A stretch of DNA of 64,000 bases from Arthrobacter sp. NicSoilB8 (GTDB lineage: Bacteria > Actinomycetota > Actinomycetes > Actinomycetales > Micrococcaceae). The stretch covers positions 124,001 through 188,000 of the forward strand of contig NZ_AP024655.1 of the NCBI RefSeq assembly GCF_019977355.1. Direction: 5' to 3'. Shown here one piece after another: positions 1 through 64,000 of the stretch (position 1 is the stretch's first letter; each line of letters starts with the position of its first letter). The notes under the pieces were generated by a model. The model was given only the letters and a program-made list of their open reading frames with translations, did no database searches and was not told the DNA's origin. Made by a program: the position numbers and the translations under genes.

Positions 1-105
1 GTTCCGGCGCGGCTGACCACCCTCGGACAGGAAACCAGCCGCGCCGACCCAATCTGCTCGCAAGCAGCGCACCAGGGTGCGCATCCAACTTTAGGACAAA
101 AATGA
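1..105 (+). CDS. C-terminal end of an unidentified upstream gene (partial)
   Basis: Frame 1 is open from the first base to a TGA at 103-105. It gives 34 residues ending in PTLGQK. The stop overlaps the ATG of the following permease as ATGA, the same coupling seen between other genes in this cluster (2131-2134 and 4151-4154). This arrangement is why I call it a gene end rather than chance; the tail itself carries no recognisable motif. The rest of the gene lies left of the window. Confidence 0.5.
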   Translation, partial: VPARLTTLGQETSRADPICSQAAHQGAHPTLGQK

Positions 106-1532
106 GCGAAGACACCATGCGCGCTGCCGAAAACAGTGTCGCCGAAGACCGCGGCTACCGCAACAGCCTCACCAAAATCGAGCCTTACGGCATTGAACAC
201 ATCCCCGACGTGGAACGCCACGGCAAGCCCCGCTCGCAGTTCTTCCTCTGGTTCGCGGCAGGCATGAACTTCCCCATCGTCGTCCTCGGCTTCAGCGCCG
301 CCTACTTCGGCCTGCCCTTCTGGGCCGCCGCCCTGGCGATTGTCCTCGCCGGCGTGACCTCCTCGGCAGGAATGGGATACCTGTCGGCCATGGGCGTCCG
401 GCTGGGCGTCCCGCAGCAGATGCAGGGCCGAGGACCTCTCGGATTCATCGGCAACCTGTTCCCGGTCGCCTATGTGAATGTCTTCGCCGGCATTGGCTGG
501 GCCGCCGTGACCGTCATTCTCGGCGGACAGGCCATCTCGCTGTTGACCGGCATTCCGTTCTGGCTCTCGTCGCTTATTCTCATGGGCATCCAGCTCGGCG
601 TAGCGGTCATCGGATACAACCTGATCCACTTCCTCCAGCGCATCCTGTCCTTCGTTCTGGTGATCGGCTTCGCCTTCATCACCATCGTTGCCGCTGCCAA
701 CGGACGCATCGTCAACGTTGTCAATGAATCCGCCCCGGGCTTTGACGGCATTGGCGGATGGATCATCTTCTTTGGATGGTTCTTCTCCTTCATCGTCGCC
801 TGGATGCCATTCGCATCCGATTACTCCCGCTACCTCCCCAACACGCCCGGCAACAGGCGCGGTGCCAGCCAGGCCACCATGCTCGGAAACTTCATCACCC
901 TGGTCTGGATGGGAATCCTTGGGACCCTCCTCGGATCCACCACCACCGCGTCCGACAGCATCGGCGCCCTTAAAGAGGTCATGGGACCCTGGGCCGCCGT
1001 CGGACTGGGCGTCGTCGCATTGTCTTCCTTCACCCAAAACTTTCTGAACGTCTACGGCGGCGCGATATCCATCCAGACCATGGGAGTGCCCGTCAAACGC
1101 CACACCGCCGTCGTGGTCATCTGTGTCGCCTCCTACCTCGTCGCTTTGTTCGGCCAGGAAGGGTTCAACGCAGGTTTCACCGCGTTCCTCAACCTGACCG
1201 CCTACTGCATTGCCCCGTACGTAGCGGTCCTCGTGTGCGACTACCTTTTCGGAGGACGCCGCACTGAACGAGGTCTCCGCGAACTCTTCGACAAGAGCAG
1301 GAAGTTCGAGTGGGGCTTCGTGGCCTGGGCCGCGGGCGTCGTCCTCTCATCGCCGTTCTGGATGTCCTCGATCTACACCGGTCCGATCGCAGCGGCGTTC
1401 CCCCAGATCGGAGACCTCTCCTACTATGTCGGGGCCGCCGTCGCGGTGGGTGTCTACTTCGCCACCCACCGGCGCCAGCGCCTCTCGGGACACGAAATGC
1501 TCGACCGCAGCAGCGCCGGACAGACCCTCTAA
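102..1532 (+). CDS. NCS1-family nucleobase/heterocycle permease
   Basis: A 476-residue polytopic inner-membrane protein with about twelve hydrophobic segments, matching the usual length of NCS1 (purine-cytosine permease) transporters. The N-terminal region with IEPYGIEHIPDVERHG followed by the first membrane span, and the internal ASDYSRYLP stretch near residues 239-248, are typical of this family, which imports cytosine, purines, hydantoins or related heterocycles by cation symport. The ATG at 102 overlaps the preceding stop, and TAGGAC lies about six bases upstream. A strong stem-loop follows the stop. The substrate is not readable from sequence; neighbours include a riboflavin kinase and an isochorismatase-fold hydrolase, so a nitrogen heterocycle is likely. 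A second NCS1 permease lies at 50421-51956. Confidence 0.9.
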   Translation: MSEDTMRAAENSVAEDRGYRNSLTKIEPYGIEHIPDVERHGKPRSQFFLWFAAGMNFPIVVLGFSAAYFGLPFWAAALAIVLAGVTSSAGMGYLSAMGVRLGVPQQMQGRGPLGFIGNLFPVAYVNVFAGIGWAAVTVILGGQAISLLTGIPFWLSSLILMGIQLGVAVIGYNLIHFLQRILSFVLVIGFAFITIVAAANGRIVNVVNESAPGFDGIGGWIIFFGWFFSFIVAWMPFASDYSRYLPNTPGNRRGASQATMLGNFITLVWMGILGTLLGSTTTASDSIGALKEVMGPWAAVGLGVVALSSFTQNFLNVYGGAISIQTMGVPVKRHTAVVVICVASYLVALFGQEGFNAGFTAFLNLTAYCIAPYVAVLVCDYLFGGRRTERGLRELFDKSRKFEWGFVAWAAGVVLSSPFWMSSIYTGPIAAAFPQIGDLSYYVGAAVAVGVYFATHRRQRLSGHEMLDRSSAGQTL

Positions 1533-1535
1533 AGC

Positions 1536-1569
1536 CCGGTGGCTCCCCGCGGACGCGGGGAGCCACCGG
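1536..1569 (+). terminator. Stem-loop after the NCS1 permease
   Basis: A perfect 15-bp inverted repeat (arms 1536-1550 and 1555-1569) with a GGAC tetraloop starts four bases after the permease stop. No U-tract follows, so it may act as a partial terminator or mRNA 3' stabiliser ahead of the NUDIX gene. Confidence 0.6.
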
Positions 1570-1651
1570 TCCAGGCACCGCCCCGGACTGCCGGGGGCCA
1601 TGCGGTACAACCCCACCTGCCCCACAACGATCGAGCCGGACGAGGAGCACC

Positions 1652-2134
1652 ATGAGTAGCGCAACGCTGTTACGGGCAAGCGGACAGGCACATTCACCCG
1701 CACAAACCCAACCCCGTGCGGTAGTGGCTGTGGTCGTCCAGAGACACGGACGAATAGCCCTCTTCAGGCGAAGCCAGTCCGTCGGACATGACCGCGGGCG
1801 CTGGCATTGCATCACCGGCTACCTCGAGCCTGGAACCTCTCCGGAAGGGCAAGCCATCACGGAACTTCGTGAGGAAACAGGGCTTACCCAGAACGACCTA
1901 ACCGATTTCCGGCAGGGCGAACCGCTCCTGCTAACAGACCACAGGGGCAGCCCATGGCTGGTGCACACCTTCACAGCGGCTACCTCGCGACGCAAATTGA
2001 CCATCAATGACGAACATGACGATTTCCGCTGGGCGGCGCCGTCGAAGGTCCGGCGGTTCAGCAATCGGGTGGCATGGCTGGATCAGGTCCTCGAGGCGGC
2101 CGGTGCGCGGCACAATCACGGAGCAAGATTATGA
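1652..2134 (+). CDS. NUDIX hydrolase with a degenerate NUDIX box
   Basis: A 160-residue protein with a NUDIX fold: a beta strand AVVAVVVQ near residue 23, then the NUDIX box at about residues 56-78 (GYLEPGTS...ELREETGL). Against the canonical G-x5-E-x7-RE-U-x-EE-x-GU pattern the first Glu and the Arg are both Thr here, while the metal-binding EL-REE core is kept. The family hydrolyses nucleoside diphosphates linked to another moiety (for example ADP-ribose, FAD or NTPs). I start at ATG 1652, preceded by GAGGAG; an in-frame extension back to 1310 would run through the permease gene and is rejected. The stop overlaps the riboflavin kinase start (ATGA), suggesting a flavin-related role, which is inference. 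Confidence 0.8.
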   Translation: MSSATLLRASGQAHSPAQTQPRAVVAVVVQRHGRIALFRRSQSVGHDRGRWHCITGYLEPGTSPEGQAITELREETGLTQNDLTDFRQGEPLLLTDHRGSPWLVHTFTAATSRRKLTINDEHDDFRWAAPSKVRRFSNRVAWLDQVLEAAGARHNHGARL

Positions 2135-2595
2135 CGGTCATTCAAGGCATCGTCGAACACGGGGACGAACGAGGCAGGACACTCGGGTTCCCTACCGCCA
2201 ACATCCAGCTCTCCGACGACCAGATCGAGGACGGGGTATGGGCCGCCGTGATCCGGACCGACTCCGGAAAGTCCAGCGTCGCGGCAGTTTCCGTCGGACG
2301 ACGGCGGACCTTTTACGCCCAGGAGGGAAACAGGCTGCTCGAAGCCCATCTCCTGGACTTCAACGACGACCTCTACGGACAGAAACTGACTGTCGCCCTG
2401 GCCGTCAAGCTGCGGGACCAACAAGCGTTCCCAAGTATTGACGCCCTGGCCGCGCAACTGCGCCGCGACGTCGCAGCAACGCGGAACTGGGCGCAAAAGC
2501 ACTATCCCTGGCTCGTCCCGCCAGAAACGCACCACGAGGGCGGCGCCGCGTTGTGGCCTGAGCAACTGCCCCGGACGTTGGCTGCCGCACAATGA
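2131..2595 (+). CDS. Stand-alone riboflavin kinase
   Basis: A 154-residue protein consisting only of the riboflavin kinase domain that normally forms the C-terminus of bacterial bifunctional RibF. The signature G-x-x-RGR-x-LGFPTAN is seen at residues 11-22 (GDERGRTLGFPTAN), where the Thr/Asn bind ATP-Mg; no FAD synthetase (nucleotidyltransferase) domain precedes it. It would phosphorylate riboflavin to FMN in the cytoplasm. ATG 2131 overlaps the NUDIX stop and has GGAGCAAG upstream. Actinobacterial housekeeping RibF is usually full length, so this copy is probably dedicated to a pathway. The riboflavin-catabolic cluster of Microbacterium carries a comparable single-domain kinase; FMN-dependent monooxygenase loci are the alternative context. 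Confidence 0.87.
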   Translation: MTVIQGIVEHGDERGRTLGFPTANIQLSDDQIEDGVWAAVIRTDSGKSSVAAVSVGRRRTFYAQEGNRLLEAHLLDFNDDLYGQKLTVALAVKLRDQQAFPSIDALAAQLRRDVAATRNWAQKHYPWLVPPETHHEGGAALWPEQLPRTLAAAQ

Positions 2596-2627
2596 TCAAT
2601 CCATGAAGCCTTTGGAAGGAGCCCTAA

Positions 2628-4154
2628 GTGGCTGAAGGAAACACCACGACCACCGAGATCGTGACCACCGAGCATGAAGCACAGCTCCTCGCCTCCGTCC
2701 CCACCGGCCTCCTCATCAACGGGCAATGGCGTGACGCGTCCGACGGCGGCACGTTCGATGTCCACGATCCCGCCACCGGGGAGGTCCTCGCCACCCTCGC
2801 CTCCGCCACCAGCGCGGACGCCGTCGCCGCCCTCGACGCCGCCGACAAGGTCCAGGCCTCCTGGGCCCGGACCGCGCCCCGGGAACGGGCCGAAATTCTG
2901 CGCCGCGCCTTTGACCTGGTCACCGAGCGCGCCGAGGACTTCGCCCTGCTGATGACCCTGGAAATGGGCAAGCCACTGGCCGAAGCCCGTGGCGAAGTCG
3001 CCTACGGTGCCGAATTCCTGCGCTGGTTCTCCGAAGAAACGGTCCGCGACTACGGCCGCTACCTCACCACCCCCGAAGGCAAGAACAAGATCCTGGTCCA
3101 GCACAAACCGGTAGGACCCTGCCTGCTCATCACCCCCTGGAACTTCCCGCTCGCCATGGCCACCCGCAAGGTCGCGCCCGCCGTCGCCGCGGGCTGCACC
3201 ATGGTGCTCAAGCCCGCCAAGCTCACGCCGCTGACCTCACAACTGTTCGCCCAGACCATGCTCGACGCCGGCCTGCCCGCCGGGGTCCTGAATGTCGTGG
3301 CCTCCGCCAGTGCCGCCGGGATCTCCGGGCCGCTGCTGGCCGATCCGCGGCTGCGCAAGGTCTCCTTCACCGGCTCCACGCCGGTGGGCAAACGCCTGAT
3401 GGCCGACGCCGCACAGAATGTCCTGCGCACCTCCATGGAGCTCGGCGGCAACGCCCCGTTCATCGTGTTCGAGGACGCGGACCTGGACAAGGCAGTGGAA
3501 GGCGCGATGGCCGCCAAGATGCGGAACATGGGCGAGGCCTGCACTGCTGCCAACCGCTTCCTGGTCCAGGCATCCGTGGCACAGGAATTCACCCGGAAAT
3601 TCGCCGCCGCCATGAGCGCCCTGACCACCGGCCGCGGAACCGAACCGACCACCCAGGTGGGCCCGCTCATCGACGCCGGCGCCCGCGACGACGTGCACGC
3701 GCTGGTGAGTGCCGCCGTCGATGCCGGGGCAACCGCCGTCACCGGCGGCGCGCCGGAAGAGGGTGCCGGGTACTTCTACCCGCCCACCGTGCTCGCCAAC
3801 GTGCCGAACGACGCCGAGATCCTGCGCCAGGAAATCTTCGGACCCGTAGCCCCCGTGACCACCTTCGCCACCGAAGAGGACGCCATCCGGCTCGCCAACG
3901 CCAGCGAATACGGACTCGCCTCCTACCTCTACAGCCGCGACTTCAACCGGCTCCTACGGGTTGCTGAGCAGATCGAATTCGGCATGGTCGGGTTCAACGC
4001 CGGTGTCATCTCCAACGCTGCCGCCCCCTTCGGCGGCGTCAAGCAGTCCGGCCTGGGCCGCGAAGGCGGCACGGAAGGCATCGCCGAATACACCACCACC
4101 CAATACATCGGCATCGCAGACCCATACGCCGGCCGGGAAGACCAGAAATCATGA
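2628..4154 (+). CDS. NAD(P)-dependent aldehyde dehydrogenase, succinate-semialdehyde dehydrogenase type
   Basis: A 508-residue soluble aldehyde dehydrogenase. The general base Glu is at about residue 271 in MELGGNAP and the nucleophilic Cys at about 305 in GEACTAANRF; the latter motif and overall similarity fit the GabD/succinate-semialdehyde branch. It oxidises an aldehyde to the acid with NAD(P)+. The start is GTG 2628 with an AAGGAG ribosome site six bases upstream. The stop overlaps the next gene (ATGA). In this cluster it probably oxidises an aldehyde released after ring opening, so a GABA pathway should not be assumed: no gabT is present. Confidence 0.9.
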   Translation: MAEGNTTTTEIVTTEHEAQLLASVPTGLLINGQWRDASDGGTFDVHDPATGEVLATLASATSADAVAALDAADKVQASWARTAPRERAEILRRAFDLVTERAEDFALLMTLEMGKPLAEARGEVAYGAEFLRWFSEETVRDYGRYLTTPEGKNKILVQHKPVGPCLLITPWNFPLAMATRKVAPAVAAGCTMVLKPAKLTPLTSQLFAQTMLDAGLPAGVLNVVASASAAGISGPLLADPRLRKVSFTGSTPVGKRLMADAAQNVLRTSMELGGNAPFIVFEDADLDKAVEGAMAAKMRNMGEACTAANRFLVQASVAQEFTRKFAAAMSALTTGRGTEPTTQVGPLIDAGARDDVHALVSAAVDAGATAVTGGAPEEGAGYFYPPTVLANVPNDAEILRQEIFGPVAPVTTFATEEDAIRLANASEYGLASYLYSRDFNRLLRVAEQIEFGMVGFNAGVISNAAAPFGGVKQSGLGREGGTEGIAEYTTTQYIGIADPYAGREDQKS

Positions 4155-4690
4155 CGGGCAGGGCAAAGCGTCACCTCGTCGTGATTGACATGCAACGCGC
4201 CTTCCGCCAAACGGGGGAATGGCACATTCCTCGGTACGACGAGGCCGCCCGAACCATCGCGCGCCTGGCAGCCTCCGGACTGGAGCCCATCATCACACGC
4301 TTTATCCCCGACCCCGCGGAAAACGGCTCGTGGTCCTCTTACTATGACCGCTGGCACAGCATGCGCCTGGATCCCGATGATCCGATCTGGGATATAGAGC
4401 TTCCAGGCATCGAGGCCACAGGCTCCGTAGACCTCCCGACGTTCTCTAAATGGGGTCAAGAGTTGGCAGAACGGATTCCCGTCGGGGAGGAGATCATCCT
4501 CACCGGTGTGGCAACCGACTGTTGCATCCTCGCTACCGCCCTGGGTGCCGCGGATGCAGGTCGGTACGTGACGGTGGTCGGAGACGCGTGCGCCGGCCAG
4601 AGCGACGCTGCGCATGACCAGGCGCTAAGCCTTCTGGAGCTACTGTCCCCAATGATCAACGTCGTCAATAGCGACACCGTCCCTAGGTGA
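4151..4690 (+). CDS. Isochorismatase-family cysteine hydrolase
   Basis: A 179-residue alpha/beta hydrolase of the isochorismatase/nicotinamidase superfamily. The catalytic triad is visible: Asp13 in VVIDMQ, Lys100 in FSKW and Cys125 in ATDCCIL. Members cleave amides and imides such as nicotinamide, ureidoacrylate (RutB) or N-carbamoyl compounds. It starts at ATG 4151, overlapping the dehydrogenase stop, so the two are translationally coupled. Together with an NCS1 permease, riboflavin kinase and aldehyde dehydrogenase this suggests hydrolysis of an amide formed during N-heterocycle breakdown; the exact substrate is unknown. Confidence 0.87.
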   Translation: MTGRAKRHLVVIDMQRAFRQTGEWHIPRYDEAARTIARLAASGLEPIITRFIPDPAENGSWSSYYDRWHSMRLDPDDPIWDIELPGIEATGSVDLPTFSKWGQELAERIPVGEEIILTGVATDCCILATALGAADAGRYVTVVGDACAGQSDAAHDQALSLLELLSPMINVVNSDTVPR

Positions 4691-5237
4691 CCGCCTCCCT
4701 GCGAATCGGCGGCAACGCGCGACGGCCCGCCACGGCGGACGCCGCTGACTCCCCGTCTTCACTCTCGGCAGGCGGCTTGGGCAATCCGGCCGCGGGCATG
4801 GAAGCGCCCCAATGCCATTGGGGGTTGCATCGGGGCGCCTGTGGAAATCGTAGGGCCAGCTCAAATGTCAGTCAACTGTGCGTCCTGGAAGCAGGATCCG
4901 GAGCACACCCATGCGGCCCGCATCGTTGATGGTCCGGCAGCGGGCCGCTACAGGCACAATGGCTCTTTTGGGACCGGGCGAACGCGGGTATAAATAGTGG
5001 TGCCACGGCGGACGGGTCGTCCGCGACTGGTGTTGAAGCCGGGGCAGGCGGTCCAGGGCAGGACGTTTGAACTTCCCTGGGCCGCCGCGGCGCGGCCCTT
5101 AAGGGGAACCTTCGGCGGCGGCAGATTCTGCGGCACATTGGGCCGGCAGATTGGGCGGCGCGGCGGTGTCCCCTCGGACGTATGCTGTTTTCATCGGTTC
5201 AGCAGTGAGCTGCGTGCTTTGATCTCGAGCGTGGAAC
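4691..5237. other. 547-bp gap without a convincing gene
   Basis: Short open frames on both strands lack ribosome sites and recognisable motifs. The only clear structure is an imperfect inverted repeat at 4804-4838 (12-base arms 4804-4815 and 4827-4838, one mismatch, 11-base loop), a candidate terminator for the leftmost operon. No T-run follows it. The promoter of the GAF gene must lie in the right half, but no strong -10/-35 pair stands out. Confidence 0.5.
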
Positions 5238-6056
5238 ATGACCCAAGGAACGGCAACAGACAGCAGGCAGGATCCTCACGCCCCTTTCTGGGAAACGCAC
5301 TTCAACAACCCGGACATCGGCGCCTACCTCAGCGAGGTCGTGAGCGGGCTCGTTGACGACATCGGCGGTCCGGGCCGGGGGATCAGCTGGGCGATCACCT
5401 TTCTCCGGTCCGGGGAGACCCTCACCCTGACCGCGGGAAGCGCACCGGCGCGCGCCGCGGATGAGGCACAGCGGTCCTTCGATGACGGGCCGGCCCGCAC
5501 GGCGGTGCGCAACGGGGAGTTTGTGTCTGTGGGGGACACCTCCCTGGAACGCCGCTGGCCCGGCTATGCCAGCGCCGCCGCGGCCGAGGGAGTAGGGTCG
5601 CTCCTCTCCTTCCCGCTGGTCCCTCCACAAGTTTTCCGTGCCGCCGTGAACCTGTATGCACCGTGGCCGCATGTCTTCACCAGCGCGGACATCACGGCGG
5701 CGGCGCGTCTGGCCCGTGAGGTCTCCCGGACGCTGGGTCTGGTCCAACAGCTGGCGCTCCGGTCCGGGGCGAGTGCCGAGCTGTCCTCGGCGCAGCTTTC
5801 CCGGGTGCTGGCGGGGCTGGCGTTGCGGACCCTGGTGAGGGACTTCGGGTTCAGTGAAGAGGGGGCGCTTGACTACCTTCGGAGCGCCGCGAGCGGCGGT
5901 GCCCGGGAAGCAGCCGAGGGCGCGGTCCGAGTCCTCGTGCCCGATTCCGGTCAAAGCCCGGGAGGGTCCCCTCCCAGCCCTCAAATCCCGGCACCCCACG
6001 CCGGGGACGCACCCCCCGCCCGTCGACGGCGTCGGAGAGCAGAGACCCCGGCTTAG
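5238..6056 (+). CDS. GAF-domain protein with degenerate ANTAR-like tail
   Basis: A 272-residue cytoplasmic protein. Residues about 25-165 look like a GAF sensor domain (GISWAITFLRSGETLTL, then LLSFPLVPPQVFRAAVNLYAP followed by FTSADI). Residues about 175-230 are helical and resemble an ANTAR domain (LSSAQLSRVLAGLALRTL, then GFSEEGALDYLRSAA), as in actinobacterial GAF-ANTAR antiterminators, but the hallmark helix residues are poorly kept. The last 40 residues are Pro/Arg rich and probably disordered. It may bind a ligand and affect transcription; the target is unknown. The start ATG 5238 has only a weak ribosome site. Confidence 0.65.
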   Translation: MTQGTATDSRQDPHAPFWETHFNNPDIGAYLSEVVSGLVDDIGGPGRGISWAITFLRSGETLTLTAGSAPARAADEAQRSFDDGPARTAVRNGEFVSVGDTSLERRWPGYASAAAAEGVGSLLSFPLVPPQVFRAAVNLYAPWPHVFTSADITAAARLAREVSRTLGLVQQLALRSGASAELSSAQLSRVLAGLALRTLVRDFGFSEEGALDYLRSAASGGAREAAEGAVRVLVPDSGQSPGGSPPSPQIPAPHAGDAPPARRRRRRAETPA

Positions 6057-6090
6057 GCCAACGCCGGGTCACCCGGGCTGCCGGAACGCG

Positions 6091-6684
6091 TCAGGCGGCG
6101 ACACCGGGGTCATCGCCGCGGGCCCGGTCCGGGCGGAGGGTCTTCAGGGCCCCGGCCCAGGCGATCACCTGGCCGAACAGGATCTGCAGGCTCTTCTCCG
6201 CGGCCGCTGTGGGAAGGAAGGTGCGGTAGTTCTCGAACTCAGTGGCAAAGGGCAGCGCGACCTGGGCCCGGACATCCGCCATCTGCAGCTCTCCGGCCAC
6301 CGCCCGCAGGTGTTCGACGGCGCGGATGCCGCCGCTGCTTCCGTAGCTGACGAACCCTGCCGCCTTGTTGTTCCACTCTTTGTACAGGTAGTCCAGGGCG
6401 TTCTTCAGCGCCCCGGGGATGGAGTGGTTGTACTCGCCGGTGACGAAGATGTAGCCGTCAAACCCGTCGACAGCCTCGGACCACGCCTTGGTATGCGCGT
6501 GGCTGTATCGGCCGAAGGAGGGCGGCAGCGGCTCGTCGAGCAGCGGGAGGCGGAAGTCTGCGATGTCGAGGACATCAAAGGTGGCATCGCCGCGTTCTGA
6601 TGCCCGGGACTTCACCCAGCCGGCGACTGCCGTTCCGAGGCGCCCGGGCCGGGTGCTTCCAAGCACTATAGCGATGCGAATCAT
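6091..6684 (-). CDS. NADPH-dependent FMN reductase family protein
   Basis: A 197-residue flavodoxin-fold protein. The N-terminal phosphate-binding loop GSTRPGRLG (residues 9-17) and the EYNHSIPGALKNALDYL stretch (about 84-100) followed by GFVSYGSSGG are signature regions of the NADPH:FMN / azo- and chromate-reductase group. It reduces FMN or quinones with NAD(P)H in the cytoplasm. It is convergent with the GAF gene and has no obvious operon partner, so a general redox or xenobiotic detoxification role is the plausible reading. Confidence 0.88.
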   Translation of the reverse strand: MIRIAIVLGSTRPGRLGTAVAGWVKSRASERGDATFDVLDIADFRLPLLDEPLPPSFGRYSHAHTKAWSEAVDGFDGYIFVTGEYNHSIPGALKNALDYLYKEWNNKAAGFVSYGSSGGIRAVEHLRAVAGELQMADVRAQVALPFATEFENYRTFLPTAAAEKSLQILFGQVIAWAGALKTLRPDRARGDDPGVAA

Positions 6685-6870
6685 CGCGGGCTCCTTTCCG
6701 GAGGTAGTTCTCAGCCCACTTATCTACAACAACCCGGACGGCACGAAACTTCCGCAGCAGCCGCCGTCCGGCACGGGTCTTTGGTCCCTGCCCGGGCCGC
6801 GTCCGCGGGCGTCTACTGGACGTATCAGCCCGTCTCGGGCACCCAAGCGCAACCAACAGGAAGATCTGTC

Positions 6871-7356
6871 ATGTCTGAATTGCACAAGTGGTCACCGTTC
6901 CATTCCAGCCGCTGGCCGGACAGATCCCGCACGAGTCCGGTTGATTTGTTCCGCAGGTCACCGTCGGACTTGTGGGACGCCATGGACCGGATGTTCCAGG
7001 AGGAAAACCAGCCGATGCCGATCCGCGTCGAGGAGTTCCTCGACGGCAACACGCTGGTTATCCGGGCCGAGGCGCCGGGCCTGGATCCGGACAAGGACAT
7101 CGACGTCTCGGTGGTTGACGGGGCCCTCCAGATCCGCGCCGAACGCAAGGAAGAAAAAGAGGAGAAGGGCAAGGACAGCTACCGGTCCGAGTTCCGCTAC
7201 GGCTCGTTCCTGCGCACCCTGCCGCTGCCGCAGGATGTGAAGGAGGAAGACATCAAAGCCACCTACAAGGACGGCGTCCTCGAAGTCCGCACGCCTGTGC
7301 CGGCGCAGGCGCTGGCAGAGCCCAAGACGACCAAGCTCCCCATCACCCGCGAATAG
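6871..7356 (+). CDS. Hsp20/alpha-crystallin small heat-shock protein
   Basis: A 161-residue protein with an alpha-crystallin domain at about residues 48-150: RVEEFLDGNTLVIRAEAPGLDPDKDI, the YGSFLRTLPLP strand and the conserved ATYKDGVLEVRTP near the end. Small heat-shock proteins hold unfolding clients as ATP-independent chaperones. An in-frame ATG lies at 6781, but ATG 6871 has AGGAAG seven bases upstream and gives the usual family N-terminus, so I use it. No CIRCE element or clear HspR site was recognised in the preceding 180 bp. A very charged EEKEEKGKD loop lies within the domain. Confidence 0.93.
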   Translation: MSELHKWSPFHSSRWPDRSRTSPVDLFRRSPSDLWDAMDRMFQEENQPMPIRVEEFLDGNTLVIRAEAPGLDPDKDIDVSVVDGALQIRAERKEEKEEKGKDSYRSEFRYGSFLRTLPLPQDVKEEDIKATYKDGVLEVRTPVPAQALAEPKTTKLPITRE

Positions 7357-7419
7357 CCACGCTAGTCCGCCCGCCAGTCAGCCCTGGGGTGTCCCTCGCG
7401 GGGCTGATCGGGGCCGCCT

Positions 7420-8439
7420 TCAGCGTCCCAGCAGCTCCGCCACGTAGCGAAGCTGGCTGACCCAGTGATGTTCCTGCCCGCCCTCGTGGTTGTTGAAGCG
7501 GTAGACCTCAATGGCCTTCGCCGGGACAGCCTCCGGCGCGGCCCTCCTTGTGCCATAGGCGTTGAAGGCCGCAAAGACCGTCGATGGCGGGCATACATCG
7601 TCCATGAGCGCTGCCGAGAAGAGTGCCGGCGCCGCGGCGCGGCCGCCCAGATGCACGCCGTCGAAGTAGTTCAGGACAGCAAGCGCCGGCTCGTAGAGGT
7701 TCCGGTGCCTGGCCAGGAAGCTCGCAATTTCGGGGTAAGGGCCTCGCGGGGCAATGTCGATGGCGCGGGGGAAATCCTGCAGGAACGGCACGTCGGCCAT
7801 GGTGCACAAGATTCCGTCCAAGCGCCCGGCCGCCAGCCCGGCGGCGGCAATGGCCAAACCTCCACCCTGGCTCAGGCCTGCGAGCAGCACTTTGGACGCA
7901 TCCACCGCGGGATGAGACTGCGCGGCCTCAATGGCCCGGAAGGCGTCAACGAAGACGCGGCGGTAGTAGTAGTCGTCCCGGGATGCGATTCCGCGGGTCA
8001 TGAGCCCGGCGTAGGCAACCTCCCCGGCCGAGGCATGCGGATCCGGTGTTTCGCCCACAATGCCGCCGTAGCCCTGGCCTCGGTTGTCCATGATGAACTG
8101 CGCATACCCGGCCTGCGCCCACTTCGTGTCCTGCTGAACCAGGCCCCGCCCGCCGGAATAGCCGATGTACTGCACTACCACCGGCAGCGCGCGGCCCGCC
8201 TCCCGGTGTGCCGGCAAATGCAGCCAGCCCTTGATCCGCGCACCTTCGAAGCCCGCAAATGAGACGTCAAAACTGTCGATGACGCTCAGATGGTTTTCCA
8301 CCGGCACGTAAACGGCGTCAAGCGGCAAATCCCGGGCTTCGGCAATGGTCCGGTCCCAGAAGTCGTCGAAGTCGTCGGGTTCGACGGCGGCAGAGGTGTA
8401 CGTGCGCAACTGCTCCAGTGGCAGGTCAAAGAGGGGCAT
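7420..8439 (-). CDS. Acetylxylan esterase / cephalosporin-C deacetylase family hydrolase
   Basis: A 339-residue alpha/beta hydrolase of the AXE1/CAH (CE7) family. The catalytic Ser190 lies in GLSQGGG, Asp about 280 in MDDVCPPST and His about 318 in NNHEGG; the N-terminal MPLFDLPLEQLRTY is typical of the family. These enzymes remove O-acetyl groups from sugars or small acetyl esters and lack a signal peptide, as here. ATG 8439 has GGAG five bases upstream; a longer frame to 8466 lacks one. It is divergent from the sialidase, and a half-conserved copy of the sialic-acid operator (8476-8491) lies 37 bp before its start. A role in de-O-acetylating sialic acids is therefore an attractive inference. 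Confidence 0.88.
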   Translation of the reverse strand: MPLFDLPLEQLRTYTSAAVEPDDFDDFWDRTIAEARDLPLDAVYVPVENHLSVIDSFDVSFAGFEGARIKGWLHLPAHREAGRALPVVVQYIGYSGGRGLVQQDTKWAQAGYAQFIMDNRGQGYGGIVGETPDPHASAGEVAYAGLMTRGIASRDDYYYRRVFVDAFRAIEAAQSHPAVDASKVLLAGLSQGGGLAIAAAGLAAGRLDGILCTMADVPFLQDFPRAIDIAPRGPYPEIASFLARHRNLYEPALAVLNYFDGVHLGGRAAAPALFSAALMDDVCPPSTVFAAFNAYGTRRAAPEAVPAKAIEVYRFNNHEGGQEHHWVSQLRYVAELLGR

Positions 8440-8475
8440 GAGGTCTCCAGCATGAGGGGCGAACAATCCGATGGT

Positions 8476-8491
8476 GATCCTACGTCCGATC
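8476..8491. promoter_or_regulatory. Degenerate copy of the sialic-acid operator, esterase side
   Basis: GATCCTACGTCCGATC: the right half ACGTCCGAT equals that of the operator before the transporter operon at 23133-23154; the left half is diverged. It sits in the esterase/sialidase divergent gap. Weakest of the four sites. Confidence 0.35.
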
Positions 8492-8537
8492 TCTAGATTT
8501 TCCCATGGTGGATATGTGAGTCACTGCACACTATGGT

Positions 8538-8553
8538 TGTAGGACGTTCTATA
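8538..8553. promoter_or_regulatory. Candidate FadR-type operator before the sialidase
   Basis: TGTAGGACGTTCTATA. The core TAGGAC-GTTCTA (8540-8551) is a 12-bp palindrome with one mismatch and matches sites before the regulator (11747-11760) and the transporter operon (23133-23154). It lies 70 bp upstream of the chosen GTG start. Confidence 0.6.
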
Positions 8554-8623
8554 TCGAATGTCGGATGCCTTGCGGTCCTGTTCGGTGAACGCCGATAAGT
8601 CCCCTACCACTAAGAGGTCAGAT

Positions 8624-11587
8624 GTGAAGCCACGCACGAAAGCCCGCATTGCCCGACTGGGATCATGTGCCCTCGCCGGCGTCCTTGGAGTTGGCCTGAT
8701 CGCCGGAGCCGGTCTCCCGGCAAGCGCCGTTCCCATCGCACCAAACACGCCGAGCGCCGGTCCGGGCGCATTTTCCGAATCGAACATCGCCGCGGACCGC
8801 ACACCGAGCAATTTCTTCTATCGAATCCCGGCGCTGACTTACCTGGGCGGCGGAGTCGTTCTGGCTGCCTGGGACGGGCGGCCGGGGAGTTCCGCCGATG
8901 CGCCCAACCCGAATTCAATCGTTCAGCGACGGAGCACGGACGGCGGCCAGACTTGGGGTCCGCTTCAAGTCATTGCCGCGGGGCATGTCGGCGATGCGAC
9001 GGGCCCAAAGTTCGGCTACAGCGACCCATCGTTCGTTTACGACGCGGAAGCCGAAAAGGTGTTCGCTTTTTTCGTCTATTCAAAGGACCAGGGCTTCGGC
9101 GGCAGCGTATTCGGCAATGATGACGCCGACCGCTCGGTGATCTCCTCTGCAGTTGTGGAGTCGGACGATGGCGGCCAGACCTGGAGTTCTCCACGGCTCA
9201 TCACAAATGTGACGAAGCCCGGAACGAGCCGAAGCAACCCTCAGCCCGGGGATGTCCGGGCCAACTTCGCCGCCTCGGGGGAGGGGATTCAGCTCAGGTA
9301 TGGGGCCTATAAGGGCCGCCTCATCCAGCAGTACTCCGGGCAGGTTCAGCAGGCCAACGGCACGCAGGCGTTCCAGGCCTATAGCGTCTTTTCGGATGAT
9401 CACGGCGCCACCTGGCAGAAGGGCGCCCCCGTGGGTGCCGCGATGGACGAGAACAAGACGGTGGAGCTTTCGGACGGCCGGGTGATGCTCAACTCCCGCG
9501 ACAGTGCCAACGGAGGATACCGAAAAGTCGCCATCTCCAACGACGGCGGAGCTACTTACGGCGCGGTCACCCCGGACACCGAACTTCCGGACCCTGCCAA
9601 CAACGGGTCGATCGCCCGGATGTTCCCCGACGCCCCGGCAGGATCAGCTGACGCCAGGAAGCTGATCTTCACCAACGCCAATTCCAGGTCAGCCCGCGAA
9701 AACGTTTCCGCCAGGGTCTCGTGCGACGACGGTGCGACGTGGCCCGGTGTCCGCAGCATCCACGCGGGGTTCTCTGCCTATTCCACGGTCACCCGCATGG
9801 AGAGCGGACAGTTCGGCGTGCTGTACGAGGCCAACTACACCGACAACATTGCCTTCGCCAAGTTCAACGACGAGTGGCTCAACTACATCTGTGCGCCTGT
9901 CGGCGTCGATGCCCAGACCGTGACCCCCGGTGCGGGCAAAGCCGTCGAGGTGACGGTGACCAACCAGGAAAGCACGGTGCTCTCCGGCGGATCCGCGACA
10001 ATCTTCACCCCCGAGGGATGGTCGGCAACCACGGTGCCTGTGCCCGACGTCGCCCCCGGCGCATCGGCGACGGTCAGCGTGAACCTGACCGCCCCTGCGG
10101 GGGCCGCCGGCGCGCAGAATCTCGACGCGGCATTCACCGCCGCTGACGGCAAGGTTGCACGGTCCACCTTCGTCGCGACGGCGCCACAGGCTCAGCAGCT
10201 TGGGCTGAACATCACCGGGACAGCCCCGGACCGCGATGTCAGCAGTTCGCCGTACAGCGCCGGCGACGTGCTGGCCTATTCATTCGCCATTAGAAACACC
10301 GGCACCGTGACCTCAAACGCCGTCCCCACCGGCGGCACCTTCGAAACGGGATACCTCCCGCCGGCCGCGCCAAACTGCCGGTATAACAATCTCCCCGCCG
10401 GCTCCAGCTACACCTGCACCACGGCCAGGCACACCCTGACGGCTGAAGAGATCTCGCGCGGCTACTTCGCGCCACAGGCGACCTTCACGGTGACAGCGTC
10501 CGGTACGCCGTCGTTGACCCAAGCGGTGGTGTTCAAAGGCTCCAACGTCGCCCTGCGGGACGGTCTGTCCGCTGTTGACATCACCGGACAGCGCGGCGAT
10601 GCGGGCAGGGACCTTGCCGTGCAGCCCTACGCGGCAGGGGACCAGGTGCCGTACACCTTCACTGTTGCGAACACCGGCCCGCTCACCACAACCGTCACGC
10701 CGACCGCGGGGAACTTTTCGCCGCTGGTTCCTGAAGGAGCCGGCAACTGCCGGTGGCGCAGCCTTGCACCGGCCGGCAAATACAGCTGCAATACCCCGCG
10801 TCACATTGCGACCCAGGCCGAAGTGGACCAGGGCTTCTTCGTGCCCCTGACTTCGTGGACACTGACGGCATCCGGACAGAGCCCGAAAGCTGTCGAAGTA
10901 GACGGCGGGGAGGTGGACCTGGTGGCCAGGAATGCACGGCTTGAAGGTACGGCCACTGCCGCGTGGGACGACTCCAACCACGACGGCTACGCCACTCCGG
11001 GAGAGACGGTCACCTTCACCTACGCGCTGGGCAATGCCGGAAACGTGGGGCTGACCGGGCTGGATGCGCCGGAGATGGGTGTGGCCGAGCCGCTGTTCGC
11101 CGCCGGCGCCACCCTCGTGCGGACCCGGGAGCACATCCTGACCGCCGCCGAGGTCTCCGCCGGGGAAGTCGCCGCCGCGACCTTCACCGCAACAGCCACG
11201 AACGGGGCAAAGACTGTTGAGGTCAGGGTTACGAGGGCGTCCCTCGCCCTGCTCGCACAACCGCCCCGGCCAGAGACCATCCCGGAGCCCCAAACCCAGG
11301 ATCTCGACGGCCTGACGGCCCCGACGGACCTAGGCACCGAAGCGAGGTACCGGACAGGGCAGAAAGTGACGCTCCGAAACCTCGAGCACGGCCAGTGGTA
11401 TTTCGTCTACCTCAACAAGAGCCTCGATCGGCTCGGCTGGATGTTCCCCGGGGCGGACAACACGGTTGAATTCATTGTGCCGGACGAGCTGAAGAACGGC
11501 CGCGACGACGTCGTGGTCCTCGATTCACTCGGACGGCAGGTCACGTTCGACCGGCTCCAGGTAACGCCAAAGGGTCAGCAGCCCTAA
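8624..11587 (+). CDS. Secreted exo-alpha-sialidase (GH33-type) with C-terminal repeat modules
   Basis: A 987-residue exported enzyme that releases terminal sialic acids. The signal peptide has a basic KPRTKARIAR start, a hydrophobic core and ASA-VP as likely cleavage site. The sialidase fold is marked by the FYRIPAL motif (about residues 65-71) and five Asp-boxes (STDGGQTW, SDDGGQTW, SDDHGATW, SNDGGATY, SCDDGATW). After about residue 425 comes a NEW3-like beta domain, then two to three related modules with a CRxxxLxxGxxYxC core, and a short final domain. There is no sortase motif. GTG 8624 has AAGAGG six bases upstream and begins directly with the signal peptide; ATG 8558 would overlap the operator region and add 22 residues. 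Confidence 0.92.
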   Translation: MKPRTKARIARLGSCALAGVLGVGLIAGAGLPASAVPIAPNTPSAGPGAFSESNIAADRTPSNFFYRIPALTYLGGGVVLAAWDGRPGSSADAPNPNSIVQRRSTDGGQTWGPLQVIAAGHVGDATGPKFGYSDPSFVYDAEAEKVFAFFVYSKDQGFGGSVFGNDDADRSVISSAVVESDDGGQTWSSPRLITNVTKPGTSRSNPQPGDVRANFAASGEGIQLRYGAYKGRLIQQYSGQVQQANGTQAFQAYSVFSDDHGATWQKGAPVGAAMDENKTVELSDGRVMLNSRDSANGGYRKVAISNDGGATYGAVTPDTELPDPANNGSIARMFPDAPAGSADARKLIFTNANSRSARENVSARVSCDDGATWPGVRSIHAGFSAYSTVTRMESGQFGVLYEANYTDNIAFAKFNDEWLNYICAPVGVDAQTVTPGAGKAVEVTVTNQESTVLSGGSATIFTPEGWSATTVPVPDVAPGASATVSVNLTAPAGAAGAQNLDAAFTAADGKVARSTFVATAPQAQQLGLNITGTAPDRDVSSSPYSAGDVLAYSFAIRNTGTVTSNAVPTGGTFETGYLPPAAPNCRYNNLPAGSSYTCTTARHTLTAEEISRGYFAPQATFTVTASGTPSLTQAVVFKGSNVALRDGLSAVDITGQRGDAGRDLAVQPYAAGDQVPYTFTVANTGPLTTTVTPTAGNFSPLVPEGAGNCRWRSLAPAGKYSCNTPRHIATQAEVDQGFFVPLTSWTLTASGQSPKAVEVDGGEVDLVARNARLEGTATAAWDDSNHDGYATPGETVTFTYALGNAGNVGLTGLDAPEMGVAEPLFAAGATLVRTREHILTAAEVSAGEVAAATFTATATNGAKTVEVRVTRASLALLAQPPRPETIPEPQTQDLDGLTAPTDLGTEARYRTGQKVTLRNLEHGQWYFVYLNKSLDRLGWMFPGADNTVEFIVPDELKNGRDDVVVLDSLGRQVTFDRLQVTPKGQQP

Positions 11588-11598
11588 CGGGAAGCTTG

Positions 11599-11634
11599 CA
11601 TCCCTCCTGCGCCCCGAACGGCGCAGGAGGGATG
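11599..11634 (+). terminator. Terminator-like hairpin after the sialidase
   Basis: Perfect 15-bp inverted repeat (arms 11599-11613 and 11620-11634) with a six-base loop, 12 bases after the stop. No T-run follows. Confidence 0.7.
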
Positions 11635-11746
11635 GCGGAGCCCGTCTGAACCGCGGGACCCGCCGCCCTGCGCCGTGTCGGACGATCCGCCGAGTCCGCC
11701 CGGCCGGAAATTATTTCGATGCAATATATCTCGACGCAAATGAGAC

Positions 11747-11760
11747 ATTGGACGTCCCAT
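11747..11760. promoter_or_regulatory. Candidate FadR-type operator before the regulator gene (autoregulation)
   Basis: ATTGGACGTCCCAT, a 14-bp palindrome with one mismatch around a perfect GGACGTCC core. It lies 58 bp before the regulator start, and the same core occurs before the sialidase and the transporter operon. Confidence 0.65.
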
Positions 11761-11818
11761 CTCCTGTAGGCTGGGACTAACAGTGGCCGACCCCGGCTGC
11801 GTCCGGAAGGAGAGTGTC

Positions 11819-12550
11819 GTGAGCATCGAATCCCGAGCAGTGTCGCCGGCCCGTTTCAGCGCTCAGCTCAGGTCCCACGCGCTGCAAACCCGCGTAATGG
11901 ACCTCATCCTAGAACAGGGGCTGGATGTTGGAGACGCACTGCCCACCGAAAGCGAGCTCTCCGCAGTCCTGGGCGTCGGACGCAACACCGTGCGGGAGTC
12001 ACTGAAGGTACTTCAGGCGCTGGGTGTGATCGAGATCCGCCACGGCTTTGGCATGTTTGTCGCCCCCAACAACTTCAGCGCACTGACCGACGGCCTGGCT
12101 TTCCGCGGGCGGTTGTCGCTTCGGCACCGGGGCGAGGAAGCGATGGAGCTCATCGACGTGCGGCAGGCGCTCGAATCAGGCCTGATCGGATCCGCCATCG
12201 AACTCATGACCGACCAGCACCTCAGCGAGCTCCGCGGCACCCTGGAACAGATGGAAGCAGCAGCGGACAGCGGGCAAGCCTTTGCCGAACTGGACGCCGA
12301 GTTCCACCGTGGACTCTATGCACCCCTGAACAACGAGCTGCTGATCGACCTCATGGATGTCTTCTGGAAGGTCTATCGGCAGATCCATCAGGCTCTGGGA
12401 TCCGGTCCGGTCGACCTCCCGGAACTGGCCCGCGTCCACCGGGAAATCTACGAGGCCGTTGCCGACAAGGACAAGACGCTGGCCTCCGAACGTCTGCAGC
12501 GTCACTTCGACGGCATCCGCCAAAAACTCAAGGACGTCGCGGCCCGCTAG
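11819..12550 (+). CDS. FadR-subfamily GntR regulator, probable sialic acid (NanR-like) repressor
   Basis: A 243-residue transcription factor. An N-terminal winged helix (about residues 15-80: LPTESELSAVLGVGRNTVRESLKVLQALGVIEIRHGFGMFV) is followed by an all-helical FCD ligand domain with metal-ligand type residues (ELDAEFHRGLY, RVHREIYEAV). GTG 11819 has GGAAGGAG six bases upstream; an earlier in-frame GTG at 11783 has none. nagB follows 67 bp downstream on the same strand. Repeated palindromes before this gene, the sialidase and the nan/nag transport operon make it the likely regulator of the whole locus, with a sialic acid or amino-sugar phosphate as effector (inference). Confidence 0.9.
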   Translation: MSIESRAVSPARFSAQLRSHALQTRVMDLILEQGLDVGDALPTESELSAVLGVGRNTVRESLKVLQALGVIEIRHGFGMFVAPNNFSALTDGLAFRGRLSLRHRGEEAMELIDVRQALESGLIGSAIELMTDQHLSELRGTLEQMEAAADSGQAFAELDAEFHRGLYAPLNNELLIDLMDVFWKVYRQIHQALGSGPVDLPELARVHREIYEAVADKDKTLASERLQRHFDGIRQKLKDVAAR

Positions 12551-12617
12551 GCAGGCCATCGGCCGCCCGTGCCGGCGGGCTGCGACGCATCAAGAACCAC
12601 AGAAAGCGCCTCTCGTG

Positions 12618-13400
12618 ATGGAAATCTTTGTCGTGCCCGACGCCGAGGGAACCGGGGCAGTTGCCGCCGGCATCCTGGCAGCCGTGATTCGCAGCAGACC
12701 CGACGCCGTCCTCGGCCTGGCCACCGGAGGCTCACCCCTGCCGGTGTATGAGGCCCTGGCCGGCCACCGGCTGGACATGTCCGGTGTCCGCGGCTTCGCG
12801 CTGGATGAGTATGTCGGGCTGCCGGCCGGCCATCCCGAGGGCTATGCCGAGGTTGTGCGCCGTGAGGTGACAGAACGGCTGCACCTCGACCCCGCCAAAG
12901 TCTTTGTCCCCGATGGCGGTGCCGGGAATCCCGACGAGGCGGCGCGGGACTACGACCGTGCGATCGCTGCTGCCGGCGGGATTGACGTCCAAATTCTCGG
13001 GATCGGACACAACGGGCATCTGGCCTTCAACGAACCGGGATCCGCCCTGGACTCCCGGACCCGGGTGGAAGTGCTGACCGAACGCACACGCCATGCGAAT
13101 GCCCGCTATTTCGACAGCCCCGAAGACGTCCCGGAGCGGTGCATCACCCAGGGCCTGGGGACAATTCTCGAAGCCCGGCAACTCCTGCTGGTGGTCAACG
13201 GGGCGGACAAGGCCGCGATCCTCCGCGAGGCCCTTACCGGTCCGGTTTCGCCGGAATGCCCGGCTTCGGTACTGCAGCTGCACCCGCACGTGACGGTGGT
13301 CGCGGACGAGGCTGCAGCAGTACGGCTCGCGGACGTCCCGGCAGGATCCGTCCGCGGGGCGGGAACAGTCAAGGTGCGCGCGGGAGCAGCCGTCGCCTAG
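12618..13400 (+). CDS. nagB: Glucosamine-6-phosphate deaminase
   Basis: A 260-residue enzyme converting glucosamine-6-phosphate to fructose-6-phosphate and ammonia, the last step of amino-sugar use. Typical features are the LATGGSP phosphate loop (residues 34-40), catalytic Asp63 in ALDEYVGL and the GIGHNGHLAFNEPGS block (128-142) with the catalytic His and Glu. Length matches short bacterial NagB. ATG 12618 follows a GTG directly, so the start could be one codon earlier. It lies downstream of the FadR-type regulator, apparently co-transcribed, and convergent with the nagA-ending operon. A strong terminator follows. Confidence 0.94.
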   Translation: MEIFVVPDAEGTGAVAAGILAAVIRSRPDAVLGLATGGSPLPVYEALAGHRLDMSGVRGFALDEYVGLPAGHPEGYAEVVRREVTERLHLDPAKVFVPDGGAGNPDEAARDYDRAIAAAGGIDVQILGIGHNGHLAFNEPGSALDSRTRVEVLTERTRHANARYFDSPEDVPERCITQGLGTILEARQLLLVVNGADKAAILREALTGPVSPECPASVLQLHPHVTVVADEAAAVRLADVPAGSVRGAGTVKVRAGAAVA

Positions 13401-13404
13401 GAAG

Positions 13405-13428
13405 GGTGCCGCCCTCCGGGGCGGCACC
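13405..13428 (+). terminator. Terminator hairpin after nagB
   Basis: Perfect 10-bp inverted repeat GGTGCCGCCC/GGGCGGCACC around a TCCG tetraloop, five bases after the nagB stop. It lies between convergent nagB and nagA and may serve both strands. Confidence 0.7.
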
Positions 13429-13488
13429 GGCCCTGGCACCCAACGACGCCAGAACAGGAACCCTGCCGCGCCGGCTCCGCAAACGGGC

Positions 13489-14736
13489 TCAGGAGCGGTT
13501 GCCCAGGATCCGGCCGCCGCGCAGGACGGTTACCAGTTCGAAGCCCGCGTCGACGGCGACAACGTCGGCGCGCAGGCCCACCCGGAGGCCTCCGATCTCG
13601 GTTTCCAGGCCCAGGACACGGGCAGGAACCAGGGTCGCCGCCATCACGGCGTCGGCAGCACTCACTCCCGCCGCGATCGTGGCACGGATCACCTCCAGCA
13701 GGGTTGCCGTGCCTCCGGCGAGGGCGCCGTTGCTCCTCAAGGTGGCCACGCCGTCGTGCACCACCACCTCCGAGGAGCCGAGCTCGTAGTCGCCGTCGGG
13801 CAGCCCGGTGGCCGCCATGGAGTCCGTCACCAGCGCGATGCCCGCGGCCCCGACCAGGTCAAACACCATCCGCACCGTCTCCGGGTCGAGATGGACTCCG
13901 TCGCCGACGAGCTCGACCACGGCCGTGCCCGCGGCTGCCAGCCGCAGGCACGCGGCGGCCGGTCCGGGACTGCGGTGGTGCAGCGGCGGCATGCCGTTGA
14001 ACAGGTGGGTCACCGTGGGCCGGGCATGCGGCCCGAAGCCCCCGTCCGCTGCGGCGCCGCCGATGAGGCGCGCGGCCTCCGCCAGCGACGCGGCCGTCAG
14101 AGGGGCGTCGGCGTCGGTGTGGCCCAGCGAGGGGGTGACGCCGTGGTCCGTGAGTGTCCGGAGCAGTTCGTTCGCGCCCGGCAGCTCGGGAGCGTAGGTC
14201 ATGGTCTGCAAAGTCCCGCCGGCGGCCGCCAGCATGTCCCGGAGCAGTTCATGATCCGGGTCCCGGAGCCAGCGGGAGTCCTGTGCGCCGCAGCGGGTGT
14301 GGGAGAGGAAGGGCCCCTCAGAGTGGACGCCCGCGATGAGGCCCTCGTCCGCCAGAACTTTCAGGACGCCAAGCGACCTAAGCAGCTCATCGCCCGGGGC
14401 GGTGACCAGGCTGGCCAGCAGGCTGGTGGTGCCGTTGCGGTGCAGGAAGTCCACGGCCTGCCGGCACGCCCGGTCATCGCCGGTCGGAAAGCCGCCGCCC
14501 GCGGCGCCATGGCAGTGGAGGTCAATGAGTCCGGGAAGCAGCAAGCTGCCCGGCGGCAGGGGGAGCTCCTCCGCACCTGGAAACTGTGCGGCGTCAAAGC
14601 CGTTGCCGGGCCCCGCATAGGCGATCCTGCCGCCTGTCACCGCCACCACGGAGTCCGGGCTGCAGGTGCCGTCGGTGAGGAGGCTGCCCCGCAGGAGGTA
14701 GCGGGGGGCGGCGACGGTTTCGCGGGATTCTGGCAT
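13489..14736 (-). CDS. nagA: N-acetylglucosamine-6-phosphate deacetylase
   Basis: A 415-residue amidohydrolase-fold enzyme removing acetate from GlcNAc-6-phosphate. Metal-site motifs are present: LIDLHCHGAAGGGF (about 63-76), GVHSEGPFLS with the metal-binding Glu, SLGHTDA, VTHLFNGM, and the catalytic Asp in LVTDSMAATG. ATG 14736 has GAGGA upstream and leaves an 11-bp gap to nanE; longer frames run through nanE and are rejected. It is the last gene of the leftward nan/nag operon, while its partner nagB sits on the opposite strand with the regulator. Confidence 0.94.
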   Translation of the reverse strand: MPESRETVAAPRYLLRGSLLTDGTCSPDSVVAVTGGRIAYAGPGNGFDAAQFPGAEELPLPPGSLLLPGLIDLHCHGAAGGGFPTGDDRACRQAVDFLHRNGTTSLLASLVTAPGDELLRSLGVLKVLADEGLIAGVHSEGPFLSHTRCGAQDSRWLRDPDHELLRDMLAAAGGTLQTMTYAPELPGANELLRTLTDHGVTPSLGHTDADAPLTAASLAEAARLIGGAAADGGFGPHARPTVTHLFNGMPPLHHRSPGPAAACLRLAAAGTAVVELVGDGVHLDPETVRMVFDLVGAAGIALVTDSMAATGLPDGDYELGSSEVVVHDGVATLRSNGALAGGTATLLEVIRATIAAGVSAADAVMAATLVPARVLGLETEIGGLRVGLRADVVAVDAGFELVTVLRGGRILGNRS

Positions 14737-14747
14737 CGGGATTGTCC

Positions 14748-15434
14748 TCAGGAGTGCAGGGCGGCGGCGAACCAGCCGCTGATGGTGGCCGGGTGGGTGA
14801 TGGCGGTGCCGACGACGACCGCGAATGCGCCAGCGTCGAGAGCCTGGCGGGCCTGGTCCGGTGTGTGGATGCGGCCTTCGGCGATGAGCGGTTTGCCGAG
14901 GCCGGCGGCGGCGATCTGTTCCAGCAGGGCCAGGTCGGGGCCGTGGGTTTTCGGGCGTTCCCCGGTGTAGCCGGCCAGGGTGGTGCCGATCAGGTCGGCC
15001 CCGGCGTCGACGGCGGCCGCCGCGTCGTCGTAGGAGCCGCAATCGGCCATGATCAGAGCATGGGAGCCGGCCCGGATCCCGGCCACCGTCTCGGCCAGGC
15101 TCAGGCGGTCGGGGCGCCGCCGGCGGGTGCCGTCGATGGCCACGACGTGGGCTCCGGCATTGGCCACCGCGAGGGCATGACGTAGCGTCGGCGTGATGAA
15201 GACGCCGTCGTGGCCGTCCTTCCAGAGCCCGATGACCGGGACCTCGACGGCGGCGCGGGTGTGCTGGACATCGGCGAGGCCCTGGACCCGGACGGCCGCG
15301 GCGCCGCCGATGACGGCCGAAGCCGCGAGCTGCGCGGTGGTGCGGGGATCCCGCATCGGCTCGCCGGGGTAGGCCTGGCAGGAAACGATGAGCTGGGAGC
15401 GGAGGGATTCGAGGCCCTCGGGGGTCAGGAGCAT
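14748..15434 (-). CDS. nanE: N-acetylmannosamine-6-phosphate 2-epimerase
   Basis: A 228-residue TIM-barrel enzyme interconverting ManNAc-6-P and GlcNAc-6-P. NanE hallmarks are IVSCQAYPGEPMRDP at the N-terminus, AAVRVQG, PVIGLWKDG, ALIMADCGSYDDA and LIAEGRIHTPDQA (catalytic Lys/Asp/Glu region), and the phosphate-binding VVVGTAITHP near the C-terminus. It lies between nanK and nagA in the operon and connects the sialic acid branch to the shared amino-sugar route. Confidence 0.94.
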   Translation of the reverse strand: MLLTPEGLESLRSQLIVSCQAYPGEPMRDPRTTAQLAASAVIGGAAAVRVQGLADVQHTRAAVEVPVIGLWKDGHDGVFITPTLRHALAVANAGAHVVAIDGTRRRRPDRLSLAETVAGIRAGSHALIMADCGSYDDAAAAVDAGADLIGTTLAGYTGERPKTHGPDLALLEQIAAAGLGKPLIAEGRIHTPDQARQALDAGAFAVVVGTAITHPATISGWFAAALHS

Positions 15435-15486
15435 GGTGCCTGTTTTCTGTGTTTATCTGTGGTACGGCGTTGGCGGACAGGTGCGT

Positions 15487-16425
15487 TCAGTTGAAGACTA
15501 GCCTCGCGGCGCCGACGATGGCCGCGGAGTTTTCCAGCGTGGCCCGCAGGACCGGCACGTGGACCAGCGGGTCCAGCAGCTCCCGGCGCAGGGCGGCCTT
15601 CATGGGGTTCCACCAGAGGTCGCCGGCATCGGCCAGGCCCCCGGTGACCACCAGGACCTCGGGGTCCAGGACGTTGACCAGGCCCCCGGCGGACTGGCCG
15701 GCGGCCTCGGCGGCAGTGCGGATGGCGCGGGAGGCTGCGGGATCGCCGTCGCGGGCCAGTGCAAACACCGCGCGGGTGTCCGCGACGGCGGGAGATCCGC
15801 CCAGACGGAGGAACGCGGCGTGGATGGCCGGCCCGGAGGCGGCGGCCTCCACATGGCCGGAGCCGCCGCAGGAACAAGGCAAAGCCTTGCCGTCCGCGTA
15901 CGCGTAGGGGGAGGCGACGTGTCCGACGTGGCCGCCGACGTACCGGTGGCCCAGGACCGGCTGGCCGGCCAGCACCAGGCTGCCGCCCACGCCGGTCCCG
16001 AAGGCGATCAGTAGCATGCTCGCGGTCCCGGCCGCTGCCCCGCGCCAGGATTCACCGAGCGCGTGGGCGTGAACGTCGTTCACTGCGCGGACTGCGCCGG
16101 GTGACACCGACAGCCGCCGGGCCAGGCCGTCTGTCAGCGCCGTCCCGGCCCAGCCGCGGATGGCGTCTGTCGCGGAAACCACTGATCCGTGCCCGGCGTC
16201 GATCACCCCGGCCGAGCCCACGCCCACCCCGGCGATGGCGATGCCTTCCGCCTGCGCCCGCACCCTGAGTCGGGAAATGAGCGCCGCGGTGGCGTCCAGG
16301 ACGGCCCCGCCACCGTCACGGTTGGGGGTCGGAGCCGTCTCCGAGAACAGCAGTTCGCCGTCCCCGGTGACCACTCCAGCCGCCGTCTTGGTGCCGCCGA
16401 GATCGACGCCAATCGCGTGCGCCAT
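15487..16425 (-). CDS. nanK: ROK-family N-acetylmannosamine kinase
   Basis: A 312-residue sugar kinase of the ROK family. The ATP-binding DLGGTKTAAGVV is at residues 8-19, the sugar-binding/catalytic VNDVHAHALGE region about 115-125, and GTGVGGSL about 140. The zinc region reads CSCGGSGHVEAAASG, so the third Cys of the usual C-x-C-G-x2-G-C-x-E motif is His. Position between nanA and nanE makes ManNAc the expected substrate; ROK glucokinases are the alternative by sequence alone. Confidence 0.88.
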   Translation of the reverse strand: MAHAIGVDLGGTKTAAGVVTGDGELLFSETAPTPNRDGGGAVLDATAALISRLRVRAQAEGIAIAGVGVGSAGVIDAGHGSVVSATDAIRGWAGTALTDGLARRLSVSPGAVRAVNDVHAHALGESWRGAAAGTASMLLIAFGTGVGGSLVLAGQPVLGHRYVGGHVGHVASPYAYADGKALPCSCGGSGHVEAAASGPAIHAAFLRLGGSPAVADTRAVFALARDGDPAASRAIRTAAEAAGQSAGGLVNVLDPEVLVVTGGLADAGDLWWNPMKAALRRELLDPLVHVPVLRATLENSAAIVGAARLVFN

Positions 16426-16474
16426 GTTCCTCCTCAGTCCGGTGTTTCTTGCCGCTGCCCGTGCCGGCCGGAGC

Positions 16475-17404
16475 CTAGAGCAGGCCGTTGCGTTCGAGGA
16501 TGACCTTGATGGCGGTGGTCTCGTCCTCGTTCAGGGACGGCATGGGGGTGCTCATGGTGTTGGATTCAATGATGCCCATGAGCTGGAGGGCGGTCTTGAA
16601 GGCGCCGAGCCCGGCCGCGCCGCCGGAGACCCGGCCGCCGGGCGTGTAGACGATCTCGAAGAGGTCGGCGAGGCGGTCCTGCTCGGCGGCGGCCTTGGCC
16701 CAGTCTCCGGCGGCCGCGGCGTCCATGAGGTTCCGGTAGCCGCGGGGGTCCACGTTGCCCAGGCCCGGGACAACGCCCTGGGCTCCGCCGAGGAGGGCCC
16801 CGTCGACCACGACCTCGTGGCCCGTGAAGATGTCGAAGTTGGGGATGTCGCGGGCGGCCAGCAGGAGCTGGCGGAACCCGACGTCGTCACCGGAGGAGTC
16901 CTTGACGCCGGCGATCACGCCCTCCCGGCCGAGCCGGACCAGCAGGTCCGTGGGGAGCTTGAAGTGGGTGCGGACGGGGACGTCGTAGGCGAAGATCGGT
17001 GTGCTGACGGCGTCGTGGATGGCGCGGAAGTGGGTTTCCGTCTCCTCCGCGTTGCCGATCGCGTAGTACATCGACGTTACGACGATCGCGTCGGCGCCGA
17101 GATCGATCACCTTTCGGGCTTCCTCGATGACGCGGTTGGTGGTCTGCTCGTTGGCGCCGACGATCAGCGGGACGCTCGCCGCGCCAGCAGCAGCATTCTC
17201 GGCCGCGATGGTGCTGACGACGAGTTCGCGCTCGGCGTTGCTCAGGTAGGGGACCTCGCCGGAGGAGCCCAGGACGAAGAGGCCGGACACGCCGCCGTCG
17301 AGAAGGTGCCGCGTGAGGTTCTTCAGCGAGTCGGTGTCGATGCTGCCATCGGCGTGGCGGGGGGTGACGACGGGGGGAATGACGCCCTGGAATTGGGTAG
17401 GCAC
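16475..17404 (-). CDS. nanA: N-acetylneuraminate lyase (DapA/NAL superfamily)
   Basis: A 309-residue class I aldolase splitting sialic acid to ManNAc and pyruvate. The Schiff-base Lys168 is in AGVKDSSGD, the proton-relay Tyr140 in FAYDVPVRT and the carboxylate loop GSSGE at 46-50. I choose GTG 17404 because TTGGAG lies seven bases upstream; the longer frame begins at TTG 17416 inside that ribosome site. The family has several specificities, and the sialidase/nanK/nanE context decides this call. A distinct paralogue lies at 39613-40506. Confidence 0.87.
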   Translation of the reverse strand: MPTQFQGVIPPVVTPRHADGSIDTDSLKNLTRHLLDGGVSGLFVLGSSGEVPYLSNAERELVVSTIAAENAAAGAASVPLIVGANEQTTNRVIEEARKVIDLGADAIVVTSMYYAIGNAEETETHFRAIHDAVSTPIFAYDVPVRTHFKLPTDLLVRLGREGVIAGVKDSSGDDVGFRQLLLAARDIPNFDIFTGHEVVVDGALLGGAQGVVPGLGNVDPRGYRNLMDAAAAGDWAKAAAEQDRLADLFEIVYTPGGRVSGGAAGLGAFKTALQLMGIIESNTMSTPMPSLNEDETTAIKVILERNGLL

Positions 17405-17460
17405 AGGTAACTCCAATGATGGTTTGTTGAGCTGGGAAAGGTGCAGGAAAGGTGCGGGAA

Positions 17461-18267
17461 TCAGGGGTGCAGCAGGCTGGGTGCGGCGCCGAGCAGTTTC
17501 TTCGTGTAGGCGTTGACCGGGTTGTCGAAGACCTGTCCGGCGGGTCCCTCTTCGACGATTTCGCCGAAGTACATGACGCAGATCCGGTCCGAGACGTAGC
17601 GGACGGTCTGGATGTCGTGGGAGATGAAGACCATGCCGAGGTTCAGCCGGGTCTTAAGGTCCGAGAGCAGGTTCAGCACCTGTGCCCGGACCGAGACGTC
17701 CAGCGCCGAGGTCGGCTCATCTGCCACGATGATGTCCGGGTCCAACGCGAGAGCCCGGGCGATGGCAACGCGCTGGCGCTGGCCGCCGGAGACCTGCGAG
17801 GGCGTGACCTCGGCGGCGGAGTAGGGCAGTCCGACGAGGGCCAGGAGGTCCTTGACCTTCGCCGCCCGGGTGGCCGCCGTTCCGATCCCGTGGATCTGGA
17901 GGGGGTCGGTGAGGATGTCCTGGATGGTCATCCGGGGGTTCAGCGCCGTCGACGGGTCCTGGAAGACTACCGACACGGCGCGGCCGAATTCCCTGCGCAG
18001 GGAGGCGTTGCGCTTGATGGCGGGCTTGCCGTGGAACAGCACCTCACCCGAGGTGGGCGCCTGCAGCCCCACCAGGACGGAGGCCAGGGTGGACTTGCCG
18101 CAGCCGGATTCGCCCACGATGCCCACGGTCTCGCCGCGGCTGATGGTGAAGTTCACGCCATTGACGGCCTTGACCATGTTGGGGCGGAACAGGCCGCCGG
18201 TACGGGCCCGGTGGTGGACCTTGACGTTCTTCAGTTCGATCACGGGCTTGCCGGTTGAGGTGTTCAC
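17461..18267 (-). CDS. Dpp/Opp-type ABC transporter ATP-binding subunit (DppF-like)
   Basis: A 268-residue ATPase. Walker A GESGCGKST at residues 52-60, Q-loop VVFQDPSTALNPRMT, signature VSGGQRQRVAIARAL, Walker B IIVADEPTSALD and the oligopeptide-family C-terminal helix ending in AAPSLLHP. Its start overlaps the preceding gene's stop by four bases (ATGA). It energises import together with the fused permease-ATPase upstream. Sialic acid is the inferred cargo, as for the Sat-type Dpp-like sialic acid importer known in Haemophilus ducreyi. Confidence 0.92.
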   Translation of the reverse strand: MNTSTGKPVIELKNVKVHHRARTGGLFRPNMVKAVNGVNFTISRGETVGIVGESGCGKSTLASVLVGLQAPTSGEVLFHGKPAIKRNASLRREFGRAVSVVFQDPSTALNPRMTIQDILTDPLQIHGIGTAATRAAKVKDLLALVGLPYSAAEVTPSQVSGGQRQRVAIARALALDPDIIVADEPTSALDVSVRAQVLNLLSDLKTRLNLGMVFISHDIQTVRYVSDRICVMYFGEIVEEGPAGQVFDNPVNAYTKKLLGAAPSLLHP

Positions 18268-20378
18268 TTAGCGTCCTCCTTAAGGTGGCTGGCCCAGTAG
18301 TGGTCGCTGTCTCCGCCACCTGCGGATTCCACAGCCGTCAGGATGAGCCGCTGGTCGGGGTCGGCGTCAGGCCGCAGGGAACGGGCCGCGAACCTGTCGC
18401 CGACGGCGAAGTCCCGGGGCGAGGGCACGGTGCCGGGGATCTGGTGCAGCCGCTCGGCGTCAGCCTCGATGGACAGCACGGCGCCGAGCAGGCCGCGGGT
18501 GTATTCGTGCTGCCGGTTCTGCAGCAGCGCGGACGCCTGGGCTGATTCCACCACCTGCCCGGCATACATCACGGTGATGCGGTGGGCGAGCGAGGCCACC
18601 AGGGCGAGGTCGTGGCTGACGAACACCATGGCGAAGCCCAGCTGTTCGCGCAGCTCATTGAGCAGTTCAACCACCTGCTGTTGCACCGTCACGTCCAGTG
18701 CGGTGGTGGGCTCGTCCGCGACGACGATCCGGGGGGAGCGGGAGAGCGCCATGGCGATCAGGACGCGCTGGCGCTGGCCACCGGAGAGTTCGTGCGGGTA
18801 GCTGGCCAGCGTGCGCACAGGATCCAGTTTGACCAGTTCGAGGAGTTCGGCGGGAGTCTTCCGGCCGCCGCGGCGGGTGAGCTGCTGGAGCTGGTCCTTG
18901 ATCTTCATGGAGGGGTTGAGCGAGCTCAGCGCGTCCTGGTAGACCATGGCGATCTGCTGGCCGCGGAGCCCCTCGTAGGCTTTGGCACTGCTGTTGCCGG
19001 TGGTGGCGTCCAGCAGTTCTTTGCCGTCGAACGTGATGGAGCCGGAGATCTTGGCGGTCTTGGGCAGCAGGCCCATGATGGCGAGCGAGGTGATGGACTT
19101 GCCGCAGCCGGATTCACCCACGAGGCCCATGGTTTCCCCCTCGCGGACGCTGAAGGAGACGTTGTCCACGATCGCGGTGTCGCCGAAGCGGCCGGGGAAG
19201 CGGATGGTGAGGTTCTTGACTTCGAGGACCGTGCGGGCAGTGTCCGGGACCTGTGGGAGACGGTCGGTGCGGGCGGCCTCGACGGCGGTCAGGAGCTTCA
19301 GCTCTCTGTCCAGCGAGCCGTCCAGCAGGGCGTGGCGGCTGACGGATTCCGCGTCCGTCCCCTGCGGGTATCCGGCCTCCGGCACCGCGTCGCCTGCGGC
19401 GTCGCGGACGCCGTCGAGCTCATGTTGCTCCGCCACTGAGCCCTGGGCCACGGACGTGCCGATCTCGGCGTCGACGGCGGCGACGGGGGAGGAGATGCCG
19501 TCGTCGTCCTTCACCACGGGAGCCTTGCGGAGCTTGGGGTTGACCATGGCGTCCGTGAGCCCCTCGGCCAGGATGTTCAGGGCGAGCACCGTGAGCAGGA
19601 TGGTCAGGCCGGCAAAGGTGGTGGCCCACCAGCCGCCGGAGAGCACGAGGTTGCGGCCGTAGGAGATTACGTTGCCCCACGACGGTGCGGGATCCTGGAC
19701 GCCGGCGCCGAGGAAGGACAGCGAGGCCTCCAGGATGATCGCGTCCGCGACCATCACCGTGGCGAAGACCAGGACCGGGGCCGCGGTGTTGCGGACGATG
19801 TGCTTGAGCAGGATGTAGGAGCGGCCGGCGCCGATCACGCGGGCGGCCCGGACGTAGTCTTCGCCGTACTGGGAGAGCACGTTGGCGCGGACCACCCGGG
19901 CGAGCTGGGGGGTGTAGATCACCGCGATGGCCACGATGATGGTGGGCACGGTGTTGCCGAAGACGGCCAGCAGCACGGCGGCCAGCGCGATGCCGGGGAA
20001 GGCCATGAGGATGTCCATGAGCCGCATGATGACCTCGTTGACGCCCTTGCCGGAGGTCGCGGCGAGGGAGCCGAGCAGTGCGCCGGCGAGGACGGCCAGC
20101 GCCACCGCGCCGAGGCCGATCATCAGGGAGGACTGGGCACCGTAGAGCAGGCGCGAGAAGATATCGCGGCCCAGCCGGTCGGTGCCGAACAGGTTCTCAC
20201 CTCCCGGCGGCGTCGCCGGAATGAAGGATTCCAACGGATCATGCGGGGCGATGACGGGCGCAAAGACGGCGGCGAGGGTGATAGCCACCAGGAAGACGAG
20301 GGCGAGCCGGGAGCTCCAGGGGAGGGCCTTGAACCGGACTCCCGGGGCGCTGAGGCGTTCAGCGAGTTTGCTGCGCAT
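18264..20378 (-). CDS. Fused Dpp/Opp-type ABC permease and ATPase (DppC-DppD fusion)
   Basis: A single 704-residue frame. Residues about 1-290 form a DppC permease (N-terminal span, then four to five spans with the EAA loop EDYVRAARVIGAGRSYILLKH). Residues about 290-365 are a hydrophilic, acidic linker. Residues about 370-690 are a DppD ATPase: Walker A GESGCGKS near 420-427, signature LSGGQRQRVLIAMAL, Walker B IVVADEPTTALD and the C-terminal oligopeptide domain ending in HLKEDAK. These are normally two proteins. The frame is continuous with no sign of a missed stop. It lies between DppB and DppF genes and serves as two of four transporter parts. Confidence 0.9.
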   Translation of the reverse strand: MRSKLAERLSAPGVRFKALPWSSRLALVFLVAITLAAVFAPVIAPHDPLESFIPATPPGGENLFGTDRLGRDIFSRLLYGAQSSLMIGLGAVALAVLAGALLGSLAATSGKGVNEVIMRLMDILMAFPGIALAAVLLAVFGNTVPTIIVAIAVIYTPQLARVVRANVLSQYGEDYVRAARVIGAGRSYILLKHIVRNTAAPVLVFATVMVADAIILEASLSFLGAGVQDPAPSWGNVISYGRNLVLSGGWWATTFAGLTILLTVLALNILAEGLTDAMVNPKLRKAPVVKDDDGISSPVAAVDAEIGTSVAQGSVAEQHELDGVRDAAGDAVPEAGYPQGTDAESVSRHALLDGSLDRELKLLTAVEAARTDRLPQVPDTARTVLEVKNLTIRFPGRFGDTAIVDNVSFSVREGETMGLVGESGCGKSITSLAIMGLLPKTAKISGSITFDGKELLDATTGNSSAKAYEGLRGQQIAMVYQDALSSLNPSMKIKDQLQQLTRRGGRKTPAELLELVKLDPVRTLASYPHELSGGQRQRVLIAMALSRSPRIVVADEPTTALDVTVQQQVVELLNELREQLGFAMVFVSHDLALVASLAHRITVMYAGQVVESAQASALLQNRQHEYTRGLLGAVLSIEADAERLHQIPGTVPSPRDFAVGDRFAARSLRPDADPDQRLILTAVESAGGGDSDHYWASHLKEDAK

Positions 20379-20381
20379 GGG

Positions 20382-21338
20382 TCAGACCGTCCTGATTCGG
20401 GGGTTGATGAGCAGATACAGAAGGTCGACGGCGATGTTCACGAGCACGAAGGTGACGGAGATGGTCAGGACCACGCCCTGCACCAGGTTGACGTCGAGGT
20501 TGGTGATGCCGTTGAGGATCAACTGGCCCATGCCGGGCAGGGCAAAGATCATTTCGATCACGACGGCGCCGCCCAAGAGGTAGCCGATCCGGAGCCCCAG
20601 CACTGTCACCGGGGTGACCAGGGCATTGCGGAGCACGTTGCGGGACACGACTTCCCGGTAGGGCACGCCGTTGCCGATCGCGGTGCGGACGTAGTCCCGG
20701 TCAAGTTCCTCGACCATCGAGGTGCGGATCACGCGGATCAGCGAGGCCGACACCGGGATGCCGAGAGCCAGGGCCGGGAGCGTCATGGAGTTCAGCCACC
20801 CGCCGACGCCCGATTCCGGCGTCGCGATGCCGCCCGAGGGGAAGGAAGCGTTAGCGCCGAGCGCGAACCACTGGATGAGCAGGATGCCGAGCCAGAACGA
20901 CGGTGTTGCCACGGCGGCGATGGAGAAGACCCGGACCATCTGGTCCGGCCACTTGTCCCGGTACAGGGCACCGGCGATGCCGAACGGCAAGGACACGACG
21001 ACGGCGATCAGCACCCCCAGAAACGTGAGCTGAAGAGTCAGCGGGAAGGCCGCAGCGATCATGTCGGCCACGGATTTCGCCGGCGGGGTGGTTACCCCGA
21101 GATCGAACTGGAGCAGCTTACCCAGGAACCGAAAATACTGCAGGACCAGCGGATCGGTGAGCCCGTTGCTCTGGCGGTACTGTTCCTTGGCTTCCTCGCT
21201 TGCCCCGTCGCCGAGGGCGCTGCTCGCTTGGTCACCGGGGGCGGCCTGCAGGACAAGGAACACCAGCAGGGTAATGCCCAGGATCATCAGGGGCAGCGCC
21301 GCAAGCCTGCGGCCCAGCAGACGCAATATTGTGACCAA
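20382..21338 (-). CDS. Dpp/Opp-type ABC transporter permease (DppB-like)
   Basis: A 318-residue inner-membrane protein with about six spans. The N-terminal LRLLGRRLAALPLMILGITLLVF, the DPLVLQYFRFLGKLLQFDLG periplasmic stretch and the DYVRTAIGNGVPYREVVSRNVLRNAL EAA loop are typical of DppB. It pairs with the DppC half of the fused protein encoded three bases downstream. A 125-bp spacer with a strong hairpin separates it from the solute-binding gene. Confidence 0.92.
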   Translation of the reverse strand: MVTILRLLGRRLAALPLMILGITLLVFLVLQAAPGDQASSALGDGASEEAKEQYRQSNGLTDPLVLQYFRFLGKLLQFDLGVTTPPAKSVADMIAAAFPLTLQLTFLGVLIAVVVSLPFGIAGALYRDKWPDQMVRVFSIAAVATPSFWLGILLIQWFALGANASFPSGGIATPESGVGGWLNSMTLPALALGIPVSASLIRVIRTSMVEELDRDYVRTAIGNGVPYREVVSRNVLRNALVTPVTVLGLRIGYLLGGAVVIEMIFALPGMGQLILNGITNLDVNLVQGVVLTISVTFVLVNIAVDLLYLLINPRIRTV

Positions 21339-21400
21339 TGTTGTCTCCGGAATTCGTGGAAGGGTGTCGCGGCCTCAGCGGGCACGGGTGACAGGGCATG

Positions 21401-21435
21401 CCGGTCCGGACGGGTCGGGGACCCGCCCGGACCGG
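21401..21435 (-). terminator. Stem-loop between solute-binding and permease genes
   Basis: A long inverted repeat: CCGGTCCGG-A-CGGGT, five-base loop, ACCCG-C-CCGGACCGG (14 pairs, one mismatch), 28 bases after the binding-protein stop. Such hairpins often stabilise or attenuate transcripts so that the binding protein exceeds the membrane parts. Confidence 0.6.
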
Positions 21436-21463
21436 CGGTTGGCAAGATGCCGATTGGCGTGAA

Positions 21464-23107
21464 TTAGGCGGTGCGGCCGACGCCCACGAGGCCGATGCCG
21501 GTGGTCGGCAGCGGCTTGAAGCCGCTGAGCTTCTTCGCATCCCAGGCGCTGGGCAGCTGGCGGTGGAAGATCGGGTACAGGGGCAGCTCCTCGGACACCA
21601 GATCCACGATATCGCCGGTCAGTTTCTTCGCCTCTGCCGGGGCGGACTGGCCGGCCTTCGACATGAGGTCAACGAGCGTGGCCCGTTCCGGGGTGGAGGC
21701 CCAGTAGGCCCGGCCCTTCATCCACGTGTCGCCGGCGTAGAACCAGCTCAGCAGCAGATCGGCGTCGTTTCCGAAGACGGACGGATCCCCCGGGGCGGCG
21801 ACGACGGAGAAATCTGCCTTCCCCACCCGGTCCGTGTACAAAGCGCCGGACTGGAGGTTCTTCAGGGTGACTTTGACGCCGGGGATCTTGTTCCAGGATT
21901 CCAGCATCAGCGGGGCCACATCCTTGACCCATGCGGTGTCCGTGGTCAGGAGCTCGAATTCCAGGTTCGTGACGCCGGCCTGCTTCAGCAGGTCCTCTGC
22001 CTTGTTGGGGTCGTAGCCGTAGACGTTCTTGGCCTTGACGTAGTCCGGGTGGCCTTCCTGGAAGTAGGAGCTGGAGGCCTTGGCATTGCCGAACAGGGCC
22101 TTCTTGATGATGGAGTCCTTGTCCAGACCGTAGTGCAGGGCCTGTCGGACCAGCTTGTTGTCGAACGGGGCCTTGGCGCAGTTGAACATGAGGAACAGCA
22201 TCCCGAAGGACTGGACGGATTCCACTGTGGCCTTGGACTTCAGCCCCTCGATGTCCAGGTACGGAACGTCCTCGATGGCTTGTACGCGGCCGGACTGCAT
22301 CGCCGTGACGCGGGCGGCGGCGTCGGAGAGCAGGAGCCAGGTCATTCCCTTGGCCAGGGCGGGCATCGGGCCGTTGTAGTCGGGGTTCGCCTCGAACACG
22401 ATTTTGTCGTCCTTGACGGCGGAGACCAGCTTGTAGGGGCCGGTGCCGACGGGCTTGGCGTCGAACGCCTTGAGCTGATCGGAGCCGAGCGGGAAGTTGG
22501 CGAGTGCCTTGGGCACGATCTTGACGACCGAGATGCGCGAGGCGAAAGCGGGGAAGGCATACTTCAGCGAGAACTCGACGGTCTTCGCGTCGACGGCCTT
22601 GACGTCCTTGATGAAAGGGATGAACTGCGAGAACAGCGACTTGTTGGCAGGATCCATGACGCGGCTGAAGGAGAACACGACGTCCTCGGCTGTGACTGGG
22701 GTGCCGTTGTGGAACTTGGCGGCGTCGCGCAGTGTGACCTGGTAGGCGGTGGCGTTGACCATCTTGGGGTCGGCCGCGGCGAGGGCGTTGTACGGCTCGC
22801 GGGTGGCGGGGTGAAGTTCCACCAGGCCCTCGTAGACGTGCAGGTTGGCGGCCAGCGGGGTGGCCCCGGAGCTGGACAGCGGGTCAAAGCCGGTGGAGAG
22901 AGCGTAGGAGATGCCCGCCTCGATGATGAGGTCCTTGTTGATCGGCGCGGTGTTGGCGGCCGCTCCCGTCGTCGTGCTGGCGGCCCCACCGCAGGCGGCG
23001 AGGGAAGTGGTGAAAGCCGCGGCAACGCCCAGGGCGCCCGACAGCTTGAGGAAGCTCCGGCGGCTGGCGTCATTGACCAGCGGCAAGTTTTTAATTGTCT
23101 TGCTCAT
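21464..23107 (-). CDS. Dpp/Opp-type ABC transporter substrate-binding lipoprotein (probable sialic acid importer)
   Basis: A 547-residue family 5 solute-binding protein. The N-terminus has a twin-arginine motif RRSFLKL, a hydrophobic core and lipobox LAAC (about residues 35-38), indicating a Tat-exported lipoprotein. The body follows the family pattern ([57 protein letters not shown]). ATG 23107 has GAGG six bases upstream; ATG 23122 does not. It is the first gene of the leftward operon ending in nagA, just downstream of the best operator copy. Cargo is inferred to be sialic acid or a sialoside. Confidence 0.9.
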
Positions 23108-23132
23108 GAATTGCCTCACCATTCGAGTATTT

Positions 23133-23154
23133 ATCGGATGTAGGACGTCCGATG
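23133..23154. promoter_or_regulatory. Candidate FadR-type operator of the nan/nag transport operon
   Basis: Contains TAGGAC-GTCCGA (23141-23152, one mismatch) nested in a perfect ATCGGA/TCCGAT inverted repeat (23133-23138, 23148-23153). It lies between the predicted transcription start and the ribosome site, a classic repressor position. Confidence 0.65.
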
Positions 23155-23163
23155 CTTAGAAGA

Positions 23164-23193
23164 ACTGTAAGGGCCATCACACCGCCTCGTCAA
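23164..23193 (-). promoter_or_regulatory. Predicted promoter of the nan/nag transport operon
   Basis: On the minus strand TTGACG (23193-23188), 18-base spacer, TACAGT (23169-23164). The start site would fall near 23157, directly before the operator. Confidence 0.45.
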
Positions 23194-23370
23194 GCGGCGG
23201 TGGAGCGGCGGCGGAGCGCGCCAGGGCAGCATTCCTGGCCGAAGAGGGAGCGCGGCGCGGCCGGATGTTCCCACCTTTGCCGGGTTCCGGCGGCGTGCCC
23301 GTCAGGACGGTGGCGCGTCACGGCGAAGCAGCGGCCAAGGTGGGGAAACTCCGCGCGGTCGTTAACGGCA

Positions 23371-23445
23371 TCAGGCGAGGACCTCCCTGGTGATCGGCTG
23401 AGCGTAGTAGCCCAATTCGACACCGGAGGTCCTCGCCTCATTCAT
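23371..23445 (-). CDS. Possible 24-residue small ORF inside the inverted repeat
   Basis: ATG 23445 to TGA 23371 encodes MNEARTSGVELGYYAQPITR plus EVLA. The two arms of the 14-bp inverted repeat encode EARTS near its start and REVLA at its end, so the frame may be a by-product of the palindrome. Only a weak GGAT lies upstream. Reported because start and stop bracket the palindrome almost exactly. Confidence 0.2.
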   Translation of the reverse strand: MNEARTSGVELGYYAQPITREVLA

Positions 23446-23590
23446 GCCACATCCATTCGGCCCGCACACTGGCTGCGGCCGGATTTTCCCACCTTTGCCG
23501 GGTTCCGGCGGCGTGCCCTCCCGGGACAGCGGCGGGTCGTGTCGCAGAGGCCGTAAAGCTGGGGAGGCTCCGACCTCCGCAGGGTCACAG

Positions 23591-24466
23591 CTAACGCAGC
23601 ACCACGGTCCTGTTGCCCTGGAGGATGACGCGTCCCTCGCAGTGCCAGCGGACGGCGCTGGAGAGCGCCTTGCACTCGGTATCGCGTCCGGCGGCCACGA
23701 GGTCGTCGGGCCCGAAGGTGTGATCCACTTCCACCACCTGCTGGGAGATGATGGGCCCCTCGTCCAGCTCCGCGTTGACATAGTGGGCGGTGGCGCCCAC
23801 CGTCTTCACGCCCCGGGCGTGTGCCTGGTGGTAGGGCTTCGCGCCCTTGAAGCTGGGCAGGAAGGAGTGATGGATGTTGATGGCGCGGCCATCCAGCTGC
23901 CGGGTGAGGTTGTCGCTGAGGACCTGCATGTAACGGGCCAGGACCACCAGTTCCACGTCCATCCGGTCGATCAGTTCCAGGAGCCGCTGTTCGGCCGCGG
24001 GCTTGGTGTCCGGGGTGATGGGCACATGGAAGAACGGGATGCCGTGCCATTCGACGGTCCGCCGGTGGTCGGGATGGTTCGAGACAACGCCGACGATCTC
24101 GATGGGCAGTTCACCGGTGCGTGCGCGGTACAGCAGATCGTTGAGGCAGTGCTCGAATTTCGAGACCATGATCAGGACCCGCCGCTTGCTGCCGTGCCGC
24201 CGCAGCTCCCAGCGCATGCCGAATTTTTCGGCGACCGGAACGAACGCCTCCTGGAGGGTATCCAGCGTTGTTTGGTCGCCGGCCGAGGCGAAGTGGAGCC
24301 GCATGAAGAAATGGCCGTCCAGCTGTGAGTCGAACTGCTTGCTTTCCAGGATGTCGCAGCCCTGGTCCAGCAGGAATCCCGACACGGCGTGGACGATCCC
24401 GCGCGTCTCCGGGCAGTCGAGGGTCAGGATGTGCTCCACAGTGGCGGTGGTCTGGTCGTCGGCCAT
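23591..24466 (-). CDS. purU: Formyltetrahydrofolate deformylase
   Basis: A 291-residue hydrolase of 10-formyl-THF giving formate and THF. It has an N-terminal ACT domain (HILTLDCPETRGIVHAVSGF, about 9-28) and a C-terminal formyltransferase-fold domain with the HHSFLPSFKG motif, VKTVGATAHYV and the DEGPII catalytic loop. ATG 24466 has GGAG upstream and overlaps the sdaA stop; GTG 24475 is an alternative. Last gene of the glyA-sox operon: it regenerates free THF when sarcosine oxidation loads the folate pool. Confidence 0.94.
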   Translation of the reverse strand: MADDQTTATVEHILTLDCPETRGIVHAVSGFLLDQGCDILESKQFDSQLDGHFFMRLHFASAGDQTTLDTLQEAFVPVAEKFGMRWELRRHGSKRRVLIMVSKFEHCLNDLLYRARTGELPIEIVGVVSNHPDHRRTVEWHGIPFFHVPITPDTKPAAEQRLLELIDRMDVELVVLARYMQVLSDNLTRQLDGRAINIHHSFLPSFKGAKPYHQAHARGVKTVGATAHYVNAELDEGPIISQQVVEVDHTFGPDDLVAAGRDTECKALSSAVRWHCEGRVILQGNRTVVLR

Positions 24467-24468
24467 GG

Positions 24469-25884
24469 TCAGCACTCCACGACGTTCACGGCGAGTCCCC
24501 CGCGGGAGGTTTCCTTGTACTTGGTTTTCATGTCGGCTCCTGTTTCACGCATGGTCTTGATGGCTTTGTCCAGCGAGACTTTGTGGCTGCCGTCGCCGTG
24601 GAGGCACAGGCGGGCGGCGTTGATGGCTTTGACGCTGGCGATGGCGTTGCGTTCGATGCAGGGGATCTGCACCAGCCCGCCGACGGGGTCGCAGGTCAGG
24701 CCGAGGTTGTGTTCAATCCCGACTTCGGCGGCGTTTTCCACCTGTTCCGGGGTCCCGCCCAGCACTTCGCAGAGTCCCGCCGCCGCCATGGAGCAAGCCG
24801 ATCCGACTTCACCCTGGCAGCCGACCTCGGCCCCGGAGATGGAGGCGTTGATCTTGAACAGGATCCCGACGGCGGCTGCCGCCAGGAGGAAGCGGACGAC
24901 GCCGTCGTCGTCGGCCCCGGGGACGAACTTGACGTAATAGTGCAGCACGGCCGGGACGATTCCGGCGGCGCCGTTGGTGGGGGCCGTGACGATCCTTCCG
25001 CCCGCGGCATTTTCCTCGTTCACGGCCAGGGCGAACAGGTTCACCCATTCCATGGCGAGCAGCGGGTCGGCGGGCACCTGGGCCAGGGCCGGGGTCCGGG
25101 CCTGGTTCCCGGCGCTGACGGCGGTGGCCGCCAGCGTCCGGAACAGGGACGGGGCACGGCGCTTGACGTTCAGCCCGCCGGGCAGGATGCCCTCGGCCGC
25201 GCAGCCGTTGTCCACACACTGGCGCATGACGGCCCACAGCGCCAGGAGCTTTTCCCGGAGTTCGGCCTCGCTACGCCAGACGAGCTCATTGGCGAGCATG
25301 ACGTCGGAGATGGACATGTCCTCGCGCCGGCAGATCTCCAGGAGTTCATTGGCCGTGGTGAACGGGTAGGGCAGCACCGTGTCGTCGGCCACCACCTGGT
25401 GCACGCCCTGGGCATTGCCGTCGACCACAAAGCCGCCGCCGATCGAGTAGTAGCTGCGTTCCTGCAGCACTGCCCCGGCGTGGTCCAGCGCCCGGAAGGT
25501 CATGCCGTTGGGGTGGGCCGGCAGCGACTTGCGGCGGTGCAGGACCACGTCCTCGTCCCAGTTGAAGTCCACCCGGTGGTGCCCGCCGATCCGCAGTTCC
25601 GCGTCCAGGGCCGCGGCCGCCACCTGGTCATCGGCAGTGCCGGTGTCCACGGTCTCGGGGTCCTGGCCCTGAAGGCCCAGGACGACGGCCTTGTCCGAAC
25701 CGTGCCCCCGGCCGGTGGCACCCAGGGACCCGAACAGCTCGGCCTGCACCCGCGCAGTTGACATCAGCTGCCCGTCGCTCTTGAGCCCGTCGGCGAAAAG
25801 CTTGGCTGCCCGCATCGGGCCGACCGTGTGGGAGGAGGACGGCCCGATGCCAACAGAAAACAGGTCCAGGACGCTGAGCGCCAT
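24469..25884 (-). CDS. sdaA: L-serine ammonia-lyase, iron-sulfur type
   Basis: A 471-residue single-chain serine dehydratase converting serine to pyruvate and ammonia. The beta-like N-terminal domain begins [24 protein letters not shown]; the C-terminal catalytic domain has [14 protein letters not shown] and the Cys-containing [18 protein letters not shown] that ligates the oxygen-sensitive 4Fe-4S cluster. It shares one base with the end of soxG. In this operon it completes sarcosine to glycine to serine (GlyA) to pyruvate. Confidence 0.94.
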
Positions 25885-26519
25885 CAGGGGACCTCAGGAG
25901 TCGCAAATTCGCGCATGGCGTCCAGGAGCCAGCGGCCCAGGAACTCCGCAAAGGATGCCCGCGGGAAGATCCGGTAGGTCTCGTCCGCGGTCTTCCACAG
26001 GATGGCGGGGATGCCGCCGATTTCCGTGGATAGGGCCGTCCCGGCCTTCAGGACGCGCGGGTGCAGGTCCAGGGCGCAGCCCTTTTCCAGCACAGCCCGT
26101 GCCCGGGGGCCGGTGAGTTCGAGCGTGGTGCGGTTGGCGGAGAGGTCCACCACCTGGCCCTCGGCGTCGCCGAGTGCCGCGATCAGCGTCCGGGGGAGCT
26201 CGCCGCCCAGGCTTTCGTGGGATTCGGCGGGGGCCACGAGCAGGAATTCTGCCGGACCCAGCCACAGTGCCGCGGTGTCGCCGCTGCTGCGGACCTCCCC
26301 GGACGCGGACGGCAGGCCTCCCGTGAGGGTGCCCAGCCGCTCGCCGGCGTCGCCGGCAGGGTCGACCCGGATCCCGGCCATGGTCAGGAACGGCACCTCG
26401 CGCAGCTCCACGACGTCCGCCACGGATCCCGTTTCAAAGGCCGCGCCCAGGAGGTGCGCCGGGCTCCTCCGGAGGGTCTGGATCTTCTTGGAATTTTTGA
26501 GTGCTGCTGTGTCAGCCAT
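25884..26519 (-). CDS. soxG: Sarcosine oxidase gamma subunit
   Basis: A 211-residue small subunit of heterotetrameric sarcosine oxidase, related to the GcvT/YgfZ fold ([36 protein letters not shown], then [13 protein letters not shown] and ALVDLS-like strand [18 protein letters not shown]). It binds the alpha subunit and is not itself catalytic. ATG 26519 overlaps the soxA stop by eight bases; a TTG at 26543 is less likely. Position after soxB-D-A matches the classic order. Confidence 0.92.
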
Positions 26520-29466
26520 CTTTGCGGGTCCCTTCGGAGTCAAAAAGTACGGTTTCTGCGATGACTACGTCCACAAGCTGGTCGCCGGCGGCGGCCACGA
26601 GGGTTTCGCCGATGCGGTTGCGGCCGTTCTTGATCAGGGCCAGGGCAAACGACCTGCCCAGTGCGGCGCTGTGGTAGCTCGAGGTCACGAAGCCCTGCAT
26701 GGGGACGGGGCCGTAAGCGGGATTGACGGTGATGCCCTGCTCCACCAGTTGGGTGCCCTCGGGGAGCCGGATGGTGCCGTCCACGGGGAGGACGCTGACC
26801 AGGTGCTTGCGGTCGGTGCGGCCGGCATCCTTACGGGCGTAAGAGCGCTTGCCGATGAAGTCCTTGACCTTGGACACCACCCATTCCATGCCGGCGTCCT
26901 GCGGGGTCACGGTCCCGTCGGTGTCCTGGCCGACGATCGGGTAGCCCTTCTCGGCGCGCAGCACGTGCATGGTTTCGGTGCCGTACGGGGTGATGTTGAA
27001 CTCCGCCCCGGCCGCCGCCACGGCTTCCCAGGTGCTCAGCCCGTACCAGGACGGGACGTTGATTTCGTAGGCCAGTTCGCCGGAGAACGAGATCCGGCAG
27101 ATCCGGGCCTGGATGCCGGAGGCCAGGGTGGTCTCGCGGAAGGTCATGAACGGGAAGGCCTCGGCGTCGAGGCCGCCGTCGGCTGCCAGTTCCGGAGCCA
27201 GTTTGGCAATGACGGCCCGGGATTTCGGTCCGACGACGGCGATCGTGGACCACTGCTCCGTGACGGAGGTGCAGTGCACGTCCAGTTCCGGCCATTCGGT
27301 CTGCAGCCATTCCTCCAGCCAGTCCAGCACCTTGGCCGCACCGCCGGTGGTGGTGGTCATGAAGAACCGGTCCTCATCCAGGCGCAGGGTCACGCCGTCG
27401 TCGAAGATCATCCCGTCCGGGGTGCACATGACGCCGTAGCGGGCCGAGCCCGGTGCCAGCTTCTTGAATGCGTTGGTGTAGATCCGGTTCAGGAACTCGC
27501 CGGCGTCCTTGCCCCGGATTTCGATCTTGCCCAGGGTGGTGGCGTCCATGAAGCCCACGGATTCCCGGACGGCGGCGCACTCGCGCAGGACCGCGGTGTC
27601 CATGTCCTCGCCGCCCTGCGGGTAGTACCAGGGGCGCTTCCACTGGCCGACGTCCTCGAAGAGCGCGCCCTGGGCGACATGCCACGGGTGGATGGAGGTC
27701 AGGCGGGCGGGGTCGAACAGTTCGCCGCGCTGGCGTCCGGCCAGGGCGGCGAACGCCACGGGGGCGAAGGGGGCGCGGTAGGTGGTGGTGCCGATTTCGC
27801 CGATGCCGCGGGACGCTTCGCCGGCCGTGCGGAGGGCCGCCGCGATCACGCCGATGGCGTTCACCCCGGAGGTCTTGCCCTGGTCGTTGGCGGTGCTGAT
27901 GGAGGTGTAGCGCTTGACGTGTTCCACCGAGCGCATGCCGGCCCCGGTGGAGCGCAGGACGTCGGCTACGGTCTGGTCGCGCTGGAAGTCGACGAAGTGG
28001 TGGTGCCACTCCTCCGGGCCGCCCTTTTGTCCGGGGACAAGCCAGAGCTGGCGGGTCGGGGCGGAGGCGCGCGGCGGCGCCGGCGTTTCCGGCTTTGCGT
28101 CGGAGTCGAAGCCGGCGGCGATGACTGCCGCGGCCCCGGCGGAAATGCCTTCGGCCACGCAGTCGCCGAGCTTGAAGCTGCCGCGGCCGGAGCCGGCCAC
28201 CTGCTGGTTGGGCACCACGCTGTTGGGAACGAAGGCCGCGAGGTCGTCGTCCCAGCGGAGCCTGCCCTGGCGCTGGGAGTGCAGATGCACCACTGGTGAC
28301 CAGCCCCCGGAGACGGCCAGGAGGTCGCAGGCGAGGTGTTCGACGCCTGAGGTGAGTTCGCCGGCGTCGTTGATGCTTCGGATGGTGACGCCGACGAGCC
28401 GGCCGTCGCCGGAATCCGCGGCGGTGGTGTCGGCGACGGCGCTGCCGATCAGCACCCTTGTGCCGGCGGCGGAGGCTGCCGCGGCCGTTTCGCTCAGCTT
28501 GGCACGGGCGTCCACGACCGCTTCGACCTTGATGCCGGCGGCGCGGAGATCCGCGGCCAGGGCGTAGGCGCTGTCGTTGGTGGTGCTGATGACCACGCGG
28601 GAACCTGCGGCGACGGCGTAGCGGTTGAGGTAGGTGCGGACCGCGGAGGCGAGCATGATGCCGGGGCGGTCGTTATTTTCAAAGACCAGCGGGCGTTCGT
28701 GGGCGCCCGGGGCCAGGATGACCTGGTTGGCACGGATGTGCCAAATCCGCTGGCGGGACACTCCGGGGGCGGCCGGGGTCAGGAGGTGGTCCGTGCGGTT
28801 CTGGGCCGCGATGACGTAGTTGGAGTCGTAGGCGCCGAAGGCCGTGGTGCGGTTCAGGACCGTGCACTCGGCCGCGGAGATCAGTTCGGCTTCAACATTG
28901 GCCACCCAGTCCAGGGCGGGCTGTCCTTCGATGGTGTCCGCGAGGGCCGGATCGGTGGAGCCGGAGAGCAGCGAGCCGCCGAGTTCGGGCTGGTCGTCGA
29001 TGAGGATGACCCGGGCGCCGGAGCGGACGGCTTCACGCGCTGCGGCCAGGCCTGCGGGGCCACCGCCGACCACGAGGACGTCGGTGTGGACGTACTTCTT
29101 GTCGTACTCGGCGCGGTCCTCGGCCGGGTCCAGCTTGCCCAGTCCGTTGAGCAGTTCGGCGCTGAGGCCGTCCACGAGGGACACCGTGGTGGCCGGGAGC
29201 ATGGATTCGGCCACGTGGCCCGGGAACCGGGCGGCGATCTTGACCAGGGCGTTGGATTCCTCGACGCCGGCGGACATGATGCCGCGCGGACGGTCCTCGT
29301 AGAGGGAATTGCCAGCGGTCAGCCGGCCGTTGGCCAGCAGGGCGGAGGCGAGGGTGTCGCCGGGGTGGCCCGTGTACTCACGGCCGTCCAGGGTGAAGCG
29401 CCAGGTGACGCTGCGGTCGATGCGTCCGCCGGTGCTAAGACGCGCGGGCTGCGGCTGAGCGGTCAT
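26512..29466 (-). CDS. soxA: Sarcosine oxidase alpha subunit
   Basis: A 984-residue subunit. The N-terminal 2Fe-2S-like domain ([24 protein letters not shown]) precedes a dinucleotide-binding fold with [17 protein letters not shown] at 129-145 that binds NAD+. The C-terminal third (about 600-975) is a GcvT-like folate domain ([47 protein letters not shown]) that transfers the methyl-derived carbon to THF. ATG 29466 overlaps the soxD stop; the longer frame runs through soxD. The enzyme oxidises sarcosine to glycine plus 5,10-methylene-THF and hydrogen peroxide. Confidence 0.95.
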
Positions 29467-29792
29467 TTGACGGCTCCTTCCGGGGAAACGGGGCTGGTGA
29501 CGGAGGGGGCGGTGGGCGCTGTGGCGGGACGCAGTTGCCCCATCGGGTAGATGGCCTGGATGTCGTAGGTGACGGTATCGCGGAGCATGTTGAACCATTG
29601 CCGGCACCCGGTGCTGTGCAGCCAGCGTTCGGCGAAGGCACCCTTGGTGTTGTCGCGGTAGAACAGGTACTCGGCCCATTCGCGGTCGGTGAGCTCTGCC
29701 GGGTTTTCGGGGTAGGCCACGTGGGCCTGGCCGCCGTAGTGGAACTCGGTCTCGTCGCGGGGACCGCAGTTGGGGCAGGAAATCAGGAGCAT
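29463..29792 (-). CDS. soxD: Sarcosine oxidase delta subunit
   Basis: A 109-residue zinc-binding subunit. The N-terminal [23 protein letters not shown] supplies Cys/His ligands, with a further Cys in [16 protein letters not shown], which is nearly diagnostic for SoxD. The C-terminal 20 residues are Pro/Ala rich. It sits between soxB and soxA with a four-base overlap to soxA, and has no known independent activity. Confidence 0.95.
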
Positions 29793-29806
29793 GTCCTTAC
29801 CTCTTT

Positions 29807-31023
29807 CTAGTGGGCCACGGCGGCGGCGCCGTGTTCATCGATCAGGGCGCCGGTTTCGAAGCGCTCGAGTGAGAAGGGCTTGTTGAGTGTGTGCGGTTCT
29901 CCGGTGGCGATGGTGTGCGCGAACGTCAGCCCGGCAGCCGGTGTGCCCTTGAAGCCGCCGGTGCCCCAGCCGCAGTTGACGAACATGTTCTCCACCGGGG
30001 TGGTGCCCACGATCGGGGAGGCGTCCAGTGTGGTGTCCACGATCCCGCCCCAGGTCCGGAGCACGTGGGCCCGGGCGAAGATCGGGAAGAGTTCGACGGC
30101 GGCGGCCATCTGGTGCTCGATCACGTGGAAGGAGCCGCGCTGGCCGTAGCCGTTGTAGGAGTCCACGCCGGCGCCCATCACCAGTTCGCCCTTGTGGGCC
30201 TGGGAGACGTAGACGTGGACGTGGTTCGACATGACCACGGTGGGGTGGACGGGCTCGTGGAGTTCGGACACCAGGGCCTGGAGCGGGTGGGACTGGATGG
30301 GGAGCCGGAACCCGGCCATTTCCGCCAGGACCGAGCTGTGTCCGGCGGCGCAGAGGCCGACTTTTTCGGTGTGGATGGTGCCGCGGGTGGTCTTGACGCC
30401 CACCACCCGGTTTCCTTCCTTCAGGAATCCGGTGACTTCGCAGTTCTGGATGATGTCCACGCCGAGCTCGTCGCATTTGCGGGCGAACGCCCACGCGACG
30501 TGGTCGTGCTTGGCGATGCCGGCGCGCGGCTGGTAGGTGGCGCCCATCACGGGGTAGCGGATGTTGTCGTTGATGTTCAGGATGGGGCAGAGTTCCTTGA
30601 CCTGCTGCGGGTCCAGCCACTCGGCGTCGACGCCGTTGAGTTTGTTGGCTCCCACGCGGCGGATGCTTTCGCGGACGTCGCCCAGGGTGTGGGCCAGGTT
30701 CATGACGCCGCGCTGGCTGAACAGGAAGTCGTAGTCGAGTTCCTCCGGCAGGATCTCCCAGAGCTTCAGGGCGGTCTCGTAGATCGCCGCGCTCTCGTCC
30801 CAGAGGTAGTTGGAGCGGATGATGGTGGTGTTCCGGGCCATGTTGCCGCCGGCGAGCCAGCCCTTTTCCAGGATAGCGATGTTGGTCATCCCGTGGTTCT
30901 TGGCCAGGTAATATGCCGTCGCCAGGCCGTGCCCGCCGCCGCCCACAATCACGGCGTCGTAGGAGGACTTGGGGTCCGGATTGCGCCAGAGGAAGTCCGG
31001 GTGCTCCGGCAGGTGTTCGGTGG

Positions 31024-31027
<4 letters not shown>
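29807..31027 (-). CDS. soxB: Sarcosine oxidase beta subunit
   Basis: A 406-residue flavoprotein with the FAD-binding [18 protein letters not shown] at 25-42 and [17 protein letters not shown]. The [10 protein letters not shown] stretch contains His174, matching the His that covalently holds FMN in characterised heterotetrameric enzymes. It dehydrogenates sarcosine. Its ATG overlaps the glyA stop by four bases, so it follows glyA in the operon. Confidence 0.95.
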
Positions 31028-32364
<1,337 letters not shown>

Positions 32365-32397
32365 GTTTACTCCTTTGAAATACCACTGTTGCTGTGA

Positions 32398-32440
32398 CTG
32401 ATATATCAGTGTGATGACAATGGTATGATTGGAATCACAC
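32398..32440. promoter_or_regulatory. Operator pair between glyA operon and GntR gene
   Basis: A perfect 12-bp palindrome CTGATATATCAG (32398-32409) is followed by GTGTGAT (32409-32415) and ATCACAC (32434-32440), an inverted repeat with an 18-base spacer. TATGAT at 32424-32429 is a possible -10 for the regulator gene. Confidence 0.5.
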
Positions 32441-32506
32441 CAGAGTCAATAGCCGGAGCCAAGTGGAAGCGAGCTTCTGCCGGGAATCCGAGAACGGAGT
32501 CGAGCT

Positions 32507-33178
32507 GTGAATGCACTGACCGTCCTGCCGCCTGCAGGGGAAGCGGCCCTCTCCCAAGCGGAATCTGCCTACCGGCAGCTGCGGGACAAGCTGATCATGC
32601 TCGAAATCCGGCCGGGCGAACCCATCAATGACGGGCAGTTGGCCGCCGAGCTCGGTTTCGGCCGCACTCCCGTACGCGAGGCCATCAAGCGGTTGGAAGT
32701 GGACCACCTGGTGGTTTCCTATCCGCGCCGGGGAACTTTTGCCACCACGGTGGACTTCACGGAACTGGCCGATGTCTCGGAAATCCGGGAACTACTGGAG
32801 CCGCTGGCTGCACGCCGCGCGGCAGTGCGGGCAAATGCCGCCATGCGCCGCGAATTGCTGGACGTTGCCAAAACCATTGCGGAACTGGACCCGAGCCCCG
32901 CGGAGTCCCGGGAGCTGATGCGCTACGACCTGACGGTGCACCGGCTGATCTACCGCGCCGCGGCCAACCCGCACCTGGAGGACACCCTGATCCGCTACGA
33001 CAACCTGGCCACGCGGATCTGGTGCCTGGTTCTGGACAAGGTGCCCTCGGTCAGCGGGCACATCACCGAGCACGTCGAGCTGCTCCAGGCGGTGGCCGAA
33101 GGCGACGCGGACAAGGCCGGCGAGCTTGCCCTGCACCACGTCACGAGCTTCGAAGAGACCATCCGGAAGGTGCTCTAA
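32507..33178 (+). CDS. GntR-family (FCD) regulator of the sarcosine/glycine operon
   Basis: A 223-residue regulator with an N-terminal winged helix (about 20-80: ELGFGRTPVREAIKRLEVDHLVVSYPRRGTFAT) and a helical FCD domain (EIRELLEPLAARRAA, YDLTVHRLIYRAAANPHLE, EHVELLQAV). GTG 32507 has GGAG eight bases upstream. It is divergent from glyA-soxBDAG-sdaA-purU and most likely controls that operon through the palindromes between them; the effector could be sarcosine, glycine or a folate-linked metabolite. Confidence 0.9.
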   Translation: MNALTVLPPAGEAALSQAESAYRQLRDKLIMLEIRPGEPINDGQLAAELGFGRTPVREAIKRLEVDHLVVSYPRRGTFATTVDFTELADVSEIRELLEPLAARRAAVRANAAMRRELLDVAKTIAELDPSPAESRELMRYDLTVHRLIYRAAANPHLEDTLIRYDNLATRIWCLVLDKVPSVSGHITEHVELLQAVAEGDADKAGELALHHVTSFEETIRKVL

Positions 33179-33481
33179 CCGACGTCGCCTGTACCACCGG
33201 CCGTCGCCTGTGTCACCGGCCCGGTCCGAACAGTGCTGCCCTGATCCCCATCAGCCGCCCCAGGCGGCACCCTTGCCGGGGCTCCGGCCCGGCTGTTCAC
33301 CCGGAGCTGCCTGGTCCGTCGGTTGATCGGAAGGCTCACGGAGGCTCCTTGCGTCTGAGCGGTCAGGGGAGACGCGCCGACACGATGCACGCTATTCCAC
33401 CGGAAAAAATACCGAATGGACTAAACGTCGGCCCGTCCCTCCCCACCCTCCTGCCTGCCGTCTTTGCGTCGGTGACGGCGG
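33179..33481. other. Convergent intergenic gap
   Basis: About 300 bp between the GntR gene and ppsA. A 19-20-bp direct repeat (GTCGCCTGT followed by a variable pair and CACCGGCC, at about 33183 and 33202) is present. No gene or strong terminator is seen. Confidence 0.4.
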
Positions 33482-35887
33482 TCAGTTTGCCTCGGCGCCG
33501 ACCCCTGCCTCGACGGCCGCGCCGGCGAGCCGGAGCCAGGTGTCCACCACGGTGTCGGGGTTCAAGGAGACGGAATCGATGCCTTCCTCAACCAGCCACT
33601 CGGCGAAGTCGGTGTGGTCGCTGGGACCCTGGCCGCAGATGCCCACATATTTGCCACGTGCCTTGCAGGCCTTGATGGCCATGCTGAGGAGCTTCTTGAC
33701 GGCGAGGTTGCGCTCGTCGAAGCTGCCGGCGACGATCGCGGAGTCCCGGTCAAGGCCCAGGGTTAGCTGGGTCATGTCGTTGGAGCCGATGGAGAAGCCG
33801 TCGAAGTAGTCCAGGAACTCATCGGCCAGCAACGCGTTGGACGGCAGTTCGCACATCATGATGACCTCTAGGCCGTTTTCGCCCCGGCGCAGGCCGTTCT
33901 CCGCGAGCAGGTCGATGACGCCGCTGGCCTCGTCCACGGTGCGCACGAACGGGATCATCAGCTTGACGTTGGTCAGACCCATCTCGTTGCGGACGAAGGA
34001 CAGGGCCTCGCACTCGAGGTCGAAGCAGTCCCGGAAGGACGGTTCCAGGTACCGGGAGGCGCCGCGGAAGCCGATCATCGGGTTCTCCTCGTGCGGCTCG
34101 TAGGCGGGTCCGCCGACCAGGTTGGCGTACTCGTTGGACTTGAAGTCGGACATGCGCACGATCACCGGCTCCGGGGCGAAGGCCGCCGCGATGGTGGCCA
34201 CGCCTTCGGCCAGGCGCTTGATGTAGTACTCGCGCGGGCTGTCGTACGCGGCGATCCGCTCACGGATTTCCGCGGCGATGTCCGCCGGCTGGCTGTCCAG
34301 GTTCAGCAGCGCCTTGGGGTGGATGCCGATCTGGCGGTTGATGATGAATTCGAGCCGGGCCAGGCCCACTCCATGGTTGGGCAGCTGCGCGAAAGTGAAT
34401 GCCTGCTCCGGGGTGCCGACATTCATCATGACCTTGACGGGGGCCTCGGGAAGCTGGGTGATCTCGGTTTCCTCGACGCTGAAGTCCAGGATCCCCTCGT
34501 AGATCACGCCGGTCTCACCGTCGGCACAGGAGACGGTCACCTCGAGGCCGTCGGAGAGGGCGTCCGTGGCGTCCCCGGTGCCGACGACGGCAGGAATCCC
34601 CAGCTCCCGGGCAATGATGGCCGCGTGGCACGTGCGACCGCCGCGGTTGGTCACGATGGCGGAGGCACGCTTCATGATCGGTTCCCAGTCCGGGTCGGTC
34701 ATGTCCGCGACGAGGACATCGCCGGTTTCGAAGGCGGCCATCTGGTCGATCGCGGTGAGGATGCGGACGCGGCCGGCACCGATGCGCTGGCCGATGGCGC
34801 GGCCCTCGGCCAGCACCCGGCCGGTCCCGTTGAGCCGGAAACGGCTCAGGCTGCCGGTGGCCCGGCGGGACTGCACGGTCTCCGGGCGCGCCTGCAGGAT
34901 GTACAAGCCGCCGTCGATCCCGTCCTTGCCCCACTCGATGTCCATGGGGCGGCCGTAGTGCTTCTCGATGGCGACGGCGTGCCGGGCGAGCTGCTCGACG
35001 TCGTCGTCGCTGAGGCTGAAGCGGTTCCGCAAGGAGGCCTCAACCGGCACGAAGTCGATGGTGCGACCGATTTCGCGGCTGGTCGTGTAGGTCATCTGGA
35101 GGGCCTTCTCGCCCAGTCCGCGCTTAAGGATGGCGGGCCGGCCAGCTTGCAGCGCGGGTTTGTAGACGTAGAACTCGTCGGGATTGACGGCGCCCTGGAC
35201 GACCGCCTCGCCGAGGCCGTAGGAGGACGTGACGAACACGGCGTCCTGGAACCCGGATTCGGTGTCCATGGTGAACATGACGCCGGAGGCCCCGACGTCG
35301 GAGCGCACCATGCGCTGGATGCCGGCCGAGAGCGCCACCTCGGCATGTTCGAACTTGTGGTGCACGCGGTAGGCGATCGCCCGGTCGTTGTAGAGGGACG
35401 CGAACACGTCCTTGATGGCGATCAGGATGTTTTCGATGCCGCGGACGTTCAGGAAGGTTTCCTGCTGCCCGGCGAAGGAGGCATCGGGAAGGTCTTCCGC
35501 GGTAGCGCTGGAGCGGACGGCCCAGGAGAGGTCCTCGGAACCGCCGTGCTTGTCCACCAGCTGCTGGTAGGAGTTCCGGATCTGTGCTTCAAAGTCCGGC
35601 AGGAAGGGCGTCTCGCGCATGAGGGCCCGGATTTCCTGTCCTGCCGAGGCGAGGGCGGTCACGTCATCGGTGTCCAGGCCGACCAGCCGGTCGGCGATCT
35701 TCTGGTCCAGGCCGGAATCCGCCAGGAAGCTGCGGTAGGCATCCGCGGTGGTGGCGAAGCCGTCCGGGACCTGGACCCCGGCAGAGGTCAGATTCTGTAC
35801 CATCTCACCGAGGGAGGCGTTCTTTCCGCCCACCCGGTCCAGGTCCTTGAGTCCGAGTTCTGAGAACCACAGGATGTCTGTCGTCAT
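33482..35887 (-). CDS. ppsA: Phosphoenolpyruvate synthase
   Basis: An 801-residue enzyme making PEP from pyruvate and ATP. Domain order: ATP-grasp (about 1-340, [24 protein letters not shown]), phosphohistidine swivel (His421 in [23 protein letters not shown]) and C-terminal PEP/pyruvate TIM barrel ([30 protein letters not shown], catalytic Cys in GICGQGPSD). ATG 35887 has AAAGGAG eight bases upstream; the longer frame has no support. The regulator PpsR follows upstream on the same strand. It allows gluconeogenic growth on pyruvate-yielding substrates such as sarcosine-derived serine and sialic acid. Confidence 0.94.
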
Positions 35888-36038
35888 AGTTACTGCTCCT
35901 TTGCAGATGATGGCATGCACGTGCGACGCCCCGCTCGCGGCGATGGCCGGTTGATGGGCGCAAGTCCTGTCCACAGTGACAGGTCTCCGGCGCTCTTTCC
36001 ACATGACGTGCGCCACACCTTATTTGTGAAATTTTTCC

Positions 36039-36857
36039 CTAATGCTTGAGGTTCATCCGCTGCAGGATGGTGGCCGCCATTTCCTCCACGGACACCGTGG
36101 CCGAATTCAGGTACGGAATCCTATGGGAGACATACAGCTGCTCGGCGCTGCGCAACTCGAAGCCGCACTGCCGCAGCGACGCGTACGGTGAGCCGCGGCG
36201 CCGTTCGGTGCGGATCTGGCTCAGGCGCAGGGGGTTGGAGGAGAGGCCGAAACACTTCTCAACAAAGGGCCTCAGCGGCTTGGGGAGCCCTTCCCGTTGG
36301 AAGTCTTCATCCACCAGCGGGAAGTTCGCAGCGAAGATGCCGTGCTGCAGTGCCAGATACATGGTGGTGGGCGTCTTGCCGCAACGCGACGGCGCCACCA
36401 GGATGACCTGGGCCTTTTCGAGCGCCCGCAGGCTCTGGCCGTCGTCGTGCTCCATGGCGTACTCCACGGCGGCCATCCGGGACTGATACCGCTCCGCGTT
36501 CCCGAGGCCGTGCGCCCGCCCCGGCTCCCCGCTCGCCGGGGTGCCGAGGGCGTGCTCCAGCTGTCCGACATGCGTCCCGATGAGGTCCACGATGATTCCC
36601 TTGCACGTCGCCAGGGTCTGCCGGATATCGCTGCTGACCGCGGTGGAAAAGACGATCGGCTGCAGGCCGGTGGCGGCGAGGCCGTCGATGGTCTTGACGA
36701 CGGACCTTGCCTGTTCGGCTGTGGTGATGAACGGGACCGTGATGCGGTCAAAATTGTTTGCGGGGAACTGCGTCAGCAAGGTGTTGCCGAGTGTCTCTGC
36801 GGTGATGCCCGTACTGTCCGAAAGGAAGTAGACAGGCCGACGATCGTCATTGGTCAT
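36039..36857 (-). CDS. ppsR: PEP synthase regulatory protein (kinase/pyrophosphorylase)
   Basis: A 272-residue DUF299-family bifunctional enzyme that inactivates PEP synthase by ADP-dependent Thr phosphorylation and reactivates it by Pi-dependent dephosphorylation. It starts VYFLSDSTGITAETLGNTLLTQFP as usual, and has the P-loop-like VAPSRCGKTPTTMYLA and the C-terminal YLNSATVSVEEMAATIL. ATG 36857 gives the typical length; the longer frame to 37046 does not resemble the family. It lies 151 bp upstream of ppsA on the same strand, consistent with its partner. Confidence 0.94.
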   Translation of the reverse strand: MTNDDRRPVYFLSDSTGITAETLGNTLLTQFPANNFDRITVPFITTAEQARSVVKTIDGLAATGLQPIVFSTAVSSDIRQTLATCKGIIVDLIGTHVGQLEHALGTPASGEPGRAHGLGNAERYQSRMAAVEYAMEHDDGQSLRALEKAQVILVAPSRCGKTPTTMYLALQHGIFAANFPLVDEDFQREGLPKPLRPFVEKCFGLSSNPLRLSQIRTERRRGSPYASLRQCGFELRSAEQLYVSHRIPYLNSATVSVEEMAATILQRMNLKH

Positions 36858-37003
36858 GAACGAATTCTCCACTAGAGCGGCCCCGGTCCGGTATCGGGCA
36901 TCTTTGCTGAGAGTCAACGCGGTCCCTACCCGGTCTCCGGACACGGACGTAGACTGCTCGCGTACAACGCCACCAACGCCACCAACTGTCGCAGGAGATG
37001 GAC

Positions 37004-37342
37004 ATGAGCTATGCAGGTACCGGCAACGAGAAGGCCGTCGCGGCAAGCGACCTCAACCGGACACATGTCGGGCTGACCGTGAGCTTCCAGCCGGACGAAT
37101 TTACCGTGGTCTTCGGCCGGATCGGCGCGATTGCGCGCAAGGAGGGCGGCGTGACCATTGCGCTTGCAGGGGTGGACGGCACGGGTGGCCTGCCGTCCCA
37201 CTTCAGCCTGCCTCCCGCCCAGCAGGTCTACGTCCAGCCGGACATGCTCACCAATACGGAGTCGACCATCAAGGATTTGTTCGGCAAGGTGCAGGAGAAC
37301 CTGCGGAGCCATAAGGGCGATCAGCGGGCGGACGACGCCTAG
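37004..37342 (+). CDS. Small conserved-looking protein of unknown function
   Basis: A 112-residue acidic-to-neutral protein with no signal or membrane segment. It begins MSYAGTGNEKAV, with a predicted beta-rich middle (VGLTVSFQPDEFTVVFGRIGAIARKEGGVTIALAG) and a C-terminal helix (STIKDLFGKVQENLRSHKG). ATG 37004 has AGGAG six bases upstream; the ATG at 36998 overlaps the ribosome site. It is divergent from ppsR and convergent with the DUF4193 gene. I do not recognise a family. Confidence 0.7.
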   Translation: MSYAGTGNEKAVAASDLNRTHVGLTVSFQPDEFTVVFGRIGAIARKEGGVTIALAGVDGTGGLPSHFSLPPAQQVYVQPDMLTNTESTIKDLFGKVQENLRSHKGDQRADDA

Positions 37343-37451
37343 GGCATCTCCTTATCGGCGCCGCCGGATCAGGACTGCGCCGGATCAGGACTGCGCAGAA
37401 GTCAGAAGCTGCGCCCGCAGCCGTCCGGGCTGCGTCTTGTCCTTCCCAGTC

Positions 37452-37763
37452 TTATCCCTCGCACTCGGTGCAGTACGAGTGGCCGTCCTTTTCGCGCGCG
37501 AGCTGGGACCGGTGCCGCACCAGGAAACAGGAATAGCACGTGAACTCGTCCTGAGCCTGGGGGATGACCTGAACGATCAGTTCCTCGGCGACGAACTCTC
37601 CGCCGGGGGTCATGGCCTCGTCCAGTGCATCAGATTCGTCCAGCTCGCGAGCAACGCTGCGGGCATCCGGGGCATTGGCGGACTGCAGCGCCTCCAGGGA
37701 GCGCTCCTGCGATTCCTTGACGTCGGAACGTACTTCGTCGTAATCAGTTGCCACTGAAGTCAT
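37452..37763 (-). CDS. DUF4193 family protein
   Basis: A 103-residue actinobacterial protein of unknown function. The N-terminus MTSVATDYDEVRSDV and acidic middle are typical of DUF4193. The C-terminus FTCYSCFLVRHRSQLAREKDGHSYCTEC carries two CxxC pairs, a likely zinc ribbon. ATG 37763 gives the family length; the longer upstream frame reads through tandem repeats. In other Actinobacteria it is often near dut and DUF3093 genes, which are not here. Confidence 0.88.
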   Translation of the reverse strand: MTSVATDYDEVRSDVKESQERSLEALQSANAPDARSVARELDESDALDEAMTPGGEFVAEELIVQVIPQAQDEFTCYSCFLVRHRSQLAREKDGHSYCTECEG

Positions 37764-37851
37764 TCTCTTCTCTGAAGTTCTTGTCTGACGTTTTTGTCCG
37801 ACGGAACTGCAACGTACATCAGGGCTCCGGAATTCCCCGAACCCGTACTTT

Positions 37852-37883
37852 CCTGCCCGGGATTTCCCCTGCCCGGGATTTCC
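37852..37883. repeat. Short tandem repeat, 16-bp unit
   Basis: CCTGCCCGGGATTTCC occurs twice in perfect tandem (37852-37867, 37868-37883), with degenerate GGGATTT copies to about 37916. It lies upstream of the DUF4193 gene. Confidence 0.6.
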
Positions 37884-37959
37884 CGGGTCGAGGGATTTGC
37901 CCGCCGGGATTTCCCCGGTGGCGGCCCGGCGGCCCGTCTCCGGGATCACGTGATGTCCT

Positions 37960-37991
37960 GAAGGCCTGCCCGGCGTGCCGGGCAGGCCTTC
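37960..37991. terminator. Strong palindrome, likely terminator of the aldehyde dehydrogenase operon
   Basis: Arms 37960-37974 and 37977-37991 form a perfect 15-bp inverted repeat with almost no spacer. It lies 39 bases after the leftward aldehyde dehydrogenase stop. Confidence 0.7.
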
Positions 37992-38029
37992 AATGGCTCC
38001 TGGTTCCTGTTGCCGGCGCTCCCTTGCCG

Positions 38030-39538
38030 TCAGCGTCCGCGGTTATGCATGACGTGCTTGGTGCGGGAGTAGTCGTCGAGGGCGTAGACGGACAGATCCC
38101 GCCCGTAGCCGGAGCCCTTGAATCCGCCCCAGGGGACTTCGTTGGCGAGAATGAGGTGCGAATTTACCCAGACCGTTCCGGCGTCGATCTTTGATGCGAC
38201 GTCGTGGCTGCGCCGGGCGTCTTCAGTCCAGACGGAGGCGGCGAGACCAAACGGTACGTCGTTGGCGCGGGTGATTGCTTCTTCTTCGCCGGCAAAGGTC
38301 TCGACCGTGACGACCGGGCCGAAGATCTCCTCCCGTGAGCATTCGGCCCCGTCAGGGACGTCCACCAGCACGGTGGGGGCAATAAAGTAGCCCGGGCCGT
38401 CAATCGCGGAGCCGCCAACGGCGGTACGGATTCCATCCCGCCGGGCCCGTTCGAGGTAGCCGAGGACCCGATCGAAATGTCCCTTGGACGTCAGGGGGCC
38501 GATCTCGACCTCCGGCCCCGCCCCCGGCTCGCCGACCACCAGCGTGCGTACTTCCTGGACCAGCAGTTCGGTGAAGCGCTCGGCAACGGATTCGTGGACC
38601 AGGATCCGGCATGCGGCCCCGCATTCCTGCCCCGAATTCCAGTAGCCGGCCGTTCGCAGGGCCGCGGCGGCGGCGGGTAGGTCGGCGTCGGGGAAGATGA
38701 TGACCGGAGCCTTGCCGCCCAGCTCCAGATGGACCCGCTTGAGGGACTCCGCGGCGCCCCGGGCCACGGCCCGGCCGCTGTTGACCGACCCGGTGAGGGC
38801 GATCATGTCCACGTCCGGGTGCTCGGAGAGGCGGGCCCCCACGACCGAGCCGCGGCCGGTGACGACATTGAACACGCCGGGCGGAAGGATGTCGGCCACC
38901 AGCTCGGCGAATTTGAGCGTGGTCAACGGAGTCTGCTCGGACGGCTTGAGCACTAGGGTGTTTCCTGCGGCGAGGATGGGCGCGATCTTCCATGCTCCCA
39001 TCAGCAGCGGGTAATTCCAGGGGGTGACGACCCCCACGACGCCCAGCGGCTCCCGGAGGATCAGCGACAGGTGATCCGGGGCATAGGTTCCGGCGGCCAT
39101 CGAGGTGGTGGCGCGGAGGGCGCCTGCCATGAACCGGAAGGTGTCGATGGTGCCGGCGACGTCGTCTTCGGAAACCATGAGCGGTTTTCCGGTGTTCGCT
39201 GATTCAATCCGGGCAAGCAGGTCGGAGTGTTCGCTGAGGCAGTCGGCGATCCGGTGCAGGATTTCCGAGCGTTCCTTGGGGACAAGCTGCCCCCACTGCC
39301 TTTTGGCAGCCACGGCGGACGCCACTGCGGCGTCGACTTCCTCGACCGTGCCGTCGGCGACTGCAGTGATCGGCTCCCCGTTGCAGGGGTCCACGACGTC
39401 GGTAACGGCGCCTGAGCTGCCGGCCCGGAAGGCGCCGTCAACGAAGTGCCCGGCCGGTGCGAGTTCCTCGGGCGTGATGAGCGTGCCGGGCGCCGGGGAC
39501 CGGCGGATCTGTGTCGGGTTGCTGACCGAAATGGACAT
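38030..39538 (-). CDS. Aldehyde dehydrogenase (aminobutyraldehyde/betaine-aldehyde type)
   Basis: A 502-residue NAD-dependent dehydrogenase. Base Glu272 is in HLELGGKAP and nucleophile Cys306 in NSGQECGAACR; TPWNYPLLMGAWKIAPILAAGNT and PWGGFKGSGYGRDLS are typical of the gamma-aminobutyraldehyde/betaine-aldehyde group. ATG 39538 has GGGAGG upstream. It is the last gene of a leftward group with an FAD amine oxidase, so it probably oxidises the aldehyde released from an amine. Confidence 0.9.
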   Translation of the reverse strand: MSISVSNPTQIRRSPAPGTLITPEELAPAGHFVDGAFRAGSSGAVTDVVDPCNGEPITAVADGTVEEVDAAVASAVAAKRQWGQLVPKERSEILHRIADCLSEHSDLLARIESANTGKPLMVSEDDVAGTIDTFRFMAGALRATTSMAAGTYAPDHLSLILREPLGVVGVVTPWNYPLLMGAWKIAPILAAGNTLVLKPSEQTPLTTLKFAELVADILPPGVFNVVTGRGSVVGARLSEHPDVDMIALTGSVNSGRAVARGAAESLKRVHLELGGKAPVIIFPDADLPAAAAALRTAGYWNSGQECGAACRILVHESVAERFTELLVQEVRTLVVGEPGAGPEVEIGPLTSKGHFDRVLGYLERARRDGIRTAVGGSAIDGPGYFIAPTVLVDVPDGAECSREEIFGPVVTVETFAGEEEAITRANDVPFGLAASVWTEDARRSHDVASKIDAGTVWVNSHLILANEVPWGGFKGSGYGRDLSVYALDDYSRTKHVMHNRGR

Positions 39539-39612
39539 ATCTTCTACCTCCCCTGCGTGGGTGCTGCCTGAAACTGCGCGATGTGCAACTGTGCGGCGAC
39601 GTGGCCCATCCG

Positions 39613-40506
39613 CTACGCCACGTTCTGGTAGAGGGCGGACAGGGCGTGTTGGATCCGGGCATGGTCCTCGGTGCTGAGTTCGGCGGTAGGGCGGCGGGGT
39701 TTGCCGGCGGGGAGGCCCTGGAGGGTCAGGCCGGTCTTGACGGCGGGGATGAATGGCACGGAGAGGAGGGCGTCGATGACCGGGTAGACCTGCTTCCATT
39801 GTTCCAGGGCGCCTTGCAGGTCGCCGTCGGCGATGCGGCGGCTGACGTCGACGATTTCGTGGGGTACGACGTTGGCGGTGCCGGCCATGACGCCGGCTGC
39901 GCCCTCGACGAGGGCGCTGTAGAGGTAGACGTCCCAGCCGATGAAGGTGCCGATGACGTCCGAGTGGTGGTGGATCAGCTGGAGTGCCTGTTCCCAGTTG
40001 GCGCTGGAGTCCTTGATGTAGCGGATGTTCTCCACGTCCTCGGCCAGTGCACGGACGGTGGCGGGGTCCAGGTTGACGCCGGTCACGGCCGGGATGTTGT
40101 AGAGCATGACCGGGATCGTGACGGACCGGGCCACGTCCTTGATGTAGGTGACGGTCTCCTCCAGGGACAGCGGCTCGTAGTAGGGCGTGATCAGCATGAG
40201 GACGTCGGCGCCCAGCTTCTCGGCGGCCTGGGACAGGCGGATGGCTTCGGCGGTGGAGGTGGCGCCGGTGTTGGCGATGACCGGGACGCGGCCGTTGGCC
40301 TGCTTGATGACGGTCTCGATGAGCAGCAGGCGCTCCTCGGAGGACAGGGCGCCGACTTCGCCGGTGGACCCGGCCGCGACGACGCCGTCGACGCCGGCGT
40401 CGATGGAGCGGTCCACGATGCGGCGCAGGGTCTGGACGTCGAGGGTTTCGTCCTGGTTGAAGGGGGTGGACAGTGCGGTGAGGACGCCGCGGAGAGCGTG
40501 GGACAT
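39613..40506 (-). CDS. DapA/NAL-superfamily aldolase or lyase of unknown specificity
   Basis: A 297-residue TIM-barrel class I aldolase. Schiff-base Lys165 (RYIKDSSAN), Tyr136 (LYNIPAVTG) and the AGSTGE loop (45-50) are all present. The superfamily includes dihydrodipicolinate synthase, N-acetylneuraminate lyase and keto-deoxy sugar acid aldolases or dehydratases. The organism should have a housekeeping dapA elsewhere, and this copy is placed between an amine oxidase and an aldehyde dehydrogenase, so a catabolic pyruvate-forming or dehydrating role is more likely. It differs clearly from the nanA product of this window. Confidence 0.85.
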   Translation of the reverse strand: MSHALRGVLTALSTPFNQDETLDVQTLRRIVDRSIDAGVDGVVAAGSTGEVGALSSEERLLLIETVIKQANGRVPVIANTGATSTAEAIRLSQAAEKLGADVLMLITPYYEPLSLEETVTYIKDVARSVTIPVMLYNIPAVTGVNLDPATVRALAEDVENIRYIKDSSANWEQALQLIHHHSDVIGTFIGWDVYLYSALVEGAAGVMAGTANVVPHEIVDVSRRIADGDLQGALEQWKQVYPVIDALLSVPFIPAVKTGLTLQGLPAGKPRRPTAELSTEDHARIQHALSALYQNVA

Positions 40507-40549
40507 CAGGTGTTTCCTTTACTTAAGTACGTGGGGCCCGATCAGGAGA

Positions 40550-40620
40550 GGGAGGGGCCTGTGCACGGGGAGGCCTGTGCAGGGAGGGGTTTGTGCCGGG
40601 AGGGGTTTGTGCCGGGAGGG
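40550..40620. repeat. 16-bp tandem repeat, about 4.4 copies
   Basis: Units beginning GGGAGGGG(CC/TT)TGTGC start at 40550, 40566, 40582 and 40598, ending with a partial GGGAGGG at 40614-40620, directly against the amine oxidase stop. The last two full units are identical. Confidence 0.75.
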
Positions 40621-42006
40621 TCAGGCGACGACCATCAGGCCGGAATGGGGAGGGGCCTGGCGGTGCGTGGCCAGCAGGCTGGCGGCTTCCTGTGCTGCCG
40701 AGAACCCGGTGGTGATGGAGCTTTCGGTGTAGAGGGTTCCGAGATAGTCGCCGGCCAGGAAGACGCGGTCGGTGCCGCGCATGAGCGTGGACTGGAGCTT
40801 GGCCCGGCCCGGGAAGCAGTAGGGGGAGGCAACCTTCCACCGGTCGGTCTTGGCCTCGACGACGCTGTCCGCGAAGCCGTGGCCGAGGACCTGGTCCAGA
40901 TCGGTCAGGTGGGTGGCGATGACTTCCTCGTCGGTCTTCTCCAGCAGGGCCCGGCCCAGGGCGGCCGGTGAGAACGTCATGAAGCTGCCCCCGGGCTTGC
41001 GCACCGACTCGGACCCGCGCACGATGCTCGCCTGGTTCAGGGCGATCGCGAACGAGCGCTTCGGGGCCGCGATGGCATAGATGTCGTCCCAGGGCCGTGC
41101 CGAGGTCTCGTTGGTCAGGAAGGCGGTGCTGACGTGCGGGCCGTACTTGATCTGGCCGAGCGCGCCGCGCAGGTCCTCCGGCAGGTCCACACCAATTTTG
41201 TGCGACACATCGGCGGTGGTGGCCAGGATGACGGTGCGGGCTTCGACCTCATGGTCGGCGCCGCCCTGGCTGTACCGGACGAGCACGGAGTCCTTCTTGT
41301 GCACGACCTCCCGGACGGTGGCGCCGAGCCGGACGCGGTCGCCCAGGGAGACCGCGATCGATTCGGTCAGCGTGGACGGGCCGCCGACGATGCCCTGGCT
41401 GAGCCCCTGGCCGATGCCCAGGACCAGGCTGAAATACCCGATGCCGGCGCCGGCCGAGATCTGGTCCATGTCACCGGCGGAGCGGGTGACAGTGGTCTTG
41501 AACAGGGCTGCCGCGTCGTCCGAGAGGTTTCCAATGAAGTCCAGGAACGAGCTGTCGTTCTCGAAGTCATAGATGCGCTGCTGCCGCATGGCACCGGATT
41601 CCCCCGAACGCTTCCGCACGACGGACGTGTACTTGGCGACGCCGCTGACGACCTTCAGACCGGCCCGCAGGGTGTCGATGCGCGATGGCAGGGACATCGG
41701 GATCCGGAACGGGTACGTGGCGATGTGTCCCTTGCGAATGAACTTGCCGTTCATCGACAAGGCCTGAAGGGACCCGGGAATCTGAACGGCCGTCACACCG
41801 ACCTCATTGAGCAGGGCGTCCGTGGACGACCCGGCCCCGGCAAAAACATGCCCTCCCCAGTTCAACCAGTAGGCACCCCGGCGCTCCGAACGGATCCGCC
41901 CGCCCACCCGGTCCCCGGACTCCAGCACCACCGCGTCCCAGTGCCGCAGCCGCCACGCCGCCGAGAGCCCGGCGAGACCGCCACCGACGATAACTACGTC
42001 TTTCAT
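40621..42006 (-). CDS. FAD-dependent amine oxidase family protein
   Basis: A 461-residue flavoprotein of the monoamine/protoporphyrinogen oxidase superfamily. The dinucleotide-binding VVIVGGGLAGLSAAWRL is at residues 4-20, followed by VLESGDRVGGRIRSE; the C-terminal FAD motif RVFLAGDYLGTLYTESSITTGFSAAQEAA is present. It lacks a signal peptide. ATG 42006 has GGAAG eight bases upstream. The substrate is unknown; with an aldehyde dehydrogenase in the same operon an amine to aldehyde to acid route is likely. Confidence 0.88.
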   Translation of the reverse strand: MKDVVIVGGGLAGLSAAWRLRHWDAVVLESGDRVGGRIRSERRGAYWLNWGGHVFAGAGSSTDALLNEVGVTAVQIPGSLQALSMNGKFIRKGHIATYPFRIPMSLPSRIDTLRAGLKVVSGVAKYTSVVRKRSGESGAMRQQRIYDFENDSSFLDFIGNLSDDAAALFKTTVTRSAGDMDQISAGAGIGYFSLVLGIGQGLSQGIVGGPSTLTESIAVSLGDRVRLGATVREVVHKKDSVLVRYSQGGADHEVEARTVILATTADVSHKIGVDLPEDLRGALGQIKYGPHVSTAFLTNETSARPWDDIYAIAAPKRSFAIALNQASIVRGSESVRKPGGSFMTFSPAALGRALLEKTDEEVIATHLTDLDQVLGHGFADSVVEAKTDRWKVASPYCFPGRAKLQSTLMRGTDRVFLAGDYLGTLYTESSITTGFSAAQEAASLLATHRQAPPHSGLMVVA

Positions 42007-42094
42007 GATCTGTTCTTCCTTCACTGATGATTTTGTTGACGCCCGGCGGGGCCGCCCGTCGTGGCGGCTCCGCCGGAAACTTACGGGAGAGGAC

Positions 42095-43450
42095 CTACTT
42101 CTCGGCGCCGTTCCTGGCCAGCGGGGCCACGGCGACGTTGCCGTCCAGTGCCGCGGCCTGGCCCAGGGTCAGGCCGCGGGTTTCAGGAGCCCAAGCGATG
42201 GATACGGCGAGGCCGATGAGGGTGACCACCGCGGCGATGATCATCGTGGTGCCGATCCCCAGGGTTGTCAGGGCCATGGGCACCAGGAAGGTTCCAACGG
42301 CCGCGCCAATGCGGCTCAGCGACGAGGCCAGGCCCACTGCGGAACCCCTGACTTCGGTGGGAAACAGTTCGTTGGGGTAGACCCACTGCATGATCTGGGT
42401 GCCGCCGATGAAGATGGCGTAGGCGGCGAAGAGGGCCATGATGATCCACGGGTCGCTCTGCGGGAACAGTCCCAGACCCAGAAGCGCCAGGCCGCTCCAC
42501 AAGAAGCTGTGGATGATCAGCGGCCGCCGGCCCATCCTGTTGACGAGTGCCACCGCGATCAGGCAGCCGACCAGGAACATCACGGTGATGGCCGCAGACC
42601 CGATGTGTGCCAGGTCGCCGCCAAGTTTGAGGGCTCCGAGGATCGCCGGCCCGAAGGCGTAGACGGCAAAGAGCGGGACGATGGAGCAGGTCCAGAAAAT
42701 GGTGATGAAGGCCATGCGCTTGCCGTAGCCGGAGGTGAGGAGTTCCGAGACGCGGACGTTCTTGCCGGTTTCCTCGGGGAGGTCGGCCAGCGTGACGTTC
42801 GGGCCGTAGACGCGCTGGAGCACCTGGTTGGCTTCGTCAGTCCGCCCCACCTTGGCCAGCCAGCGGGGCGACTCAGGTGTACCCATGCGAAGCAAGACGA
42901 TGATGAGGGCCGGGATGGCCGAGCTGGCAAGCATCCAGCGCCAGCCGTCCTCGAACGTGAGCAGGAACTGGCCCACGATGTAAGCGACGGCGGCACCGAC
43001 GAACCACATGGTGACAAAGGCGCCGAGCAGGGGACCACGCCAGCGGCTCGGGGTGAATTCCGCCAGCAGCGAGGTTGCAATGGGATAGTCGGCGCCCACC
43101 GCGAATCCTATGAGGAGGCGCAGAACGATCAGCCAGAACGGGTCGTTCACAAACGCCTGGGCGACGGAACAAGCCACAAGGGCAATGAGGTCGACGGTGA
43201 ACAGCAGGTGCCGGCCGAACTTGTCGGTCAGCCAGCCGCCGAGGAACGCGCCGAAGAAGATGCCAACCAGGGCCGCGGCCCCCACCATCCCCTGCTGCGC
43301 CGCCGAGAGGTCGAATTGCGGGGTGATCTGAATCATGGCGACGCCGACGATGCTGAGGATGTATCCGTCGACGAACGGGCCCCCGGACGAGTAAAGGGCC
43401 AGTTTCTTATGGAAAGACGATAGGGGAGCGTCATCAACGACGTGGGACAT
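42095..43450 (-). CDS. MFS transporter, sugar-porter/metabolite type
   Basis: A 451-residue membrane protein with about twelve spans. MFS motifs: GGWLTDKFGRHLLFTVD in the 2-3 loop, RLLIGFAVGADYPIATSLLAEFTPSRWRG, PESPRWL after span 6 and NRMGRRPLI in the 8-9 loop. ATG 43450 has AGGA about six bases upstream; an ATG six bases earlier is possible. It is the first gene of the amine oxidase operon and should import its substrate. Confidence 0.9.
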   Translation of the reverse strand: MSHVVDDAPLSSFHKKLALYSSGGPFVDGYILSIVGVAMIQITPQFDLSAAQQGMVGAAALVGIFFGAFLGGWLTDKFGRHLLFTVDLIALVACSVAQAFVNDPFWLIVLRLLIGFAVGADYPIATSLLAEFTPSRWRGPLLGAFVTMWFVGAAVAYIVGQFLLTFEDGWRWMLASSAIPALIIVLLRMGTPESPRWLAKVGRTDEANQVLQRVYGPNVTLADLPEETGKNVRVSELLTSGYGKRMAFITIFWTCSIVPLFAVYAFGPAILGALKLGGDLAHIGSAAITVMFLVGCLIAVALVNRMGRRPLIIHSFLWSGLALLGLGLFPQSDPWIIMALFAAYAIFIGGTQIMQWVYPNELFPTEVRGSAVGLASSLSRIGAAVGTFLVPMALTTLGIGTTMIIAAVVTLIGLAVSIAWAPETRGLTLGQAAALDGNVAVAPLARNGAEK

Positions 43451-43635
43451 TTGCATTCCTTTCGGAACTGGGACGGACCGGTCTTAGCGGGCCCTGGGGA
43501 GTATTGGTGCCGTTTCCCGGCTGAACGCAGTCGTCATTGGCAACGAACGACCGGCATGCGTAGAACTTGCGAACCTTTCCCCGCCGAGTCTTAGGAGGGG
43601 CTGTCAGCAGCTTGTGTGACATAAACCACTGTAGG

Positions 43636-43654
43636 ATGTGATCACAAATCACAC
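43636..43654. promoter_or_regulatory. Candidate GntR operator before the amine oxidase locus
   Basis: TGTGAT-CACAA-ATCACA with the perfect core palindrome TGTGATCACA (43637-43646). It lies in the 294-bp divergent gap, about 90 bp upstream of the GntR gene. Confidence 0.5.
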
Positions 43655-43732
43655 AAGAGGTGAGTCTGAACTTTTTTCCGATCCGAACCCCCGGCGGGAT
43701 GGCGGGGGAGGCGCCAGCGCGCAGAGGGAGGC

Positions 43733-43738
43733 TATATT
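43733..43738 (+). promoter_or_regulatory. -10 element of a probable leaderless GntR transcript
   Basis: TATATT ends six bases before GTG 43745, so transcription would start at the start codon. The nearest purine-rich site (GGGAGG) is 13 bases from the GTG, too far for a usual ribosome site. Confidence 0.4.
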
Positions 43739-43744
43739 TGATCT

Positions 43745-44425
43745 GTGGTCATATCCAAGCGCGTAGTCCCAACCCTGTTGACCGATCAGGTCTACGCGAT
43801 GATTCATGAGGCAATCCTCAACGGCGATCTTCCCGCCGGGGCCAGGTTGAGGGTGCGCGATCTTGCCGAGCAGGTCGGAACCAGTGTCATGCCTGTTCGC
43901 GAGGCGATCCGGCGTCTTGAGGAAGCGGGCCTGGCCGAGCGGGAGCCGCACAAGGGCGCCGTCGTGAAGAGCCTCACGCTGGAGGAGCTGATCCATGTCT
44001 ACGACGTCCGCCGGCTGTTGGAGACGGAGGCCGCGCGGCTCGGAAGCCAGCGGGTCACCGCTCAGGATTGCGACAAGATGCAGGCCGAATATGAGCTAAT
44101 GCGCTCGGCCATTACCGAGCGCAGGGTCATTGCGCTGCTGGATCATGACGAGGCCATGCTGAGCATCCTCTACGAGGCTGCGGGAAACCCGGTGCTCGTC
44201 CAGATGATCCGCACGCTCTGGCAGCACTGCCGGGCATACAAGATCGTCGGCGCCCAGGGTTCCCTGGATACCGAAGGGGATGACTCCCTGTGGCGGTATC
44301 AGCAGGACCTGATCGCCGCCGCACGGAAAAACGACGCCGACGCCGCCGGTTCCGTCAACGAGGCATCACTCCTCGATGCCTCTGAGCGCATCAAAGCACG
44401 GCTGGCGGCGCAGAGCGCGGGCTAG
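43745..44425 (+). CDS. GntR-family (FCD) regulator of the amine oxidase operon
   Basis: A 226-residue regulator: winged helix at about 10-75 (LRVRDLAEQVGTSVMPVREAIRRLEEAGLAEREPHKGAVVKSL) and FCD domain (VYDVRRLLETEAARLG, ALLDHDEAMLSILYEAAGNPVLVQMI). It is divergent from the MFS/amine oxidase/DapA-like/aldehyde dehydrogenase operon. The start GTG 43745 gives the family N-terminus and appears leaderless. Its operator half-site TGTGAT resembles that of the other GntR gene at 32507. Confidence 0.9.
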   Translation: MVISKRVVPTLLTDQVYAMIHEAILNGDLPAGARLRVRDLAEQVGTSVMPVREAIRRLEEAGLAEREPHKGAVVKSLTLEELIHVYDVRRLLETEAARLGSQRVTAQDCDKMQAEYELMRSAITERRVIALLDHDEAMLSILYEAAGNPVLVQMIRTLWQHCRAYKIVGAQGSLDTEGDDSLWRYQQDLIAAARKNDADAAGSVNEASLLDASERIKARLAAQSAG

Positions 44426-44528
44426 CCGGACGCGCTTCGTACCCTGCGATGCGCAAAATACCCACCGACACCCGAATACGGGCGCGTCAGGTATTCTCCG
44501 CGTCGCCGAACGGAGGGCGCGTCGAGCC

Positions 44529-44663
44529 TCAGCTCTTTTTCTTCCGGCGCCTTGGCCACCTCACGTTCATCATCGGCCACCTCACGTTCATCAGGAGCAG
44601 TCCGAGCAGGAGCGAGTCGACTGTCATGATCCCCGCCATGAGGTAGGCCCACCCGGCCATCAT
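44529..44663 (-). CDS. Possible 44-residue membrane microprotein
   Basis: ATG 44663 to TGA 44529 encodes a protein beginning MMAGWAYLMAGIMTVDSLLL, forming one membrane span, followed by a tandem MNVRWPM-MNVRWP duplication (a 21-bp DNA repeat) and a very basic RRRKKKS end. Its ATG overlaps the stop of an 18-codon frame (44660-44716) that has a strong AGGAG site, so translation could be coupled. It lies before the MHS-type transporter gene on the opposite strand. I do not recognise a family; transporter-associated small subunits are one possible analogy. Confidence 0.45.
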   Translation of the reverse strand: MMAGWAYLMAGIMTVDSLLLGLLLMNVRWPMMNVRWPRRRKKKS

Positions 44664-44716
44664 GGCTTGCCCGCCCCTCGGCGGCCGGAAGTGTGCGTGC
44701 GTACCAGAATGTTCAT
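44660..44716 (-). CDS. Possible 18-residue leader peptide coupled to the microprotein
   Basis: ATG 44716 has AGGAG six bases upstream. The frame reads MNILVRTHTSGRRGAGKP and stops at TGA 44660-44662, overlapping the next ATG. It may be a leader that delivers ribosomes to the downstream small membrane protein. Confidence 0.3.
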   Translation of the reverse strand: MNILVRTHTSGRRGAGKP

Positions 44717-44844
44717 GGCGATCTCCTGACGTGGATCCCCCCAGTCATTCGATAGTTCACCAAGTCTGCCATCGCGTTGCTTCCGGGGAAACCGTTGAAG
44801 CCCCCGGCCCAAGCTTTTCACAAGCTGATCCGCGCCGGGCCGTC

Positions 44845-44874
44845 TGAATGCAACGAAGTCTCACTGAATGCAAC
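44845..44874. promoter_or_regulatory. Two direct TGAATGCAAC boxes
   Basis: TGAATGCAAC at 44845-44854 and 44865-44874, exactly 20 bp apart. The same ten bases recur in the operator at 45002-45018. Likely binding sites of the IclR regulator encoded at 47853. Confidence 0.5.
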
Positions 44875-44961
44875 TGCAGGTCCGAGGCCTGATGGCCCCG
44901 TTTGCCGGGCTGTCCGCCGTATCCTCATCGGATTAATTCACGTGCCGGAAACAAAAAAGCA

Positions 44962-44990
44962 TTGACTGTGTCATGCGTCACGCCTAATCT
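44962..44990 (+). promoter_or_regulatory. Strong predicted promoter of the creatine-type operon
   Basis: TTGACT, 17-base spacer, TAATCT: close to the sigma-70 consensus. The start would be near 44997, just before the palindrome at 45002-45018. Confidence 0.7.
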
Positions 44991-45001
44991 GGTGCAACAG
45001 C

Positions 45002-45018
45002 GTTGCAGTGAATGCAAC
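45002..45018. promoter_or_regulatory. Operator palindrome GTTGCA-N5-TGCAAC
   Basis: A perfect six-base inverted repeat with five-base spacer, located between the predicted start site and the ribosome site of the transporter gene. Suits repression by an IclR-type dimer. Confidence 0.6.
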
Positions 45019-45040
45019 TCCAAAACACTTTGGTGGACAC

Positions 45041-46450
45041 ATGAGTAACGAAACTTCCTCCCCCGCCACTCTTGCGGGGCAGACCGGCCCGGAGTCGAAT
45101 AGCGGGCATGGCAGTACTTCCTCGGGACAAACCACGTTGAGCGGCCATGCGGCCCCTGGCGGCCACGATCCCGCAGTCAGCAAGGAAACCCGACGGCGGG
45201 TCGTCGCCGCCAGCTTCATCGGTAACTTCGTCGAATGGTTCGACTACGCCGTTTACGGCTACCTGGCCGCGACAATCGCCGCGGTCTTCTTCCCCGAGTC
45301 CAATCCCCAGACCGCGCTCCTGCTAACTTTCGCCCTGTTCGCCATCTCGTTCCTGGTCCGGCCGCTCGGCGGCTTCGTCTGGGGCCACATTGGCGACCGG
45401 GTGGGGCGCCGTACCGCGCTGTCCCTGTCAATCCTGATCATGTCCGGTGCGACGTTCTGCATCGCCCTTATCCCGGGGTTCAACTCGATCGGCATCTGGG
45501 CCCCGATCCTTCTGCTCGTGGTGCGCGTTGTCCAGGGCTTCTCCGCCTCCGGGGAATACGCCGGCGCGTCCGCCTTCCTGGTCGAATACGCCCCGGCCAA
45601 CAAGCGCGGCCTGTACGCGGCGGTGGTTCCGGCCAGCACGGCCGCAGGCCTGCTGCTCGGTTCCCTGCTCGCAGGCCTGCTCACCATCATGCTCAGCGCC
45701 GAGGCGATGCAAAGCTGGGGGTGGCGCCTGCCGTTCCTGCTCGCAGCCCCGATGGGCCTGATCGGACGATACATCCGCACCAAACTCGAAGACACCCCGG
45801 TGTTCCGCGAACTGGCAGAGGAGGACCACGCCGTCAAGGCCCCGGTGTCCAGCCTCTTCCGGAAGCACTGGCGGCTGCTGCTGAAGGCCGTCGGAGCCGT
45901 GCTGCTCAACGCCGTCGGGTTCTACGTGATCCTCAGCTACATGCCGACCTACCTGTCCTCGGAACTGGGTCTCGGCGCGGCCGAATCCTTCCTGGCCACC
46001 ACCATCGCGCTGGTCACGTACATCGGTTTCATTTTCCTGACCGGGATGCTCTCGGACCGTTACGGCCGGAAAAAGGTACTCATCGCCGCATCCCTGAGCT
46101 TCATCGTGCTGACCGTGCCGGCCTTCGCCCTGCTGGGCACCGGGAACTTCCTGGTGATCGTCCTGGTCCAGATCCTGCTGGGCGGCATGCTCACGCTCAA
46201 TGACGGCACGCTCCCGAGCTTCCTGGCGGAAATGTTCCCCACCCGCGTCCGCTACAGCGGTTTCGCCGTCAGCTTCAACCTCTCCAACGCCCTCTTCGGC
46301 GGCACCGCGCCGTTCATGGCAACCCTCCTGATCGCCGCAACGGCCAATGAACTGGCTCCGGCCTGGTACCTGGCCGGCGCCGCAGCCGTTTCCCTGATCG
46401 CCGTCGTCCTCTCCCGTGAAACCAGCAAGGAACCGCTGCGCCACGAGTAG
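45041..46450 (+). CDS. MFS transporter, metabolite:H+ symporter (MHS) type; probable creatine-pathway importer
   Basis: A 469-residue membrane protein with about twelve spans. MHS hallmarks: RRRVVAASFIGNFVEWFDYAVYG at the first span, FLVRPLGGFVWGHIGDRVGRRTAL, GFSASGEYAGASAFLVEYAPANKRGLY and the long central IGRYIRTKLEDTPVFRELAE. ATG 45041 has GGTGGA about four bases upstream; a GTG at 45008 falls inside the operator. The creatinase gene follows 62 bp downstream, so creatine or a related guanidino compound is the inferred cargo. Confidence 0.88.
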   Translation: MSNETSSPATLAGQTGPESNSGHGSTSSGQTTLSGHAAPGGHDPAVSKETRRRVVAASFIGNFVEWFDYAVYGYLAATIAAVFFPESNPQTALLLTFALFAISFLVRPLGGFVWGHIGDRVGRRTALSLSILIMSGATFCIALIPGFNSIGIWAPILLLVVRVVQGFSASGEYAGASAFLVEYAPANKRGLYAAVVPASTAAGLLLGSLLAGLLTIMLSAEAMQSWGWRLPFLLAAPMGLIGRYIRTKLEDTPVFRELAEEDHAVKAPVSSLFRKHWRLLLKAVGAVLLNAVGFYVILSYMPTYLSSELGLGAAESFLATTIALVTYIGFIFLTGMLSDRYGRKKVLIAASLSFIVLTVPAFALLGTGNFLVIVLVQILLGGMLTLNDGTLPSFLAEMFPTRVRYSGFAVSFNLSNALFGGTAPFMATLLIAATANELAPAWYLAGAAAVSLIAVVLSRETSKEPLRHE

Positions 46451-46512
46451 CCCCGGCCGACGCCCACATCTTCCCTCCTAAGAAACCGAACCGCAGAAAG
46501 GCACCACCCACC

Positions 46513-47769
46513 ATGACCATCACCACTTCCGACAACGCCTCGTCCATCGCCGAACTGGAGCGTTTGAAAGTCCTGCACAACGGGAAGAAGGAAAAGCTGA
46601 CCTTCTCCAACGCCGAATTTGAGCGCCGGCTCGGCGGACTGCGCCGGATCATGGCCGAGAAGGAACTCGACGCCGTCGTCCTGACCAGCTACCACTCCAT
46701 CAAGTACTACTCCGACTTCCTCTTCACCTACTTCGGCCGGTCCTACGCCATGGTGGTCACCAAGGACGACACCGTGACCGTCACGGCCAACATCGACGCC
46801 GGCATGCCGTGGCGGCGCAGCTATGGCGACAACGTGGTCTACACCGACTGGCGCCGGGACAACTACATCTTCGCCATCCAGGAGGCGCTGCGCACCCGCG
46901 GCATCAACCCCCGCCGGCTCGGCGTCGAGGACGATTCCCTCCCGCTGGACAACCGGAACAAGATCCAGGCGGCGTTTGCATCGGCCACCCTGGTGGACGT
47001 GGCCCAGGCCGCGATGCGCCAGCGGATGATCAAATCGGCCGAAGAGATCGAAGTGATCAAGCACGGAGCCCGCATCGGCGACCTGGGCGGCGAAGCCATC
47101 CGCAACGCCATCACCGCCGGCATCACCGAATATGAGGTCGCCCTGATCGGCACCGAAGCCATGGTCCACGAAATCGCCCGGACCTTCCCGGATTCGGAAA
47201 TCCGCGATACCTGGGTGTGGTTCCAGTCCGGCATCAACACCGACGGCGCCCACAACTGGGCCACCACGCGGAAGATCCAGGAACACGACATCCTGTCCCT
47301 GAACTGCTTCCCGATGACCTCCGGCTACTACACCGCCCTGGAGCGCACCCTGTTCTACGGCGAACCCGACGCCCGCTCCCTGGAGCTGTGGAACATCAAC
47401 GTGGAGGTCCACAAGCGCGGCCTCGAGCTCATCAAGCCCGGGGCTGTCTGCAAGGATATCGCTGCGGAACTGAACGAGATCTACGTGGGCCACGGACTGC
47501 TCGCCAACCGGACGTTCGGCTACGGACACTCCTTCGGCGTCCTGAGCCACTACTACGGCCGCGAGGCCGGGCTGGAACTCCGCGAGGACATCGACACCGT
47601 GCTCGAGCCGGGCATGGTGGTGTCCATGGAACCCATGATCACGGTCCTGGACGGCCAGCCGGGCGCCGGCGGCTACCGCGAGCACGACATCCTGGTGGTC
47701 GGTGAGGACGGAGCCGAGAACATCACGAAGTTCCCCTTCGGCCCGGAATACAACATCGTGGGCGCCTAG
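46513..47769 (+). CDS. Creatinase (creatine amidinohydrolase)
   Basis: A 418-residue pita-bread-fold (M24-like) enzyme hydrolysing creatine to sarcosine and urea. It closely follows known creatinases: FSNAEFERRLGGLRRIMAE at the N-terminus, TWVWFQSGINTDGAHNW with the catalytic His at residue 247 (His232 in the Pseudomonas enzyme), and the C-terminal FGYGHSFGVLSHYYGREAGL and GAGGYREHDIL. Metallopeptidase metal ligands are absent, as expected. It follows the MHS transporter and precedes an IclR regulator. The sarcosine produced fits the sarcosine oxidase operon at 25884-31027. Confidence 0.93.
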   Translation: MTITTSDNASSIAELERLKVLHNGKKEKLTFSNAEFERRLGGLRRIMAEKELDAVVLTSYHSIKYYSDFLFTYFGRSYAMVVTKDDTVTVTANIDAGMPWRRSYGDNVVYTDWRRDNYIFAIQEALRTRGINPRRLGVEDDSLPLDNRNKIQAAFASATLVDVAQAAMRQRMIKSAEEIEVIKHGARIGDLGGEAIRNAITAGITEYEVALIGTEAMVHEIARTFPDSEIRDTWVWFQSGINTDGAHNWATTRKIQEHDILSLNCFPMTSGYYTALERTLFYGEPDARSLELWNINVEVHKRGLELIKPGAVCKDIAAELNEIYVGHGLLANRTFGYGHSFGVLSHYYGREAGLELREDIDTVLEPGMVVSMEPMITVLDGQPGAGGYREHDILVVGEDGAENITKFPFGPEYNIVGA

Positions 47770-47804
47770 CCGGTCCACGCCCCCTGACAGGGGACGGATA
47801 GCTG

Positions 47805-47835
47805 AAGCGGCGCCACGTCCACCGTGGCGCCGCTT
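47805..47835 (+). terminator. Rho-independent terminator after creatinase
   Basis: Perfect 12-bp stem (AAGCGGCGCCAC / GTGGCGCCGCTT) with a seven-base loop, ending in a short T-run (CTTTTC). It lies 36 bases after the creatinase stop. Confidence 0.85.
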
Positions 47836-47852
47836 TTCGGCCCTCATGCGGA

Positions 47853-48680
47853 ATGATGGTAGACACCATGACCCCAGCAGAATCTCCCGAGACCACCGGA
47901 AACGGCGACACCAAGGGCACCTCCGTCATCGTTAACGCCATCGCCGTGCTGCGAACGTTCACCGCCGATGAACCGCTGCTCGGAGTCACCGAGATCGCCA
48001 GCCGTGTGGGCCTGCACAAGAGCACCGTTTCCCGGATCCTGGCCACCTTCGAGCAGGAACACCTGGTGGAACGGGACCCGGAAACCCGCCGCTTCCGGCT
48101 GGGGCTGGGGCTGATCGCCGTCGCCGGACCGCTTCTGGCCGAGCTGGAAGAACGGCGCGTCGCCTACCCGGTCCTGCGCGAACTCACCGAACAGACCGGC
48201 GAAACCAGCGCCCTCATGGTGTGGAACGGCGCCGAGTCGATGTGCGTGGAACAGATCGCCAGCCACCACCAGATCAAGCACACCACCCCGCTGGGAGCCC
48301 GCTATACGGACGCCATGAGCGCCTCCGTGCAGGTCTTCCTGTCCGCCGCGCCCGCCGAACGCGTCCGCACCCTCCTGCGCGGCGGCGCGATCAGCTATCC
48401 GGGACTCGACGACGCCGGCCTGGACGGCTACCAGATCAAGCTCAAGGATGTGGCGGCCCGCGGCTGGGCCATCAACTACGGCGAATCCTCCATTGACGAA
48501 GTGGGCGTGGCCGCCCCCGTCTACGACCATCGCGGCGATATCGTGGCGGCCGTCCTGATCTCGGCGCCGCGGTTCCGCGTCTCACGGGAACGGCTGCAAA
48601 GCCTGGGCGAGGCATCCGCCGCCGCGGCCCGCAAAATCACCACTCGCCTGGGCGGCCGCGCCCCCCAGGGCCAGGCCTGA
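47853..48680 (+). CDS. IclR-family regulator, probable creatine operon regulator
   Basis: A 275-residue regulator. Winged helix at about 25-85 (VTEIASRVGLHKSTVSRILATFEQEHLVERDPETRRFRLG) and C-terminal effector domain at about 105-265 (ELTEQTGETSALMVWNGAESMCVEQI, GARYTDAMSASVQVFLSA, SIDEVGVAAPVYDHRGDIVAAVLISAP). ATG 47853 has no ribosome site and ATG 47868 is an alternative. It follows the transporter-creatinase operon but after a terminator, so it is separately transcribed. The TGAATGCAAC boxes at 44845-45018 are its likely targets. Confidence 0.87.
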   Translation: MMVDTMTPAESPETTGNGDTKGTSVIVNAIAVLRTFTADEPLLGVTEIASRVGLHKSTVSRILATFEQEHLVERDPETRRFRLGLGLIAVAGPLLAELEERRVAYPVLRELTEQTGETSALMVWNGAESMCVEQIASHHQIKHTTPLGARYTDAMSASVQVFLSAAPAERVRTLLRGGAISYPGLDDAGLDGYQIKLKDVAARGWAINYGESSIDEVGVAAPVYDHRGDIVAAVLISAPRFRVSRERLQSLGEASAAAARKITTRLGGRAPQGQA

Positions 48681-48710
48681 CGCACCCGCCTTGGCCGGGC
48701 TCCGCCGTGG

Positions 48711-48785
48711 GCTGAGCCGGGCCTCGCGGTCGGCTGAGCCGGGCCTCGCCCCCAACTGAGCCGGGCCCCGGCTTAGCTGAGCCGC
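48711..48785. repeat. Imperfect tandem repeat of GCTGAGCCGGGCCTCG
   Basis: About four copies spaced 20-22 bp, the last running into the 3' end of the PucR gene. Between convergent IclR and PucR genes; could form alternative hairpins acting as terminator. Confidence 0.55.
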
Positions 48786-50314
48786 GCCAGCCGGGCGGCC
48801 AAATGCAGTGCCGCCAGCCGGCCCGTGGTGCGTGGGTCGCCGCCGCACAGCTCGAAGATCCGCCGCAGCCGTTGGTGCATGGACTGCCGTTCCACGTGCA
48901 GCTCCCTGGCTGCGTGCGCCGTGTTGCACCCCGAATCCATCCACACTGCCAGCGTGTCGAGAAGCCGCGAATGGCGTTGCGCATCATGATCCAGGAGTGC
49001 GCCCAGTTGCTGGCGCACAAAGGTCCGCCGCTGATCGGGATCCAGAGATTGAACGGCGAGGCGTTCCACTGCGAATGCCTCCGCGTCGACCACCGGAAGG
49101 TGCCTGCCACCGCTGCCCGCCGGGGACGGCTCCGGGGAGCCGGCCAATTTCAGGGTTAGCTTGGCTTCGGACATTGACCACGGGGCGTCCGAAATTCCGG
49201 GCACGAGGGGCCCCACGGCGGCGAGCGTAATGACCGGAAGCTCCAGCAGCTCTGTCAGGAGCCTCTTCCGGCCTTCTTCCGGTGCGTCGTCGGCCAAGCC
49301 GGCAACTGCCAGAAGCTCCGCGTTATCGACGTACGTGGCATGGGACCTCGCTGCCCGGGCCAGGAACTGTTCCACAGACGTCCGTACCTGTTGCGAGATA
49401 TCCGAGCGGATCACCACGGCAACCAGCGGGCCGGAGGCCGGAATTCCGGCGGCCGAGGCCAGCTGTTGAAGCCTCCACGGCTGGCTGCCGGAATCGACCG
49501 CCCGGATCAAGGCTGCACCCGCAACCTCCCGCAGCCCGGGCGACATCCGCTGCATCATGGCCAGGGCCAGGATGTCCACGGAGCGTTTTCCGGCCGTCCG
49601 CGTCAGGTTTTCGTCCTCGTCCGCCGGGACCCGGAGCACCAGCTGCGCCGCAAGGATCCCGCGCACCGGCACGTCGATCCGGATCAGACGGGCATGATCT
49701 TGCGGCGCGGGGACAGGGCTGGCGGCCGTGTCGCCGGTACTGGTGTTCCCGGGCCCCGCGCTGGCCAGCGTCGCACCCGTTATGGATGTCAGGGCCACCT
49801 CGGCGTGCGTGATCCCGGCGAGCACGGCAAGAATCCGGTCCAGGCTGCCGCCATGTGCCAGCTCAACGGCCATCGCGTGGCTGGCTTCGTCGGCCCGCCG
49901 CAATTGGGAAACCGACTCGCTGACCAGTGACGAGTTGATGGCCTGCATTGCGCTGACAAACGGCACCACCTTGCGTAGCTCGATCAGGGGAAGCCCTGCC
50001 GCCTCGGCCGCCGCCACCATCAAGGAAGGCAGTGACGGAAGGGCGACGCCGGTTTCGATGGCCAGGGCCGCCACGCCCCGTTCTGCAAGCTGGTGGATGT
50101 ACGTGACCCTCCGGTCCTCAGAGGCGAGGGCGAGGGCTTCCCCTCCCGTCAGCAAAAGTTCCCCGCCATCCAGCAGGGGCGCGATGTCGAGAATCTCGCT
50201 GGAGTGCACCCACCGGAGCTGGGTCCGGGCAGCACGGCCGCTGGCCGCGCGGACCACGGGATCAGCGGCCGCCAGCGTCGGGTGGTTGAGGGCGTCTTGA
50301 AGACGAATGGACAT
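48773..50314 (-). CDS. PucR-family transcriptional regulator
   Basis: A 513-residue regulator. The N-terminal PucR domain (about 8-130, LQDALNHPTLAAADPVV, SEILDIAPLLDGGELLLTGG) is followed by a GGDEF-related middle region and a C-terminal helix-turn-helix of the PucR type (RLLDTLAVWMDSGCNTAHAARELHVERQSMHQRLRRIFELCG, about 460-500). Named after the purine-catabolism activator of Bacillus. ATG 50314 has GGAG upstream. It is divergent from an NCS1 permease and a NodB-fold hydrolase, which it presumably controls. Confidence 0.9.
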   Translation of the reverse strand: MSIRLQDALNHPTLAAADPVVRAASGRAARTQLRWVHSSEILDIAPLLDGGELLLTGGEALALASEDRRVTYIHQLAERGVAALAIETGVALPSLPSLMVAAAEAAGLPLIELRKVVPFVSAMQAINSSLVSESVSQLRRADEASHAMAVELAHGGSLDRILAVLAGITHAEVALTSITGATLASAGPGNTSTGDTAASPVPAPQDHARLIRIDVPVRGILAAQLVLRVPADEDENLTRTAGKRSVDILALAMMQRMSPGLREVAGAALIRAVDSGSQPWRLQQLASAAGIPASGPLVAVVIRSDISQQVRTSVEQFLARAARSHATYVDNAELLAVAGLADDAPEEGRKRLLTELLELPVITLAAVGPLVPGISDAPWSMSEAKLTLKLAGSPEPSPAGSGGRHLPVVDAEAFAVERLAVQSLDPDQRRTFVRQQLGALLDHDAQRHSRLLDTLAVWMDSGCNTAHAARELHVERQSMHQRLRRIFELCGGDPRTTGRLAALHLAARLARLS

Positions 50315-50366
50315 GACACTCCGTCGTATAGGGCGATTATTAACTAGACACATCATATATAGGCGG

Positions 50367-50384
50367 ATGTGGCATGGGCCACAT
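50367..50384. promoter_or_regulatory. Palindrome in the PucR/NCS1 divergent promoter
   Basis: ATGTGGC-ATGG-GCCACAT, a perfect seven-base inverted repeat with a four-base spacer, 37 bp before the permease start. Candidate PucR binding site. TATATA lies immediately to its left. Confidence 0.5.
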
Positions 50385-50420
50385 AATCTTGAAGCATCCC
50401 AATCGCTCACGGAGGCTCCA

Positions 50421-51956
50421 ATGCGTGAAAATACCCCCATGGTTCCGGCCAGCACCGCACCAGCGGCCAGCGAAGACCACGAAGCGTGGCTTCACCCCAT
50501 CCCCGAATCAGAGCGGACCCGTAAGGTCTCCGGCCAGTTCTGGATCTGGGCCGGCGCCAACCTCGCCCCGATCAACTGGGTGCTTGGAGCGCTCGGCATC
50601 CAGCTCGGCCTGGGGTTCGCTGACACGGTCACCGTTCTTGTCCTTGGAAACCTGATCGGCATGCTGCTCTTCGGGTGCTTTGTCCTCCTGGGCCAAAAGA
50701 CCGGAGCGACCGGCATGGTGCTGGCCCGCGCCGCCTTCGGCCGGCGCGGAAACTACCTGCCGGCGGGCATTCAGGCCCTCCTGGTGATCGGCTGGTGCGC
50801 AGTCAACACCTGGATCATCCTGGATCTGGTCATGGCGCTGTTCGGAACCCTGGGCTGGGTTGACCCGGAGGCCCACAACTATGCGTGGAAGATCGGCATC
50901 GCCACCTTCATCATGGCGACCCAGGTGGCCATTGCCTGGTTCGGCTACAAGGCGATCGCCGCGTTCGAGAAATGGACCGTCCCGCCAACCATCATCATCC
51001 TGACCGTGATGTCGGCCGTGGCCTGGTTCGGTATGCAGATCAACTGGACCTACGCCGGCCCTGCAGGTCACATCCTGGAAGGCTCCGAACGCATCGCCGC
51101 GATGAGCGCCGTCATGACGGCCATCGGCATCGGCTGGGGCATCACCTGGTTCACCTACGCCGCAGACTACTCCCGCTTCGTCAGCACCTCGGTGCCCAAG
51201 CACAAGGTCTACCTCGCCTCGGTACTGGGCCAGTTCATCCCCGTCGTCTGGCTGGGCATCCTGGGGGCCAGCCTGGCCACCAATACGGGTGAGATTGATC
51301 CCGGAAAACTCATCGTCCTGAACTTCGGCGCGCTGGCCCTTCCCGTGCTGCTCATGGTGCTGCACGGCCCGATCGCCACCAACATCCTGAACATCTACAC
51401 CTTCTCCGTCGCCACACAGGCACTGGACATCTCCATCAGCAGGCGCAAACTGAACCTGTTCGTCGGCGTCTTCTCCCTGGCAGCCGTGATCTTCTTCATC
51501 TTCCAGGAGGACTTCGCCTCCGTGCTGGATGCCTGGCTGATCGGGCTGGTCGCCTGGGTGGCCGCCTGGGGCGGGGTCATGCTGGTCCACTACTTCTGGA
51601 TCGAAAAGCGCTGGCCCGGCAACCCGTCCAGGCTCTTCGACGCCGTCGGCACCAAGCGCCTGCCAGGCGTGAACCCGGCAGGCATCGCCTCCCTGCTCAT
51701 CGGCATCTTCTCCACCTGGCTGTTCATGTACGGGCTGGTGCCGGCAATGCAGGGACCCGTTGCCGTCGCCCTGGGCGGATGGGATCTGTCCTGGCTCGCC
51801 GGGGGACTCTCAAGCGCCGCAGCCTATGCCGTCCTCGGACCGCGGTTCCACCGCAAGTTCCTTGATATTCAGGCCCCCAGCGAACAGACCATCGAGGTGT
51901 CCACACCTCACGCGACCGATCTTCCGGTCCCGTCAACCACCCGCGCCGCCCTTTAG
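50421..51956 (+). CDS. NCS1-family permease (purine/cytosine/allantoin type)
   Basis: A 511-residue membrane transporter with about twelve spans. NCS1 features include SGQFWIWAGANLAPINWVLGALG at the first span, GQKTGATGMVLARAAFGRRGNYLP, FTYAADYSRF and the late NLFVGVFSLAAVIFFIF. ATG 50421 has GGAGG five bases upstream; the longer frame crosses the promoter. The deacetylase-like gene follows by 14 bp. PucR control suggests a purine, allantoin or hydantoin-like substrate. It is only distantly related to the NCS1 permease at 102-1532. Confidence 0.9.
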   Translation: MRENTPMVPASTAPAASEDHEAWLHPIPESERTRKVSGQFWIWAGANLAPINWVLGALGIQLGLGFADTVTVLVLGNLIGMLLFGCFVLLGQKTGATGMVLARAAFGRRGNYLPAGIQALLVIGWCAVNTWIILDLVMALFGTLGWVDPEAHNYAWKIGIATFIMATQVAIAWFGYKAIAAFEKWTVPPTIIILTVMSAVAWFGMQINWTYAGPAGHILEGSERIAAMSAVMTAIGIGWGITWFTYAADYSRFVSTSVPKHKVYLASVLGQFIPVVWLGILGASLATNTGEIDPGKLIVLNFGALALPVLLMVLHGPIATNILNIYTFSVATQALDISISRRKLNLFVGVFSLAAVIFFIFQEDFASVLDAWLIGLVAWVAAWGGVMLVHYFWIEKRWPGNPSRLFDAVGTKRLPGVNPAGIASLLIGIFSTWLFMYGLVPAMQGPVAVALGGWDLSWLAGGLSSAAAYAVLGPRFHRKFLDIQAPSEQTIEVSTPHATDLPVPSTTRAAL

Positions 51957-51970
51957 CAGGAGACCGACCC

Positions 51971-52939
51971 GTGAACTTCCCCGCCTTCGCCGACACCGCC
52001 CATCCCATGACCTGGCCCGAGGGCCACCGCGCCGCGGCATCCTTCACCTTCGATGTCGACGCCGAATCCTGCACCATCGCCCATGACCCGCAGAGCACCC
52101 GGCGCATGTCACTCATGACGCACCAGTCGTACGGGCCAAAGGTCGCCGTCCCGCGGATCCTGCAGATCCTGGAGCGCCAGGACATCCAGGCGACGTTCTT
52201 TGTCCCCGGCTTCACCGCCGAATGCTACCCGGACGTCGTCCGCCGGATAGCGGACGGCGGCCACGAGATTGCCCACCACGGATACCTGCACGAACCGATG
52301 CAGGGCATCGACGCCGCCGTGGAGGCGCGGTACCTGGACCGGGGCCTGGATGCGCTGGCCAAGGCCGCCGGCGTCCGGCCGACGGGCTTCCGGGCGCCGT
52401 GGTGGGAGCTCAACTGGCACTCCGCAACGCTCCTGGCCGACCGAGGATTCCTCTATGATTCAAGCCTGCTCGACGGCGACGCCCCCTACCGCTTCAGCGT
52501 CGCCGAGGGCGACCCCCGCAACCTCGTGGAGATCCCCGTCGACTGGGCCCTGGACGACTGGGAGCAGTACGCCTTCTACCCCGGCGTCACCGGAAGCGGG
52601 GTCATTGAAAGCCCGGCCAAGGTGCTCGAGATGTGGACGCTGGAGGCCGAGGCGCACCACGCCGCGGGAAGCTGCTTCGTCCTGACCAACCACCCGTTCA
52701 TCTCCGGCCGGCCGTCCAAGGCCGTCGCCCTGGAGCAGCTGATTGACCGGGTCAAGTCCATGGACGGCATGTGGGTCACCACCATGGAGAAGATCGCCCA
52801 GCACACCCGGGACTCCGTCCAGGAAATCCACAGTCACGCCCGCATTGAGGTGCCCGCATTCCCGGACACCGGCGCACGGTTCACTCCGGCGGCCGTGCGG
52901 CAGCCCCAGGCAACCGCCGCCCGGCCGGCCCGGATCTGA
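51971..52939 (+). CDS. NodB-fold deacetylase / PuuE-allantoinase-like hydrolase
   Basis: A 322-residue protein with a polysaccharide-deacetylase (NodB) domain at about 10-290: ASFTFDVDAESC (metal and base Asp pair), TFFVPGFTAECYP, HEIAHHGYLHEP (metal His pair), GFRAPWWELNWHSATLL and the C-terminal FVLTNHPFISGRPSK. No signal peptide is present, which argues against a cell-wall substrate. GTG 51971 has GGAG eight bases upstream. Coupling to an NCS1 permease and PucR favours action on an imported cyclic amide, as for metal-independent allantoinase PuuE in the same fold. Confidence 0.85.
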   Translation: MNFPAFADTAHPMTWPEGHRAAASFTFDVDAESCTIAHDPQSTRRMSLMTHQSYGPKVAVPRILQILERQDIQATFFVPGFTAECYPDVVRRIADGGHEIAHHGYLHEPMQGIDAAVEARYLDRGLDALAKAAGVRPTGFRAPWWELNWHSATLLADRGFLYDSSLLDGDAPYRFSVAEGDPRNLVEIPVDWALDDWEQYAFYPGVTGSGVIESPAKVLEMWTLEAEAHHAAGSCFVLTNHPFISGRPSKAVALEQLIDRVKSMDGMWVTTMEKIAQHTRDSVQEIHSHARIEVPAFPDTGARFTPAAVRQPQATAARPARI

Positions 52940-52972
52940 GGCCAGGCCGCGTTTCGCAAATATGCAGTACAG

Positions 52973-53015
52973 GTCCCCGGTGTTGCCCTCGTCAGCAGGC
53001 GGCAGTGCCGGGGAC
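52973..53015. terminator. Likely bidirectional terminator between convergent genes
   Basis: Perfect GTCCCCGG/CCGGGGAC arms (52973-52980, 53008-53015) with an inner TGCC/GGCA pairing, lying between convergent genes and followed by TTT on the plus strand. Confidence 0.6.
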
Positions 53016-53024
53016 TTTGCGTGT

Positions 53025-54134
53025 CTAGAGGGGCTTGGCCATGGCGTAGGCGACGGTGGCGTAGGCCAGGGCGCCCGACATTTCCTGGAGCAGTTCCGCG
53101 TTGGTGTTGGCGATGGTGTCGCAGGCCTCGTGGTAGCAGGGATCGAGGACCTTTCCGGCCGCGCCGCCGAAGGACTGGGCCTGGGCCTGGGTCTTCTTCT
53201 TCTCATCCCCGGTGAACAGCCCGCCGCCGGGGATGCCCGCGGAGAGGAAGGCATCGTAGTCGGAGCCGCCGTCAAAGGGCGTGGTCTCGGCCGTGAGCGA
53301 GTTCTCCTTGAAGAAGCGGAAGAGGACGTCCTCGATCGCCTTGGACCCGGCCGGTCCGGCGTGGCCGAAATCCGTGCCGTCCCCGTCGTGGACGGACCGC
53401 ACCCCGTTGGGCGAGGCCGCCATGTCCACGTTCAGGTTCGCCGCGGTCTGGCCGATCTCGGCCTGGCTCAGCGCGTCGACGTAGTGCTGGGAGCCGTACA
53501 GGCCGTCCTCCTCGCCGCCCCAGAACGCGAACCGGACCCGGTTGGCCGGGGTGATCCCGGCCTCCTTCATCCACCGCGCGGTCTCCAGGACCGCCGCGAC
53601 CCCGCTGCCGTTGTCGTTGATGCCCGGGCCCTCCTTCACGGAGTCCAGGTGCGCGCCGACCACCACGGTGTGCCCGGGGCTGCCCCCGGTATCGGCCAGG
53701 ATGTTGAAGGACTCCACCCTCGGCTTGCCCCGGCCCTCGCCCCTGAAGGAGAAGGTCTGCCGGACCGGTGAGTACCCGGCCGCGCGCAGCTGCTCCTCGA
53801 CGTACCTGGCCGATTCCTCATACCCGGACGTGCCGGAGGCGCGGGTCCCGCCGTTGGCATCGGCAATACGCTGCAGGGCCTTCAAATGATCCACCATGCC
53901 CCGGGACTTGAAAGCCGCCAGCACCGTGCGCGCATCCACCGTGCTCACAGGCTCCACCGGCTGCACAGAAGCTTTGGGAATGGCGGACTTGGCCGGCTTG
54001 GCGGATTTGCTCGCCGCGGCACTGGACGGGGAGCCGGCCGGTGGGTCAGCCGGTGAGCCGGAGGTGCAGGCCGACGCCGAGAGCAGAACGACGGCGAGAA
54101 CCGAGGGAAGTACGTGTTTTCGCAGGGTGATCAT
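53025..54134 (-). CDS. M28-family aminopeptidase lipoprotein
   Basis: A 369-residue exported metallopeptidase. Signal peptide with lipobox SASAC near residue 23, then a Ser/Pro/Lys/Ala-rich linker to about 65. M28 zinc ligands: VVVGAHLDSV, GINDNGSGVAAVLETA, WGGEEDGLYGS (catalytic Glu), LNVDMAA, and a late His near CYHEACDTIANT; this follows Streptomyces griseus-type aminopeptidases. ATG 54134 replaces a TTG at 54149. It probably trims peptides at the cell surface. No operon partner. Confidence 0.9.
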   Translation of the reverse strand: MITLRKHVLPSVLAVVLLSASACTSGSPADPPAGSPSSAAASKSAKPAKSAIPKASVQPVEPVSTVDARTVLAAFKSRGMVDHLKALQRIADANGGTRASGTSGYEESARYVEEQLRAAGYSPVRQTFSFRGEGRGKPRVESFNILADTGGSPGHTVVVGAHLDSVKEGPGINDNGSGVAAVLETARWMKEAGITPANRVRFAFWGGEEDGLYGSQHYVDALSQAEIGQTAANLNVDMAASPNGVRSVHDGDGTDFGHAGPAGSKAIEDVLFRFFKENSLTAETTPFDGGSDYDAFLSAGIPGGGLFTGDEKKKTQAQAQSFGGAAGKVLDPCYHEACDTIANTNAELLQEMSGALAYATVAYAMAKPL

Positions 54135-54626
54135 GCCGTGGCGCCCCAATCATTAGTCGGTACACGTTCGTTTGCTCTCGGCTCGATCGGTCACGACGCC
54201 CACCACTGACGCTCCAGTAAATCGCGGCCACCATCGCCCGGCAATACTCCTATCAGGTCGAATTATTGTCGGCCTTCAGGCTGGATCTTCAATGGCGTGT
54301 CGGCTGTGAATCTGCTGTGTATATCGGCGCCGGAACTCCCGAAAGCCCGGCTGCAAAGGGGCGGCGTGAGGGCCCGAAAATCCATAGTTTCTTAAAGCAA
54401 TACAACTGTTGACTAGTGAGCAACTTCACAGTTAGAGTTGCGAAACCGAAAAGCCGCCGGAAGGCGGTTTCGAGATCTCCAGGTGGAATGGATGGTGTGC
54501 GCGAACCGCCGCCGTCACTTCTTCGCAATTCCCTGCGCCACCAGCACCGCACCCGCACCGCACCCGCACTCGCACTCCGGCACGTCTTCTTCCGGCGTGC
54601 CCGCGTACATGAGAGGCATTTCCCCC
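54135..54626. other. 492-bp gap with promoter, operator and a long leader
   Basis: No gene is supported. The left half (54135-54400) shows nothing clear. The right half holds the promoter/operator at 54409-54441, then a stem-loop (CGAAA and CCGCC pairing with GGCGG and TTTCG, 54447-54472) and a CCGCAC-rich stretch (about 54538-54580) in a roughly 180-base leader of the ABC transporter operon. Confidence 0.5.
54409..54441 (+). promoter_or_regulatory. Predicted promoter and operator of the PotABCD-type operon
   Basis: TTGACT (54409-54414), 18-base spacer, TAGAGT (54433-54438). An inverted repeat GCAACT-N10-AGTTGC (54420-54441) overlaps the spacer and -10, suiting repression, perhaps by the downstream IclR protein. 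Confidence 0.5.
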
Positions 54627-55721
54627 ATGACAGCACTCCGTTCCACGCCCTTTGACCGCAGGCAGCTCCTCAAAGCGGCAGCGTTGACGCCGTTTGCGGG
54701 CCTGGCGCTCTCCGGCTGCGGGGCCAAGCCCGCCGAAAGCGCCGCGGCCAACAAGACGGTGACGGTCACGTCCTATGGCGGCTCGTACAACGACCAGCTG
54801 ACCCAGACGATCCTGGACCCGTTCTCCAAGCAGTCGGGGATCCAGACGACACTGCTGGCCAACACCAGCCTGGCCGCGCTCAAGGCCCAGGTTCAGTCCG
54901 GTGACGTGCAGTGGGACCTCGTGGAAATCACGGCGCCGGAGTATGAGGTGGCCGTGGCCGAGGGGCTACTGGAGAAGTTCGACTACGACATCATCAGTGA
55001 CAAGGGCCTGCCCGGCTATGCGAAGGCCGAATACGGCATCAAGTACCTGAGCTTCCTGTTTGTCATGGCGTGGGACCAGAAGGTCATTCCGGATGCCCAG
55101 GCCCCGAAGGACTGGGCGCAGTTCTTCGACCAGGGCAAGTACAGCACCAAGCGCTCGGTGTACAACCAGCTTTCCGACAGCTCCGTCCTGGAGGCGGCCC
55201 TGCTGGCCGACGGTGTCCCGTTCGACAAGATCTACCCCCTCGACGTCGACCGGGCCCTGCGGGTCCTGGGCCAGCACCCGGGCAAGGACCGGCTGCTCTA
55301 CCACGCTGCCAACCAGGAGCCCATCCAGCAGCTCACCTCCGGCGAGGTCTCGCTCTCCACCAGCTTCAACAACCGGATCAACGCAGCCCGCAACGACGGC
55401 GCGAAACTGAACTTCTCCGCCGAAAACGCCGTCCTGGCCGGCGACTACTTCGTGGTGCCGAAGGGCGCCAAGAACAAGGAAGCAGCCTTCAAGCTGATGA
55501 ACTTCATGTCCAACGACGCCGAGGCCGGCGCCGCGTTCGACAAGGTCACCAACCTGACCCTGGCCAACATTCCGGCGCTCTCCAAGCTGCCGAAGGACAT
55601 CGCCGACACGCTTCCCACCAGCCCCCTGCTCGCGGACAAGATCCTGGTCCGCGACGACAAATGGTGGTCGCAGAACCTGAAGAAGACCGAGCAGCAGTTC
55701 AAGCTCTGGCAGGCCAGCTGA
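54627..55721 (+). CDS. PotD-type ABC transporter substrate-binding lipoprotein
   Basis: A 364-residue family 1/6 solute-binding protein similar to spermidine/putrescine-binding PotD. The N-terminus carries RRQLLKAAAL (Tat-like) and lipobox ALSGC; the mature part begins VTVTSYGGSYNDQLTQTILDPF and contains DVQWDLVEITAPEYEVAVAEGLLEK and AVLAGDYFVVPKGAKNKEAAFKLMNF. ATG 54627 places the signal peptide properly; GAGAGG is ten bases upstream. Upstream in-frame ATGs (54609, 54438) are less likely. The cargo is a polyamine-like or small organic cation/anion, not determined. Confidence 0.88.
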   Translation: MTALRSTPFDRRQLLKAAALTPFAGLALSGCGAKPAESAAANKTVTVTSYGGSYNDQLTQTILDPFSKQSGIQTTLLANTSLAALKAQVQSGDVQWDLVEITAPEYEVAVAEGLLEKFDYDIISDKGLPGYAKAEYGIKYLSFLFVMAWDQKVIPDAQAPKDWAQFFDQGKYSTKRSVYNQLSDSSVLEAALLADGVPFDKIYPLDVDRALRVLGQHPGKDRLLYHAANQEPIQQLTSGEVSLSTSFNNRINAARNDGAKLNFSAENAVLAGDYFVVPKGAKNKEAAFKLMNFMSNDAEAGAAFDKVTNLTLANIPALSKLPKDIADTLPTSPLLADKILVRDDKWWSQNLKKTEQQFKLWQAS

Positions 55722-55722
55722 C

Positions 55723-56610
55723 ATGAGCAACGCAACCTTGGCGGGGTCGCGGCCCCGCGGCCGGGATTCCCCTCCTTCCGTTGAAACAACATCCCGACGG
55801 CGGCGCAGCAGCTGGTGGCTGCTGCTGGCACCGATCCTTGCCTTCGACGTCGTGCTGTTCCTGACCCCGCTGGGAAAACTGGTCGGCGCAAGCTTCGCCG
55901 ACAGCGCCTACCAGCGGGTCCTCGAGGACCCGCTGGTGATGCGCGCGCTGCTCAATACCCTGACCATCAGCCTGGCCAGCACCGTCGTCACGGTGGTCCT
56001 GGGCTACATCATCGCCATGGTTCTCTGGCGTGCCGGGAACGTCGCCCGGGTGATCCTGTTCGCCGTCGTACTCCTGCCGTTCTGGACCGGAATCCTGGTG
56101 AAGAACTTCGCCTGGGCGGTCCTGCTGCAGGACAACGGGCTGGTCAACGCTTTCCTGCAGGGCATCGGACTGACGGATGCGCCGATCCCGCTGCTACACA
56201 ACCGGTTCGCCGTGATCGTGGGCATGGTGCACTGCCTCCTGCCGTATGCGGTGTTCCCGATCTTCTCCTCGCTGACATCCATCGATGACAGGCTGGGGCT
56301 CGCGGCGCGGTCGCTGGGCGCCCGGGAAGGATCCGTCTTCCGCAGGATCACCCTTCCGCTGAGCGTGCCCGGCATCTCCGCGGCCGGGCTGTTGGTTTTC
56401 ATCATCAGTACGGGCTTCTTCATCACGCCCGTGGTCATGGGTGGACCCGGCGACATGATGATCGCCAACCAGATCGACTACTACGCCCGGCAGCTCACGG
56501 ACTTCTCCGGCGCCGCTGCGCTGGCTGTCATCCTGACGGTCATGGTCAGCATCCTCGTGGCCGTCTACCAGCGCGTGCTCAAGGCAGGGGGCCAGCATGA
56601 AGACAACTAA
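55723..56610 (+). CDS. PotB-type ABC transporter permease
   Basis: A 295-residue membrane protein with six spans. The first span WWLLLAPILAFDVVLFLTPLGKL and the EAA loop DRLGLAARSLGAREGSVFRRITLPLSVPGI are typical of polyamine-type importers. It starts one base after the binding-protein stop and overlaps the second permease by 14 bp, so the genes form one operon. Confidence 0.9.
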   Translation: MSNATLAGSRPRGRDSPPSVETTSRRRRSSWWLLLAPILAFDVVLFLTPLGKLVGASFADSAYQRVLEDPLVMRALLNTLTISLASTVVTVVLGYIIAMVLWRAGNVARVILFAVVLLPFWTGILVKNFAWAVLLQDNGLVNAFLQGIGLTDAPIPLLHNRFAVIVGMVHCLLPYAVFPIFSSLTSIDDRLGLAARSLGAREGSVFRRITLPLSVPGISAAGLLVFIISTGFFITPVVMGGPGDMMIANQIDYYARQLTDFSGAAALAVILTVMVSILVAVYQRVLKAGGQHEDN

Positions 56611-57424
56611 CCCGCAGCACCGTCTCCTGGTGCTGCTGTCCATCCCGGTCTTCCTCTTCCTCGTGATTCCGACGGCGATTGTGGTGCCGGTGGCGCTCAA
56701 CGACAGCCGCTACATCACGTTCCCGCCGGAGGGGATTTCCTTCGCTGCGGTGGCAGGATTCTTCGCGGACGCGGCATGGACCTCGGCACTGACGGCCAGC
56801 CTCCAGTCCGCGGGGATCGCCGTCGTGATCGGTGTGCTGCTGGGCGCCACCGCCGCGATCGGGCTGCACGGGCGGAAGTTCCCGGGCCAGTCCGCCGTGG
56901 TGGGCCTGATCCTGGCGCCGATGATCGTGCCGACCGTGGTGCTGGCGCTGGCGTTCTACCAGTTCTTCATCTCCGTCGGCATGGTGGGCAGCATCATTCC
57001 CATCGGCCTGGCGCACGCCGTGATTGCAACTCCGTACGTCTACCTGACCACGCGGGCCAGCCTCGCCGGGCTCAATCCCGCGCTGGTCCGGTCGGCGCAG
57101 AGCCTCGGGGCAGGCGCCCTCTCGGTTCTCCGCCACGTGTATCTGCCTGTCATCCTGCCGGGACTGATCTCGGGGGCACTTTTCGCGTTCTCCGTGTCCA
57201 TTGACGAGACCGTGATGTCGCTGTTCATGCAGTCCCCGGGGGCCACCACCTTGCCGGTGAAAATGTTCACGGACATCCAGTTCAACCTAACCCCGAAGAT
57301 CGCCGTGTCGTCCGCCCTGCTGGTCAGCGTGGCCACCATCGGTCTTCTTCTCCAGGTCATGTTTGTCCTCAAGCGCCGCTCTTCAGCCCGGATGCTGCCC
57401 CTGGCCGTGTCAACACAAACGTAA
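56597..57424 (+). CDS. PotC-type ABC transporter permease
   Basis: A 275-residue permease with six spans. The EAA loop NPALVRSAQSLGAGALSVLRHVYLPVILPGLISG and the SIDETVMSLFMQSPGATTLPVKMF stretch match the PotC class. It pairs with the preceding permease; the ATPase gene follows nine bases after its stop. Confidence 0.9.
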   Translation: MKTTNPQHRLLVLLSIPVFLFLVIPTAIVVPVALNDSRYITFPPEGISFAAVAGFFADAAWTSALTASLQSAGIAVVIGVLLGATAAIGLHGRKFPGQSAVVGLILAPMIVPTVVLALAFYQFFISVGMVGSIIPIGLAHAVIATPYVYLTTRASLAGLNPALVRSAQSLGAGALSVLRHVYLPVILPGLISGALFAFSVSIDETVMSLFMQSPGATTLPVKMFTDIQFNLTPKIAVSSALLVSVATIGLLLQVMFVLKRRSSARMLPLAVSTQT

Positions 57425-57433
57425 GGAAAGTCG

Positions 57434-58555
57434 ATGACCGCATCAGTAATATCCGCCGGTGCTATTCCGCAGTCCGGACGTGCCGCGCAGGGAGCCATTG
57501 AGCTCCGCCGGGTCAGCAAGAGCTACGGCGACGTGGTTGCCGTGGACGAGCTGGACCTGACCGTTCAGCCCGGCGAGTTCGTCACTCTGCTGGGTCCCAG
57601 CGGCTCCGGCAAGACCACAACGATGATGATGGTGGCCGGGTTTGAAGGGCATACCGCCGGCTCAGTCCTGATCGACGGCAGGCCGGTGGACACGCTGCCG
57701 CCGCGGGACCGGAATCTCGGCGTCGTGTTCCAGAACTACGCCCTGTTCCCGCACATGAGCGCCCTTGAAAACGTGGAATTCGCTCTGCGGATGAGGAAGG
57801 TTCCGAGCGCGGAACGGCGGCAGCGTGCCTCGGACGCGCTGGACCGAGTGGGCCTTGGCGCGATGGGCGACCGCAAGCCCCGCCAGCTCTCCGGCGGGCA
57901 GCAGCAGCGGGTGGCGCTGGCCCGGGCGCTGGTCTTCAACCCGGCCGCACTGCTCCTGGACGAGCCGATGGCTGCCCTGGACAAGCGACTGCGTGAGCAG
58001 ATGCAGGAAGAGATCAAAACCCTGCAGAAGAGTCTGGGCATCTCCGTACTGTTCGTGACCCATGACCAGGACGAGGCCATGGCCATGTCGGACCGGATTG
58101 TGGTGATGAGGGACGGGAAGATCATCCAGTCAGGGCCGCCCGAGGAAGTCTACAACCACCCCCTCACGGACTGGGTGGCCAGCTTCCTCGGCGACACCAA
58201 CCTGATTCCCTGCACCATTGTGGAGCGGAACGGCGAGGAAGCACTGGTTGACCTGGGCGGACTTGGCCTGGCAAAGGTCCGGGACCGCGGTGCAAGCGGC
58301 GAGAACTACGCCGTCTCCATCCGCCCGGAGCACCTCAAATTCAAAACGCGGGCCACGGCGGACAACGGATGCGCAGCGACCCTGGTGTCGTCCACGAATC
58401 TGGGCGCCACGGTCCGCCACCGCCTCACGGCCGGCGGCCACGAACTCCAGCTTCGTGAGCTGAGCTCCGACAAGGGCGCCGGCATCCTGCCAGCCGAGGA
58501 GCTGTGGGTGGGCTGGGATGCAGACAAGGCCCAGCTGCTGGTTCTGGAGTCCTGA
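57434..58555 (+). CDS. PotA-type ABC transporter ATP-binding protein
   Basis: A 373-residue ATPase. Walker A GPSGSGKTT at 54-62, Q-loop VVFQNYALFPHMS, signature LSGGQQQRVALARAL, Walker B LLLDEPMAALD, H-loop FVTHDQDEAM, and a C-terminal TOBE domain (about 290-370, VSIRPEHLKF). Last gene of the four-gene operon. The tandem repeat region begins right after it. Confidence 0.93.
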   Translation: MTASVISAGAIPQSGRAAQGAIELRRVSKSYGDVVAVDELDLTVQPGEFVTLLGPSGSGKTTTMMMVAGFEGHTAGSVLIDGRPVDTLPPRDRNLGVVFQNYALFPHMSALENVEFALRMRKVPSAERRQRASDALDRVGLGAMGDRKPRQLSGGQQQRVALARALVFNPAALLLDEPMAALDKRLREQMQEEIKTLQKSLGISVLFVTHDQDEAMAMSDRIVVMRDGKIIQSGPPEEVYNHPLTDWVASFLGDTNLIPCTIVERNGEEALVDLGGLGLAKVRDRGASGENYAVSIRPEHLKFKTRATADNGCAATLVSSTNLGATVRHRLTAGGHELQLRELSSDKGAGILPAEELWVGWDADKAQLLVLES

Positions 58556-59350
58556 TTCCGGGGGCAGGCAGGGGCTAAGGGCAGGGCTGTAGAGGCCGGT
58601 CGCAGGGGCTGTACGCGGGTTCAGGGCCGGCCCTGAGATCTCCCGGGGGACATGCCCTCCTTTGGCGCCCAGGGATGGACATATGCCCACTATGTCCATC
58701 CCTGAGGCCCACCACGGGGCATGTCCCAAAGGCGGCACAGGGCATGTCCGCAGCTCAGGGGCGGCACGGGGCATGTCCCAAGGGGGCGCCATGGCGAATG
58801 ACCGGACAATGCTTGGCTTCAGCCACAGGGCTTGATTTCACGGACAGGTCCCGACAATGTGCGGTCCTCATGTGCGCACCACCCGGCCCAGGGGGCCGCG
58901 GGACATGCCCTCCTGTGGCATCCAGGGTTGGGCATAAGCCCATTATGTCCATCCCTGAGGCGCAGCGCGGGGCATGTGCGCTCCACCCGGCCGAGGGGGC
59001 CGCGGGGCATGCCCTCCTGTGGCGTCCAGGGTTGGGCATAAGCCCATTATGTCCATCCCTGAGGCGCAGCGCGGGGCATGTGCGCTCCACCCGGCCGAGG
59101 GGGCCGCGGGGCATGCCCTCCTGTGGCGTCCAGGGTTGGGCATAAGCCCATTATGTCCATCCCTGAGGCGCAGCGCGGAGCATGTCCCAAAGGGGGCGCG
59201 GGGCATGTCCACTGCTCAGGCGCAGCGCGGGGCATGTCCACCGGTAAGCGCAGGCGGGGGCGGCGGCCTGCGGACTACACTCGATTCCGGGCGGCCACTC
59301 GGCCCTTGACGGCCAAGAGCAGGCCCGACGCCCGCGACGAGGAGGTCACG
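58556..59350. other. Repeat-rich intergenic region
   Basis: About 795 bp with no supported gene. It contains a perfect 12-bp palindrome (58672-58683 and 58691-58702), about a dozen GGGCATG/GGACATG-type motifs spread over 58650-59240, and the 104-bp tandem array listed separately. Open frames here run through the repeats, but the 104-bp period shifts the frame each copy, so they are unlikely to be coding. Confidence 0.75.
58869..59185. repeat. 104-bp tandem repeat array, three copies plus a partial
   Basis: Units start with CATGTGCGC at 58869, 58973 and 59077, and a partial begins at 59181. Units two and three differ at one base in 104; unit one is more diverged. Each unit holds ATGTCCATCCCTGAGG, a GGGCATAAGCCCATTATG stretch and two CATG-centred GC-rich boxes. 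No inverted terminal repeats or target duplications are obvious. Confidence 0.9.
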
Positions 59351-60145
59351 ATGGCCGGCGGCAGCCGCGAACCCGGCAGGACGGTGACCTCGAAGGTCCT
59401 GGCCATCCTGGAAGCCTTTGAAAAGTCACGGGGCGCCCTCAGCCTGACCGACATCGCCGAAAAGTCCGGCCTCCCGCTGAGCACCGCGCACCGGCTGGTC
59501 AGCGAGCTCACCGACTCGGGCTTCCTTTCCCGCGAGCCCAACGGCCGCTACCAGTTGGGCATCCGCCTCTGGGAGCTCGCCCAGAATACGGGGCGCCAGC
59601 TGCGCGACGCGGCCCGGCCCTACGTCCAGGACCTGTTCTCACTCACCGGCGAAACTGCGCACCTGGCCGTCCGGGCCGGCCACGAAGTGCTGTACATCGA
59701 CCGCGTCTACGGCTCCAAGCGGGTGCCGCGGGCCTCCCGGGTCGGCGGCCGGCTGCCCATGCACGCGACCGCCGTCGGGAAGGTCATCCTGGCCTTCGAG
59801 GAGGACTGGGTGCGCGACGCCTATCTGAACCGGCAGCTCGAGCGGCACACCGCGCACACCCACGTTGACCCCAAGAAGCTGGCCGCCGAACTCACCCAGA
59901 TCCGGGAGCAGGGGTATGCCACCACCCTCGAGGAAGTCCGGCTGGGGTCCTGCTCCATCGCCGTTCCGGTCTTCCACACCGGCAGGATCGGCGCCGCCAT
60001 TGGCCTGGTGCTGCCGACCAGCCAAGCCGGCACGTTGACCCGGCATTTGCCGGTCCTGAGGGGCATCGCGGCGCAGATCGAGCGCGCCACGGCCCGGATC
60101 CCGCTGGAAACGCTGCTGGGCAGCCATGTCGCGGGAACGGACTGA
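59351..60145 (+). CDS. IclR-family transcriptional regulator
   Basis: A 264-residue regulator: winged helix at about 10-70 (LSLTDIAEKSGLPLSTAHRLVSELTDSGFLSREPNGRYQLG) and effector domain to about 255 (LFSLTGETAHLAVRAGHEVLYIDRVYG, GGRLPMHATAVGKVILAF, LGSCSIAVPVFHTGRIGAAIGLVLP). ATG 59351 has GGAGG five bases upstream; longer frames are repeat-derived. It lies between the PotABCD operon and the P450 operon, so either could be its target. Confidence 0.9.
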   Translation: MAGGSREPGRTVTSKVLAILEAFEKSRGALSLTDIAEKSGLPLSTAHRLVSELTDSGFLSREPNGRYQLGIRLWELAQNTGRQLRDAARPYVQDLFSLTGETAHLAVRAGHEVLYIDRVYGSKRVPRASRVGGRLPMHATAVGKVILAFEEDWVRDAYLNRQLERHTAHTHVDPKKLAAELTQIREQGYATTLEEVRLGSCSIAVPVFHTGRIGAAIGLVLPTSQAGTLTRHLPVLRGIAAQIERATARIPLETLLGSHVAGTD

Positions 60146-60296
60146 ACCGCCCACGGCGGCGCCGGACCTTCTCCAACTGGCTTCCGCTCAGTGGAAGTAA
60201 TCCCTGCCATTTCGGGGTGATGGGGGCCACACTGGTGAACAGAACCCCCGGCATGCACTGCCGCTGCCGGCGGGACCGGAAAACCAAGGAGCCTAG

Positions 60297-61574
60297 ATGT
60301 CATCGTCGACTGAAACGGCCGGCCGCTGTCCCTTCGGACACGGCGCCGAAGCCCCCGCGGGGCACCACGGCTACGAGCCGTTCCAGATGAAGGATCCCTT
60401 CCCCGCCTACGCCGAACTCCGGGCCGAGCAGCCCGTGATGTTCGACGAGCGGATCGGCCTTTACGTCGTCTCCCGCTATGACGACATCAAGGCCGTCTTC
60501 GAAGACTGGGAGACCTTCTCCAGCGAAAACGCCCAGGCGCCCGTCCGCGAACGCGGCGCCGCGGCAAGGAAGATCATGGACGACGGCGGCTTCACCGCCT
60601 ACTCGGGCCTGTCCGCCCGGCGCCCGCCGGAGCACACCCGCATCCGCGCCGTGGTCCAGAAGGCCTTCACGCCCCGCCGCTACAAGGCGCTCGAACCCTT
60701 CATCCGGCAGAACGTCGTCGGGCTGCTCGAAAAGATGCTGGCCCGGCCGGAACACCGCGGCGACATGGTCAAGGACCTCGCCTACGACGTCCCCACCATC
60801 ACCATCCTCACCCTGATCGGCGCCGACGTCTCCCAGGTGGACACCTTCAAGCGCTGGAGCGATTCCCGCGCCGCCATGACGTGGGGCGACCTCACCGACG
60901 AGGAACAGGTCCCGCACGCCCACAACCTCGTGGAGTACTGGCAGGAATGCCTCCGCCTGGTCCGGGTGGCCCACGAGGACGGCGGCGACAACCTCACCGC
61001 GGACCTGGTCAAAGCGCAGCAGGACGGCGCGGAAATCTCCGACCACGAGATCGCCTCCGTCCTCTACAGCCTGCTCTTCGCCGGCCACGAGACCACCACC
61101 ACCCTGATCTCCAATGCCCTCCGCGAACTCCTGGCCCGGCCCGAGCAGTGGAAGCAGCTGGTGGAGGACCCGAAGAAGATCCCCGCCGCCATCGACGAGG
61201 TCCTGCGCTACGCCGGCTCGATCGTCGGCTGGCGCCGCAAGGCCCTCAAGGACGCCGAGGTCGGCGGCGTCGCGATCGAGGAGGGCGCGCAGCTGCTGCT
61301 CCTGATGGGCTCCGCCAACCGCGATGAGAACAAGTTCGACGCCGGCGAGGACTTCGACATCACCCGCCCCAACGCCCGCGAGCACCTGTCCTTCGGGTTT
61401 GGCATCCACTACTGCCTGGGCAACATGCTCGCCAAGCTTCAGGCCAAAATCGCGCTCGAGGAAGTGGCCCGGCTCGCCCCGGAACTGCAGCTGGAGAACC
61501 CGGAAGCCATCTCCTTCCGTGAGAACCTCTCGTTCCGCGTCCCCGAGACCGTCCCCGTCAGCTGGAAGGCCTGA
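60297..61574 (+). CDS. Cytochrome P450, CreJ-like
   Basis: A 425-residue soluble bacterial P450. The I-helix AGHETTT is at 262-268, the K-helix EVLRYAG lies near 301, and heme-ligand Cys373 in FGFGIHYCLG. ATG 60297 follows AAGGAG. The next two genes resemble the two parts of an ATP-dependent phenol-phosphorylating synthase, the same association as CreJ with CreH/CreI of Corynebacterium glutamicum, where the P450 oxidises the methyl group of phosphorylated 4-cresol. Ferredoxin and reductase genes are not in the window. Substrate assignment is inference. Confidence 0.9.
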   Translation: MSSSTETAGRCPFGHGAEAPAGHHGYEPFQMKDPFPAYAELRAEQPVMFDERIGLYVVSRYDDIKAVFEDWETFSSENAQAPVRERGAAARKIMDDGGFTAYSGLSARRPPEHTRIRAVVQKAFTPRRYKALEPFIRQNVVGLLEKMLARPEHRGDMVKDLAYDVPTITILTLIGADVSQVDTFKRWSDSRAAMTWGDLTDEEQVPHAHNLVEYWQECLRLVRVAHEDGGDNLTADLVKAQQDGAEISDHEIASVLYSLLFAGHETTTTLISNALRELLARPEQWKQLVEDPKKIPAAIDEVLRYAGSIVGWRRKALKDAEVGGVAIEEGAQLLLLMGSANRDENKFDAGEDFDITRPNAREHLSFGFGIHYCLGNMLAKLQAKIALEEVARLAPELQLENPEAISFRENLSFRVPETVPVSWKA

Positions 61575-61579
61575 GAAAT

Positions 61580-62764
61580 ATGCACAGCAACGAATACGTC
61601 CAGTTCTTCGACGGCGGCATCGAACCGAAACTCGAAAACCTCGGCGGCAAGGGCGCCTCCCTGGTCACCATGACGTCCGCCGGCATGCCCGTCCCGCCCG
61701 GCTTCGTGGTCACCACGGCCCAGTTCGACGCCTTCATGGAGGAAGCCGGCATCACCCGGGATATCCACCAGCTCCTCGCTGGACTGGACCCCGAGGACAT
61801 GGGCCAGGTGGACAGGGTCTCCGCCGCGATCCGCGAGGACATCCGCTCCCGCCCGGTGCCCCAGGCCCTGCGCGAGCTCACCGTCACCGCCTACGAGTCC
61901 CTGATGTCCCGCTTCGAGGATCCCGTCCCGGTGGCCGTGCGCTCCAGCGCCACCGCCGAGGACCTCCCGGACGCCTCCTTCGCCGGCCAGCAGGACACCT
62001 ACCTCTGGCTCGACGGCGTCAAGGCCGTCACCGAGCACATCCGCCAGTGCTGGGCCTCGCTCTTCACCTCCCGCGCCATCATCTACCGGCTCAAGAACAA
62101 CATCCCGAACGAGGGCCTCTCGATGGCGGTCGTGGTGCAGAAGATGGTCAACGCCCGCGTCTCGGGCGTCGCCATCACCATGGACCCCACCAACGGCGAC
62201 CGCTCCAAGATCACTATCGACTCCTCCTACGGCGTGGGGGAGATGGTGGTTTCCGGCCAGGTCACGCCGGACAACATCATGCTGGACAAGGTCACGCTGA
62301 CCGTTGTCTCCGAACACCTTGGCGACAAGCACGCCGAACTCGTCCCGGACGCCGGTGCCGGCCGCCTCGTGGAGCGGGAGGTCGACGCCGAACGGCGCGG
62401 CCGGCGCAGCCTCACCGACGCCGAGCTCACCGCCGTCGCGCAGATGGCCAAGCGCGCGGAGAAGCACTACAAGTGCCCGCAGGACATCGAATGGGCCCTC
62501 GACGCGGACCTGCCCGACGGCGAGAACCTGCTCCTGCTGCAGTCCCGCCCGGAAACCGTGCACTCCTCGAAGCCGGCGGCGGTCAAGCAAACGGTGCCCT
62601 CGGGCGCCGGCGGCTATTTCAGCGGACTCAGCCCCGCGACTCCTGCGGCCGTGCCCGCATCCACGACGGCGCCAGGCGCCACACCGTCGTCGACGCCCCC
62701 GCCCTCAACCGGCGGCTTCAACCTCGGCAGCATCACAGCCTCGCTGCTGAAGCCGTCCTTCTAA
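61580..62764 (+). CDS. Stand-alone PEP-synthase-like ATP-binding subunit (CreH/PpsB-like)
   Basis: A 394-residue protein equal to the N-terminal ATP-grasp domain of PEP synthase: [54 protein letters not shown] near 120-140, SSYGVGEMVVSGQVTPDNI and the end motif CPQDIEWALD...LLLLQSRPETV. The swivel and pyruvate domains are missing. About 60 Pro/Ser/Thr/Ala-rich residues follow (after about 335). In phenylphosphate synthase and the Cre system a protein of this type supplies the ATP-dependent phosphoryl transfer to a phosphohistidine on the partner. ATG 61580 lies five bases after the P450 stop. Confidence 0.85.
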   Translation: MHSNEYVQFFDGGIEPKLENLGGKGASLVTMTSAGMPVPPGFVVTTAQFDAFMEEAGITRDIHQLLAGLDPEDMGQVDRVSAAIREDIRSRPVPQALRELTVTAYESLMSRFEDPVPVAVRSSATAEDLPDASFAGQQDTYLWLDGVKAVTEHIRQCWASLFTSRAIIYRLKNNIPNEGLSMAVVVQKMVNARVSGVAITMDPTNGDRSKITIDSSYGVGEMVVSGQVTPDNIMLDKVTLTVVSEHLGDKHAELVPDAGAGRLVEREVDAERRGRRSLTDAELTAVAQMAKRAEKHYKCPQDIEWALDADLPDGENLLLLQSRPETVHSSKPAAVKQTVPSGAGGYFSGLSPATPAAVPASTTAPGATPSSTPPPSTGGFNLGSITASLLKPSF

Positions 62765-62832
62765 ACAGTTTTGACCCGCTAGTCCGCTCCGTCACCCAGG
62801 CCCAACGCCGAGCCCGTATTGAAAGGACCGCC

Positions 62833-64000
62833 ATGTCCCTGAAGTCCTTCCCCAAGCCCTCCGAGCTTCCGGTTCCCGCCGGGGCCGAGGGCTGGGAAAA
62901 GATCTACCCGTACTATCTGGTCTTCCAGGACAAGCTCAAGGAGCAGGAGGATGCCAAGTTCTGGTTCTGCGACAGCCAGCACTGGCCCACCGTATTCAAG
63001 CCCTTCGAGACGATCGGCGGCGAGTTCGCGGTCAAGTGCCTGGGCCAGTACAACGCCCGGCACCTGATGATCCCCAACGCCAACGGCATCGAGTTCCGCG
63101 TCCACCTGGGCTACCTCTACATGTCGCCCATCCCCGTGCCGGAAGACCGGATCGCCGCCCGAGTGCCCCTGTTCGAACAGCGCGTGGGCCACTACTTCCA
63201 GAACTGGGACCAGCTCCTCAAGCAGTGGCACGTGAAGGTCAAGGGCACCATCGACGAGATGGAAACCATCTCCTTCCCCAGGCTCCCGGACATGGTCCCC
63301 ATGGAGGACATCCTCTCCGGCAAGGGCAAGGACGGCTCCGAGAAGCTCCTGGAAAGCTACGACCGGCTCATCCAGCTGGCCTACCAGAACTGGCAGTACC
63401 ACTTCGAGTTCCTCAACCTGGGTTACATCGCCTACCTGGATTTCTTCAACTTCTGCAAGCAGGTCTTCCCCAACATCCCGGACCAGTCCATCGCCACCAT
63501 GGTCCAGGGCGTCGACATGGAGCTCTTCCGCCCGGACGACGAGCTCAAGCAGCTGGCCAAACTCGCCGTCGAACTGAAGCTGCAGACCCATTTCGGGAAC
63601 ACCGACGACGTCCACGCCACCCTGGCTGCCATCGCCGCCGCCCCCGGCGGGGACCGGTGGACCGCCCAGTACGAGGCCGCCAAGGACCCCTGGTTCAACT
63701 TCACCGTGGGCAACGGCTTCTACGGCCACGACAAGTACTGGAACGAACACCAGGAAATCCCGCTCGGCTACATCGCGGACTACATCCGCCGGGTGGACGA
63801 GGGCCAGGAAATCATGCGCCCGGTCGAGGCCCTGATCGCCGAACGCGACCGCATCATCGAGGAATACCGCGACCTGCTGGAAGGCGAAAACCAGGCCCTC
63901 TTCGACGCCAAGCGCGGGCTCGCCGCCACGGCCTACCCGTACGTGGAGAACCACAACTTCTACATCGAGCACTGGACCATGGGCGTCTTCTGGCGCAAGA
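62833..64000 (+). CDS. PEP-synthase-related partner subunit of phenol-phosphorylating type (partial, runs off the window)
   Basis: ATG 62833, preceded by GAAAGGA, opens a frame without stop to the last base (389 codons seen). It begins MSLKSFPKPSELPVPAGAEG and contains FWFCDSQHWPTVFKPFETIGGEF, HYFQNWDQLLKQWHVKVKGTI, FFNFCKQVFPNIPDQSIATMVQG and YPYVENHNFYIEHWTMGVFW. This helical, Trp-rich region resembles the substrate-binding section of the larger phenylphosphate-synthase-type subunit. The phosphohistidine swivel domain (GGxxSH/CH-type) should follow to the right, outside the window, and is the test of this call. Confidence 0.75.
   Translation, partial: MSLKSFPKPSELPVPAGAEGWEKIYPYYLVFQDKLKEQEDAKFWFCDSQHWPTVFKPFETIGGEFAVKCLGQYNARHLMIPNANGIEFRVHLGYLYMSPIPVPEDRIAARVPLFEQRVGHYFQNWDQLLKQWHVKVKGTIDEMETISFPRLPDMVPMEDILSGKGKDGSEKLLESYDRLIQLAYQNWQYHFEFLNLGYIAYLDFFNFCKQVFPNIPDQSIATMVQGVDMELFRPDDELKQLAKLAVELKLQTHFGNTDDVHATLAAIAAAPGGDRWTAQYEAAKDPWFNFTVGNGFYGHDKYWNEHQEIPLGYIADYIRRVDEGQEIMRPVEALIAERDRIIEEYRDLLEGENQALFDAKRGLAATAYPYVENHNFYIEHWTMGVFWRK

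Follow-up and report, generated by a model that had tools for sequence, protein, structure and literature searches.

A predicted complete cre-type alkylphenol operon across the right edge of a 64,000-nt window of Arthrobacter sp. NicSoilB8

Gene content and order of the locus

The window analyzed here is a stretch of 64,000 nt from Arthrobacter sp. NicSoilB8, which at its right end carries an IclR-family regulator gene followed by a P450 gene and the two genes of a putative split kinase. When the sequence was extended to the right, the order after the regulator gene read creJ-creI-creH-creG-creF-creE-creD-creC (Table 1), with the seven gaps between consecutive genes from creJ to creC being 5, 68, −8, 49, 2, 41 and −4 bases. 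The tight tandem of a P450 gene, a lone ATP-grasp gene and a large gene lacking that domain, as noticed in a first-pass annotation of the window, was confirmed by the coordinates and Pfam matches, and the redox, phosphatase and dehydrogenase genes that it had proposed to look for beyond position 64000 lie directly downstream, in the form of a ferredoxin, a reductase, a phosphohydrolase and an alcohol and an aldehyde dehydrogenase. The matching order J-I-H-G-F-E-D-C is given for cg0645–cg0637 of C. glutamicum in a table of PMC7764795. Judged from the sequence, the cre operon of this Arthrobacter-like actinobacterium is thus very probably complete, being cut by the right edge of the window.

Table 1. 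Features of the cre locus, with window numbering continued for positions past 64000
Feature	Position	Strand	Basis
Regulator gene of the IclR family at the head of the module (start at a chosen ATG; longer upstream frames exist)	59351..60145	+	IclR_C, HTH_IclR
Palindromic operator candidate TTCCGCTCAGTGGAA	60182..60196	.	115 bases before creJ start
creJ, cytochrome P450, 425 aa	60297..61574	+	PF00067, 99 bits; heme Cys373
creI, predicted ATP-grasp subunit of phenol-phosphorylating synthase, 394 aa	61580..62764	+	lone PPDK_N, PF01326, 366 bits
CreI C-terminal tail, residues 330–394	62567..62761	+	low-complexity Pro/Ser/Thr/Ala-rich linker, end GGFNLGSITASLLKPSF
creH, 628 aa, in-window part being the substrate-binding domain	62833..64000, full gene to 64719	+	NF006150, PF00391
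creG, short-chain dehydrogenase (alcohol dehydrogenase)	64712–65533, beyond window	+	SDR family match
creF, [2Fe-2S] ferredoxin	65583–65903, beyond window	+	Fer2
creE, reductase	65906–67243, beyond window	+	Pyr_redox_2 + Reductase_C
creD, HD phosphohydrolase	67285–68043, beyond window	+	HD domain PF01966
creC, aldehyde dehydrogenase	68040–69686, beyond window	+	Aldedh

The eight cre genes were collinear in 75 of 80 relatives, a count that is the union of tblastn and frame-based blastp results; in several loci tblastn alone overlooked D, G or F owing to its thresholds, and one locus (L069) was out of order in the union count, yet in order by tblastn. The catalytic residues were intact in all aligned orthologues, with the numbers varying between 74 and 81 since proteins below a minimum length were excluded from these alignments. 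This included the heme Cys373 of CreJ (81/81), the SDR Tyr/Lys of CreG (78/78), the three ferredoxin Cys of CreF that were examined (78/78), the HD metal ligands H80, H110, D111, H140, H172 and D190 of CreD (77/77) and the ALDH Cys of CreC (74/74). CreD gave no sequence match to any solved structure. A PotD-like ABC transporter to the left of the regulator gene (54438–58555) was rejected as a part of the module, since just one of the 80 loci (L015) had it in the neighborhood of cre.

The first-pass annotation had named an unrelated, characterized P450 family as the alternative placement for the P450. The protein instead shared 77% identity over 403 aa with PDB chain 5xjn. We take this chain to be CreJ of C. 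glutamicum, and in the P450 tree it sits among Corynebacterium P450s, paired with that of Corynebacterium sp. J010B-136 at a support of 100/99.

The split kinase

CreH matched NF006150 over nearly its whole length with 1287 bits (cut-off 650) and contained a PEP-utilizers swivel domain at residues 528–598 (PF00391, 82 bits), whereas a profile search over its 628 aa gave no match to an ATP-grasp domain. The swivel-domain histidine, sought in the full product of the frame starting at 62833, was indeed present as H562 in the phosphohistidine motif TDIGGMMSH, and all 78 CreH proteins that were aligned have a histidine there. The kinase subunits of A. oryzae DSM 25586 (L010) were 91–97% identical to those of this locus. 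The predicted fold of CreI had HpeI (PDB 9goj) as its closest structure, while that of CreH was closest to rifampin phosphotransferase (RPH).

With the ATP-grasp and swivel domains located in different frames, it could be asked whether the pair is the remnant of a decayed or fragmented PEP synthase, with an unrelated P450 as its neighbor. The other five PPDK_N genes of this genome are, however, fused, with open frames spanning 845–983 aa and with a swivel-domain match for each on its own strand, no more than 1.5 kb away, and the separate creI–creH pair was found again in relatives; CreI is therefore not a broken PEP synthase. The folded core of creI furthermore had a pN/pS of 0.21 among 14 close rows, showing purifying selection, and with the conserved split pair already refuting it we give decay a negligible probability.

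A functional split kinase could also act on another class of phenols, as in the hydroxyphenylethanone (Hpe) pathway, with the P450 working on something else, and the same kind of split kinase does open the Hpe and phenylphosphate pathways according to excerpts of PMC12167813 and PMC9618137. This we regard as very improbable here, as CreH of the window fell within a clade made up solely of cre sequences (21 sampled rows, support 100/100), with the Hpe-like row L050_k outside, and as the remaining cre genes were all present. The frames read from 64719 to 70393 included neither a biotin-carboxylase nor a carboxyltransferase gene, and at this locus the carboxylase HpeCBA was absent beside the kinase, both in the frames right of creH to 70393 and in the upstream family scans. 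The genome had no second HpeHI-like pair, its sole full-length CreH match being CreH itself.

Candidate operator and CreI tail

The IclR protein had the PcaR/PcaU/PobR model as its nearest in NCBIfam, with a score under the cut-off. In the gap between its gene and creJ, neither a sigma-70 promoter nor a terminator was found, and the operator candidate located there was the only match in the window at up to two mismatches (0.51 expected). With the same tolerance, the palindrome TTCCRCTSAGYGGAA occurred in 49 of 67 IclR–creJ gaps, compared with 1 of 1,340 shuffled gaps, and the regulator can for that reason be assigned to the cre module. Of the 74 loci having enough flank, 64 had such a gene no further than 4 kb upstream of creJ, so that the earlier idea of a lineage-specific regulator does not hold. 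About half of the loci had a second HD hydrolase gene ahead of the IclR regulator. This second hydrolase gene and the conserved candidate operator are two testable points added by the comparative set.

The Pro/Ser/Thr-rich tail of CreI had likewise been thought to be perhaps lineage-specific, which proved wrong, with tails being present across the family including HpeI. In the single-chain model of CreI the pLDDT was below 50 at residues 337–358 and 360–394, and the end peptide was unfolded. Cre-type tails end in a peptide resembling F-x-[LF]-[GS]-S-I-T-[AS]-S-L, the core motif of which was present in 55 and lacking in 21 of 76 Cre tails, compared with a mean of 0.5 and a maximum of 3 in 500 shuffles; this pattern was written after the tails had been seen and the compared rows are related to one another. 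Among 14 close rows the pN/pS was 0.16 for the motif, compared with 0.72 for the linker and 0.21 for the folded core, whereas over all 50 rows the motif (0.77) was hardly under the linker (0.86). Comparable end peptides were found in HpeI and other two-component kinases.

An excerpt of PMC12167813 reports HpeH and HpeI without a stable complex. A common docking device might exist in the ATP-grasp subunits of split dikinases for small molecules, namely those of Cre, Hpe and unnamed relatives. Made of a disordered linker of variable length and a short amphipathic end peptide, it would bind weakly to the partner subunit, or to some other protein of the operon, and keep the enzyme halves together. 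We propose this tentatively, as quite possible but somewhat short of probable; the conserved end peptide could in that case explain how the split kinase stays together, which can be tested. A function of the tail as a targeting tag for encapsulins or microcompartments was rejected, since the genome had no PF04454 or PF00936 match. We found no paper on a CreI-type tail in the open-access literature searched.

Proposed pathway and relation to known systems

The genes, their order, the intact catalytic residues, the orthology and the conserved candidate operator are all observed at this locus, and we infer every reaction and substrate by analogy with C. glutamicum. CreI would take a phosphate from ATP and place it on His562 of the CreH swivel domain, with CreH then moving it to the phenolic hydroxyl of the substrate, which would be a 4-alkylphenol and most likely 4-cresol. 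The NAD(P)H reductase CreE and the [2Fe-2S] ferredoxin CreF would feed the P450 CreJ for hydroxylation of the aryl phosphate at its alkyl group, whereupon the HD hydrolase CreD would strip the phosphate and CreG would oxidize the alcohol, followed by oxidation of the aldehyde by CreC to 4-hydroxybenzoate, predicted to enter the PobA and protocatechuate branch. The IclR regulator would control the operon from the palindrome before creJ. A Cre-like phosphorylation of a phenol before aliphatic hydroxylation, as first proposed from the window, is thus supported by the swivel-domain histidine, the likeness to 5xjn, the redox and phosphohydrolase genes and the gene order agreeing with cg0645–cg0637. 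With regards to the expected product, the genome contains pcaGH and a PobA-like hydroxylase gene scoring 407 bits, below the curated cut-off of 538.7, and 13 of the 80 cre loci had a pobA-like gene in their flanks.

It is also conceivable, albeit rather unlikely, that the same operon is adapted not to 4-cresol but to 4-alkylphenols with a longer chain or with ring substituents (ethyl, propyl or guaiacyl). CreHIJ of C. glutamicum has been used on several alkylphenols and called an alkylphenol bio-oxidation system, as stated in an excerpt of PMC9549646, while the close orthology of CreH, being 75–97% identical to most aligned relatives with a minimum of 67%, hints at no shift in substrate but is compatible with one.

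Having a cre gene in 27 of 150 sampled genomes, the genus shows a patchy distribution, and cre should therefore be seen as an accessory trait. The locus is mainly useful for annotation, with 4-alkylphenol use through aryl phosphates now predicted for NicSoilB8 and for roughly one in five of the genomes sampled from the genus. Such 4-alkylphenols occur in lignin and pollution streams. The sister clade of CreH belonged to an operon with a Rieske oxygenase in place of the P450 and with a histidine phosphatase, suggesting that oxygenases of more than one kind act on substrates that have first been given a phosphate handle; no description of this Rieske version was found in the open-access literature searched.

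The type of pathway, of which this locus is a further complete copy, is already known from C. glutamicum, where it serves to degrade p-cresol by way of an initial phosphorylation. The cre cluster cg0637–cg0645 (CreC–CreJ) of that species encodes the same eight products in the same order, including the P450 compared above, whereas CreI of the window has 69 residues after its QSRPE motif compared with 36–39 in the Corynebacterium-type rows L052, L054 and L057. The hydroxyphenylethanone kinase HpeHI of Rhodococcus rhodochrous GD02 is likewise a dikinase of two components between which the domains are divided in the same way, differing in its substrate class, in having a downstream carboxylase and in lacking a P450; CreH was 51% identical to the Hpe-like L050 protein. 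Phenylphosphate synthase (PpsAB) of Thauera aromatica also uses a split ATP-dependent phosphorylation of a phenol, as described in an excerpt of PMC12167813, but in an anaerobic phenol route. RPH structures, finally, made up all of the top six fold matches of CreH (TM-score 0.34–0.50 by query length), with RPH being one chain that inactivates an antibiotic, whereas CreH and CreI are two chains encoded in a catabolic operon.

The cre operon at the right window edge

The window runs from 124001 to 188000 on a contig of 4.93 Mb; the genome has two contigs and 5.17 Mb. To the window we added 27 kb right of the edge (stretch L007, where position + 59000 gives the window position). The first-pass annotation had proposed a Cre-like system at that edge; once the edge was crossed, the full cre gene set was found in C. 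glutamicum order, including the swivel domain and the ferredoxin, reductase, phosphatase (an HD hydrolase) and alcohol and aldehyde dehydrogenase genes to be looked for right of 64000. The seven gaps from the P450 gene to the aldehyde dehydrogenase gene measure 5, 68, -8, 49, 2, 41 and -4 bases. The locus is a complete cre operon of an already known kind, ordinary and well conserved. The tandem repeat to its left, of three copies 97% alike, lies between an ABC-transporter ATPase gene and the IclR gene, with a shorter repeat next to it. A further PPDK_N gene elsewhere in the window likely encodes an ordinary fused PEP-synthase-type enzyme; its open frame spans 845 aa, and a swivel match adjoins it.

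Features of the cre module (59351 to 69686, families by profile search) and other features, in window numbering
Feature	Position	Length	Strand
IclR regulator (first gene)	from 59351		+
P450 CreJ		425 aa	+
ATP-grasp protein CreI		394 aa	+
Swivel-domain protein CreH		628 aa	+
Short-chain dehydrogenase CreG		273 aa	+
[2Fe-2S] ferredoxin CreF		106 aa	+
Ferredoxin reductase CreE		445 aa	+
HD hydrolase CreD		252 aa	+
Aldehyde dehydrogenase CreC (last gene)	to 69686	548 aa	+
Further PPDK_N gene	34856-35839		-
Tandem repeat	58869-59185	104-base unit	
Further repeat	59195-59261	29-base repeat	
Palindrome, candidate operator	60182-60196		
His-rich CreH C-terminus, GPGAHSHSHV	about 64687-64716		
Putative Tn3-family transposase frame	73208-76243 (L007 14208-17243)	1011 aa	

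In orthologue alignments, from which short proteins were excluded, the P450 heme cysteine C373 was kept in 81/81, the CreH swivel His562, the dehydrogenase pair Y180 and K184 and three ferredoxin cysteines (of the four, three were examined) each in 78/78, the HD ligands H80, H110, D111, H140, H172 and D190 in 77/77, and the aldehyde dehydrogenase C347 in 74/74. AlphaFold2 models of CreI (65 rows) and CreH (62 rows) had mean pLDDT values of 82.3 and 78.7. The closest fold found by Foldseek was HpeI (9goj) for CreI, and rifampin phosphotransferase for CreH, six structures of which took the first places at modest TM-scores of 0.34-0.50. The His-rich CreH end is kept in many Micrococcaceae, Brevibacterium and Corynebacterium and absent from CreH of Streptomyces, Nocardia and Rhodococcus.

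Candidate operator and CreI tail

Of the 74 loci whose flank reaches 3 kb or more, 64 have an IclR gene (over 50% identical) no farther than 4 kb upstream of creJ. Alignment of the IclR-creJ gaps revealed a conserved palindrome, and the pattern TTCCRCTSAGYGGAA, derived from the same alignment it was scored on, was matched perfectly in 22 of 67 gaps (window counted), with one mismatch in 15 and with two in 12. At up to two mismatches this makes 49/67 gaps, versus 1/1,340 mononucleotide shuffles. Several gaps missing the pattern carry another palindrome at the same place, such as TTCCGTCCAACGGAA (loci L062, L071, L078 and L085), which fits a candidate site changing along with its regulator.

Beyond its last ATP-grasp strand, CreI carries a tail that is unfolded in the model (pLDDT <50): a variable-length linker with a high content of P, S, T, A and G and, near the C-terminus, a recurring peptide, in the window GGFNLGSITASLLKPSF. 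The core pattern of this peptide was found in 55/76 tails, versus at most 3/76 in 500 shuffles, and was missing from 21/76 in total; about nine Arthrobacter and Pseudarthrobacter proteins have alternative ends such as YFSGFSAGTLKPSA. In the 14 close rows with a tail, pN/pS came to 0.16 in the motif formed by the last 12 codons, compared with 0.72 in the linker and 0.21 in the domain. When all 50 rows were used, motif, linker and domain had values of 0.77, 0.86 and 0.38, and the distant comparison therefore does not set motif apart from linker. Comparable ends occur on I subunits of other two-component kinases, e.g. DPMASIVSTLTAPVHARK (locus L111), and on HpeI of R. rhodochrous (9goj sequence) and Arthrobacter sp. 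C2. We infer that the tail may act as a tethered docking peptide.

Spread across Actinomycetota and probable use of the product

Genome contigs were scanned once with the window P450, and the best 80 of 129 relatives were analysed. Among these, the eight genes creJ to creC kept order and strand in 75/80 loci; four of the five exceptions were contig-end truncations (L021, L033, L057, L088), and the fifth, L069, was out of order in one gene-order analysis and in order in another. Carriers included Arthrobacter, Pseudarthrobacter, Glutamicibacter, Brevibacterium, Corynebacterium, Rhodococcus, Nocardia, Nocardioides, Streptomyces and others. Within the window's genus the P450 (E <= 1e-120) was present in 27/150 sampled genomes, own genome counted, which makes the operon accessory. 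This patchy spread, together with the putative transposase gene about 3.5 kb right of creC, would fit an operon that is mobile or often lost.

In 35 of the 74 loci with enough flank, the 4 kb upstream of creJ encode another HD-domain hydrolase besides CreD (30-41% identity between the two), mostly just ahead of the IclR gene (e.g. L019, 8300-9007); a search of the window's genome for CreD-like proteins matched solely CreD itself. In Arthrobacter sp. C2, a region with a kinase pair of the hydroxyphenylethanone (Hpe) type (L050, 108-8974) borders a cre operon on its left side. The pair is followed by putative biotin carrier, biotin carboxylase, carboxyltransferase, NagD-like phosphatase and acyl-CoA synthetase genes, and this chromosome also carries another cre operon (L038).

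In the window's genome, the gene for a PobA-like hydroxylase (407 bits, below the cut-off of 538.7) neighbours an IclR gene, and pcaH, above its cut-off, has pcaG adjoining. Of the best 80 loci, 13 have a pobA-like gene with 45% identity or more in the fetched flanks. These genes are in line with 4-hydroxybenzoate as end product.

Kinase relatives and known cre systems

In a 47-row tree of CreH-type kinases (long branches L050_k, L121_k and L128_k), the 21 sampled cre CreH proteins formed their own clade at 100/100, with ten proteins as sister (99/95; joint node 100/99) and the Hpe-like L050 protein outside both. The surroundings of eight of the ten (L138-L145; G386 and G028 were left out), all from the phylum of the window organism, share a collinear series of genes on a single strand (8/8): two extradiol-dioxygenase-like genes, a histidine-phosphatase-family gene, kinase I, kinase H and a Rieske oxygenase with a LigXa-like C-terminus, followed in 3/8 by a HAD hydrolase; protein families were checked on L139, L140, L144 and L145. 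The matches listed for the eight loci included none to creJ, G, F, E or D; near two of the loci lies an aldehyde dehydrogenase distantly related to CreC (36-38%). In place of the P450 of cre, these operons have a Rieske enzyme, and they may encode a phosphate-primed Rieske pathway, of which no description was found in the open-access papers searched. A phenol would be phosphorylated first, the Rieske enzyme would then oxygenate the phosphorylated phenol, and dephosphorylation and, last, ring cleavage would follow.

Over 403 residues, the window P450 shares 77% identity with PDB chain 5xjn, which, like 5gwe, we take to be C. glutamicum CreJ, the structure listing giving just 'Cytochrome P450'. 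In the P450 tree (82 rows) 5xjn paired with Corynebacterium sp. J010B-136 at 100/99, and the window protein was placed among Arthrobacter sequences. According to PMC12167813, 4-cresol catabolism begins with the kinase CreHI, and PMC9549646 describes a bio-oxidation system for alkylphenols that consists of CreH, CreI, CreJ, CreE, CreF and CreD. The table of PMC7764795 gives, for C. glutamicum, cg0637 creC, cg0638 creD (phosphohydrolase), cg0639 creE, cg0640 creF, cg0641 creG, cg0642 creH, cg0644 creI and cg0645 creJ, and set against that table the window gene order is the identical series from J to C.
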